From: a virus
Length of the DNA stretch: 38,440 nt
Direction: 5' to 3' (one strand)
IMG/VR virus record: IMGVR_UViG_3300045960_000096
Coordinates: 1-38,440 of that record
In this document: positions 1-38,440 of the stretch, one piece after another
Position numbering within the stretch: position 1 is the stretch's first letter
Layout: each line of letters begins with the position of its first letter
Translations under genes and position numbers: made by a program
The notes under the pieces: model-generated
The model's database searches: none
Seen by the model: the letters and a program-made list of their open reading frames with translations, nothing else
Told to the model about the DNA's origin: nothing

Positions 1-181
1 TCTCGACCTTCTTTTCCTTAGGTCTAGGAATGTTGAGCTCGGCATACTTGGCATCGAGAGCCGCCTTCGCTTCCTCAAGCGTCGCAAACATGCCAATATT
101 CACTTTCTTTTTGTCAGCTCTACTCCAGTAATGTGCTAAGAACTTCTTTTCTTTTGCCCTGTCATCAAACGTTACACCCAT
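1..181 (-). CDS. AP2-like DNA-binding domain protein, cut by window edge
   Basis: The first 60 residues of a leftward gene are present; the rest lies beyond base 1. The ATG at 181 has an AAAGGAG ribosome binding site 9 bases upstream. The protein begins MGVTFDDRAKEKKF and continues with a basic stretch and then IGMFATLEEAKAALDAKY. This resembles the AP2/ERF-type fold found in phage proteins and homing endonucleases (GVxxDKR... then GxFxTxEEAaxAyd). AP2 domains bind DNA. The gene follows the YkgJ-like gene by 5 bases, so it belongs to the same leftward operon. The domain match is by eye and the C-terminal part is unseen, so whether a nuclease domain follows is unknown. Confidence 0.5.
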   Translation of the reverse strand, partial: MGVTFDDRAKEKKFLAHYWSRADKKKVNIGMFATLEEAKAALDAKYAELNIPRPKEKKVE

Positions 182-186
182 GCGTG

Positions 187-540
187 TTACTCCTTTTCGC
201 TCAAGAAAACGTGTCCGCGTGCCTTTAATTCCATGACTCGCTTGATGACCTCATCCGGATTGACGTATGCACAAATGCCGTCCGCGCCTGTTTTTCGGCA
301 CGTTGACGGTCGATACGTGTAGATGCTGCAACGTCCTTCCTTGAGGAAATAACATTGCTTGCTCGTGCCTCTTTTCCACACAATGACCCCATGCCCAGGC
401 GTGCCCCTAAACACTTCCTCGACAACGGCGTCATCGAGAATGAGAAAGCGTTCCTTTATTTTGAGCCATTCTTTCATGTGAAATGGCGCATGGGTGCAAC
501 ACTGTCCGCCGCACTCCTCGCATGGTAGTTTCTTTTTCAT
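187..540 (-). CDS. YkgJ-family cysteine cluster protein
   Basis: A 117-residue protein of the YkgJ/zinc- or iron-chelating family (PF03692-like). The family signature is visible: CEECGGQCC near residue 7, then CYFLKEGRCSIYTYRPSTC in the second half, giving the usual CxxCxxCC...C...CxxYxxRPxxCR pattern. The family is thought to bind a metal or Fe-S cluster; its biochemical role is not settled. I chose the ATG at 540 because AGGAG lies 7 bases upstream; an ATG at 546 overlaps the previous stop but has no room for a binding site. It is in the leftward operon after the small zinc-ribbon-like gene. What it does for the phage is unknown. Confidence 0.75.
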   Translation of the reverse strand: MKKKLPCEECGGQCCTHAPFHMKEWLKIKERFLILDDAVVEEVFRGTPGHGVIVWKRGTSKQCYFLKEGRCSIYTYRPSTCRKTGADGICAYVNPDEVIKRVMELKARGHVFLSEKE

Positions 541-542
541 GT

Positions 543-773
543 TCATTCTCCTATAGCTGCTAGAATTTCGTCCGTTGTTATTCCGCACTCGTCACACCCG
601 GTGTCACTGAGAAGCTCGCCACAAAGGACGCATCGTTCCTCTGGGTTTTCCAAAGGAAAGGGTGGCGAAACCATGGTCGAATGATACTCGACCGGCTCGA
701 ACCCCAGTTCCTCGGCTGTAATGATGCGCTCGGGGCCGTCCTCAGTGTGCGCATGGTCAACAAAAATCTTCAT
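543..773 (-). CDS. small zinc-ribbon-like protein, unknown function
   Basis: A 76-residue acidic protein. The C-terminal half has two CxxC pairs (CVLCG and CDECG), which could hold one zinc ion. The N-terminal half (MKIFVDHAHTEDGPERI...) shows nothing I recognise. The ATG overlaps the stop of the upstream gene (ATGA), and a GAAAGGAA binding site lies just upstream, which suggests translational coupling. No function can be assigned; small zinc ribbons in phage early regions often bind nucleic acid or host proteins, but that is only a family-level expectation. Confidence 0.6.
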   Translation of the reverse strand: MKIFVDHAHTEDGPERIITAEELGFEPVEYHSTMVSPPFPLENPEERCVLCGELLSDTGCDECGITTDEILAAIGE

Positions 774-1126
774 TGTATGTTCCTTTCTTCGATGTCAACG
801 TACTCTCCTCGAATGCCATCGGCTGCCAACATGTTGCATGATTCCTTGCAGGCGTCGATAAAGAAATCCAAAAAACGTTGCAGTTCTTGCCCTCGTCGTG
901 TGAAGTGCGAAGCGAGATACCATTCCTTAAGTAGAAGCTTGACGTGGTTTCTTGCCATTGTATTATAGTGGTCCCGAAAAGGGTCTTTGGTTACAATGCG
1001 CCCTTCTTTGGTGAACCGGATATCAAACTGCTTGAGCTTCTCTCCCAAGTATTCGCACTCGTCTTTGCTTGTCTGAATGCGTTTCTCATGTTCTCCCCTC
1101 GATATCATTCTTATCATTGCCCTCAT
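770..1126 (-). CDS. hypothetical protein, 118 aa
   Basis: A charged, helical-looking protein (MRAMIRMISRGEHEKRIQ...) with no recognised domain. The middle and end (MARNHVKLLLKEWYLASHF, then RFLDFFIDACKESC) look amphipathic. The ATG at 1126 has GGAGG five bases upstream and overlaps the stop of the preceding gene (TAATG). It is one of a tightly coupled leftward series with its neighbours on both sides. Function unknown. Confidence 0.6.
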   Translation of the reverse strand: MRAMIRMISRGEHEKRIQTSKDECEYLGEKLKQFDIRFTKEGRIVTKDPFRDHYNTMARNHVKLLLKEWYLASHFTRRGQELQRFLDFFIDACKESCNMLAADGIRGEYVDIEERNIQ

Positions 1127-1866
1127 TAGCGCCTCCGTTTGAATTCTCTTTTGATGAGTTCCTGCTTTATAGCTTCGTAGTATTCTCTCGACATTTTCCC
1201 GTTCGTAGTCCAGCGTTTGCTAGGGTACATCCCGATGACAATGGCAGAAAGGTCGATTCGGCTTATCTGAAACTCGGTTAGCAGCATGCCATATGTGCGA
1301 AAGTTTCCGTCCAGCATGGAGGGTTTGACCTTATGCGGCGCTAGTTTTTCTTTCAACACGCGCTCGGCTACATGCCTGTCATAGAACCGATAGGCGAGGA
1401 CACGCGCTTTGAGCACAAGGGGAACGAACGCATGATTGAGCAGAGTAACGATGTGGACGTCGGGCACTGCGAATTTGAGCGAGAGCTCGACAACCGAAAC
1501 AATGTCGGCCGATATCTTTCCCTTTTTTTGCAGGTCTTCTAGCATGTATTTGAACGTTATGTGCGGAATAGGGGCATCTAAATCGATGCCACAGAACCCC
1601 AGTCCAATGGCGGTCAGCGTTGCGAGACTGTCGGTCCGCGAGAGTTTGAGCGTTCGCTCGAGAGTGTGGAGTCGCAGTCCTTTTGGTTGCCCTTTGAGCG
1701 CAAGTGTTAGGGCGCTCTCGCATGCGGCAAGGGGATAGACCCTTTCCCCAGTGGAGTCCGCAAGAGTGCCGATGGGGTTAATCCCCTTGATTGCCTTGAG
1801 TATCTCCCCCCTTGGCAACAGGTGCCTGCAGCTTAAGCGGGTGATCGTTGTCGCATCGAGTACCAT
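1126..1866 (-). CDS. hypothetical protein with possible N-terminal winged helix
   Basis: A 246-residue protein. Residues 14 to 56 (HLLPRGEILKAIKGINPIG... then GERVYPLAACESALTLAL) fit the outline of Nu1/MerR-like winged helices: a helix, a recognition helix ending in a Pro-Gly type turn, a Y-P-L wing and a closing helix. That assignment is tentative. The rest is a mix of helices with a very basic C-terminus (IKREFKRRR), consistent with nucleic-acid binding. The start has GGGGAG a few bases upstream. The gene lies two genes downstream of the iteron region, so a replication or packaging DNA-binding role is possible, but nothing is proven. Confidence 0.55.
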   Translation of the reverse strand: MVLDATTITRLSCRHLLPRGEILKAIKGINPIGTLADSTGERVYPLAACESALTLALKGQPKGLRLHTLERTLKLSRTDSLATLTAIGLGFCGIDLDAPIPHITFKYMLEDLQKKGKISADIVSVVELSLKFAVPDVHIVTLLNHAFVPLVLKARVLAYRFYDRHVAERVLKEKLAPHKVKPSMLDGNFRTYGMLLTEFQISRIDLSAIVIGMYPSKRWTTNGKMSREYYEAIKQELIKREFKRRR

Positions 1867-1875
1867 GTTTCTCCC

Positions 1876-2259
1876 CTATCCCCAAAACGTTTCGGACTGG
1901 GTGCGCTTCTCTCGCACGACGTCTCGGAAGCTCTCCATGGAGCCGGGGAACGGTCGTATTTGCGGAAGCGGGGCTCCCCAGACAACGACAGGAGACTTTT
2001 CGGTATTCTCCCCTGTCCCGCCCGTTTTGGGACTGCTAGCCCGCCGCAAAGCGCGGTTCTCGTCTCGCATGCGACGCTCGGCTTCTCGCTCTAAGTGCGT
2101 TCTAATGATTTCAACCGCTTGCAGACGTGACCAGAGAAAAAGGCGATCGCCCCGCACTCCCTCGCACTCCGCATCTGTGAGCAGTCTAGAAATCTTTTTT
2201 GGTGAACAGTTCTCGAATTCCAAGGACAAGTCCTTAGCGGTTACCAGTGTTCCGGTCAC
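1876..2259 (-). CDS. putative HTH protein next to the iteron region (GTG start)
   Basis: A 127-residue protein starting at GTG with AAAGGAG 6-7 bases upstream. Residues 5-55 (LVTAKDLSLEFENCSPKKIS... then LFLWSRLQAVEII) have the shape of an excisionase/Nu1-like winged helix: a helix-turn-helix followed by a short wing and a helix. The rest is charged and probably disordered. The gene begins about 60 bases from the leftmost iteron, on the side where phage replication initiators or accessory origin-binding proteins often lie. It is therefore the best candidate in the window for a protein that reads the TGCTGACA repeats. The HTH call is by eye and modest in strength. Confidence 0.55.
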   Translation of the reverse strand: MTGTLVTAKDLSLEFENCSPKKISRLLTDAECEGVRGDRLFLWSRLQAVEIIRTHLEREAERRMRDENRALRRASSPKTGGTGENTEKSPVVVWGAPLPQIRPFPGSMESFRDVVREKRTQSETFWG

Positions 2260-2319
2260 GGGAAACTCCTTTCATCGTTTGCGGTGTTCGCGTTGTTTTG
2301 CATATGCTAAGTCCGCATA

Positions 2320-2446
2320 TGTCAGCGGACGCTGTTAATGATTCCGCTAGGTTGCCCGTCCTGCTGACATGTGCTGACACACCTGCTGACATGATTATTG
2401 ATGCACCTGCCTTAGTGCTGCTTGAACAAAAAACGTCCTGCTGACA
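2320..2446. repeat. left iteron cluster
   Basis: Four perfect TGCTGACA copies in the same orientation (2362, 2372, 2384, 2439) follow one inverted near copy, TGTCAGCG at 2320. Copies at 2362 and 2372 are 10 bases apart, about one helical turn, and the next is 12 bases on, so proteins bound to them would lie on roughly the same DNA face. Confidence 0.7.
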
Positions 2447-2548
2447 AAAAATACGTTTTTGCTCGAATGTGCGTGAGAGAGAATCTGCGCTCTCTAATGA
2501 TTTCATATAGTTATATATATATAGATCTAATATATTTCTTAGCAAACC

Positions 2549-2725
2549 TGTCAGCAGTGTCAGCACTTGGGTAACTCTATGAAATAATTCATGGTGTCCG
2601 CTGACATGCCTGTCAGCACATGCTGACACGTTTCGGCCGGTTTTTTCGTAACCGACTAGAATTCTTACCGGTTGACATGTGCTGACATCCGCTGACATGT
2701 CAGCAGGACGCCTGTCAGCAGGACG
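2549..2725. repeat. right iteron cluster, mixed orientation
   Basis: Seven perfect copies of TGCTGACA or its complement (2549, 2558, 2611, 2621, 2680, 2698, 2713) and two CGCTGACA variants (2599, 2690). Pairs 2611/2621 and 2690/2698 are inverted and could form hairpins or bind dimers. The segment ACATGTGCTGACA near 2676 also occurs in the left cluster near 2368. Confidence 0.7.
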
Positions 2726-2736
2726 TTTTGAAGTGC

Positions 2737-4431
2737 TCACGCTTCCTCCCATTCCGCGAGATAAGCAGACAGCACAAGGGAAACTCTGCCACGTTCCTCT
2801 GCCACAACCGCCGCAAGTCCGCTTGCGGCAAGCGCTTCCAAGAAGGGGACGTCGGTGCGTTTCCTGCGCATTTCTTGGAACGAGCGAGACCCTGTCAGCA
2901 CTTCGCGTGATGAGATTTTCTGTCGACCTTTTTTAACCTGTTCTTTGAGCCAACGTATGACCATCTTTTCCTGAGAATTGAATGAAATCCCTTCCCCCGC
3001 CTCAGGAATCTGCACCCCGGCTTGCCCGTAGATGAGCGCGGAGCTTCTCCGTAGGAACATCTCCACGAACCGAGCAACGCGCTGGACCGTTGCAGCTTCC
3101 ACGGGGGACGCGTGAGGCAGCGTTCCTTCTTCCGCTCGTTCTACTGCGTGCCAAACGAGAATGAGACGCGCTAGCAAGCCCGGTCTCTTTCCCAGGAACG
3201 CACGCCAATGCGTGTTCGGCATTCCTTCCAGCTCGGACGAATACTGCCGGCAGGTTGCCTCGAACAGTGTTAGAGCAGCGGGATTGAACGATACTTCGCA
3301 TTCTCCAGTTTGAAACAGTTTTTCCAGAATGTTCTCAATGTAGCCAAGATGCGCGGGGTCGATTGCGTTCGTGGCGTGCCCGTTATTGTCATGGCGCACA
3401 AGGATAAATCGAGCAGCGAGACCGTCAATAACATCATCTTGCAGCATTTTCTCAACAATGGAAGGCTGAAGTCCACCAAACACAATGGTTCTGAAGCACT
3501 CAATCTCAATGCGCCCGCGCCCGATACGAGCCTGCTCGTGCCTGCCTGCATTGTAGCCCTCCAGCCATTGAGCACGCTCCTTTTCTGCATCACGACGCGT
3601 TAGCTGCCCAAGCCACGCGGACATCTCGTCGCGGAAATACAGCACTCCACGGGGGTTGCCTGCGCACGATTGTAGCAACGCTTCGATGGTTGCATCGGAC
3701 AAGTAGATGTCCTTTTGCGCTGGTTTTTCTGGCTCCTCGGGAGCGACGAGCGACTTGTTTTTCGCCGCGTTTTTGCGGAAGTCGGCTAGTTCAACCTCAT
3801 ATCGAAGCATCGATTTCTTGTGCGCCTTTTCCGCTGCTTTGTTATCGAGTCCGAACTGCGACTGCTTCTTTTCAAAGAAACCCAGCACCGTCTTTAGCGT
3901 TGGAGTTTTCTTGGTACTGCACATCCCAACGAGCGCAACCCACACGGTTGGATGCTCGGAATACGTAGAGCCGATCCGAAGCTTGCATTGCGCTGGAAGC
4001 GCCGCGCTGCATGCTGCAAGCACCGTGCCCACAATTCCATCGGGCAACACGCCTTTTTCTACCGACCTAGCCATGATGTATGCGTGCATTCGGGGAGAAA
4101 AGCACCCCTCGAACGTCGGCAATGCGCCGCGAGAAGGGAGAAGGGGAACCGTAGGCAACGGGCCCGCCTCGAACACTTTGCTTTCGTCGAATCCCTTAGC
4201 CTGTATCTGAACAACTATCTCGCAAATGTCTGCCGTTAGGTCGTCCTTTGTGTCGAGCGACCGTCTCGCGTGCGGCAGGACCATGGCCGCAATCTCGTGC
4301 GGCATGTAGATCTGGTCTCCGACCCTAAACGAGCCGTCGGCAAAAACGAGCTCCAGTTTTAGCTTCTTTTTTGCAGAATGCAGGCAGGCAAAGACGACTT
4401 GAACAAGTGCTTTTTTCCGCGAATCTTCCAT
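2737..4431 (-). CDS. DUF3987-family helicase-like protein
   Basis: A 564-residue protein matching the DUF3987 family (PF13148), P-loop ATPases common in phages and plasmids and usually paired with a primase. Visible marks are VWVALVGMCSTKKTPTLK around 163-180 (Walker A in the family's loose form, with KKT kept), YFRDEMSAWLGQL around 266-277 (Walker B, DE), FGGLQPSIVEKML around 318-330 (sensor-like) and DGLAARFIL around 336-344 with an arginine that may act as a finger. Residues 185-240 are a charged helical insertion. GAGGAA precedes the start. It is 3 bases downstream of the primase gene and its stop sits at the edge of the iteron region, so it is likely the replicative helicase or loader. 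Confidence 0.8.
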   Translation of the reverse strand: MEDSRKKALVQVVFACLHSAKKKLKLELVFADGSFRVGDQIYMPHEIAAMVLPHARRSLDTKDDLTADICEIVVQIQAKGFDESKVFEAGPLPTVPLLPSRGALPTFEGCFSPRMHAYIMARSVEKGVLPDGIVGTVLAACSAALPAQCKLRIGSTYSEHPTVWVALVGMCSTKKTPTLKTVLGFFEKKQSQFGLDNKAAEKAHKKSMLRYEVELADFRKNAAKNKSLVAPEEPEKPAQKDIYLSDATIEALLQSCAGNPRGVLYFRDEMSAWLGQLTRRDAEKERAQWLEGYNAGRHEQARIGRGRIEIECFRTIVFGGLQPSIVEKMLQDDVIDGLAARFILVRHDNNGHATNAIDPAHLGYIENILEKLFQTGECEVSFNPAALTLFEATCRQYSSELEGMPNTHWRAFLGKRPGLLARLILVWHAVERAEEGTLPHASPVEAATVQRVARFVEMFLRRSSALIYGQAGVQIPEAGEGISFNSQEKMVIRWLKEQVKKGRQKISSREVLTGSRSFQEMRRKRTDVPFLEALAASGLAAVVAEERGRVSLVLSAYLAEWEEA

Positions 4432-4434
4432 GAC

Positions 4435-5286
4435 TCAGTTTCCTCTTTTCGTTTTGTGTGCGCTCCGTATCGTAGCCCCAACCTCGGCGTCGGGCAACGA
4501 CGTGCCGACAGAAACGAGCCAGTCGCGGACTCGAGACTCGTCCCAGTTTGCCTCGAACAGGTCGCAGGCGGCTTTGAAACACGAAGCATTGCGGATTCCT
4601 TCCTGGAATCCAGCTCCGGCCTTCCACGCGCGGCATCCCGCTTTCGTGGTAGGATCGCCTTTAGGCCCTGCACTGTATTGCCGCGGTTCTGATGACGATC
4701 TGGTAATCTCCTGCACATGGGTCTTAGCAGGCGCTTGTTTCGGTGCCTGCTTTTTTGGTCTCAGCTCGGGGCATGAGAATCCTTCTTTAATGCTGATGAT
4801 GTCTTTGCTAGGCCAAAAGAACCGTGCCCCGTCCTTTACCTGCTCGTCAGCACCCAGAAGCTCCACATAGGCGGCAAGGATGCTCTTATACAAGGGCAGA
4901 TAGCTATACAGATGTGGGAGAAAGAGCACGACTCGAAAACGATCGCATGCTGGTTTCTTTCCTTTCGGTACGCCATGGCTCTTTGTGGTTGCGATGATGT
5001 GCCTTAACCGAGCGAACTTCTCGACCGCCCACGCAAGCGTTTGGCCTTCGTCGAAGTCGAGCGCAACGATCGATGACCCGAGGAAGTTCGCTTCGAGACG
5101 GTGGCCGTTCTCATAACGCCCGGGGGACCACGGTTGCGAAATCATGCACTGGGCAAGCTGCTCGAGCGACCACTCCCACGGTGACGTTTGGCCGGCTTGC
5201 CACGCTCCCGGATCCGTTCCCCAAGGAAAGGTCCAGCCGTGCGCGAGCGCGTGAGCTTGGGTTTCGGGTGCGTGGAGGGAAATCAT
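4435..5286 (-). CDS. archaeo-eukaryotic-type primase (Prim-Pol-like) with PriCT-like tail
   Basis: A 283-residue protein. Residues 74-80 (VALDFDE) give the acidic metal-binding DxD motif of archaeo-eukaryotic primases. TTKSHG (100-105), CDRFRVVLFLP (114-124) and DGARFFWPS (152-160) match the order of conserved motifs in phage and plasmid members. After a linker, residues 230-280 (GIRNASCFKAACDLFEANW...) resemble the PriCT helical domain that follows such primases. It would make primers for DNA synthesis. The ATG at 5286 overlaps the stop of the HTH gene (ATGA) and has AGGGGAAG upstream, so I prefer it to the ATG ten codons upstream. It pairs with the DUF3987 gene. Confidence 0.8.
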   Translation of the reverse strand: MISLHAPETQAHALAHGWTFPWGTDPGAWQAGQTSPWEWSLEQLAQCMISQPWSPGRYENGHRLEANFLGSSIVALDFDEGQTLAWAVEKFARLRHIIATTKSHGVPKGKKPACDRFRVVLFLPHLYSYLPLYKSILAAYVELLGADEQVKDGARFFWPSKDIISIKEGFSCPELRPKKQAPKQAPAKTHVQEITRSSSEPRQYSAGPKGDPTTKAGCRAWKAGAGFQEGIRNASCFKAACDLFEANWDESRVRDWLVSVGTSLPDAEVGATIRSAHKTKRGN

Positions 5287-5519
5287 TGTACTTCCCCTAA
5301 CGAGTGCCTTTTGCAATCGTTCGTCCCGCTTGTCTCCTGTTGATCAAGCAGAGCGTTTATGAGCCGAAACATTACAATGGAGGCTTCTCGGCGTCCGCAA
5401 GACAAAGAGCGGATGTAGTCGAGAGAAAAACCGGAGAAATAAGCGAATTCTTGCAACGTTACTCCTAGGTAATCCATGGATAGACGGAAATCTTTTGCGT
5501 CAATAGCTGTTTTCTTCAT
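5283..5519 (-). CDS. small XRE-like HTH regulator
   Basis: A 78-residue protein, first gene of the leftward operon. Residues 12-50 (RLSMDYLGVTLQEFAYFSGF, then SLDYIRSLSCGRREAS) fit a Cro/XRE-type helix-turn-helix: a helix, then TLQEFAYFSGFS as the first HTH helix and turn, then a recognition helix. The start at 5519 has GAGG five bases upstream; an upstream ATG at 5651 would add 44 residues lying over the promoter and is not favoured. Its place at the divergent control region suggests that it regulates one or both early promoters, perhaps through the palindromes there. No protease or dimerisation domain of a CI-type repressor is present. Confidence 0.65.
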   Translation of the reverse strand: MKKTAIDAKDFRLSMDYLGVTLQEFAYFSGFSLDYIRSLSCGRREASIVMFRLINALLDQQETSGTNDCKRHSLGEVQ

Positions 5520-5550
5520 GCGGACCTCAAAAACTGTGGGTAATGACTTG

Positions 5551-5579
5551 ACAGTACACGAGAAACGAAATGTCAGCAA
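5551..5579 (-). promoter_or_regulatory. leftward early promoter candidate
   Basis: On the minus strand TTGCTG (-35) and TACTGT (-10) are separated by 17 bases, about 30 bases upstream of the HTH regulator's start. The -35 lies inside a perfect iteron copy, TGCTGACA on this strand (5571-5578), so an iteron-binding protein could repress replication-gene transcription. Confidence 0.5.
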
Positions 5580-5634
5580 GCCCCCCCGAGAATGTTTTTT
5601 GTTAGCCCCCGCATTAGACGTCTTGGAAAGCTTT

Positions 5635-5656
5635 CGAGCATGTCCTAGCATGTTCG
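5635..5656. promoter_or_regulatory. inverted repeat, operator candidate
   Basis: CGAGCATG and CATGTTCG face each other across TCCTAG, with one mismatch; one more base pairs on each side. It lies between the two divergent early promoters, where a regulator site would be expected. There is no T-run, so it is not a terminator. Confidence 0.4.
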
Positions 5657-5741
5657 AGGTGTTAACCCCGATGCTGCATTTTGTAGCAAACGTGAGATGA
5701 TGTTAGATTTCAATCGCTTGCAAGAAAGTTAAACGAACCAC

Positions 5742-5770
5742 TTGCTTCTGTAACATTGTTACATTACAGT
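5742..5770 (+). promoter_or_regulatory. rightward early promoter with embedded operator
   Basis: TTGCTT (-35) and TACAGT (-10) are 17 bases apart, about 20 bases before the start of the first rightward gene. The spacer contains the perfect palindrome TGTAACATTGTTACA at 5749-5763 (7-base arms around one base). An operator between -35 and -10 would let a bound dimer block RNA polymerase directly. Confidence 0.6.
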
Positions 5771-5788
5771 AGAAAACACGGAGGACAT

Positions 5789-6010
5789 ATGAGCGAAACG
5801 GTACACATTTTCAGGCTTCGCATGACGCCTGAAATAGAGCTAGCAGTGGAACAAGTGCTGCTTAATAGACGAAAGGAATCAGGGAGAATCGGCAAAAACG
5901 AAGTGCTTTTAGATCTGTTGTCGGCCGCACTGCGAGACGACGGGATGCTCGCAAAGAAGCGCGAGCGCAAGACGAAACCGGAACTGAAACTTAGGAGAGT
6001 CATCAAATGA
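5789..6010 (+). CDS. small ribbon-helix-helix-like protein
   Basis: A 73-residue protein, first gene of the rightward operon. Residues 4-50 (TVHIFRLRMTPEIELAVEQV then KNEVLLDLLSAALRDDG) have the beta-strand, helix, helix arrangement of CopG/Arc-type ribbon-helix-helix DNA-binding proteins, and the tail is very basic (KKRERKTKPELKLRR). The ATG at 5789 follows GGAGG by four bases; an ATG at 5756 falls within the operator and has no binding site. It may be an autoregulator of its own promoter. The family call is from pattern only. Confidence 0.55.
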   Translation: MSETVHIFRLRMTPEIELAVEQVLLNRRKESGRIGKNEVLLDLLSAALRDDGMLAKKRERKTKPELKLRRVIK

Positions 6011-6804
6011 AGATAGTCGAGAATTTGAGCTTTGACGAATACAAGTCGAGCCCAGGCATCCACAAGAGCACACTGAGCGAGATGTCGCGTTCCCCTGCAC
6101 ACTACAAGTGGGCGCTGGAAAACCAACGGGAGACGACCGCTGCAATGCGTTTCGGCTCGCTGGTCCACTGCCTAGTGCTGGAGCCCGCCAGCTTCGATGC
6201 CGCGTATTACGTTGCCGAAGAAACGATCCGGAGAGGGACCAAGGCGTGGGATGCGCTGGAGGCGAAAGCGCGGGGACGGGAGATCCTCAAGCCCGACGAG
6301 TACGCGGAGGCATGCGCAATGCGCGATGCGATTCGAGTTCACCCCAAGGCAGGAGAAGTGCTTGCCGCCTGCACGATGCGCGAAGCTTCGATGTTCTGGA
6401 GCGATCCCCAAACCGGACTGGGCTGCAAGGCGCGGTGCGATGCAATGAGCGTCGAGCACTCGGTCATTGCCGACGTCAAAACCTGTCAGGACGCAAGCAA
6501 TGGCGCTTTCATGCGCGACATTGTGAACTACAAGTACCACTGGCAAGCTGCAATGTACGTAGACGGTGCGGAAGCAATTGCGAAGAAGCCGTTCTTGTTC
6601 GTGTTTATTGCAGTGGAAAAGGCTCCGCCTTATGGGGTCGCAGTGTACCTTATTTCGGAGGCGTTCATCGCCGCCGGACGCAAAGGGTACAAAGACGCGT
6701 TGCAGGATGTGCTCTTGTGCATGACAAACAACACATGGCCCTGTTATGCCGAGGGTGCCGTGGAGATTCAGGCACCGGCATGGATGGAAAAAGCAGCGCA
6801 ATAA
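6007..6804 (+). CDS. RecE-like PD-(D/E)XK exonuclease
   Basis: A 265-residue protein resembling the nuclease domain of exonuclease VIII/RecE (DUF3799/PDDEXK family). Seen: GIHKSTLSEMSRSPAHYKW near the N-terminus, AMRFGSLVHCLVLEP with the conserved histidine near 54, E126, then ARCDAM (D145) and ADVKT (D156, K158) as the metal-binding core, and a following glutamine/tyrosine helix (YHWQAAMYVDG). Such enzymes digest one strand of a DNA end to leave a tail for a RecT annealase, here encoded two genes downstream. The start overlaps the previous stop (ATGA). Confidence 0.85.
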   Translation: MKIVENLSFDEYKSSPGIHKSTLSEMSRSPAHYKWALENQRETTAAMRFGSLVHCLVLEPASFDAAYYVAEETIRRGTKAWDALEAKARGREILKPDEYAEACAMRDAIRVHPKAGEVLAACTMREASMFWSDPQTGLGCKARCDAMSVEHSVIADVKTCQDASNGAFMRDIVNYKYHWQAAMYVDGAEAIAKKPFLFVFIAVEKAPPYGVAVYLISEAFIAAGRKGYKDALQDVLLCMTNNTWPCYAEGAVEIQAPAWMEKAAQ

Positions 6805-6828
6805 CGCGCAAACACACTAGGAGTTTTT

Positions 6829-7245
6829 ATGGATTTCTCAAGAATCGTTTTTCTCAACACTTCAATCCTCACATGCGACGGCGTGTTTTCGATGCGCACC
6901 GTTACTCTCGACGAAGTGAAGGCATTGCCTGGGACTATCGAGCGTCTTTCCGCCATTGGGCACGCTTCTACCGCTGAGATTCTCACCGAACTGCTCGGGG
7001 ACAAAATTGCGGTAAACCGCATCGAGTACAAGCAAGAACCCGGTGACCTTGCTGTCGTGTTCAAGCTCAAAGGCAGACCGCCAGAGGGCACCATTCTCAG
7101 CCGAAATGAGATTGAGGCAATTGGATATGAGTTCAAGTTTTTGCTCCTCATTGCGCACAAATTCGGTCTGCTTTCTCCCGAAAAGAAAGCCATTGCAAAC
7201 GATATTTTAACCATGATTCAGAATGAAGAGGCAAACAATGGATAA
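6829..7245 (+). CDS. DUF1874 / AcrIII-1 ring nuclease (anti-CRISPR)
   Basis: A 138-residue member of DUF1874 (PF08960), the family of SIRV1 gp29 and STIV B116. These were shown to degrade cyclic tetra-adenylate and so block type III CRISPR immunity (AcrIII-1). Family blocks seen: SAIGHASTAEIL (41-52), VNRIEYKQ (62-69), GDLAVVFKLKGRPPEGTIL (72-90). H45, R83 and E86 line up with H47, R85 and E88 of SIRV1 gp29, so the active site appears intact. About 25 helical residues at the C-terminus exceed the usual family length. AGGAG lies 6 bases before the ATG. The gene sits between the exonuclease and recT and is not obviously part of recombination. Confidence 0.88.
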   Translation: MDFSRIVFLNTSILTCDGVFSMRTVTLDEVKALPGTIERLSAIGHASTAEILTELLGDKIAVNRIEYKQEPGDLAVVFKLKGRPPEGTILSRNEIEAIGYEFKFLLLIAHKFGLLSPEKKAIANDILTMIQNEEANNG

Positions 7246-8014
7246 CGCAATTGAAGTAGCGACAAAAAACAACGTGCTTGTGAACCCCAGTGCATTCGAG
7301 CACTGTTATAGGATTGCCCAGATATTCGCAGACAGCACTATTATTCCCGAGACGTTCCAGAAGAAACCGGCAAACGTGTTTGTGGCGTTGCAGATGGCGG
7401 AACGCTTGGGACTCGATGCAATGAGCGCACTCCAGCACATCTACGTTGTGAAAGGCCGCCCATGCCTCAGCTCGCAAATGTTGATTTCGCTTGCGAACAC
7501 AAGCGGGCTTATTGATGGCTCGATTATATTCGAGACCAACGGGAAACCACCGCCAGAAATGACCGTAATCGCCAAGGCGAAACTTAAGTCGGGCGACGTT
7601 GTTTCGGTGTCGTTTTGCTACCGGCAAGCAATAGAACTGGGAGTCACGAACAACCTCCCTTGGAAAGCAATGCCCGAGCAGATGTGCAGGTACCGCGCTG
7701 CCTCCATGCTAGTCAAATCCTATTTTCCACAGGTTGCACTGGGACTGTCTGCCAAGGAAGAAATGGAAGAGCTCGAGGCGCTGGAAATCCGCAACGTAAC
7801 GCCTCAGAGCGAGAAACTCAACACACTGCTAGCAGCGCCCGCGCCTGCCCCCAGTGCTCCCGTTGCAGCAGAAACTCCCCTTGCGAAACGCGGCAGGAAG
7901 CAGGCCGTTGCGCAAGAAGTCGTTGTGGAAACCGCAACACTCGAAGCAAAAACAATGGAAGAACCGCTTGCAGAAGAACCTCAGGCATGCAATAATGAGG
8001 TGGTTCCTTTCTAA
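7238..8014 (+). CDS. recT: RecT-family single-strand annealing protein
   Basis: A 258-residue protein of the RecT family (PF03837). The stretch PANVFVALQMAERLGLDAMS then ALQHIYVVKGRPCLSSQML is typical, as is MPEQMCRYRAASMLVKSYFP later. It would coat and anneal single strands made by the upstream exonuclease. After about residue 190 comes an Ala/Pro/Glu-rich, probably disordered tail ending CNNEVVPF, much like the acidic tip of SSB proteins; this phage's SSB ends EDDVPF. The ATG at 7238 has GAAGAGG 7 bases upstream and overlaps the stop of the ring nuclease gene; an ATG five codons earlier has no better site. A terminator-like hairpin follows. Confidence 0.85.
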   Translation: MDNAIEVATKNNVLVNPSAFEHCYRIAQIFADSTIIPETFQKKPANVFVALQMAERLGLDAMSALQHIYVVKGRPCLSSQMLISLANTSGLIDGSIIFETNGKPPPEMTVIAKAKLKSGDVVSVSFCYRQAIELGVTNNLPWKAMPEQMCRYRAASMLVKSYFPQVALGLSAKEEMEELEALEIRNVTPQSEKLNTLLAAPAPAPSAPVAAETPLAKRGRKQAVAQEVVVETATLEAKTMEEPLAEEPQACNNEVVPF

Positions 8015-8028
8015 TTGTGTGTATTTCT

Positions 8029-8056
8029 ACCGCTCCTTTTTTGGGGCGGTCTTTTT
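8029..8056 (+). terminator. intrinsic terminator between recT and the SMC-like gene
   Basis: ACCGCTCC and GGGGCGGT (one G-T pair) form an 8-base stem around a T6 loop, followed by CTTTTT. The T-run directly abuts the GGAGG ribosome binding site of the next gene. It probably attenuates rather than stops transcription, since no promoter follows. Confidence 0.6.
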
Positions 8057-8066
8057 GGAGGCATCC

Positions 8067-9809
8067 ATGTTTTTGACGATACGAACAAAAGGGTTCCCAG
8101 GCGTTGCAGATGGCGACTACAAACTAGGCTTGATGAACCGGATTGCAGGTCCCAACGGGAGCGGAAAAAGCAGCCTTTTCCGGTCTGCTTTGTGGGCTGT
8201 TACTGGACTGTGTCCCGATGGCAGCGAAGCGGGGAACCGTTACGGAGATTGTGCCGTGGAAGTGGAACTCACCGTGGGCAACATTATTACGCGCAAACGC
8301 GCAAACAAAAAAGCAACACTTGCGCACAATGCCATGCCCATAACGCAAGAGATGCTCGAGAAGGCGCTAGCGATTCCACCCCGTGCCTTTGCCTGCATGC
8401 TGTTCCCAATGACATTCTTTTCGTTGTCGGAAGCTCAGCAACGAGATATCTTTCTGGCAATAACCCCAGAGGTTAGTCGCGAGAAGGTCTTCGCTAGCCG
8501 AGTGCCTGGCACGTTTGCAATCGACTGGAGCCTGCCCACGCGCAAGCTGTACGACAATGCCGTTGCCGTTAGAAGGGATTTAGAAAAGGAAGTCGCAAAT
8601 CTTGAGGGCCAGATTGAGCAGTGCAAACTAGCATATGAACAAGCGCCTGCCGAAGCGCTGGACACGTCCGCGCTGGAAACGCGGCTCAAAGAAGTGCATG
8701 CAAGACGCGGTAAGGTCATGGGAGAAATCGAAGCGGTGAAAGGGGTGCTCGAATTGATTTTCGAGTATCGCGCTGCCCGCAACATTTTCGAGCGCCAAAG
8801 GTCGGCTCGGCTTGCGCATGAGAATTTGCAAAAAAACGGTCCTGCCAAAGCAGAACCGAACGCAGATGCTCTTAGGAGTTTGATGAACAGCGCCCTAGAT
8901 GCGCATAACCTGTCCAAGTCCAGCTTAGCAGAAATTGAAGCTCGGGGCAGGGCGCTAGCAGCAGAAATCGAGCAGCTCGCCAAAACGCCGACAGAATGCC
9001 CAACGTGCCATAGAGCATTCGATGCCGACAGCCTCAAAGAAGTCCACGACGCGTTTGCGCTCAAAACCAAAGAGAAAAACGGAATTGCAGCCGAGTACAA
9101 AAAGGCCCAAAAAGAAGTCGAAAAGTCTTTCAAAGTCTTCACCGACCTGCAAAAGAAATACAAGACCGCTTGCGAGGAAGAAGCCAAAACGGCACTGCCT
9201 GAGGTTCCACCGGAACCCGTAGAACCCGAGCGCTTAAACGATGAGACTGCGTTGCGAGAACAAAAGAAAGCGCTCGAAATAGAGCTCAATGGCCTCATCG
9301 AAGAAACGGGTGCGCTGAAAGCTCAGGTGGGGACTCCCACGGGAGAAACAAAGGCACAGGTTGGAGAACGTGGCAAGGAATTGCGAGCACGGCTAGACCC
9401 CAAAACTCGGGACTTGCAGAACCTCCTAGCATTGGAAGAAGCGTTCCATCCCACACGTGGCATCGATGCCGAGTGTCTCAAGCGCAAGCTTGCCGCCGTT
9501 GCGCTGCCCGGCTTCGAGTTCCAGTTCTCCGAGACGCTTGCAAACGGCAACGAAAAGGACTGCTTTCGGGTTCGGCGCACCGACGGGGTCGCACTGGGAG
9601 ATCTGAGCAGCGGCCAAAAAATCAAGTTCGGCCTTGCGCTTGCCCAGCTTGTTGCGGACCTCACGGGGACACAATGGCGAACCGTTTTCGTCGAGGGCGC
9701 CGATGTGGTCGATGCGATCCCAATGTTGCCGCGCTTCCAGATCTCAGTCGAGCGCGTTGACAAGGCCGCCAAGGGGTTGGTGGTCGAAATTAAGAAGGAG
9801 TTTGCCTAA
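8067..9809 (+). CDS. Rad50/SbcC-like SMC-type ATPase
   Basis: A 580-residue protein with SMC/Rad50 architecture. Walker A is GPNGSGKSS at 28-36, long charged helices form two coiled-coil arms, a CPTC zinc hook lies at 311-314, the ABC signature LSSGQKIKFGLA is at 513-524 and the Walker B region is TVFVEGAD at 539-546. In relatives Walker B reads like hhhDE; here the pair appears as E-G, so ATP hydrolysis may be altered. Family members tether and process DNA ends with an Mre11/SbcD nuclease, which is not in this window. The ATG at 8067 has GGAGG five bases upstream; reading frame extends much farther upstream but overlaps recT. Confidence 0.8.
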   Translation: MFLTIRTKGFPGVADGDYKLGLMNRIAGPNGSGKSSLFRSALWAVTGLCPDGSEAGNRYGDCAVEVELTVGNIITRKRANKKATLAHNAMPITQEMLEKALAIPPRAFACMLFPMTFFSLSEAQQRDIFLAITPEVSREKVFASRVPGTFAIDWSLPTRKLYDNAVAVRRDLEKEVANLEGQIEQCKLAYEQAPAEALDTSALETRLKEVHARRGKVMGEIEAVKGVLELIFEYRAARNIFERQRSARLAHENLQKNGPAKAEPNADALRSLMNSALDAHNLSKSSLAEIEARGRALAAEIEQLAKTPTECPTCHRAFDADSLKEVHDAFALKTKEKNGIAAEYKKAQKEVEKSFKVFTDLQKKYKTACEEEAKTALPEVPPEPVEPERLNDETALREQKKALEIELNGLIEETGALKAQVGTPTGETKAQVGERGKELRARLDPKTRDLQNLLALEEAFHPTRGIDAECLKRKLAAVALPGFEFQFSETLANGNEKDCFRVRRTDGVALGDLSSGQKIKFGLALAQLVADLTGTQWRTVFVEGADVVDAIPMLPRFQISVERVDKAAKGLVVEIKKEFA

Positions 9810-10066
9810 TGGCACTATGTTTTGACAGCGTACAGGAGGCAGGCAAGCACCTTATCGAGGTGGCTGCTTTCTTGCGCAAGCAACGCATTGTTTGGAGTGC
9901 AGACCACGATTCGTGGATGCGCTTCGAACTCTCGCTCGCGGGGCCGAGCCCTCGCAAAGTAGAAGAGGAAAGACTTTTTGAGATATATCGAGACTTTTTC
10001 GAGGAGAGGATTCCCAACGGGATTCTGGTTTGGGCAACGAACGTTCTAAGGGAGATGCAAACGTGA
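9809..10066 (+). CDS. hypothetical protein, 85 aa
   Basis: An 85-residue acidic protein (MALCFDSVQEAGKHLIEV...) with no recognised domain; mostly helical by appearance with tryptophans at intervals. The ATG overlaps the stop of the SMC-like gene (TAATG) with AAGGAG 8 bases upstream, and its own stop overlaps the GTG start of the next gene, so it is translationally coupled on both sides. Its position between a Rad50-like ATPase and dUTPase suggests a DNA-metabolism accessory role, but nothing in the sequence shows it. Confidence 0.6.
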   Translation: MALCFDSVQEAGKHLIEVAAFLRKQRIVWSADHDSWMRFELSLAGPSPRKVEEERLFEIYRDFFEERIPNGILVWATNVLREMQT

Positions 10067-11283
10067 TTTCCAAAGAAAAGGAAATGAGCCGATGCGAGAT
10101 ATGCGGAAACTCTTTTTACATGAAGCCGTCGAGGCAAACACGATCGAAAACGCACACATGCAGCATGGCTTGCAAAAAGAAAATGTGCGTGGTGAGGTCT
10201 TTGGGAGATAAAAACCCCAATAGCAAGTATCATATTGACCCGCTTTTTTTTGACACAGTAGATACCGAATTCAAGGCGTGGTTGCTTGGATGGATCGCTA
10301 GTGATGGACACATCAAGAGCGGGCAAGAGAACTCTATATGTCTTCAAATACATATGAAGGACATTGATGTTCTCGAGAGCATTTGCAGATACTTTGCTCT
10401 TCCTAGTGGTTTTATCAAGCGGTACCCTAAGAAGAATCAAGCGAAAATCAGTTTTTGCATGGCTCAATGGAAAACGGCAATCTGCGCTCTACTTGGCATT
10501 GACGGTGGAAAAAAATCGCATACTCTGAGGTACCCTGACAGCCTGCCTGCTTGGCTCGATGTTCACTTCATTCGTGGTTATTTCGAGGGAGATGGTCATG
10601 TAGCTAGCTTGCCGGCAACAGCGAAAAGAGGATATGCGAGAGTTAGCATTGTGTCGAATTCACCGAGAATGCTTGAGTCGCTCAAGGCTCGTAGCAATAA
10701 CATGCTAAGAAGTCACAAAGAATCTGTCGAAGCGGATGGCGGAAAAGCGATTGACTTTCTTGGGTGGATATATGCGAACGCAACGTATAAGATGGAAAGA
10801 AAATACAATGCGTATCGCGATATCGCGACTTTTAACAGGGGGAAGTACGGAAAATTCATATGGCAAAAAGCAGATGAGAATGCGGTTCCTCCAAGCAAAA
10901 AACGAGCATCCGACTCTGGATACGATTTGACTGTGATATCCGTTGTATCGGTCAACGGCAACTACACTCTTTATGATACCGGAATTCGTGTAGTGCCTCC
11001 AACTGGCGTCTATTTCGATGTCGTACCAAGAAGCAGCCTTTGGGATAGTGGCTACATAATGTCGAATAGCGTTGGAGTGATTGACTGTTCATACACCGGC
11101 ACGATCAAGGTCGGACTGTTGAAGGTGAACATGGAAGCACCGGATCTGAAACTGCCTGCAAAGATAGTGCAGATGATTCCAAGGCCACTGGCACATTTTG
11201 AGAGCTTAGAAGGAGACGTGCTGAATATCGACACTAATCGAGGCGAAAGTGGATTCGGATCGACAGATGGGAGAAAACCATGA
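10063..11283 (+). CDS. dut: LAGLIDADG endonuclease fused in frame to dUTPase
   Basis: A 406-residue two-part protein. Residues 11-37 hold a C-x2-C...C-x3-C zinc finger (CEICG, then CSMAC), as in phage homing endonucleases. AWLLGWIASDGH (72-83) and HFIRGYFEGDGH (168-179) are the two LAGLIDADG helices with their acidic metal residues. FLGWIYANATYKMERKY near 230-247 is the usual domain end. From about 264 the protein becomes a trimeric dUTPase with all five motifs: ASDSGYDL (282-289), PRSSL, GVIDCSYTG, QMIP and RGESGFGSTD. dUTPase splits dUTP into dUMP and pyrophosphate. The GTG start at 10063 has TAAGGGAG upstream and overlaps the previous stop. No intein splice motifs are present. Confidence 0.85.
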   Translation: MISKEKEMSRCEICGNSFYMKPSRQTRSKTHTCSMACKKKMCVVRSLGDKNPNSKYHIDPLFFDTVDTEFKAWLLGWIASDGHIKSGQENSICLQIHMKDIDVLESICRYFALPSGFIKRYPKKNQAKISFCMAQWKTAICALLGIDGGKKSHTLRYPDSLPAWLDVHFIRGYFEGDGHVASLPATAKRGYARVSIVSNSPRMLESLKARSNNMLRSHKESVEADGGKAIDFLGWIYANATYKMERKYNAYRDIATFNRGKYGKFIWQKADENAVPPSKKRASDSGYDLTVISVVSVNGNYTLYDTGIRVVPPTGVYFDVVPRSSLWDSGYIMSNSVGVIDCSYTGTIKVGLLKVNMEAPDLKLPAKIVQMIPRPLAHFESLEGDVLNIDTNRGESGFGSTDGRKP

Positions 11284-11990
11284 GAATCGCAGTAATCGAC
11301 ACAGAAACCACCGGCCTTGACCTGATGAGTAATGAGCTAATCGAGATGGCGTTTGCAGTTGGGGAGTTCGACAACGACGGCAAGCTCGTGTTGATCGAGG
11401 CATTAAGCGCGGTGTTCCCGTGCGACAAAAACGAGGCCGAGTCTATCAATGGCATCTCGCCAATTCTTTCCCAGTCGGGCACTGTAGAGCTCTACGCAAT
11501 CGTCAAAAGCCTGCTCGCTGTGGATGTTTTTGTTGCGCACAATGCCAAGTTCGACAAAGGTTTCTGTCAGAAATTCTTTGCCGAGGTGCCCGACAAAGAA
11601 GAATACGCAAGCTTGATGAGCAAGGCGTGGGTTTGCACTTTGAGCGACTACACGATTGCGGACAAAGCAGGACGTCGCCTTACGCACATGGCCGCCGATA
11701 TGGGCGTCTTTATGAGCGCGTCAAAGCATCGTGCCCTTATTGATGTTATGCTTCTTTTTGAGGTCGTGTCGCGTCTGGGTCATGTTGCCTTTGTTGACGC
11801 TTTTGAGCGTGCCCTTTGGCCTGAATGGCGAGTCAAGGCCGAGGTTCCATTCGAGCAAAAGGACCTGGCTAAAGAGGCGGGATTCCAATGGGAGCCCAGT
11901 AAGAAAATGTGGCTTAAGGACGTGAAAGCAAAAGACGAGCAATCGTTGCTTGCGCTGTTTAATTTCCCAGTGAAACATAGGAGACTGTAA
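11280..11990 (+). CDS. DnaQ-like 3'-5' exonuclease with DUF5710-like C-terminus
   Basis: A 236-residue DEDDh exonuclease. Exo I is AVIDTETTGLD (4-14), Exo II is FVAHNAKFDKGF near 84-95, and Exo III is HRALIDVMLL near 152-161 with the catalytic histidine and aspartate. Such domains remove 3' nucleotides in proofreading or repair. Residues 185-220 (WRVKAEVPFEQKDLAKEAGF then QWEPSKKMWLKD) match the DUF5710 type of domain (VPyxEKdxAKxxGaxWD...kxWyv), often appended to phage and plasmid DNA enzymes. The ATG overlaps the dUTPase stop (ATGA). No polymerase is seen in the window, so its partner is unknown. Confidence 0.85.
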   Translation: MRIAVIDTETTGLDLMSNELIEMAFAVGEFDNDGKLVLIEALSAVFPCDKNEAESINGISPILSQSGTVELYAIVKSLLAVDVFVAHNAKFDKGFCQKFFAEVPDKEEYASLMSKAWVCTLSDYTIADKAGRRLTHMAADMGVFMSASKHRALIDVMLLFEVVSRLGHVAFVDAFERALWPEWRVKAEVPFEQKDLAKEAGFQWEPSKKMWLKDVKAKDEQSLLALFNFPVKHRRL

Positions 11991-12451
11991 TGTATCAATC
12001 AATCACAATCGTTGGCAGGCTTGGACAAGACCCCGAAATCCGCATGACTCCATCAGGCGCACAAGTCGCGTCGTTGTCCGTGGGTGTGTCGGAAAAGTGG
12101 ACCGGAAAAGACGGGCAGAAGCAAGAACGCACCGACTGGTTCCGCGTTACGGCATGGAATAAGCTAGCAGAAATCTGCGGCAAGTACCTCAAGAAAGGTG
12201 CGCTCGTTATGTTCGTGGGCAAGATGCAGCAATCGAGCTATGAAAAAGACGGGCAGAAGGTCTATAAATGGGACTTTATCGCTAGCGAGATGAAGATGCT
12301 GGACACAAAACGCGACGACGGGGGCGGTTCTCGCGGTGCCGAAACGGCCTACGTTCCACCTGGCTCTGGTTCGTACAGCCCTCCACCTTCCTACGGCAGC
12401 TATGACCCCGCTCCAGCGCGTGGCGGCAGTGAAGATGACGTTCCGTTCTGA
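11990..12451 (+). CDS. ssb: single-stranded DNA-binding protein
   Basis: A 153-residue SSB. The OB fold runs from MYQSITIVGRLGQDPEIRMT to about residue 108, with the typical TDWFRVTAWNKLAEICGKYL block. A flexible Gly/Pro/Ser/Tyr-rich linker follows and the tail ends SEDDVPF, the acidic tip that recruits replication and repair enzymes. AGGAG lies 6 bases before the ATG, which overlaps the stop of the exonuclease gene (TAATG). A large hairpin follows the gene. Confidence 0.95.
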   Translation: MYQSITIVGRLGQDPEIRMTPSGAQVASLSVGVSEKWTGKDGQKQERTDWFRVTAWNKLAEICGKYLKKGALVMFVGKMQQSSYEKDGQKVYKWDFIASEMKMLDTKRDDGGGSRGAETAYVPPGSGSYSPPPSYGSYDPAPARGGSEDDVPF

Positions 12452-12463
12452 TAAAAACACACT

Positions 12464-12504
12464 GGGGCAAGCAATTTCGTGAGGTCACGAAAAAGGTTTG
12501 CCCC
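12464..12504 (+). terminator. two-tier hairpin after ssb
   Basis: GGGGCAA pairs with TTGCCCC, and inside it TTTCGTG pairs with CACGAAA around an AGGT tetraloop. Only GTTTC follows, so the T-run is poor. It may be a weak terminator, an RNA-stabilising structure at the end of ssb, or a leader for the next gene 25 bases on, whose own binding site is weak. Confidence 0.5.
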
Positions 12505-12528
12505 GTTTCATGAAAAGAAAACTACCCA

Positions 12529-12909
12529 ATGAATGACTCTGCATACAGGCAAGTTCGCATCGAGACGCTCCAAGGGGGCGCTGTTTTAGAGCGCATCAAC
12601 CACGAGATGCAAAAGGTTTACAAGAACATCTCGGACATCAACACGGACCCAAAGGCTAGCCGAGAGCTTACGCTCAAAATCAAGTTCGTTCCCACCGAAG
12701 ACCGCCACAGTGCCGGCATCTCCGTGTCGTGTTCCTCGAAACTTGTTTCTGGAGAAACCCTTTGCGCTCGCATCTATTTCGAAGAAGGCGCTGCCTTTGA
12801 GCCAAAGGAGCCCGTTGCCGGTTCGCTGTTTGACAGCACCGATGACCTCGAAGAAGTTCCCGCACCTATCAAAATCAACTCAGGAAAGAAAGAGAGAAAA
12901 GTATCATGA
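12529..12909 (+). CDS. phage 'replication terminator protein'-like
   Basis: A 126-residue protein. The middle (GGAVLERINHEMQKVYKNIS, then DINTDPKASRELTLKIKF) closely follows a small family found in many phages of diverse bacteria and usually annotated as replication terminator protein (pattern: E-l-x-k-V-x-x-N-I-x-D-x-N-T-d-p-k-x-x-R-x-i-t). That name comes from loose annotation and the real function is not established. The C-terminus is acidic, then basic. The ribosome binding site is weak (AAAAG), and a large hairpin lies just upstream. Its stop overlaps the start of the next gene. Confidence 0.6.
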   Translation: MNDSAYRQVRIETLQGGAVLERINHEMQKVYKNISDINTDPKASRELTLKIKFVPTEDRHSAGISVSCSSKLVSGETLCARIYFEEGAAFEPKEPVAGSLFDSTDDLEEVPAPIKINSGKKERKVS

Positions 12910-13604
12910 TTGAGAAAGCAATTCGTCACATTCAAAATTCTCACATTCCCGCGCTGGTCAAGGGTTTCGACCGCCAATTCATTGCCTACAATGGCACGCT
13001 GAAAGAGATTTTTGCACACTGGGACCTGATTACGGTGCAAACGCTGCAAGGCATTTTCGGGTTTTATCATTCGAAAGACTGCCCCGCGCTTGCGTTCATC
13101 AACATCGTTTCCCCAACACACATGGTAGGTTTCGGGAGAGTCGGGGAGAACGGACGCCTGCAACCGCTGTTTACCGCGCAAGCAAAAACGAAAGAATTCC
13201 CATACGGGAGGCCTCTTTCCATGGAAGATTTCGTGCTCAATGTCCAAGTGTGTTTTGCGGAAAGCGACGACAAAACAGAACTGCTTTCGGCAGTGTCTCG
13301 CGTGGTTCAGAACTCCCAAGTCGTGCAAGAGGACGATGGCATAACACAAACCTTGGAAATAAAGAGCGGCATTGCTCTCAAGGAGAATAAGCGCATTTCT
13401 CCAGTGCGCAACCTCGAAGCCTACCGAAGCTTTCCCGGCTTCGCTTCTCCCGTTGCCCCTTTCCTTTTCCGTGCCCACAAAGACGAAAAGGGAGTCAAAT
13501 TCAGCCTCACAGACATGGCAGGCGATAACTGGATTGGCGCGACCATGGAAGCGCTTAGAAGCGAGCTAAACGGCATTCTTGACAATGCGGTTCCTCTCAT
13601 CTAG
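12906..13604 (+). CDS. YfdQ/DUF2303-like phage protein
   Basis: A 232-residue protein. The order of segments (a DxxFI region, SMEDFVLNVQVCFAE, then TLEIKSGIALKENKRIS and RSFPGFASPVAPFLFRAH) resembles the DUF2303/YfdQ family, which often follows the 'replication terminator'-like gene in other phages. I rely on pattern and synteny, so the family call is moderate. No enzymatic function is known for the family. The start overlaps the previous stop (ATGA). A hairpin that recurs downstream begins 7 bases after its stop. Confidence 0.5.
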   Translation: MIEKAIRHIQNSHIPALVKGFDRQFIAYNGTLKEIFAHWDLITVQTLQGIFGFYHSKDCPALAFINIVSPTHMVGFGRVGENGRLQPLFTAQAKTKEFPYGRPLSMEDFVLNVQVCFAESDDKTELLSAVSRVVQNSQVVQEDDGITQTLEIKSGIALKENKRISPVRNLEAYRSFPGFASPVAPFLFRAHKDEKGVKFSLTDMAGDNWIGATMEALRSELNGILDNAVPLI

Positions 13605-13610
13605 TTTTCA

Positions 13611-13633
13611 GTTACCGAGGATTCCTCGGTGAC
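13611..13633 (+). repeat. hairpin repeat, copy 1
   Basis: GTTACCGAGG and CCTCGGTGAC pair around ATT. The 16-base core CCGAGGATTCCTCGGT (13615-13630) recurs exactly at 14625-14640. No T-run follows, so it is more likely an RNA-processing or stability element, or a cassette boundary, than a terminator. Confidence 0.65.
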
Positions 13634-13679
13634 TCAAGCGATGCGGCGGGGCCGGGGACACCCATCAAGGTTCAACTCC

Positions 13680-13707
13680 TTGACATTGCATTTCCTCAAG
13701 ATATGAT
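13680..13707 (+). promoter_or_regulatory. promoter of the VRR-NUC gene
   Basis: TTGACA (perfect -35) and TATGAT (-10) are 16 bases apart, 30 bases before the VRR-NUC start. A small inverted repeat (TCAAGG/CCTTGA, 13665-13683) overlaps the -35 and could be an operator. Confidence 0.6.
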
Positions 13708-13736
13708 GCTACTAACCCAAAAAATAGAGGTGTAGC

Positions 13737-14246
13737 ATGGCAGGACTGCGCGACCGACTCATAAAAGAAGCTCTCGAAAAAGAACCATATGTTGCAAAAA
13801 TAACGAGCACGAAAGTTTCATCGTCGTGCTTCAAGGCGAAGACCTACACCGTCCCCACTGACAAAACGCAACCCGACGTCGTCGAGTCGGAAGTTCTTGC
13901 GGGGTGCAAAGCGTTGCTTGCGTCGATGCCTGGCATCTGGTGGCAGCGCGTTGAGGCCCCCGTCAAAATCGTTGGCCGGGGCGCTAGCATGCGCATGATT
14001 CCCAGTCCGAGCAAAGGTCTGCCGGATCTATTGTTGTGCGTCCAAGGTCGTTTCTGGGGCGTCGAGCTTAAGCGTCCCCACGGGGGAAAACTGGAAGCCG
14101 AGCAAGCGGAAAAACTTGCCGGCATAGCAAGGGCAGGGGGACGCGCTGGAATTGTGCGGAGCGCTTCCGGTCTCGCCGCAATGCTATCGGGCCAGTATCC
14201 AGCTACTCAAGTCTCAACCGTACACGGCACCATCGACGTTTTCTAA
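13737..14246 (+). CDS. VRR-NUC domain nuclease
   Basis: A 169-residue protein with a VRR-NUC domain (PF08774-like PD-(D/E)XK fold). Seen: ESEVLAGCKALL (the leading acidic helix, near 50-61), SKGLPDLLLCVQGRFWGVEL (GxPD...E) followed by KRPHGGKLEAEQ, and a closing helix and strand (AGGRAGIVRS). The catalytic set E, D, E-x-K appears intact. Standalone phage VRR-NUC proteins are structure-specific nucleases that may act on branched DNA. The gene has its own promoter and GAGGTG binding site, and with the next small gene it lies between two copies of the same hairpin, like an inserted cassette. Confidence 0.8.
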   Translation: MAGLRDRLIKEALEKEPYVAKITSTKVSSSCFKAKTYTVPTDKTQPDVVESEVLAGCKALLASMPGIWWQRVEAPVKIVGRGASMRMIPSPSKGLPDLLLCVQGRFWGVELKRPHGGKLEAEQAEKLAGIARAGGRAGIVRSASGLAAMLSGQYPATQVSTVHGTIDVF

Positions 14247-14301
14247 AAAAGCTTCTCAGTTTGCAATCCGACACATTCATTCAACAAAAATACTTTTACG
14301 C

Positions 14302-14326
14302 GATACTAAAGGGCAACGTTAGTATC
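14302..14326. promoter_or_regulatory. inverted repeat upstream of small gene
   Basis: GATACTAA and TTAGTATC form perfect 8-base arms around 9 bases. It lies about 15 bases upstream of a promoter candidate and is followed by ATCAAAAAAA rather than T's, so it looks like an operator for that promoter. Confidence 0.5.
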
Positions 14327-14340
14327 ATCAAAAAAATCGC

Positions 14341-14370
14341 TTAAGGAAATCTCAAAAACCCCGTTATAAT
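14341..14370 (+). promoter_or_regulatory. promoter of the 70-aa gene
   Basis: A perfect TATAAT (14365-14370) with a weak TTAAGG 18 bases upstream, in a 160-base AT-rich gap. The gene's AAAGGAGG ribosome binding site follows about 25 bases downstream. Confidence 0.5.
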
Positions 14371-14407
14371 AAACATGGAAGCAATAACGCTTCAAAGGAG
14401 GTTCCAC

Positions 14408-14620
14408 ATGAAGACAATCCGTTTCGAGCATGCAGGGTTCATCGTTAACACTGAGACCGACGAGCAGCTAATCTTTGCAATCAACTCGGCGCACAAGGCG
14501 AAAGACTGGGAGTTCTATTCGGAACTCAAAAAGGAGTTCTACCGCAGACTGGAAAGCGACAAATCGCTTGCTCCCCGCGCCGAAGACATTGCACACAAAG
14601 CGGGATTGATCACATTTTGA
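14408..14620 (+). CDS. hypothetical protein, 70 aa
   Basis: A 70-residue charged protein (MKTIRFEHAGFIVNTETDEQ...). The start follows a very strong AAAGGAGG site by seven bases, while an ATG eleven codons upstream has none. Residues 20-50 look like a helical hairpin (QLIFAINSAHKAKDWEFYSE then LKKEFYRR). No family recognised. It has its own promoter and a palindromic operator candidate, so it may be separately regulated. The repeated hairpin starts immediately after its stop codon. Confidence 0.6.
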   Translation: MKTIRFEHAGFIVNTETDEQLIFAINSAHKAKDWEFYSELKKEFYRRLESDKSLAPRAEDIAHKAGLITF

Positions 14621-14643
14621 GTACCCGAGGATTCCTCGGTAAC
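14621..14643 (+). repeat. hairpin repeat, copy 2
   Basis: GTACCCGAGG...CCTCGGTAAC around ATT, sharing the exact 16-base core CCGAGGATTCCTCGGT with 13615-13630. It begins at the base after the stop codon of the 70-aa gene. Confidence 0.65.
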
Positions 14644-14650
14644 TGACCCC

Positions 14651-14672
14651 GCCCAGCACATGTGTGCTGGGC
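14651..14672 (+). promoter_or_regulatory. strong hairpin in the leader of the next gene
   Basis: GCCCAGCACA and TGTGCTGGGC are perfect 10-base arms around TG. No T-run follows. With the hairpin 8 bases upstream it makes a tandem structure ahead of the gene at 14706; it may protect or process the mRNA. Confidence 0.55.
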
Positions 14673-14705
14673 AAACGAGCGCCCAAAAGGGCCATGGAGG
14701 ATTTT

Positions 14706-15140
14706 ATGGACACATCTTTATTTTTCCAGTTCCTAGCAGTTATCGCACGCAACAAGACTTCTGATTCTGAGCAATTGCGGAGCGCTTTCTCGCTCGCGCT
14801 TGCAGCGCATGAACTCTCTACAGCGACCGCGTCCCTCCCAGTGCCTGAAGAAGGCCCCAAGGACGTTGTCGCTGCAATGCTGGAAATGCGGGCAGAAACG
14901 ATAAAAGAAATCGAAGCTGAGAAGGCGGCTCCCGTTGCTCCATCGGAAAAGAAAGCCAAAAAGTTCAACGCAAAAAGCCCAATGCACATCAAGCAATTCA
15001 ACACGCTAATCAAAGCGCACTTGGACATGCGTTCCAGCGTTTCCAAGGAAAAGGCCCGCGTTGTTATGTCCGAAATTGACGGGTGCCTGTACGATGAACT
15101 CGACCTGAATATCACAAAACAACTAGGAAAGGCAGGCTGA
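14706..15140 (+). CDS. hypothetical protein, 144 aa
   Basis: A 144-residue, mainly helical protein (MDTSLFFQFLAVIARNKTSD...). The middle is rich in Glu, Ala and Lys (a likely coiled coil or flexible helix around residues 50-90) and is followed by a basic patch (EKKAKKFNAKSP). No family recognised. The start was chosen because GGAGG precedes it by 5-6 bases; an ATG 14 codons upstream would translate through the strong hairpin's distal side and has no binding site. Confidence 0.6.
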   Translation: MDTSLFFQFLAVIARNKTSDSEQLRSAFSLALAAHELSTATASLPVPEEGPKDVVAAMLEMRAETIKEIEAEKAAPVAPSEKKAKKFNAKSPMHIKQFNTLIKAHLDMRSSVSKEKARVVMSEIDGCLYDELDLNITKQLGKAG

Positions 15141-15142
15141 AA

Positions 15143-15454
15143 ATGAAATTCCACACACTCAAAGGCCGGAAGGTGCGCATCGGTATTATGAGCATGCTCG
15201 ATTTCCGACGGGAAGGGGCCGTAGAACCCTCCCCTTGGGTGTGTGCTCAGGATCGCATCGCCGGACGCCTCATGTCCGCGCATGCGCTCTTCCCCGCTCC
15301 TGCAGGCTGGACCATCGAGCAAGTGCTCGCCCAGCTAGAGACGTTCGAACGAGAAGGTTTTTGCTTTGTGGGTGAGCTCGGCGGGTTGGCCGTCGGGTTC
15401 TCCATCTCCGACCAAGACGGAGACATCCTAGTGTTTTCAAACATGGAGAACTGA
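15143..15454 (+). CDS. hypothetical protein, 103 aa
   Basis: A 103-residue protein (MKFHTLKGRKVRIGIMSMLD...). It appears to be a small alpha/beta domain: basic N-terminus, helix around 56-72 (WTIEQVLAQLETFEREGF) and strands near the end (GLAVGFSISDQDGDILVF). The start follows the previous stop by two bases with AGGAAAGG upstream. Not recognised. Confidence 0.55.
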   Translation: MKFHTLKGRKVRIGIMSMLDFRREGAVEPSPWVCAQDRIAGRLMSAHALFPAPAGWTIEQVLAQLETFEREGFCFVGELGGLAVGFSISDQDGDILVFSNMEN

Positions 15455-15455
15455 A

Positions 15456-15830
15456 ATGAAAATTGCATGCGTGTTCGCTTCGATGCTTCTTTGTTCCTGT
15501 GGGTCCGCTTCGGAGATTGCAGCCGCGCTAAAGGCGACTCCCGTTCCTACGGCAACGCAAGCGCCGGGCGTGGTTTGGACCGCTACTCCGCTCCCCGCAA
15601 CGCCTGCTAGACCTAACATGGTCGACGACTACCAGCGCATTGACAAGGGAATGACCAAGGAAGAGGTCCTTGCAATCCTTGGGAATGCCGACAGTGAAGA
15701 ACAGAAGAATGTTTGCGACAATGGGAAATGCAAGTCGTATCTCTATCTCCGTTGGGAGTATGCCAACGGGAGAATTGGCGCAACAATCCTAAACGGCGTT
15801 TGCATCTACACCTATTCATCGGAGCTATAA
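15456..15830 (+). CDS. phage lipoprotein with BamE/SmpA-like domain
   Basis: A 124-residue protein with a short lipoprotein signal: MKIACVFASMLLCSCGSAS, where LCSC fits a lipobox and the second cysteine would be lipidated. Residues 25-52 are a Thr/Pro/Ala-rich linker. The remainder (DDYQRIDKGMTKEEVLAILG) begins like SmpA/BamE or DUF3862-type domains (i-x-x-GMTkxEVxxilG), with two cysteines later (CDNGKC) that may form a disulphide outside the cytoplasm. It would sit on the cell envelope. Phage lipoproteins made early often block superinfection, as T5 Llp does; that role is inference here. Confidence 0.7.
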   Translation: MKIACVFASMLLCSCGSASEIAAALKATPVPTATQAPGVVWTATPLPATPARPNMVDDYQRIDKGMTKEEVLAILGNADSEEQKNVCDNGKCKSYLYLRWEYANGRIGATILNGVCIYTYSSEL

Positions 15831-15831
15831 C

Positions 15832-16056
15832 ATGGAAAGAACAGCAGAAGACATGCTCGCAGATACTGCTTATTTTCGTGCGCTAGAAAATGCAAAGAAG
15901 CTCAACGATCAGGTGGAATACTTCAGAAAGAAGGAGTCTGCCAATCGAGAAAGGATGATAGAGCTTGCGCTTGAAGTCTTGGAATCACACATGCAAATCG
16001 TAGAGCAGATGCGGCTCGAATACATCGAACGCAATAAGAAAGGAAAAATGTCATGA
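15832..16056 (+). CDS. small coiled-coil protein
   Basis: A 74-residue, almost wholly helical, charged protein (MERTAEDMLADTAYFRALEN... then QVEYFRKKESANRERMIELA). Heptad-like spacing of leucine, isoleucine and methionine suggests a coiled coil. GGAG lies 7 bases before the start, and its end overlaps the next gene (ATGA). Function unknown. Confidence 0.55.
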   Translation: MERTAEDMLADTAYFRALENAKKLNDQVEYFRKKESANRERMIELALEVLESHMQIVEQMRLEYIERNKKGKMS

Positions 16057-16307
16057 GATACGTTAGGCTTGAGAAACTCAAAACGACGTACATTGATGGA
16101 ATGAAAAAGGTACATTCAACGAAGTATGCCCGCATTATCGGCGGAGGTTTTACTGACATCCGTTGGATTCACATCAAGGAAAACGTCGAACGCCTCGGGT
16201 GGACTGCTTATGAGGTGTTCGAGTTTCGGGGTGATTATTGGTGGTGGATGGAAGCGCCCTTCACGACATTTCATGAGGCATACGATGCCGCAAAAAGAGC
16301 GCAATAG
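16053..16307 (+). CDS. hypothetical protein, 84 aa; last rightward gene
   Basis: An 84-residue basic protein rich in aromatics (FRGDYWWWMEAPFTTFHEAY). It resembles a small beta-sheet domain with a closing helix (HEAYDAAKRAQ). The start overlaps the preceding stop and has AAGGA upstream. Its stop codon is immediately followed, base for base, by the stop of the convergent endolysin gene, with no terminator between. Not recognised. Confidence 0.55.
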   Translation: MRYVRLEKLKTTYIDGMKKVHSTKYARIIGGGFTDIRWIHIKENVERLGWTAYEVFEFRGDYWWWMEAPFTTFHEAYDAAKRAQ

Positions 16308-17633
16308 TTATTCGGGAAATTCTACCATCAATTGCTTAGAGAACTCCAACGCAATAGCCTTTGTGGCGTCCATGCAAGCCTGCACGGACGTCATTTTGTT
16401 TAGGAAATACCCTTCTGGCAGAATGTGAAAAGGCTTCTTACCGTCTGGGTCGTTTGCGCTAGTGTTGAGGACCGTGAGTTCTGCTTCATAAACGCCAGCA
16501 AGTCCGTTCGTACCGCCAAACACAACAGTGTCCGCGCATGTGCCCCTTGCGCCTTTTTCCATTGCAATAGCGAGACGCGACGCGATGAGCTTCCACGCGT
16601 TTGGAGCGGCAGGGTCAATCATGACACAGTGGTAGGGGTTACCGCTGCCGTCGTAAGAGTTGTGGTGCCAAGAGATGGCCACGTCGTACTTGCGTGCCTC
16701 CGCACCGACCGCCGTCAGATTGTCAGGATCCGGATCCCACATGGTCACCGAGTAGCCCGCGCTCTCCAGTGCCGACTTGAGCACTTCGCAAGCGTGTTGA
16801 TTGAGAAGCTCCTCTTTCACCTTGCCGTCGTTACTGCGTGCCCCTGGACGACTTTTCGAGTGCCCGGGGTCCAAGAAGATGGTCGTCTTCTTTTTGCTCG
16901 GTGGCTTCACTGGGTCAGGCGTGCCCGAGAATCGCGCGCAAACGTCGAACGTGCGAGCCGTGAGGCGATGGCGTTGCAGGAGAGCGATGAGAGCATCGAC
17001 ATTCTTGCCTTCGACGATTTCGACGGGCTTATCGTCGGCTAGCGCCTGAACGCAGGTGCCCATGTTGTTCGAAATGCCAATCCAAGTCGCGGCCGTGGGA
17101 GGAGGTGGCTTGGGAGTGTCGCCGCTTGCGGGAAATTCTTTATCGAATTGATCCATGATGCGATAGATTTGGACGTGATACGACTTGTCGGCTGCCCATG
17201 TGCCGCTGAGGTCTTCCCACGTTTTCGAATGGCGATTGCTAATCGTGTCATACTGCTTCTTCGCGTAAGGCGAGATGATGCTTTCTCGTGGCAGATAGGT
17301 ATCACAACGCAACGCAAGGTCTTGCAATTGAGCGCGAATACCTGTCAACGGATCGGGGAACGAATCGCCAGGCACACCGCCACCTGTGGCACCGAGTCCC
17401 GCGAAGTTATTCTGCTCTTTTTTCACATCGAAAGGCCCGCTGTTATTCCAAAACCAGCCAGTCTCTAGGATGCTTTGAAAGATTGCAACGTCCCAACGGA
17501 CTCCGAATTCTTCTCCTGCTTTGCGATACAGGTCTGCATACTCTGGGCACTTGTGAGCCTTGAGAAAGGCATTGAGGTTGGCAACGGTTCGAGTAACGGT
17601 GCCAACAGGTGCGAGAATTGATAACATGCTCAT
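16308..17633 (-). CDS. two-domain endolysin: glucosaminidase plus amidase_3
   Basis: A 441-residue lysin. The N-terminal part (about 35-165) looks like a glucosaminidase (PF01832): WDVAIFQSILETGWF with the likely catalytic E57, NNFAGLGATGGG and the SFPDPLTGIRAQ block. After a Pro-rich linker (about 173-182) and a middle segment that may bind the cell wall, residues 250-440 are an N-acetylmuramoyl-L-alanine amidase (PF01520): FLDPGHSK (H258), KEELLN (E274), SWHHNS (H323/H324) for zinc, and YEAELTVLNTS with the catalytic glutamate. It would cut both glycan and peptide bonds. No signal peptide is seen, so a holin is needed. GGAGA precedes the start, abutting a terminator. Confidence 0.85.
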   Translation of the reverse strand: MSMLSILAPVGTVTRTVANLNAFLKAHKCPEYADLYRKAGEEFGVRWDVAIFQSILETGWFWNNSGPFDVKKEQNNFAGLGATGGGVPGDSFPDPLTGIRAQLQDLALRCDTYLPRESIISPYAKKQYDTISNRHSKTWEDLSGTWAADKSYHVQIYRIMDQFDKEFPASGDTPKPPPPTAATWIGISNNMGTCVQALADDKPVEIVEGKNVDALIALLQRHRLTARTFDVCARFSGTPDPVKPPSKKKTTIFLDPGHSKSRPGARSNDGKVKEELLNQHACEVLKSALESAGYSVTMWDPDPDNLTAVGAEARKYDVAISWHHNSYDGSGNPYHCVMIDPAAPNAWKLIASRLAIAMEKGARGTCADTVVFGGTNGLAGVYEAELTVLNTSANDPDGKKPFHILPEGYFLNKMTSVQACMDATKAIALEFSKQLMVEFPE

Positions 17634-17645
17634 ATCTATGTCTCC

Positions 17646-17685
17646 AAAAAAAGAACGGCCACAGACGATGACGTTGCAGCCGTTC
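17646..17685 (-). terminator. intrinsic terminator in the endolysin leader
   Basis: On the minus strand GAACGGC pairs with GCCGTTC around 19 bases, followed by seven T's. The T-run runs straight into the GGAGA ribosome binding site of the endolysin gene. A promoter candidate lies just upstream, so it may act as an attenuator of endolysin expression. Confidence 0.7.
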
Positions 17686-17713
17686 GAGGATTTTATGAAG
17701 ATACTCTGTCACC

Positions 17714-17742
17714 AGAATACCATCAAGCTCTGATTGCCTCAA
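17714..17742 (-). promoter_or_regulatory. extended -10 promoter ahead of endolysin
   Basis: Minus strand TTGAGG, 17 bases, then TATTCT preceded by TGG (extended -10). The 11 bases ATGGTATTCTG recur in the same position relative to the gene at 18632. Overlaps the end of the 67-aa gene. Confidence 0.5.
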
Positions 17743-17926
17743 GCACTTCCAACGCCGCGTTTTTGACGTCAACGAGGCAAAGGTCAAACACTTCGTCTAG
17801 CTGGGTGTCCTTGACTTCCGCCACGATTGCGGAAGCCTTTTTGAACATCAGAATGCCACCGGCAATCGTAGTCCCTGCCCACTTGACGCATGCCTTCACG
17901 TTTTCGTATCCAACAGTTCCACTCAT
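17723..17926 (-). CDS. hypothetical protein, 67 aa, lysis region
   Basis: A 67-residue protein (MSGTVGYENVKACVKWAGTT...). Residues 16-40 are moderately hydrophobic (AGTTIAGGILMFKKASAIVA) but broken by lysines, so a membrane segment is uncertain; the rest is an acidic helix. The ATG at 17926 has AAGGG upstream, and a small perfect hairpin (TTCTCTC/GAGAGAA, 17939-17955) lies before that site. Position between the endolysin and two tail-anchored proteins makes a lysis-related role possible but unproven. Confidence 0.5.
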   Translation of the reverse strand: MSGTVGYENVKACVKWAGTTIAGGILMFKKASAIVAEVKDTQLDEVFDLCLVDVKNAALEVLEAIRA

Positions 17927-17999
17927 AACATACCCTTCTTCTCTCGGAGAGAGAAACAAATGAAATGCAAGGCGACCATCCTAGCCGCCGTTGCGTTAA

Positions 18000-18632
18000 T
18001 TATCCCGCGAGTCCTTGCAGGATTTTCATGAGATAGTCTAACACGGTTTTTGCCCAACCGGGGAGGAACATGCCTCCCACGGCAGCGAGCAATCCCAGAA
18101 TCGGCAAAGCAATTTTTGCAACCTTTTTCCAATCGAATCCGCCCCCAGTGTTGGGAGTATCGGGCTTTGGTTCCTCCGGTTTTGGCTCTTGAGGCTTTGG
18201 TTCCTCGGGAACTGGCTCCGGTGGCTTAGGCTCAGGCTTGGGCTTTTCGGGCAATGGGTGCGGTTCTGTCCAAATAACTCCGCGACAAAAAGCTTCGATT
18301 TCATTGTACAGTTTCTCGACTTCCACCTGTTCGGCAAGCAACGAAGTGTCGTCGAACTTGATGAATTCACCCAAAGCATCCCTAACACCATCGCGACATG
18401 TCTTGTACTTGCCACCATAGGCGCCGAAGTCCCAATCCTTCATGCACTTGTTTGTGAACCCTTGGGTTCTCGCGTAACACCAGCAATAGAAAAGAAGCCA
18501 GTTCGTTAGACTACATGCCTCTTGTCGTAACGTTTCTATCGAAATGATTCCCTCATGAAGCGGAGTTTCTCCTTCCCAGTCAAGAATCTTCATCACGTCA
18601 ACCCATGTAGGCACTGCCACATTTGTTTTCAT
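18000..18632 (-). CDS. tail-anchored protein with Pro-Glu-Lys linker, lysis region
   Basis: A 210-residue protein in three parts. Residues 1-120 are a globular domain with several cysteines. Residues 122-160 are a rigid-looking linker of repeated Pro-Glu-Pro-Lys units (PEEPKPQEPKPEEPKPD), as in TonB-type proteins that cross a wide gap. Residues 170-205 hold a hydrophobic segment (VAKIALPILGLLAAVGGMFL) and an amphipathic end. It could anchor in the membrane by its C-terminus and reach through the cell wall space. It may be a holin partner, spanin-like or host-interaction factor; none is proven. A GGAGG site and a promoter candidate precede it. Confidence 0.55.
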   Translation of the reverse strand: MKTNVAVPTWVDVMKILDWEGETPLHEGIISIETLRQEACSLTNWLLFYCWCYARTQGFTNKCMKDWDFGAYGGKYKTCRDGVRDALGEFIKFDDTSLLAEQVEVEKLYNEIEAFCRGVIWTEPHPLPEKPKPEPKPPEPVPEEPKPQEPKPEEPKPDTPNTGGGFDWKKVAKIALPILGLLAAVGGMFLPGWAKTVLDYLMKILQGLAG

Positions 18633-18663
18633 CGCTTACCTCCGTCGCTAGTGTTCCTTCATC

Positions 18664-18692
18664 AGAATACCATGCAATGGACTGCGTGTCAC
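18664..18692 (-). promoter_or_regulatory. extended -10 promoter ahead of the tail-anchored protein gene
   Basis: Minus strand GTGACA, 17 bases, then TATTCT preceded by TGG. Shares ATGGTATTCTG and flanking bases with the promoter candidate at 17714-17742. Overlaps the end of the holin-like gene. Confidence 0.5.
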
Positions 18693-19015
18693 TTTCGGGC
18701 AAACCAGATCGCAACCGCCACCCCTACGAGCGTCAAAACCCACGCAACGTCGCGAAGGGAGAAGGCCCACGCGTTGTATTTGAGGAGAGCTGGGCAATTG
18801 CTGCTATGAGCCTCCATTCGCTCGCAGCGGGTACGCAATTCGATGAAATCGCGCTCGACGCGAGACTTGACTTCGGAGAGCTCTCGGCTGAGAAAGCCCA
18901 TCACTTGCGCGGCCTCTTTGATTGTCGCCTTGATGTCCGCAATGTCGCTAGACATCCGCTCCTGCGTTTCGAGCGTTCTTTCAAGTGTGCGCATGAACAA
19001 TGAATTTTCATCCAT
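18689..19015 (-). CDS. XhlA/holin-like tail-anchored coiled-coil protein
   Basis: A 108-residue protein. Residues 1-75 are a long amphipathic helix (MDENSLFMRTLERTLETQER, then SDIADIKATIKEAAQVMGFL) and the C-terminus is one membrane segment (VAWVLTLVGVAVAIWFARK) ending in positive charge. This layout matches the XhlA/haemolysin-like family and other single-span phage holin-related proteins, which work with an endolysin. The ATG at 19015 has AAGGAG 7 bases upstream; a longer frame has no binding site. The gene lies in the lysis cluster, which supports the call. Confidence 0.6.
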   Translation of the reverse strand: MDENSLFMRTLERTLETQERMSSDIADIKATIKEAAQVMGFLSRELSEVKSRVERDFIELRTRCERMEAHSSNCPALLKYNAWAFSLRDVAWVLTLVGVAVAIWFARK

Positions 19016-19029
19016 GATACTTCTCCTTC

Positions 19030-19761
19030 TTAGAGGTAGACAAGATTGGTGAAATACCGAATCTCGACTTCGATGTTTGTCGCCGTGTTGACCGGATGCT
19101 TGACGTACCAGCGCATGGGCGCGGGAACCTTCTTGGGGTTGGTGACTTTCATTTCCCAAAGGGGAGCCATGGCAAAGGAAATCTGAGAATTGAACCGCCC
19201 TAGTTCTTCGGCGTCAATGAGATTGAAGCCCGTCCACACTTTGATGTTTGGGTTTTTGTCTGCAAGCCTAATTGACATCTCGGTAAGAATCGTTTCGTAG
19301 GTTGGCATCCAGACGAGGATAGTGTATTCGGCAAGCGCGGGGTCGCAGTATTCGAGGAGTCCAGTGTTGCCATTGTACTTCTTGAACTCCAGATAGCATT
19401 CCATCCCCTGTTCTGTGGGCCACCAGTCTTGCTTGAGAGATGAGTCGCTTGCGGTGGTGAATTCTAGCCCTTTTGTTTTGAAGATGTAATCATTTGGCAC
19501 TGTCGTCACACGAACCATTGGTACCTCGTCACTACTTTCTGGCTCCTCGCCGTGTATGTAATTGATCGCGGCTTGTGGCTCCAGTGGATAGTTTTCATCC
19601 GTGTAAACCTTTGCCGTTGCATCGAGAACGCAACCGAGAAACACATTGTCGGACTGATATGCACTGAGGTCACTCTCATCGACAAGTCTCTTTTGCGTGT
19701 TTGCGTAGATTTGCCCGCCCCAGACCTTTTCCGAACCAGAAACATTTTCAACGTAAAACAT
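19030..19761 (-). CDS. hypothetical virion-associated protein, 243 aa
   Basis: A 243-residue acidic protein (MFYVENVSGSEKVWGGQIYA...), apparently beta-rich, with many aromatics and no membrane segment. It lies at the end of the structural gene series and before lysis genes, has AAGGAG upstream, and is likely a minor virion or fibre-associated protein. No family recognised; the virion role is inferred only from position. Confidence 0.5.
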   Translation of the reverse strand: MFYVENVSGSEKVWGGQIYANTQKRLVDESDLSAYQSDNVFLGCVLDATAKVYTDENYPLEPQAAINYIHGEEPESSDEVPMVRVTTVPNDYIFKTKGLEFTTASDSSLKQDWWPTEQGMECYLEFKKYNGNTGLLEYCDPALAEYTILVWMPTYETILTEMSIRLADKNPNIKVWTGFNLIDAEELGRFNSQISFAMAPLWEMKVTNPKKVPAPMRWYVKHPVNTATNIEVEIRYFTNLVYL

Positions 19762-19772
19762 GTGCCAACTCC

Positions 19773-20198
19773 TTACGTATAGTCGGGATAGAGGAAAACA
19801 TTCATGACGACATTTGAAAGCGTCGAGCCGCTCTTGTTATACGCGCACAATTCAACATCGGTGCCCAACGCAATGTCATACTCTGCCGATGCCTGGTATG
19901 TGCCTGCCGGAATCGTTATTGAAGCACCCGCAACGTCGGTTCGCGTGCTAAGAGCGGTTCGTTTTTGGATTTGAATAACGGTGTTCGATGAAGCATTAGT
20001 GGCGCATGTAACGCGGATACGCACCAGCTTATTCTTCCCAATAATGGGATGCCCCGCGCCGCTGGTGATTACGGTGCCAATTCGGAGGTAGGTTCCAACG
20101 GTGAGATTTCCGTCTTTGGTGAAAACGAACCCAGGCGTCACACCGGGGCTTGTGTTTGCGGATGTCGGAGAAGGAAATTCTCTTATCATTTCTCCCAT
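19773..20198 (-). CDS. small beta-rich virion protein, 141 aa
   Basis: A 141-residue protein (MGEMIREFPSPTSANTSPGV...) that is low in charge and rich in Thr, Ser, Val and Ile, as in beta-sandwich decoration or fibre domains. The start overlaps the previous stop (TAATG) with GGAGG 7 bases upstream. It forms part of a run of similar small Thr/Ser-rich proteins (19773-22865). Likely displayed on the virion; no family recognised. Confidence 0.5.
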   Translation of the reverse strand: MGEMIREFPSPTSANTSPGVTPGFVFTKDGNLTVGTYLRIGTVITSGAGHPIIGKNKLVRIRVTCATNASSNTVIQIQKRTALSTRTDVAGASITIPAGTYQASAEYDIALGTDVELCAYNKSGSTLSNVVMNVFLYPDYT

Positions 20199-20596
20199 TA
20201 GGACACCTCCAACACGCGCACATTTTGGGCGCCACTTGCAGCGATTGCGTACAGGGTTTGGGATTCTCCCATTGCGAACTCAACGCCCGCCTTAAGCGCA
20301 AGCTCGTAGCCGTTTGCGGTGGTCACACTTGCGCCACCGATGTAGACAGAAAGCGGTCCTTGGTTTTGAATGAGAATGCTCCGCCGATTTGTCGCGTTTT
20401 CAGCCCCCACACGCAACGCAACGGCGGTCGTCGATACACTGACAGCTCCATGAACCAAAGCAGCAGCACGCTCGACGCTGGACACCTGCGCACGGTTCTG
20501 ACCGCACTCGAGCTGGACGTCCAAAGCGAGATTTTCCTCTTCGCCTGCGATTCGGGTAATGAGACTGTATTTGAGGTCTTCGGAATCGGTTGCCAT
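20198..20596 (-). CDS. beta-barrel virion-associated protein, 132 aa
   Basis: A 132-residue protein. The second half (AVSVSTTAVALRVGAENATN, then RRSILIQNQGPLSVYIGG and GESQTLYAIAASGAQNVRVL) follows a beta-sandwich domain common in phage head-decoration and fibre-associated proteins (pattern: a-t-N-R-r-s-i-x-i-q-N-x-g...V-y-I-G). Start at 20596 by its AAAGGAG site; an earlier ATG lies inside the upstream terminator. Likely on the virion surface. Confidence 0.55.
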   Translation of the reverse strand: MATDSEDLKYSLITRIAGEEENLALDVQLECGQNRAQVSSVERAAALVHGAVSVSTTAVALRVGAENATNRRSILIQNQGPLSVYIGGASVTTANGYELALKAGVEFAMGESQTLYAIAASGAQNVRVLEVS

Positions 20597-20612
20597 ATGG
20601 TTCTCCTTTACG

Positions 20613-20638
20613 AAAAAAGGGGCCATTTCTAGCCCCTT
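20613..20638 (-). terminator. intrinsic terminator between two virion genes
   Basis: On the minus strand AAGGGGC and GCCCCTT pair around 8 bases, running into a T-tract. The T's end a few bases before the AAAGGAG site of the gene at 20596. With no promoter seen after it, it probably reduces rather than stops downstream expression. Confidence 0.7.
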
Positions 20639-20660
20639 CTGTTAGCATTCAAAAGAGAAA

Positions 20661-21353
20661 TCAGAACTCTTGACCTTGAATTGTACAGAACAAGTCAGTA
20701 GCAGCGTCAAGATTCTTCACGGTCACGCGCACGAGTGCAGTGCCATCGCCCAGCAAAGTGAGGTTAGGGATCTGAATGGGACCGTTGAACGCGGCTTGCT
20801 GGAACAGCACGCCTTTCGTCGTGAAAGTGCTTCCATCGTAGGTTCCAAATGTGACCTTGCAAGCACCACGAGTGCCCACAATGATGTTTGAGCCGATGAA
20901 AGTTTTTCCTGACGTAACGACATAATCAAAATCGGCAGTGCCATCCTTTGCAACGGCGGCAGACGTTCCATAATCAACGACATTGCCACTCAATTGCTTA
21001 GTGGTTACGGCATTGATAGAACCGTCGGTGTTGATTGCAAGCGTCTCAACGCCATCGCCAATCTTAACAACGTCCGTTGCTGCCGTCAAAGGCCTGATAT
21101 CTAGATCAGTAGCCTCAACAGTAACAACGTCAGCATTTGTGAGCGGACGAATATCGAGATCCGTTGCCACAACGGTGACAGTGTCCGCACTGGTAAGAGG
21201 ACGGATGTCCAAGTCAGTCGCAGTGACAACCGCAGCGATGGCGCCATTCACATCGATTGCTAGTTTGTTTACGCCTGCACCGTCAAAAAGAAATACCCCG
21301 ACGTCGCCGGGTGCCACAGTCTTTACCGGAACCGAACCCTCAAAATCAGCCAT
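20661..21353 (-). CDS. virion protein with three 18-residue TDLDIRPLT repeats
   Basis: A 230-residue, mostly beta protein. Residues 45-98 are three tandem 18-residue units starting ATDLDIRPLT and ending in TVTV-like strands. Such TDLDIRxLT repeats occur in fibre- or decoration-like proteins of other phages and probably stack as a beta-solenoid. The C-terminal 120 residues (from about SGNVVDYGTSAAV) look like a separate beta-sandwich. GGAGG precedes the start. It lies in the block of small virion genes. Confidence 0.55.
   Translation of the reverse strand: MADFEGSVPVKTVAPGDVGVFLFDGAGVNKLAIDVNGAIAAVVTATDLDIRPLTSADTVTVVATDLDIRPLTNADVVTVEATDLDIRPLTAATDVVKIGDGVETLAINTDGSINAVTTKQLSGNVVDYGTSAAVAKDGTADFDYVVTSGKTFIGSNIIVGTRGACKVTFGTYDGSTFTTKGVLFQQAAFNGPIQIPNLTLLGDGTALVRVTVKNLDAATDLFCTIQGQEF
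21060..21221 (-). repeat. three tandem 54-bp coding repeats
   Basis: Three in-frame 54-base units encode ATDLDIRPLT plus eight variable residues. The DNA copies have diverged at synonymous sites, so the amino acid sequence, not the DNA, is being conserved. Confidence 0.75.
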
Positions 21354-21382
21354 ACGTTATCCTCCATGATACATACCCAACA

Positions 21383-21604
21383 TCACAAGCGACACGCCTG
21401 CAATTCCTTTTTCTTTTCCTCGATTCTCGAATCCATCTCATGGATGTTTTTGTCGCAAAGGTTGATGTTTTTCATAGCATCAAGCCTCTTCTTTTTCCAT
21501 TCCATAAGCGAGGACTCAAGGGCTGAGATATCTTTTTGAATCACCATCCTAGCGATTTCTTTATCCAGTCTCAACGCTTCTTCGTCATAGTTAATCGAGC
21601 TCAT
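21383..21604 (-). CDS. small coiled-coil protein, 73 aa
   Basis: A 73-residue, highly charged helical protein (MSSINYDEEALRLDKEIARM, later MDSRIEEKKKELQACRL) with heptad-like hydrophobics, so probably a coiled coil. The start at 21604 overlaps the stop of the preceding gene (ATGA). Unlike its beta-rich neighbours it is not an obvious virion surface domain. Function unknown. Confidence 0.5.
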   Translation of the reverse strand: MSSINYDEEALRLDKEIARMVIQKDISALESSLMEWKKKRLDAMKNINLCDKNIHEMDSRIEEKKKELQACRL

Positions 21605-22077
21605 AGGTCCACTTCCTTCCCATATATCCAAACACTCAAGTCGTTCTTGTTCGATTGGAATGACATGTTCGTTCCGGTCACTGTCAACGTTTCCCCCGCG
21701 TCCAATCGGATTGGAACTAAGATTGGAACATTGCGTCGCATATAAGAATTTCGCGCCAAAAGCAATCTTGTGCTGTTTAGTTCGACGAGCCATTCTGCAT
21801 CTCCATTCGACGTCGCTTCGCCGCACAGAAAATGAAACGCTTTTCCTACGGGGACCGTATAGTTTATGAGCTCTTTGGAGTCTCCAGCATCTACAAGAAA
21901 CTCTTCGCCCGTTAGCCTTTTGTTTGCGACAAGGGCAGGCGCTATAAGCAACCCGCCCGAGGCATCAATCTGCAATGTGACGAGCTGATTGTTGGAGTCC
22001 ATTCCGACGACGAGAGCCGGCGAGACTTCTTTCGAGATATCTCTATGCTTTGCTAGAACATCTGAAAGAGTCGCCAT
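21601..22077 (-). CDS. hypothetical virion protein, 158 aa
   Basis: A 158-residue protein (MATLSDVLAKHRDISKEVSP...), beta-rich after residue 25, with strands such as LVTLQIDASGGLLIAPALV and ETLTVTGTNMSF. It resembles small head- or tail-associated phage proteins in composition only. GGGGGA precedes the ATG. A competing frame across the same bases belongs to a different strand position and has no binding site. Assigned as structural by position. Confidence 0.5.
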   Translation of the reverse strand: MATLSDVLAKHRDISKEVSPALVVGMDSNNQLVTLQIDASGGLLIAPALVANKRLTGEEFLVDAGDSKELINYTVPVGKAFHFLCGEATSNGDAEWLVELNSTRLLLARNSYMRRNVPILVPIRLDAGETLTVTGTNMSFQSNKNDLSVWIYGKEVDL

Positions 22078-22088
22078 CGATTCCCCCG

Positions 22089-22433
22089 TTACACTTTGAG
22101 TGTTGCGGTGACTTCAAGCGACCCACCAGTGACGTTATTTTTCGCCGCGACAACACGCAGGTAGGAACAAAAACAATTGTTGAGAAGCACAAGGTCGTTA
22201 CTGGACGAGCCGCTTAGCGTGATAGCTGTCGCAAGGTTGTCCCAGTTCTGGGCGTCGTTACTGCCTTGAACCGACACGGTTGCGTTTACGGTTCCGCTAA
22301 GGGAAGTCCAGACGATATGCACTCCAGCGTTTTTGTACTGACACAATGGAAGCGGATCGGATGCGATGTCTGCGTTGAACGTTGCCGTGGAGATGAGACT
22401 GATGTTTGCGTTATACGTTGCGAAATCAGACAT
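22089..22433 (-). CDS. small beta-sandwich virion protein, 114 aa
   Basis: A 114-residue Ser/Thr/Asn/Ala-rich protein (MSDFATYNANISLISTATFN...). The phrase SVQGSNDAQNWDNLATAITL resembles a discoidin-like beta-sandwich seen in phage virion proteins (sVqgSnDgxnWdnl). Its neighbour at 22461 has the related phrase LQGSIDGSGWWDIS, so the two are probably paralogous. Likely a decoration or fibre-associated domain. Confidence 0.55.
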   Translation of the reverse strand: MSDFATYNANISLISTATFNADIASDPLPLCQYKNAGVHIVWTSLSGTVNATVSVQGSNDAQNWDNLATAITLSGSSSNDLVLLNNCFCSYLRVVAAKNNVTGGSLEVTATLKV

Positions 22434-22460
22434 AAATCATTCTCCCGTAGAGCAAAGGTT

Positions 22461-22865
22461 TCAGCTCTTGCCCACGATTGTCATCGAGATGGTTCCCAAA
22501 GAACCACTACCTGCATCCAAAAGAAGCCTTAACTGAGGCACAAAAACATCGTTGAAATTGAAACCAAACGTTGCGCTGTTCGTGCCACTGGCAGCATTCC
22601 ACGCATTGGAGCCAATGCTCACTTGCGCGTTTGTCGAAATATCCCACCAGCCCGAGCCATCAATCGAGCCCTGAAGGATGAGAGACGAGGAAGCCGAAGC
22701 GCCGGAAGCTCCGGTCAATGTCACTTGCGCGGCACCGCAACGGATCTCGTTTGAGCCGATGTCACTGGAGGCCTTATCGGTTCCAGCGGTCATCGCGAAG
22801 GGAGCGAGAACAACGTAAGGGCCAAAGGTAGACGAAGCCAATCGATCGGAATCATAAGCAGTCAT
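22461..22865 (-). CDS. small beta-sandwich virion protein, 134 aa
   Basis: A 134-residue protein (MTAYDSDRLASSTFGPYVVL...). LILQGSIDGSGWWDISTNAQ parallels the neighbour at 22089, suggesting an old tandem duplication. Start at 22865 by its AGGAGA site. It follows a 197-base gap containing a hairpin, so its expression may differ from that of the fibre genes upstream. Confidence 0.55.
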   Translation of the reverse strand: MTAYDSDRLASSTFGPYVVLAPFAMTAGTDKASSDIGSNEIRCGAAQVTLTGASGASASSSLILQGSIDGSGWWDISTNAQVSIGSNAWNAASGTNSATFGFNFNDVFVPQLRLLLDAGSGSLGTISMTIVGKS

Positions 22866-22881
22866 GAGAATTCTCCTAACG

Positions 22882-22921
22882 AAAAAAAGGACACTGCGCA
22901 CGAGCGACCCCTCGCCCGCGC
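22882..22921 (-). terminator. weak terminator-like hairpin before the 134-aa gene
   Basis: On the minus strand GCGC...CGAG pairs with CTCG...GCGC with a bulge; seven bases later comes T7, which abuts the AGGAGA ribosome binding site of the next gene. The gap between stem and T-run makes it a weaker candidate than the other terminators here. Confidence 0.35.
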
Positions 22922-22969
22922 AACCGTGGGGGTCTTGGATATTCTCCCCTGTCTCGGCTAGCATTGCAA

Positions 22970-22984
22970 GCCCCTTTGTGGGGC
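22970..22984. other. small hairpin in the 197-base gap
   Basis: GCCCC TTTGT GGGGC. The gap 22866-23062 also holds, on the plus strand, a 19-codon frame at 23001-23060 with GGAGG five bases before its ATG; it opposes all neighbours and is not called as a gene. Confidence 0.3.
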
Positions 22985-23062
22985 AGCGTTTGGAGGAACG
23001 AATGAGGAAACGTATTCGGAGGGAGGAAAAACGTTCTAAGGCGCTTCTAATCGCGAACTAGC

Positions 23063-23242
23063 CTATTTCTTCTTTCCGCCCTTTTTCTTGTCGTCTCCCT
23101 TGCCCTTTCCATGGGGCTTCTCCTTCTTTCCAGCTTCTGACATTGCAATTGCAACGGCCTGCTTCTGAGGCTTGCCTTCGTGCATGAGCGTTGCAATGTT
23201 CTTTGAAATCGTCTTTTGACTCGAACCCTTTTTCATTGGCAT
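23063..23242 (-). CDS. small basic protein of DUF6496 type
   Basis: A 59-residue, very basic protein. [20 protein letters not shown] followed by VAIAMSEAG matches a small family found in phages and bacteria (DUF6496-like, pattern: [25 protein letters not shown]). The C-terminus is a Lys/Gly-rich tail. The ATG at 23242 has AAAGGAA upstream; an ATG at 23257 overlaps the previous stop but lacks a site. Function unknown; perhaps nucleic-acid binding. Confidence 0.6.
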
Positions 23243-23253
23243 ATCGTTTCCTT

Positions 23254-24054
23254 TCATTGAATCAATTCGCCGTTAAGAACCCACGAGCCCACTTGTCGCA
23301 TTGCTAGCCGCCACTCTTCTGACGTCGCAGTGGCCTTTAGAAAGCACTTCGTTTCGATGTCTTGCCGCATTGTTGAGATGGCAAGTTTCACGTCCACCTT
23401 GGACTGGTTGACCTCAGCCGTCCTCATCGGACGCTCAAGCCCTGCAGGTTGGATCGGATAATCATTTCCAAGAAAAAGGTACATAACGATGTCATAAAGA
23501 CTAACACCACAAGGCTCGTTATCCTCTTGGAAAGTAAACCTTTTGGCGATGGTTTCTTTGACCCACTCGTTGTACTTGGCCCACACATGTTCTTTGATTG
23601 GAGCTCTCTTAGCTCCTCTCAAGTCGAACGTTACCGTCTCAACACCATTCTTGTGTGTCACGGTTTTCTCATTCGAAAAGTGCTTCTCCAGATACTCCCA
23701 CGCAACATCCGCAAGCGAAGTCAAAGTGATTTCAGCGGAGATTCTAACCTCCTTTTTTTGCACTTCGCTTATTGTCGAGCGTATCATTCCGTTCTCGATC
23801 GAGAAGTCCACGCGCCCCTTGCCGTTGCCTGGATGTCGATACATGACGGTGAGGCCATGGCCGCAATCCCATGAGGTGCCTTCTGTGGGAAACGTTGCAG
23901 GCAGCACCCCGTTGAGTTTCGCAAGCGCTGCTCGAAGGCTCTCAGTGTTTTCTGCGTTCTTTTCCGGGGATAAAATCCCCTCATCAACAGGAAAGAATCC
24001 ATACTTGAAAAGGATCTTCCCGTTTTTGACAATGCCATAAGCATTAGGTTCCAT
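23254..24054 (-). CDS. hypothetical protein, 266 aa, fibre-proximal
   Basis: A 266-residue protein ([20 protein letters not shown]...), alpha/beta in appearance, with no signal or membrane segment. Two short regions look alike in pattern ([14 protein letters not shown] and [12 protein letters not shown]), but I recognise no family. AAGGGAG precedes the chosen start at 24054. It lies downstream of the fibre gene, a common place for fibre chaperones or baseplate accessories; that is inference. Confidence 0.5.
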
Positions 24055-24065
24055 GGAAAACTCCC

Positions 24066-24263
24066 TTATTGGTTGCGAACAACGTACCACGCTTCGCTAA
24101 GCAGCTCGTTCATTCCAAGGTCGGCACTCATGCCGTTTAGCAAGTACACTCTCTTTGTGTTTCGGTCACAAATAAGCTTAACCGGAACCGGAAATGAATC
24201 ATTACAAATGTTCTCATATGTTTCGTCGCTCGTGTAGACCGCAATTGCTTCTGAAATGTTCAT
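24066..24263 (-). CDS. hypothetical protein, 65 aa
   Basis: A 65-residue acidic protein (MNISEAIAVYTSDETYENIC...). It seems a small alpha/beta domain with a strand pair (VPVKLICDRNTKRVYLLNGM). AAAGGAA lies 8 bases before the ATG. It sits directly after the fibre gene and could assist the fibre, but nothing in the sequence shows this. Confidence 0.5.
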   Translation of the reverse strand: MNISEAIAVYTSDETYENICNDSFPVPVKLICDRNTKRVYLLNGMSADLGMNELLSEAWYVVRNQ

Positions 24264-24275
24264 TGTGTTTTCCTT

Positions 24276-24960
24276 TCAATAAACGAAAATGACTACTGAA
24301 GAACCACCGGAACCGCCTCCACCATTGCCAGCGCCACCTCCCGCTCCGTAGCCGCCAGCGCCGCCAATGCCGGACGCATACGTGGTGCCGCCTCCGCCTC
24401 CGCCTAGACCGCCAGCGCCAGGATACGAACCTCCCGAGGCAGAAAATCCCCCACCTCCACCAAAGCCTCCATCTCCAGCTCGATATGTGGTGCTCGAGCC
24501 TGCTGTCTCTGCTCCGCCGCCGCCACCAATGCCACCGGACCCCGCACTAACGCTAGTTGTTTGCGTTGACGCTCCGCCGTTCCAGTCGCCGCTTTTTCTG
24601 CCTGTATAATGACCTAAAGCATAAAATCCCGGTGAATTATTGCCGGTTATGTCAGATGTGACAAAAATGCCCAATTGCATAGGTGGTCTACCAATTCCTC
24701 CAGTTATTTTCGATTCTGCGTTAGTTGGACCAGAATAACCACCAATTGCCCCAAAACCACCGCCGCCTTCAATGTCTGCGCTCGGATAAATACGAGACAA
24801 TGCAGCATCGGCAGTGACATTCATCCCGTGTCCGCCTTTATAATTCAACACCGCGCCAAGGTCCGCAAAAGAGGTTTGCCCCCAATGAGCCATCGCGCCG
24901 CCGCCCATACCTTCGTATGAGCTGGAACCCATTGTCACGGTCCCGCCACAACCACCTCCA
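24276..24960 (-). other. glycine-rich receptor-binding tip of the fibre
   Basis: Glycine tracts in the last 230 residues of the fibre alternate with Ser/Thr/Tyr/Asn loops. The arrangement recalls the gp38-type adhesins of T-even-like phages, in which polyglycine II helices carry variable loops that touch the receptor. The DNA here is unusually C/G-repetitive (CCG/CCT runs on the plus strand), making slippage variation possible. Confidence 0.5.
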
Positions 24961-27125
24961 CCTCTCCTACCACTAGCAACGTATACGCTACTTCCAGAAT
25001 AATTAAACATTCCTCCCGATGCCGTTCCGCCCGTTCGAGTGCTCGCAGGGTTGGCTGTCATGCCATCGCACGTCGCAATTCCTGATGATATTGAGTATGC
25101 TATAGTTTGTCCTGGGGTCACTTTTTTTATTTTCATCGCAAGCCCGCCTCCGGCTCCCGCAATCGAAGTATCGCCATTCGCTCCAGCCCCCAAGCAAAAA
25201 ATTCCAATTGCATAAACGTTGCTAGGTACTGTGAAAGTACCGCTAGAAGTCTTTACCTCTCTAGTCTTCCAAAAATCATACAGCCTTGCTTGCTCGATTG
25301 AGGGAGTAAGATTGTTCGCAATAAGCCTTCCGATAAAGGCAATCTTGTCTTCATCTACTTTAGGAATAACTCCATTCATTTTGAGGTTCGTTGCACTCTT
25401 CGCAACACCCACCTCATAGTCGCCGATCGTGCCACTTAAAGCGCCAGTCGCACTCGAATAGTAGTAAGAACCCGCAACAAGTCCGCTGAGAAAGTCAACC
25501 TCTCCAGCCGTAACCACGTCAATCACGTTGCTCTCAACGCCAGCCTCTTTTGCGATGCCCGCAATCTTTTGCAGTGTTTCCGTGCTGAGGTCGAGAACAT
25601 AGGCAGCGCCATAGTTCGAGGTGCCCTGATACCCAACGAGGACTCGGTTGTCGAGAATCTTCGAAGGGAATGTATGCGCTGATGTATCCGCATGAAAAGC
25701 GGCATTGGATGAATTGACAATTGTAGTTCCTGTCGAGTTATCAATCACCCAGTAATAGCCGTAATTTGAAACGGTAGCATTGCGCCCCGTAACGAGAACC
25801 CGTGTTGCTGTCAGTTGGCAGGATTCGAGTGAGGACGGTGCCGCTTGAATGGGCAGTTCGATGCCAGCCGAAAGCGTTCCACTGCTAGCAGTCAGAAGTC
25901 TTGCATAAAGCAAAGAACCGGACTCATAAGCCGCAACGCAAGTCGTGTCAGTGAGGCGAGCGATCGTCGTGTTGTTTGTCGTGGCCGACTTCATAGGGAA
26001 AGCTGTCCCCACAACAATGCCAGGATTGATGTCGAGAATAATTGCCTCAGGGTAAGAAGAAGTTCCCAAGTAAGACACAACCGCTTTGATGCTCGTAAGA
26101 GCGCAAACGTCGATGTACTGAACCGCCGCTGTCTTGAAATTGACTTCGGAACCAACAGAAATGACAAGTCCCGCAAACGAAAGTGTCGTAGTAACACCGT
26201 AGTTCGAATTTCCTTCGTCTCGGTACACCACAACGCATTTTGTGGCTGAAAGCATTGCCACTTTGCAATAGGTTGTCACTGCCGGGTTGAAAATTTCAGG
26301 AGTGCCAACCGTGATCGTTGTTCCAGAAATGTTAACCGCAACGGCTTTACCTTGAGAACTGTCGCTTGTGTCTTGGTAAACGACAACGATATTTCCAGAG
26401 TCGAGCATTGCAGAATGAACGTAGGTTGCGCTAGTGCTTGCGATTGGAACGGGTGTTGCCGCTGTTATTTTTCTTCCGGCAATGGTTAGCAACGACGCCT
26501 TAATCTTGTTGCCGTCCGACTCATCTCGGTAGACAGCAATGCCTTTTGTGGTCGAGAGAGCGTGAACCGAAACAAACGTAGACGTCGCAGCATTCCACGC
26601 TTGCTCGCCCGGGTGATTCTTGATGACCTTTACCTTGCCATTGGAATACAAGCCCATGAGCATTCCAACAACGGCATCGTCGCCTTCGAGTGTGAACTCG
26701 CTCGTGAGGGCAAGCGAGCCAGTCTGCACGGGTTGCGTGAGAGCAATCCAGTCCGTGTTGACGAGAGAAGGTTGACTCAAAGTAACATCGGCTAGGCTCG
26801 ACTTAAGAAGCCACACAACGCCTGTATGCGAAACGCTCGCGGGAATTGCTAGCGGACCAGAGAGAGATGCCCACGTTCCTTTGTAGTTTGCGGCCCCGAC
26901 TGCGGCAGCTTCTGAAAGGTCTGCATTGGCCTCAGAAATTGCAGCGGCATCGGCCGAAGCCTCGGCGGCAACCACCTGTCCATCGATGTAGACTCCAGCT
27001 GCATTGACCTCGGTCGTCCACGGCGTAAGAGCCGCAACATGCGCGTTTGCGCGGTCCGTGAATACCGTTGGCGAGTCGCCACGCTGGGGCGCTGTCGGCA
27101 ACGGTGTGATTGGCGGAAATGCCAT
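24276..27125 (-). CDS. tail fibre: N-terminal anchor, seven repeats, glycine-rich tip
   Basis: A 949-residue fibre. Residues 1-130 (MAFPPITPLPTAPQRGDSPT ... then ADLSEAAAVGAANYKGTW) follow the N-terminal layout of many phage tail fibres, including an alanine-rich helix and a short W-containing domain. Residues about 180-520 hold seven repeats of roughly 50 residues, each with a V-V-Y-x-D/G type core strand, fitting a seven-bladed beta-propeller. After a linker, the last 250 residues are very rich in glycine (runs of GGGG), as in adhesin tips whose glycine helices pack as a sandwich. It probably binds the host receptor. The ATG at 27125 was chosen because AGGAG is 7 bases upstream. Confidence 0.75.
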   Translation of the reverse strand: MAFPPITPLPTAPQRGDSPTVFTDRANAHVAALTPWTTEVNAAGVYIDGQVVAAEASADAAAISEANADLSEAAAVGAANYKGTWASLSGPLAIPASVSHTGVVWLLKSSLADVTLSQPSLVNTDWIALTQPVQTGSLALTSEFTLEGDDAVVGMLMGLYSNGKVKVIKNHPGEQAWNAATSTFVSVHALSTTKGIAVYRDESDGNKIKASLLTIAGRKITAATPVPIASTSATYVHSAMLDSGNIVVVYQDTSDSSQGKAVAVNISGTTITVGTPEIFNPAVTTYCKVAMLSATKCVVVYRDEGNSNYGVTTTLSFAGLVISVGSEVNFKTAAVQYIDVCALTSIKAVVSYLGTSSYPEAIILDINPGIVVGTAFPMKSATTNNTTIARLTDTTCVAAYESGSLLYARLLTASSGTLSAGIELPIQAAPSSLESCQLTATRVLVTGRNATVSNYGYYWVIDNSTGTTIVNSSNAAFHADTSAHTFPSKILDNRVLVGYQGTSNYGAAYVLDLSTETLQKIAGIAKEAGVESNVIDVVTAGEVDFLSGLVAGSYYYSSATGALSGTIGDYEVGVAKSATNLKMNGVIPKVDEDKIAFIGRLIANNLTPSIEQARLYDFWKTREVKTSSGTFTVPSNVYAIGIFCLGAGANGDTSIAGAGGGLAMKIKKVTPGQTIAYSISSGIATCDGMTANPASTRTGGTASGGMFNYSGSSVYVASGRRGGGGCGGTVTMGSSSYEGMGGGAMAHWGQTSFADLGAVLNYKGGHGMNVTADAALSRIYPSADIEGGGGFGAIGGYSGPTNAESKITGGIGRPPMQLGIFVTSDITGNNSPGFYALGHYTGRKSGDWNGGASTQTTSVSAGSGGIGGGGGAETAGSSTTYRAGDGGFGGGGGFSASGGSYPGAGGLGGGGGGTTYASGIGGAGGYGAGGGAGNGGGGSGGSSVVIFVY

Positions 27126-27138
27126 TTCCATTCTCCTA

Positions 27139-28026
27139 TCAGAGGCCCTCGACGCTCAAATTGCAGATCGATAGGGCGGGGTTTGAGATGAGGATATCAA
27201 AATCCTTGTAGAATCCATAGACGATCGTCGCTTCAAATCCATCGTCACCAACGAAAACGGAAGGCGTTGCGCGGAGGCCCGTGAGGAACTTGAAGATGCC
27301 CGGCACGTCCTTTGTTTCGACTTGAATGTTATATTCGACGCGTTTGGAAAATGCGCGCTGCTCGATTGAATAATTCCCAAAGTCGTCCGCTTGCTTGCGC
27401 GAGTAGTCGGTCATCCCAACAGAAGTCCCGAACTGGGTGTCTCCGATTTCTCTAATCGTCCCAAGCACGAGCTCACCACAAGCGACGTCGCCCGTGATTG
27501 AAGTCAATTGCATGCGCACATCCGCGCTCGTATACGCGGGCAAGTCAGTGAAAACTAGGTCATAGATTTGAGAGTAAGGTGCGAAGAAAAAGGTCCACCA
27601 GTCAGTCACGACGGAATTGTCAATGAGTTCCACTTCTCTGCGATAAACCTCTCCATCCACGTCATCATTGACTGTCAATATCAAAGTCTTCGCGCTCATG
27701 TTGAGAACAGACACGGCATTGACGATGTTGGGAAGGTTCACCGTAACGTCGATAGGCGTTGCCTTTGTTGACTGTGAATTTGCCTTGCCGTCAAACATCA
27801 TCCAACGGTTTATGGCGTGGAGCATTTTCCATGTTGGAGTTGTCTTCGCTGCACCCACACTTGGTTGGTCTGTTGTGCTTGGCGACGCTATAACTTCGTA
27901 AAGCAAATGACCTTCATAGCGTTGGGTACCTGTCGTGTAGGTGCCTGCGGTCCACAATGTTTCCGTGATGGGAATGTTCGTTGTTAGCACCGCATCTGTG
28001 ACCGTTATTGAACTGATGATTTTCAT
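27139..28026 (-). CDS. distal tail / baseplate-hub-type protein
   Basis: A 295-residue protein directly after the tape measure, where distal tail proteins usually lie. The sequence follows a phage family whose members read: an early YEGHLLYEV block, TPTWKMLHAINRWMMFDGKA, a VNAVSVLNM strand, a WWTFFFAPYSQIYDLVFTDL block, DYSRKQADDFGNYS, and a final VYGFYKDFDILISNP ending in SICNLSVEGL. I recognise the pattern but not an official name. Such proteins cap the tail tube and bear the fibres. The ATG at 28026 overlaps the tape-measure stop (ATGA), with GAGGAC upstream. Confidence 0.6.
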   Translation of the reverse strand: MKIISSITVTDAVLTTNIPITETLWTAGTYTTGTQRYEGHLLYEVIASPSTTDQPSVGAAKTTPTWKMLHAINRWMMFDGKANSQSTKATPIDVTVNLPNIVNAVSVLNMSAKTLILTVNDDVDGEVYRREVELIDNSVVTDWWTFFFAPYSQIYDLVFTDLPAYTSADVRMQLTSITGDVACGELVLGTIREIGDTQFGTSVGMTDYSRKQADDFGNYSIEQRAFSKRVEYNIQVETKDVPGIFKFLTGLRATPSVFVGDDGFEATIVYGFYKDFDILISNPALSICNLSVEGL

Positions 28027-31000
28027 ACTGTCCTCGTTTCTGGCATTCCGTCGCCGTTCCATCGGTTGAGAATTTTCGAGGTCGAGAGCGTGTTCTTCGC
28101 AAGCGCGATCCCGATGTCTCTCAGTTCGCTCCTCAGGGCCGATACCTCTTCGACAATCGAGCCAGAGCTGTATGAGTCTCCCATGGAAAGGCCACCGCCC
28201 ACAATGCCTCCCGTTGCCATCCGCTGGGCTCCTAGCTGCTCGGCAACGAAGCGCATCACGTCGGAGAATCCGCCATCCATTGCGCTTCGAGGAATGACCA
28301 TCTCGCCGGGAGAAAGCATCGCGGGAATCGTGTCATTCTTTTGGGAGTCGCCGGGAACTTTCCCTGTTCCAGGAATCACACCGCCATCAGCCCAGTTCCA
28401 TGGCATCAATTTTCCCACGGTTGAGCTAGAACTCGTTGGGTCTAACTCCGAAATGAAGTCGCCTGCCGCGTCTCCAAAGTCTTCGAGTCCAGACTTGAGG
28501 CCGTTCCAAATGTCGGCGCCAAGATTGTAAAAGAAGTTTCCTACCGCTTTCAACGCGCTAACAAATCCGTCCCAAATCTTGCCACCTGCTTCTGCTAGCC
28601 AATCGCCTACGGAGTAGAACGCTTGCTTGACTCCCTCCCAGATTTTTGCACCGACTTCAGCAAGCCAGTCAAAGACAGCATAAAAAGCAGTCTTAACTCC
28701 TTCCCAAATCGCAGCGCCCACTTCAGCAAGCCAATCGAACACGGCATAGAATGCGTCCTTGATTCCTTCCCATATCTTTGCACCAACGTCCTTGAGCCAA
28801 ACGCCAAACTGTACGAACCAGTCCTTGATGCCTGTCCACAACGCGTCAACAAATGTTCCGATTCCGTCAGCAATTAAATCCCAAAGGACTTTCACCATGT
28901 TGCCAAACAGCCGAATGATACCTTCGACAAGTGCTATGGCAATCTGAGGAATTGCCTTAATTATTTCCCAGATGATGGCAGGCAGCGCCCTGATAATGGA
29001 ATCAATAATCGTTGGAATTGCGTCCACGATTGCTGTAATAATGGCAGGCAGGTTGCGCACGACCGCCTGAATTAGACCAGGAATCATGTCGACGATTGCT
29101 TGAATAATGATAGGAATCTTCTCGATAATGAGTGGAATCATCTTGAGAATGGCGTCGATAATCATTGGAATCTTTTCGATGATGGCGACGATGACTTGCG
29201 TAATCATTTCGATGAGTGGCGGAAGAATGACGGGAATCATCTCCACGATCGCGTCGATAAGCGTTTTCACGAGAGGAGGTATCTCTCGCACTAACATTTG
29301 AAGAAGTGCAGGAAGTTCTTTCTTAAGCGTGTCAACTATCATCGGAATAGAGTCCAGCACGGCGCGAATGATTTGAGGCACGCCCTTAACAATGGCTTTG
29401 ATGATGTCAGGCATTGCCTTGACAAGAACCTTAATAATCTCAGGCAATCCCTTTGCAATTGCAGTGATGACCTTTGGGATTCCGTCGATAAACGAAGCAA
29501 CAATCTTTGGCATGTTCTTAACGAAAGAGGCAACGAACTCATCTATCATACCGGCAAGGTCCGTGAAAACGTTTGCCTCCTTTCCTGTGGTTTCGGTTGC
29601 CTTTACTTTCTGGTCGATGATGTCTTGTTGTGCCTTTAGTTCCGCGTTCTTCTTTTCTTCGATGTTTTTGAGAATGGTCTTTTGCTCGGCACTGAGTCCA
29701 GCCGCTCTGTCCTTTGCTGCCTCTTGCTCTGCTTCGAATTCCCTTTTCATTGCATCGACACGGTCTTCGTATGCCTGCTTTTCGGCAAGCTTGCGTGCCG
29801 CAAACGTGTCTGTGATTGCCTGCCGTTGCTCTGCCGTGAGGTCTTTGACTGCCAAAGCAGCGCGTTTTTCTGCATCGATGTTAAGCGCAGCAGCTTCTTG
29901 TTGACGCTTGGCAACCTTAAGGGCTTCTTCTTCTCGCGTCTTAATGTTCTTGAGGTCCTCATCTAATTGCTTCTTTTTCTCAGCAGAAATCTCCCCACTG
30001 GCACCCCGAGCAGCCTCAACCTCCGCTTTGTATTTTTCCTTTATCGCATCGATGTCTTCCTTGCCCGAGGACTGGATGTCTTTGACTTGCGAAGTGGTGT
30101 CTCGCTGTCCAAACGTTTCCAGAGACGAAATGCCTTCGCTTAGTGATTTGATGTTTGCAGCAAACGTTCCTAGTAACGACGTGAGCCCACTAGCGAAGTC
30201 TGCCATGAACCCGCCAGAGATAGCCTTAAATGACGTTTCTAAGGCCGTGCCAACGAGAGCAGTTCCTTCTATGAGCAAGTTCACGCAAAGGTTTGCAGCG
30301 CCCGTAAACGCGTCCGCAAGGAACCTTCCGATGTCTCCCCAAGGAATTGCTTTGAGCAACCCGCCAATCTTCTCGGTGGTTCCGCTTCCGAAGGCCCAAT
30401 CAATGCCCTCTTTCATGGAAGTTCCGACGCTGGAACCTAGGTCCTTGAGGAATGAAAACGAGGATTCAAGTCCCGATGCGATGCCTGGGAAAGCGGAGGC
30501 AAACGACGAGGAAAGCTTTTCGGCGATGCTAGGAATGTCCTTGACTACTCCCTCAAAAATTGTTTTAATTTGAGGAAGAGATTCCATCAGCCCGCCAGTC
30601 ACTGCTTTGACAGATGACTCCAACCCGCCAAAAATATCCCCACCCGCAATAGCGCCAACTCCCGCCAACGTGCCCGAAAACATCCCAGTAAGGCTTTCAC
30701 CGAGAGAGCGGATCGCCGCAATGTTTGCTTTCCAATCGGCAGTCATTCTGTCGAGGGATTCCTTGTTTAGCTTATTGAGCGCTTCGTGTTTCCCTTCTTC
30801 AATCTGCCGGATCTCTTCTGCGGTATCGACGGCCGTTTCTATTTCGCCCTTGGCAAACGAGTCCCATGCAAGGCGATAGTTGTCGCCTTTCTTCTTGAGG
30901 TTCTCCTCAGATTGTCTTAGGTTCTCGTCTTCGATTTTCTTGAGAGCTTCCTCGCCCGCCTTTGTTATCGAACGGATATCGGCTTCGGTCTGCTTGATGG

Positions 31001-33407
31001 TGTCCACTTCAGAAGCTGCAAACGAGTCAAAATTCTTTCGGTAGTTATTCGCAAGCGTTTTGGCATTGTCGATTGCGGCTTGCGTGGAATCTGCCCGAGC
31101 CTTGGCGGCGTCTTGCGCTGCTTTGAGGTCGGCCTCGGCTACCGTTTTGGCGCGGAAAAGGTCCGCCTCCTTGGCCTTCCCAATTGATTGCAGCCGTAGA
31201 ATTTCCACCGCTGCCGTTGCGGTCTTTTCGGCTCCCATGATTTCTGAGATTCTTTTTAGCTCGGTGTCGCTGTCAATCATAGCGAAACCCTTGCCAAGGT
31301 TCTTTGCGGTGAAGTCTAGTTTCGCGACTTCTGCGGCAAGTTCTTTAAGCTTATCTGTTGCTTCTTTCGATGCTCCAGCATTGCCCTTGAGCGCTTTCGA
31401 ATGCTCGTCAGCTTTCTTTGTAGCGGCAGCCGTTGCCTTTGCTAGCGCATCTGTTACCGAGGTGCCTTGCTTTGTGGCTTCATTTTTTGCCATAGCTTCG
31501 TTGTAAAGCATCGCAGAAGCATCGGCTAGTTGTTGGCTTGACTTCGTGACCTTCTCTTGCGACTTCACCAGACCGTTCGTAAACGAGTCAACGGTTTGAA
31601 TAGCAGACGAGTAAACCTGCATGCCCCTGGCGGCGTCATCGACAGCCTTGTCTTTTAATTTCGATGATAGTTTGACAATGCCTTCGCTAACCTTGTCGAG
31701 TGTAGCGCCAAGAGAACCGCCAATGGCATCGGCAAGAGGCTTGAGGTATGAGATGAGATTGGCAATCGTTAGTCCAATGGATTGGATAACATCGCCGATG
31801 TTCTTTTCCATGTCTATGAACTTCGAGGCAACGATTGCTCCGAAGTCAATAAAGGTTCGAGCGACGTCATTGATTACACCTGCAAGGGCTTTCACCACAG
31901 GAATGAGTGCCGAATTGATGTCGGCTTCCATTTGAAGCAGCATGTAATCTACGAGCTCGACATTTTGATTGACCCAGATAATTGCTGCCGTGAGAGCCGC
32001 CACCGCTGCGACTACGAGCATGATAGGGTTTACCGCGCTCATCATAACGCCAGCAATCCCACCCGCTGCCTGTGCGCTGGCAAAGAGAGCGCTAGCAGTC
32101 GCTGCCGCAAGGACCGCAACCTCATAAGCGTAGAAGGCGGCCGTCGCCGCTACAAGGCTCCCAACGATGATTTTGACCGTGTCTTTGTTTTCAATGAGGA
32201 ACGAAAAGATTTCATTCACCGCTGCGAAAGCGGCTTTGATTGCAAGGACCGCGTCCTCAACAAACGATTTGATGTCTCCCCTGTTTTGCTCAAAGAAACT
32301 GCTTATTTCTTTGGCGTACATTGAGAGTTGTTCTGCAACGGTTGCAACGATTGGGAGCAAAAGACCGGAGATGTCTGTGAAGAAGTTCGAAAACTCAATC
32401 TTAGCCTTGTTGAGTTTGAACCCCGCTGTCTCGGATACCGAGAGGAAGTCTTTCTCAAGCACCGCACCCGCTGTTTTTGCGGACTTCTCCATCTCTCCAA
32501 GCGCGTCGGTAAACGAGCCCATCTGCTTGCCCGACAGCGTTGCAGCCGCTCCCGCTGCTTCTTCGGATCCCATGAGGTTGACGAGGGTTTGAAAGTTCCC
32601 TCCAGCCGCCTTGTTCATCCCTTCCATGACCTTCGCAAGGTCACCTTGCGCAAACGCATGTTTGAGCGTTTCGCCGGTGGCCCCTTGGAAAGCTGCTTCG
32701 AGTTCTTTCGTAGGTTTGGCAAGCTGGACGATGAGAGCCTTGAGAGCGGTAGCAGACTCGGAAGCCGACTTTCCGCCCAAGGTGAGCGCGGCAATGGCGG
32801 CATTCGTTTGGTTAAGCGACACGCCTGCGTTTGCTGCCGCAGGAGATACGTTGCCAATTGCGCTGGAGTATTCCTCGAAAGTTAGCTTGCCTTTTTTAAT
32901 CGTGAGGGCAAGCGAGTCACCCGCTGCCGCAAGTTCGTCTTGCTTAAGGCCCCAGGCATTCATGACGTTTGTTACTGCGTTGACCGCAACGCTTTGGTCG
33001 GTAAACCCGGTAACTGCCAGCTTCGAAGAAACTTGCAAAGCAGCATTAGCATCCTCAACGGCAACACCGGCGGACACTAGGTCATAGTATCCCTTTTGAA
33101 CATCTTTGAGAGTTAATCCGAATTGGCTTGACACATCCATGAGGTCTTTGGAGAGCTTCTCCATGTTGATGTCACCGGCAACGGTACCGATTTCAACAAG
33201 ACCTTTTTCAAACTCTAAAGCGGCTCCAACCGTTGCCCTAAGCAAATCTCCTAGACCGCGTATCGCATCCATGGCGACATCGACAACGCCACGAATGAGC
33301 TGGAATGATGAATTGAGGCCAATAACACTGCCATTCAACGCCCGCGCATTTTCTTCAGCCATGCGGGTTATGAGGTCAATTGTCACTGAAAGGTTTGCGT
33401 CTGCCAT
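28023..33407 (-). CDS. tape measure protein
   Basis: A 1794-residue tail length-tape protein. The N-terminal 300 residues match the TP901-type tape-measure domain (EFEKGLVEIGTVAGDI then a helical block with TFEEYSSAIGNVSPAAANAG). Hydrophobic helices follow (around 415-480), then coiled coil containing a duplicated block (NYRKNFDSFAASE and NYRLAWDSFAKGE). From about 1290 come many IPxIIxAI-type units and then four 22-residue units (GAKIWEGIKDAFYAVFDWLA). By the usual rule of about 1.5 angstroms per residue the tail would be near 270 nm. GGGGAG precedes the start, which overlaps the chaperone stop. Confidence 0.92.
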   Translation of the reverse strand: MADANLSVTIDLITRMAEENARALNGSVIGLNSSFQLIRGVVDVAMDAIRGLGDLLRATVGAALEFEKGLVEIGTVAGDINMEKLSKDLMDVSSQFGLTLKDVQKGYYDLVSAGVAVEDANAALQVSSKLAVTGFTDQSVAVNAVTNVMNAWGLKQDELAAAGDSLALTIKKGKLTFEEYSSAIGNVSPAAANAGVSLNQTNAAIAALTLGGKSASESATALKALIVQLAKPTKELEAAFQGATGETLKHAFAQGDLAKVMEGMNKAAGGNFQTLVNLMGSEEAAGAAATLSGKQMGSFTDALGEMEKSAKTAGAVLEKDFLSVSETAGFKLNKAKIEFSNFFTDISGLLLPIVATVAEQLSMYAKEISSFFEQNRGDIKSFVEDAVLAIKAAFAAVNEIFSFLIENKDTVKIIVGSLVAATAAFYAYEVAVLAAATASALFASAQAAGGIAGVMMSAVNPIMLVVAAVAALTAAIIWVNQNVELVDYMLLQMEADINSALIPVVKALAGVINDVARTFIDFGAIVASKFIDMEKNIGDVIQSIGLTIANLISYLKPLADAIGGSLGATLDKVSEGIVKLSSKLKDKAVDDAARGMQVYSSAIQTVDSFTNGLVKSQEKVTKSSQQLADASAMLYNEAMAKNEATKQGTSVTDALAKATAAATKKADEHSKALKGNAGASKEATDKLKELAAEVAKLDFTAKNLGKGFAMIDSDTELKRISEIMGAEKTATAAVEILRLQSIGKAKEADLFRAKTVAEADLKAAQDAAKARADSTQAAIDNAKTLANNYRKNFDSFAASEVDTIKQTEADIRSITKAGEEALKKIEDENLRQSEENLKKKGDNYRLAWDSFAKGEIETAVDTAEEIRQIEEGKHEALNKLNKESLDRMTADWKANIAAIRSLGESLTGMFSGTLAGVGAIAGGDIFGGLESSVKAVTGGLMESLPQIKTIFEGVVKDIPSIAEKLSSSFASAFPGIASGLESSFSFLKDLGSSVGTSMKEGIDWAFGSGTTEKIGGLLKAIPWGDIGRFLADAFTGAANLCVNLLIEGTALVGTALETSFKAISGGFMADFASGLTSLLGTFAANIKSLSEGISSLETFGQRDTTSQVKDIQSSGKEDIDAIKEKYKAEVEAARGASGEISAEKKKQLDEDLKNIKTREEEALKVAKRQQEAAALNIDAEKRAALAVKDLTAEQRQAITDTFAARKLAEKQAYEDRVDAMKREFEAEQEAAKDRAAGLSAEQKTILKNIEEKKNAELKAQQDIIDQKVKATETTGKEANVFTDLAGMIDEFVASFVKNMPKIVASFIDGIPKVITAIAKGLPEIIKVLVKAMPDIIKAIVKGVPQIIRAVLDSIPMIVDTLKKELPALLQMLVREIPPLVKTLIDAIVEMIPVILPPLIEMITQVIVAIIEKIPMIIDAILKMIPLIIEKIPIIIQAIVDMIPGLIQAVVRNLPAIITAIVDAIPTIIDSIIRALPAIIWEIIKAIPQIAIALVEGIIRLFGNMVKVLWDLIADGIGTFVDALWTGIKDWFVQFGVWLKDVGAKIWEGIKDAFYAVFDWLAEVGAAIWEGVKTAFYAVFDWLAEVGAKIWEGVKQAFYSVGDWLAEAGGKIWDGFVSALKAVGNFFYNLGADIWNGLKSGLEDFGDAAGDFISELDPTSSSSTVGKLMPWNWADGGVIPGTGKVPGDSQKNDTIPAMLSPGEMVIPRSAMDGGFSDVMRFVAEQLGAQRMATGGIVGGGLSMGDSYSSGSIVEEVSALRSELRDIGIALAKNTLSTSKILNRWNGDGMPETRTV
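28560..28800 (-). repeat. 22-residue tape-measure repeats
   Basis: Four consecutive 66-base units encode variants of GAKIWEGIKDAFYAVFDWLAEV. The first three are closest, also at DNA level, suggesting recent tandem duplication that would change tail length in steps. Confidence 0.65.
28915..29490 (-). repeat. IP-x-II-type repeats in the tape measure
   Basis: A long run of short units such as IPMIIDAILKMIPLIIEKIP. The period is about 11 residues with proline before each hydrophobic helix. These are common in tape-measure proteins and probably pack inside the tail tube. Confidence 0.6.
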
Positions 33408-34272
33408 TATCTTCTCCCCTTTTGCCGCGACTTGGCTTGCTGTTTCTTGCGCTCTTTCTCTTCATGCTCCGCTAGGAAGTTCCCTACAATTGTCATCGCA
33501 GACATCAGCCCAGCCGGTTGGTCCATGTAACCGCCCTCATAGGGCAGTATACCGTTGCGCATGCTCATGGCACAAGAGACAAGATACGACACTGACGGGT
33601 CGAAAATTCGGCACGGGCAAACCCAGTATTCAAATTCCTCATTCTCCCCGTAAAGGCGTCTTGAGGAGCAAAGACTTTTGATTTCTCTTTCAGCTTCTTC
33701 AAAGGCTAAGCCGTGTTTCATAGCGTTTTCAATTTTCTTGTCGCAATTGCTTGTGTCAAAAAGATAGTGCAGTGACGGTTCAATCACTGCACGATCGTAT
33801 GGTGTTAGGTCGGAAAACAAGACAGAAACGTCAACCCAGAAGGAAGGCATGGGAACCTGAATCGGAAGGGTCAAGTGTGGCTTTTTTTTACGATGATTCC
33901 ATCAATTGGCTTGTTTGTCTGTGGATGGATTAGCTGACCATCCGCAGGCACGCCCTTGATGAATAGACCACCCACGAGCATGATTTTCTCGCTGATGGGC
34001 AGGTTCATGAGGTCATCCATGGCCTCGGTGGACATGCGGTCTCCGTCAAACGTTGGCCGGTATTCGGAACCGTCTTCGTTTGTGAGCCCGCGCACATCTC
34101 GCAAGGAACGACACACAACGGCCTTTGTCCATTGGAGGAGCGCCCCAGTAGACTTGTCCTTTTCGAGCTCACCCATTAGCTCGGTCTTTTCTCCCATGGA
34201 GAGAGGCCGGAAGCAAAAGGTTACGCCGTCGATTTCAATGGGGACGATCTGGTTTGTTTTTCGAACTAACAT
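33407..34272 (-). CDS. tail assembly chaperone GT fusion made by -1 frameshift
   Basis: Ribosomes that slip back one base at AAAAAAA near 33883-33889 would join the 133-residue G-type chaperone to a second frame (33883 down to 33407), giving about 288 residues. The second part (from KPHLTLPIQVPMPSF) has no convincing independent start; only a TTG at 33874 without a good binding site. The fusion just upstream of the tape measure is the hallmark of lambda-like tail assembly chaperones, which hold the tape measure during tail building. The C-terminus is basic (KKQQAKSRQKGRR). Its stop overlaps the tape-measure start (TAATG). Confidence 0.8.
33871..34272 (-). CDS. tail assembly chaperone G-type (unshifted product)
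   Basis: A 133-residue protein starting MLVRKTNQIVPIEIDGVTFC, with GAGG upstream, and ending IIVKKSHT. It is acidic to neutral, with a beta-rich front and helical back. Position between the tail tube and the tape measure, and the slippery run at its end, identify it as the shorter chaperone of the pair rather than sequence similarity. An ATG fourteen codons earlier falls inside the tail-tube gene's end and is less likely. Confidence 0.75.
   Translation of the reverse strand: MLVRKTNQIVPIEIDGVTFCFRPLSMGEKTELMGELEKDKSTGALLQWTKAVVCRSLRDVRGLTNEDGSEYRPTFDGDRMSTEAMDDLMNLPISEKIMLVGGLFIKGVPADGQLIHPQTNKPIDGIIVKKSHT
33882..33891 (-). promoter_or_regulatory. programmed -1 frameshift slippery site
   Basis: On the minus strand the codons read GTA AAA AAA AGC, so the heptamer A AAA AAA sits in the correct phase for a -1 slip, giving V-K-K-K-P-H instead of V-K-K-S-H-T-stop. 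The stop in the unshifted frame comes only four codons later. Confidence 0.8.
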
Positions 34273-34279
34273 ATGAACC

Positions 34280-35479
34280 TCAAATGAAAGAGATGTAGAT
34301 ATCGCTACCGACACCGGATGAAGAAGGACCAGCAGAAAACTCTAGAGAATACTGCATGAGGCCGTCAGCGTCCTGTTTTGGCAACGCGGTGCAAATACAA
34401 TTGGGGAGATAAACCGCAACCACTTCCTTCTTAATTCCAGCCGAAGCGCCTGGCACCTTGGCATAGAAGAAAAGAGAAAATTGCGTGTTCTCGTCAAAAG
34501 AATCGAACAAAGCGCTGGACGTGGAGTCCATGTATGGAACCAAAGATCCGGTGATTGTTCGTTCCGTTATGCGCTGAGCAATGATGCCATTCTCGGAACA
34601 CATGTTTTGCACTGGAGCCAATGTGTTCTCAAGAGACACCGCAACGCTGTTAACAGGGAGCTGAACCCCGTCCTTGAACAAACACGCACCGAGAATCAAT
34701 GGGGGCGTGCCACCATCATAAACAGCAGCAGGTCCAGAGGACCCGGGAGTTTCTTGATAGTTTTGTCCAGTGAGGCCAAACGAAAAGGAAGCGACTTGTC
34801 CAGTCTCAAACGAGTCAATGGACAGCGAGGAAACGCGGCAACCGGAAGCTTGCGTTTCGTACGTGCCTTCCATGAGACTTGTTAGCGTGAGACTTGGGTG
34901 TCCGTCGTTCGCACCGTAGAACGTTGTGAACTTCTCGATGACGTCGGACGCCTGCGCGAAGTTCGTGGAGGTTGGAACGAGCAGGGTAATTGAATCCTGA
35001 TTTGTTCCGCCCTCTGTTACGGTTGTGACTGGTGAAAGATGGTATCCACCATCGGGACCAACCGACGTGGACTTAATCATCACCGTGTCGCCAATGGCGA
35101 ATTTCGTTGCGTCGGGAATGTTAATGACAGTCGTGTTCGTGCTGACTGCATTGATCGTCACGGTCGAAGTCAGCGAGCGCACTCCACCCAGTGCAGCGAG
35201 AAACAAAAGGTCAGCCTCAGGGGCTGCTCCAGCGACGCTGGACGCCTTTAGTTCCACGCCCACACTACCGGAAGCCGACTTGATTCCAGTGCGTGGCAGG
35301 GCCTTAGAAATGCTTGATGTGAGATTGTTTCTCTCGACCAATTCCTTTTCAGGGTTGAGCTCGAAACCATCGGCGAGAATGGAAACGGCTTGATTGCCCG
35401 CCGTCGGATTCACCGCAACGCCTTCGGTCACTTCCTGAGTAACGTACAAGACGGTACTCTTCTTTGATACATAAGCCAT
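34280..35479 (-). CDS. major tail tube protein
   Basis: A 399-residue protein. VLYVTQEVTEGVAVNPTAGN at the front, ERNNLTSSISKALPRTGIKS with ASGSVGVELK, and later ETGQVASFSFGLTGQNYQ are typical of siphophage tail-tube subunits: a long loop, then a beta-sandwich that forms hexameric rings. An inserted Thr/Val-rich segment (about 105-175) may be an exposed Ig-like domain. AGGAG precedes the start. It lies upstream of the tail chaperones, as expected. Confidence 0.8.
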   Translation of the reverse strand: MAYVSKKSTVLYVTQEVTEGVAVNPTAGNQAVSILADGFELNPEKELVERNNLTSSISKALPRTGIKSASGSVGVELKASSVAGAAPEADLLFLAALGGVRSLTSTVTINAVSTNTTVINIPDATKFAIGDTVMIKSTSVGPDGGYHLSPVTTVTEGGTNQDSITLLVPTSTNFAQASDVIEKFTTFYGANDGHPSLTLTSLMEGTYETQASGCRVSSLSIDSFETGQVASFSFGLTGQNYQETPGSSGPAAVYDGGTPPLILGACLFKDGVQLPVNSVAVSLENTLAPVQNMCSENGIIAQRITERTITGSLVPYMDSTSSALFDSFDENTQFSLFFYAKVPGASAGIKKEVVAVYLPNCICTALPKQDADGLMQYSLEFSAGPSSSGVGSDIYISFI

Positions 35480-35490
35480 GTGATGTTCTC

Positions 35491-35937
35491 CTACAAATCA
35501 ATTTGTGTTCGTACTTTGAAACTGCCTTCAACGACAACAATCTTATCCTCGTGAAGCGCGAAGCTTGCGAGGATTGCGAACGTTCCAACGTGATGCGCGA
35601 TACCTGGACAACCTGCATACTGCACAATGAGCTGACGGTTAATCTCTTCAAACAAGCCTATCATTTGCGTTTGTTTGTCGATGATTTCAGAATCGCCAAA
35701 CTCCTCGGTCACATATGAGTCTGTGAGTGTTAACACGAAACCATAGGCGATCGTGTTTGCTTTTGTGTTCCCAGAAACTTCGTCTGCCGTATCGTGCCGA
35801 AGGCCCCAACGAAGAGGCTCCGACGCGAATTTGTTTTTGTCAATCTTGATGATGTTGTCCAGACGAGAGTAGGTTGGACCTAGCGTTGTTTGAATTACGG
35901 TTTCGCAGCCTGTCTTGATGCTTTGTATTTTGCTCAT
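35491..35937 (-). CDS. tail terminator-like protein
   Basis: A 148-residue protein (MSKIQSIKTGCETVIQTTLG...). Its size, position just before the tail-tube gene, and alpha/beta make-up (WGLRHDTADEVSGNTKANTI, then a YGFVLTLTDSYV strand) suit a tail-completion or tail-terminator protein. I do not recognise a firm family motif, so the call rests on synteny. The start overlaps the previous stop (ATGA). Confidence 0.55.
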   Translation of the reverse strand: MSKIQSIKTGCETVIQTTLGPTYSRLDNIIKIDKNKFASEPLRWGLRHDTADEVSGNTKANTIAYGFVLTLTDSYVTEEFGDSEIIDKQTQMIGLFEEINRQLIVQYAGCPGIAHHVGTFAILASFALHEDKIVVVEGSFKVRTQIDL

Positions 35938-36755
35938 CGATTTAGAACCCCCACGGTCATATCTCGTTGAGTTGATACGTTACCATCTTGCAGCCTGTCG
36001 TAGGCAAGGAACGCTAGTTCAAAAGCCTTCTCGAACTTCCCATAGAACATTCTCGACTTGACTCTCCAATTATCCGCTTCGTTTGCGTTTGCAACGTTCT
36101 CAAAAATCTTTGAAAGCGCGAGATACGTTGCCGCAAGCCGAACCTCTTGGATGTCGAGGAGGTCCCAAAAGGTCAGACGTTTGTAATAACCGTTCCGAAC
36201 GGTTCTCAGCCCACGGTTGCGCAACATCTGCACAATCTCATCACGAGCTGCCTCATGGATGAGAATGTGGTCAGGTGCGCCCAAGCGGAAGCCTGCGTCG
36301 TTGATTTTGGAGAACTCCCTAGCAAGGTCACGGTCATCGGAGAATAGCGCCGTAATGGCTCTCACAATCATTGCTGAGGTGGAGAGCGAAACCTGAATCT
36401 TAATCCAGCACTGGAGAACGCCGTTCACAGTGTTTGCTGTCGTCAATGTTTCTGGAAGGGTCCACTGGATGTGCCCAGTTCGTGTCAGTCCCTTTGTGTC
36501 ATCAAGAAGCGGCATTCCTACCCAACCCGCGTCAGTGTAGCAATTCACGCTCAAGGTTCTTGTCGTCAAAGACGGAGTAGTAGCATAGAAAAAACATGAA
36601 GGAATTGGCTTCGGAAAACCAAGGTACAGGGTGTTAGATGCAAGCAAAGTCATGGTAACGTTGTCGGTACCAAGGTCACACAAATCGTCTGAGAAGTCGG
36701 TGAATACACCGTTGTTCTCTAGCAGAATAGTTAGACGAGAGCCAATGTCCTTCAT
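35934..36755 (-). CDS. head-tail connector-type structural protein, 273 aa
   Basis: A 273-residue protein (MKDIGSRLTILLENNGVFTD...). The front is beta-rich and Thr-rich; the back (from about 160) is helical and includes LLDIQEVRLAATYLALSKIF, a block seen in head-tail adaptor proteins of the gp6/gp15 type. It lies between the capsid and tail terminator genes, where connectors belong. AAAGGAAA precedes the start. It may be a fusion of two small domains; the exact connector class is uncertain. Confidence 0.55.
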   Translation of the reverse strand: MKDIGSRLTILLENNGVFTDFSDDLCDLGTDNVTMTLLASNTLYLGFPKPIPSCFFYATTPSLTTRTLSVNCYTDAGWVGMPLLDDTKGLTRTGHIQWTLPETLTTANTVNGVLQCWIKIQVSLSTSAMIVRAITALFSDDRDLAREFSKINDAGFRLGAPDHILIHEAARDEIVQMLRNRGLRTVRNGYYKRLTFWDLLDIQEVRLAATYLALSKIFENVANANEADNWRVKSRMFYGKFEKAFELAFLAYDRLQDGNVSTQRDMTVGVLNR

Positions 36756-36766
36756 TATCGTTTCCT

Positions 36767-37609
36767 TTATGAACCAGTGTTGTTCATGAGAACGCCACGT
36801 TTTCCGCCGTCAAGAGTCTTGACGCCGTACTTTTGATTGAGGAGGAACTCGGTTGCCACTTCAGAGAGCTTGCGGCCTTTTTCCCAAGTAGGAACGATTT
36901 GACGCGCATAAGCAACATGGGAACGATGATAGAACAAGGAGGTTCCGGAAGTGACTGCGTTGGTCACAACACAACGGAAGCCAAGAATGCGTCCGATTTC
37001 ACCGTTCACAATCACCATGCTCTCAGGATATTTCGAAGGCTCGATGATGTTCTTGAGGCTGAGAACAGTCTCTTCTTCATCGGGATTGATTGCCATCCAG
37101 CGGTCCATCATGGGCACGTTTGCTTTGTTGAGAAGCTTGCGGGCATTGAGGATGTCGGGAATAGCAATAACGCTGTTCGTCTTGAAACGCACTCGGTGGT
37201 CTGGAGCGGTTGCCGAACATGCTGCAATGCTCGTGTAGATTGCGGCTTCGAGATTCGTAAGAAGCGCTTGTGTTGCGCTCTCAAGAATAGCAGGCTCTTG
37301 ACCTACCATTGCCTCGATGTCGGCGGCGTCTTCGAGAACCGTGTAAACGGCTTCGTGCAGGTTAAGAACAAGAGGATCGCTTGCCCATGTAATCTTTTGC
37401 GAAGTCAAAGGAGTATCTGGAACCTTTGGCACCGCTGTCAATTGCGAACGACGGCCAACATCGATCTGCTTCACGCCGGGAGTAGCCTCGGCAGTGCGGT
37501 CGATAATGGTGTTCATAAGAATCGCGTTCTGCCACAGGTAGGCTTGAACATACTGAGAAACAATGTCCAAGGACACTGCACTGGTATCGGAGGTCGTGAT
37601 GTTTGCCAT
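36767..37609 (-). CDS. major capsid protein
   Basis: A 280-residue protein. QAYLWQNAILMNTIIDRTAE near the front, then LVLNLHEAVYTVLEDAADIE, DRWMAINPDEEETVLSLKNI and NGEIGRILGFRCVVTN are characteristic of a group of phage major capsid proteins with the HK97-type fold. The C-terminal GVKTLDGGKRGVL is also usual. It follows the scaffold gene by 8 bases with GAGGTG upstream. No cleavage prosequence is evident at the N-terminus, consistent with a separate scaffold protein. Confidence 0.8.
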   Translation of the reverse strand: MANITTSDTSAVSLDIVSQYVQAYLWQNAILMNTIIDRTAEATPGVKQIDVGRRSQLTAVPKVPDTPLTSQKITWASDPLVLNLHEAVYTVLEDAADIEAMVGQEPAILESATQALLTNLEAAIYTSIAACSATAPDHRVRFKTNSVIAIPDILNARKLLNKANVPMMDRWMAINPDEEETVLSLKNIIEPSKYPESMVIVNGEIGRILGFRCVVTNAVTSGTSLFYHRSHVAYARQIVPTWEKGRKLSEVATEFLLNQKYGVKTLDGGKRGVLMNNTGS

Positions 37610-37617
37610 GTGTCACC

Positions 37618-38247
37618 TCATTTGGGTTGCATGATTTGCGCTTTGTATTCCGCTAGCAACGCGTTCGGATCTTTGCGTTCTTGCGGTTGAACAATCACCG
37701 TCTTCGGTGCTGTCCCAGGTGGAGGCGCCTTATGGCTTGGCTTCAACAGCTCAGGAAATTTCATTTTGAATTCATTTGCATACGTTTCAAGAGCTTTCTC
37801 GTCAATTGAACCATCGGTACCCACTGGCACCTTGTCGGCATCGAAAAACTTCCGATACTCGGATTTGGTTAATCCACCGACTTTCTCTTGGAATGCAATG
37901 AACTTCTTCTCCTCTTGCGCTTCGCGCTCCTTGGCCTCGAGCAGCTCTACTGCCTTCGATGCCTTCTTGCGCTCGGATTCATAGAGCTGTTTGAACTGAT
38001 TCTGCTCCTCAAGTGCCTTACGATTAGACTCTTCTTGCTCGGCAAGAAGCTTATCTAGTTGGGCCTTGGTCTCGGCGAATTTCGCAGAAACATCTTTTTT
38101 CTCCCCAAGGAGTTCTCGATATTTTGCATACGAAATCGAATCAGGATCCTTTGAATCCGTTGTCAATGGAGCTTTCCCTTGCGTGCTTGCGCCAGTTCCC
38201 TCTGGGTTCTGGTTCCCAGACTCGGTCTGGGTGGTCTCGTTTGCCAT
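37618..38247 (-). CDS. capsid scaffolding protein
   Basis: A 209-residue acidic protein. Residues 1-35 are disordered-looking (MANETTQTESGNQNPEGTGA), 45-120 form a long coiled coil (KFAETKAQLDKLLAEQEESN then KALEEQNQFKQLYESERKKA), and the C-terminus is a short structured, Pro- and Lys-bearing end (PQERKDPNALLAEYKAQIM). This layout and its place directly before the capsid gene are typical of scaffold proteins that shape the procapsid and leave. The ATG at 38247 has AGGTG upstream; an in-frame ATG 17 codons earlier overlaps the previous gene's end. Confidence 0.8.
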   Translation of the reverse strand: MANETTQTESGNQNPEGTGASTQGKAPLTTDSKDPDSISYAKYRELLGEKKDVSAKFAETKAQLDKLLAEQEESNRKALEEQNQFKQLYESERKKASKAVELLEAKEREAQEEKKFIAFQEKVGGLTKSEYRKFFDADKVPVGTDGSIDEKALETYANEFKMKFPELLKPSHKAPPPGTAPKTVIVQPQERKDPNALLAEYKAQIMQPK

Positions 38248-38272
38248 AATCACCTGCCTTTCACTTCCAATG

Positions 38273-38440
38273 TTAGAGCCATGAGGCGATCTCGTCAACG
38301 TATGAATCGAGCGCCTTCTGAATGACTTGTTTTGCCGCGCGGATTTCTTGGGGACTGAGGAACATGAACGGACGCCCGAGCTGTTCGTTGTAGTAGGCCT
38401 TTTCCGTTTCTTTGTCGTCGTTGAATAGGATTGTGACTTT
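38273..38440 (-). CDS. C-terminal part of a head-region protein, cut by window edge
   Basis: The last 55 residues of a leftward gene are present, reading KVTILFNDDKETEKAYYNEQ and onward to a helical end (FMFLSPQEIRAAKQVIQKAL, ending ASWL). The start is outside the window. It lies 25 bases before the scaffold gene, so it is probably a head gene or small early-late protein in the same operon. I do not recognise the family. Confidence 0.5.
   Translation of the reverse strand, partial: KVTILFNDDKETEKAYYNEQLGRPFMFLSPQEIRAAKQVIQKALDSYVDEIASWL

Follow-up and report, generated by a model that had tools for sequence, protein, structure and literature searches.

How selfish endonucleases survive after all of their targets are occupied is an open question. 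One known route is to live in a self-splicing host, and LAGLIDADG enzymes commonly reside in inteins and introns (PMC3943268). A second is promoter capture; for T4 it has been argued that endonuclease genes are kept because they contain promoters of essential genes lying downstream (PMC2988022). In the same phage soc and gene 56 flank segF, whose target is gene 56 (PMC2988022). As for dUTPase, the nucleocapsid-dUTPase of M-PMV is a natural chain and is functional (PMC3905902), and phage dUTPases are known regulators with non-enzymatic roles (PMC12524310). In the locus described here a LAGLIDADG endonuclease is joined in frame to the front of a dUTPase. In-frame capture of the translation start of a neighbour would be a different route from those above, and persistence through capture of a neighbour's start codon and ribosome-binding site seems not to have been described in the literature that we searched. 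No published endonuclease–dUTPase fusion was found in the literature search.

The window, by which we mean the whole stretch of 38,440 bases that was analysed, is the entire IMG/VR virus record IMGVR_UViG_3300045960_000096, a single metagenome contig. It carries tailed-phage genes (RecT, SbcC-like, SSB, exonuclease, capsid, tail and lysis) and one dUTPase, which is the fused one. The fusion gene lies at 10063–11283 on the plus strand, as do all the window features given below. It starts with GTG, stops with the TGA at 11281–11283 and encodes 406 residues, of which 1–262 form a two-motif LAGLIDADG endonuclease and 263–406 a dUTPase of the trimeric type. The Shine-Dalgarno sequence AGGGAG (10049–10054) is 8 bases before the GTG, and its duplex of −8.4 kcal/mol ranks with the best fifth of starts in this phage. 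The frame is open throughout, with no stops across the endonuclease part as against 9 and 19 in the off-frames. A free-standing homing endonuclease gene would have its own stop and encode a separate polypeptide, whereas here the frame continues into the dUTPase. The in-frame join reported in the preliminary description is thus upheld, as a single open reading frame with a good ribosome-binding site and both domains complete.

The fusion gene overlaps both the stop of the preceding open reading frame and the start codon of the gene that follows (ATG at 11280), making it a member of a tight operon in which its neighbours overlap or abut within a few bases. Upstream is a small open reading frame of 85 residues with no family (9809–10066), translationally coupled to the fusion through the overlap of its TGA with the GTG start; downstream, a DnaQ-like exonuclease (11280–11990) shares an ATGA overlap with the fusion stop. 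The G+C of the two fusion halves is 0.448 and 0.467 versus 0.511 genome-wide. Few genes of the record are as poor in G+C as these two halves (10063–11283), and the dUTPase has the lowest GC3 (0.455). This composition might hint, weakly, at joint acquisition of the endonuclease and the dUTPase.

The endonuclease domain covers residues 51–262 (10213–10848). It is matched by PHROG 4645 at residues 43–254 (E = 2e-25), and the fusion protein is also matched by the Pfam family LAGLIDADG_3 (E = 2.7e-7). Motif 1, WLLGWIASDG (10279–10308), and motif 2, FIRGYFEGDG (10567–10596), supply Asp81 and Asp177, both of which are invariant among seven endonucleases. The endonuclease fold is predicted with confidence by AlphaFold (pLDDT mostly above 90), its final helix (245–262) stops at the junction, and the closest solved structure to the model is I-Tsp061I (PDB 2dch; E = 9e-8). 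After the RKYN motif free-standing relatives mostly run on for 5–36 residues, and here there are 13 residues from RKYN to the junction. With its full length and both catalytic aspartates kept, the endonuclease still looks active. Of the zinc finger and two-motif LAGLIDADG domain described previously, the two motifs with their aspartates and the fold stand. The zinc finger, C11-x2-C14-x18-C33-x3-C37 (residues 11–42; 10093–10188), is kept as putative; it was recognised in the sequence, with a weak PHROG 1271 match at residues 5–41 (E = 8e-4) and low pLDDT.

The dUTPase domain (10849–11283) is complete by Pfam, PHROG, alignments and the structure model. The PHROG 135 match spans residues 267–404 (E = 1e-18), the Pfam family PF00692 matches with E = 8e-12, and all five motifs of the trimeric dUTPases, 1–5, are present in the alignments. 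The AlphaFold model, made with an alignment of dUTPases only, is confidently folded and has a Foldseek match to 4gk6 (E = 7e-11). Structure prediction, suggested as a check in the preliminary description, thus returned confident folds for both halves. It would seem likely that the dUTPase part builds the usual trimer, with one endonuclease domain on each N-terminus.

At the join two complete genes have been merged cleanly, head to tail. The sole losses at the junction are the stop codon of the endonuclease and the start codon of the dUTPase, of which everything from the second codon on is present. Gly263, encoded by GGA at 10849–10851, occupies the position of the ATG in free-standing dUTPases, since in 89 of 119 distinct relatives the ATG aligns exactly with this codon. 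Six bases before this old start-codon position is the sequence AGGGGG (10837–10842), with a pairing strength of −9.4 kcal/mol that is matched by 0.69% of the internal codons of this phage and that beats most real starts. The AGGGGG noted before is confirmed, and its reading as an orphan Shine-Dalgarno sequence is supported: its spacing is right for the old ATG column and no ATG, GTG or TTG follows it in frame until the TTG at 10927, itself past dUTPase motif 1. Equally, the dUTPase has no separate start, as had been claimed: the ATG column holds GGA, and the nearest upstream in-frame ATG (10792) is without a Shine-Dalgarno sequence (+0.1 kcal/mol). The codon preceding the GGA at 10849 is TAC, which is one base from a stop codon; that it once was a stop is only a guess.

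A second fusion was found by a further profile search in an AT-rich 73-kb IMG/VR phage record (L226), which also has one dUTPase, the fused one. This protein of 265 residues includes a 122-residue in-frame N-terminal extension, and a strong Shine-Dalgarno sequence (−8.7 kcal/mol) precedes its ATG; no internal start is supported. It is 36% identical to the fusion protein of the window over 250 residues (E = 2e-39). The extension aligns with the C-terminal half of the window endonuclease, at a matching distance from the dUTPase. At motif 2 L226 reads SFIRGLFESGG where the window reads HFIRGYFEGDG, so that the catalytic aspartate is replaced, and in a second aligned stretch L226 has GDRAIDFVGILYNN and the window GGKAIDFLGWIYAN. 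The local score between the 122 residues and the window endonuclease is 66, as compared with 28 ± 4.3 for shuffled sequences, none of 2000 reaching it; among 1145 pieces of real phage proteins used as a control the maximum was 55. Neither Pfam, PHROGs nor an endonuclease HMM from which the window sequence was left out recognises the extension, which is no surprise for a half-domain that has decayed, and its identity therefore rests on pairwise similarity. The first half of the endonuclease, the zinc finger and the catalytic residue are all gone while what is left continues to be read in frame, so the endonuclease probably decayed in place in this lineage. Near the L226 fusion are a TnpB-like/IS605-type transposase reading frame (L226:2306–3472; PHROG 506, E = 7e-131), two genes upstream, and a putative ThyX-like reading frame (4723–5481), named by eye, directly downstream.

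The dUTPase domains of the window and L226 are 43.7% identical and mutually closest. They are sisters, with an SH support of 0.935 and, in an IQ-TREE phylogeny of 36 taxa, a UFBoot of 98; the dUTPase tree is based on 141 columns and has long branches (1.2 each). Both members carry an in-frame endonuclease-derived N-terminus with the ribosome-binding site at the endonuclease end, for L226 as judged from pairwise similarity. No close relative of this phage lacking the insertion was found, so that the comparison proposed earlier as a check could be made at a distance, with the next branches (L228, L227 and L234), which are unfused dUTPases with their own ATG and which we take as the 'empty' state. 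Since the fused dUTPases are sisters and their next sisters are unfused, the association of endonuclease and dut is probably old. The takeover of the dut start proposed in the preliminary description does not look recent, since the sister fusion points to an association that is old and both halves share an atypically low G+C.

These two fusions, both on metagenomic contigs, are the known examples here. Exact peptides of the fusion or of the downstream exonuclease had no match in IMG/VR or GTDB, and SSB matches, tried as a route to relatives, were generic. There was no fusion among the 80 dUTPase loci of the first profile scan, none among the best 80 of 179 IMG/VR endonuclease relatives and 37 from GTDB was fused to or adjoined a dUTPase, and no INPHARED record spans both halves. 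In Shewanella phage 1/4, where the match began before the dUTPase, the dUTPase is separate and the upstream protein is not endonuclease-like; L035 and L237, whose matches also start early, are ordinary separate dUTPases. Among 104 open reading frames upstream of dut no homing-endonuclease family is found in the 25 commonest families listed, and for this reason we do not claim an endonuclease hot spot before dut. The start of dut is overlapped by an HNH gene in Arthrobacter phage SilentRX (L005:1061–1375) and by a T5orf172 gene in Aeromonas phage KLEA5 (L009:996–1358). For nine further dUTPases (L054, L067, L073, L075, L079, L086, L104, L243 and L244) the frame is open upstream of the usual start column, with no ATG there. 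From such reading frames, other N-terminal dUTPase extensions seem to exist in phages.

We think it probable that a free-standing endonuclease was joined end to end to dut, could thereby no longer be cleanly deleted and was kept, decaying in place in L226. In the starting state a free-standing LAGLIDADG homing endonuclease gene would have stood directly before dut. With the stop of the endonuclease and the start of the dUTPase gone, one 406-residue chain would be made from the ribosome-binding site of the endonuclease, presumably staying intact and having both activities. The join could have happened once in a lineage ancestral to both phages, a single origin being what we infer, or twice from a shared endonuclease–dut neighbourhood. 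The surviving Shine-Dalgarno relic suggests a recent join but the tree an old one; two independent joins, or an AGGGGG that arose by chance, would reconcile them. As dut has no start of its own, removing the endonuclease cleanly would shut off dut too, a gene that is presumably essential, and the endonuclease would be held in place as a result: intact in the window, decayed where it stood in L226. The hostage idea predicts just this, that the endonuclease should decay where it is and not be deleted. The earlier claim that loss of the endonuclease would kill dUTPase expression fits with L226, where the remnant is still read into the only dUTPase, and we retain it in this conditional form. More tentatively, it is possible that capture of start codon and ribosome-binding site makes such endonucleases undeletable in general and that, once activity is lost, they decay into an N-terminal domain, the L226 state. 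With one fusion intact and one decayed, this predicted fate, decay without removal, becomes testable. If true, this would be a way for a mobile element to give rise to a new domain architecture in an enzyme of DNA metabolism.

It is improbable, though still the kind of explanation that the very strong Shine-Dalgarno-like AGGGGG before the junction invites, that internal initiation, either at a non-AUG codon after this sequence or at the ATG at 10792, still yields a separate dUTPase, so that the fusion is one of two products and no hostage is taken. Some 20 codons ahead of the dUTPase domain there is indeed an in-frame ATG in both fusions. However, the correctly spaced codon is GGA, which is not a near-cognate start, and the ATA at 10858, 15 bases from AGGGGG, would clip the first strand of the dUTPase. 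Like the ATG at 10792, that in L226 (4211; +1.8 kcal/mol) is without a Shine-Dalgarno sequence. An internal dUTPase start in the window is therefore unlikely.

A similarly low likelihood is given to the fusion being a neutral accident of stop-codon loss with no effect on retention of the endonuclease. Since genes of the operon overlap or abut, one stop-to-sense change could fuse neighbours, and the dut start could have drifted away later. The L226 remnant, on the other hand, has kept 122 codons open in a locus of 27% G+C where none of 5000 shuffles stays open, suggesting long persistence and selection for read-through. We also consider it rather unlikely that the dUTPase has taken on the endonuclease part as an N-terminal domain for DNA targeting or regulation, homing being secondary or lost. 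The catalytically dead half-domain retained in L226 would agree with such a role, as would the non-enzymatic roles of phage dUTPases (PMC12524310), but in the window both catalytic aspartates and the complete fold are kept, as for a still-selfish enzyme.

An artefact of assembly or sequencing is very improbable. Although the window is known from a single metagenome contig, an indel would break rather than create a frame of 406 codons, getting back to two genes would take alterations of the stop as well as the start, and the same join is found in L226, an independent sample. Scarcely credible is a spliced element, that is an intein or a group I intron with its endonuclease frame running into the 3′ exon, because, common as such homes are for LAGLIDADG enzymes (PMC3943268), the fusion protein has no match to a Hint family in Pfam, positions 9700–11400 have no Rfam match even at E ≤ 10, endonuclease coding fills the insert and leaves no room for an intron core, and there is no dUTPase coding upstream of the endonuclease and so no extein on the 5′ side, all of which agrees with the previously reported lack of intein splice residues at the junctions.

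Returning to the end-to-end join of endonuclease and dut, the fusion is a variant of the phage homing endonucleases lodged beside genes of DNA metabolism. T4 segF, segG and mobE are, as in the window, endonuclease genes beside a DNA-metabolism gene and expressed in its operon (PMC2988022). However, the free-standing endonucleases of T4 are separate proteins of the GIY-YIG and HNH types, whereas the LAGLIDADG enzyme of the window supplies the start codon and N-terminus of its neighbour; what is captured in the T4 endonuclease genes is promoters (PMC2988022), and in the window it would be a translation start and a polypeptide. In Aeh1 the insertion of mobE likewise alters the architecture of a host enzyme gene, but nrdA is cut in two, while dut is left whole and extended (PMC2988022). 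PHROG 4645 endonucleases of other phages (for example crAss-like cr116_1, Bacillus PJN02 and Lysinibacillus LC76P1) have the same domain and the same C-terminal RKYN helix; they stop soon after this helix, whereas the window protein continues into the dUTPase. Single chains of about 690 residues with HTH, LAGLIDADG and C-terminal N6/N4 DNA methylase-like parts recur in five viral relatives of the endonuclease (L119:1476–3539, L154:2764–4848, L156:2632–4701, L160:2638–4722 and L188:2674–4725); they share the endonuclease family and the presence of a second enzyme at the C-terminus, though here the partner is a methylase and not a dUTPase; in these five a cutter may possibly be linked to its own protecting methylase. 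In M-PMV, as in the window, a nucleic-acid-binding protein is N-terminal to a trimeric dUTPase, though the partner is nucleocapsid and not a nuclease, and the chain is retroviral and of unrelated origin (PMC3905902). As that chain is functional, a nucleic-acid-binding partner at the N-terminus can be tolerated by dUTPase.
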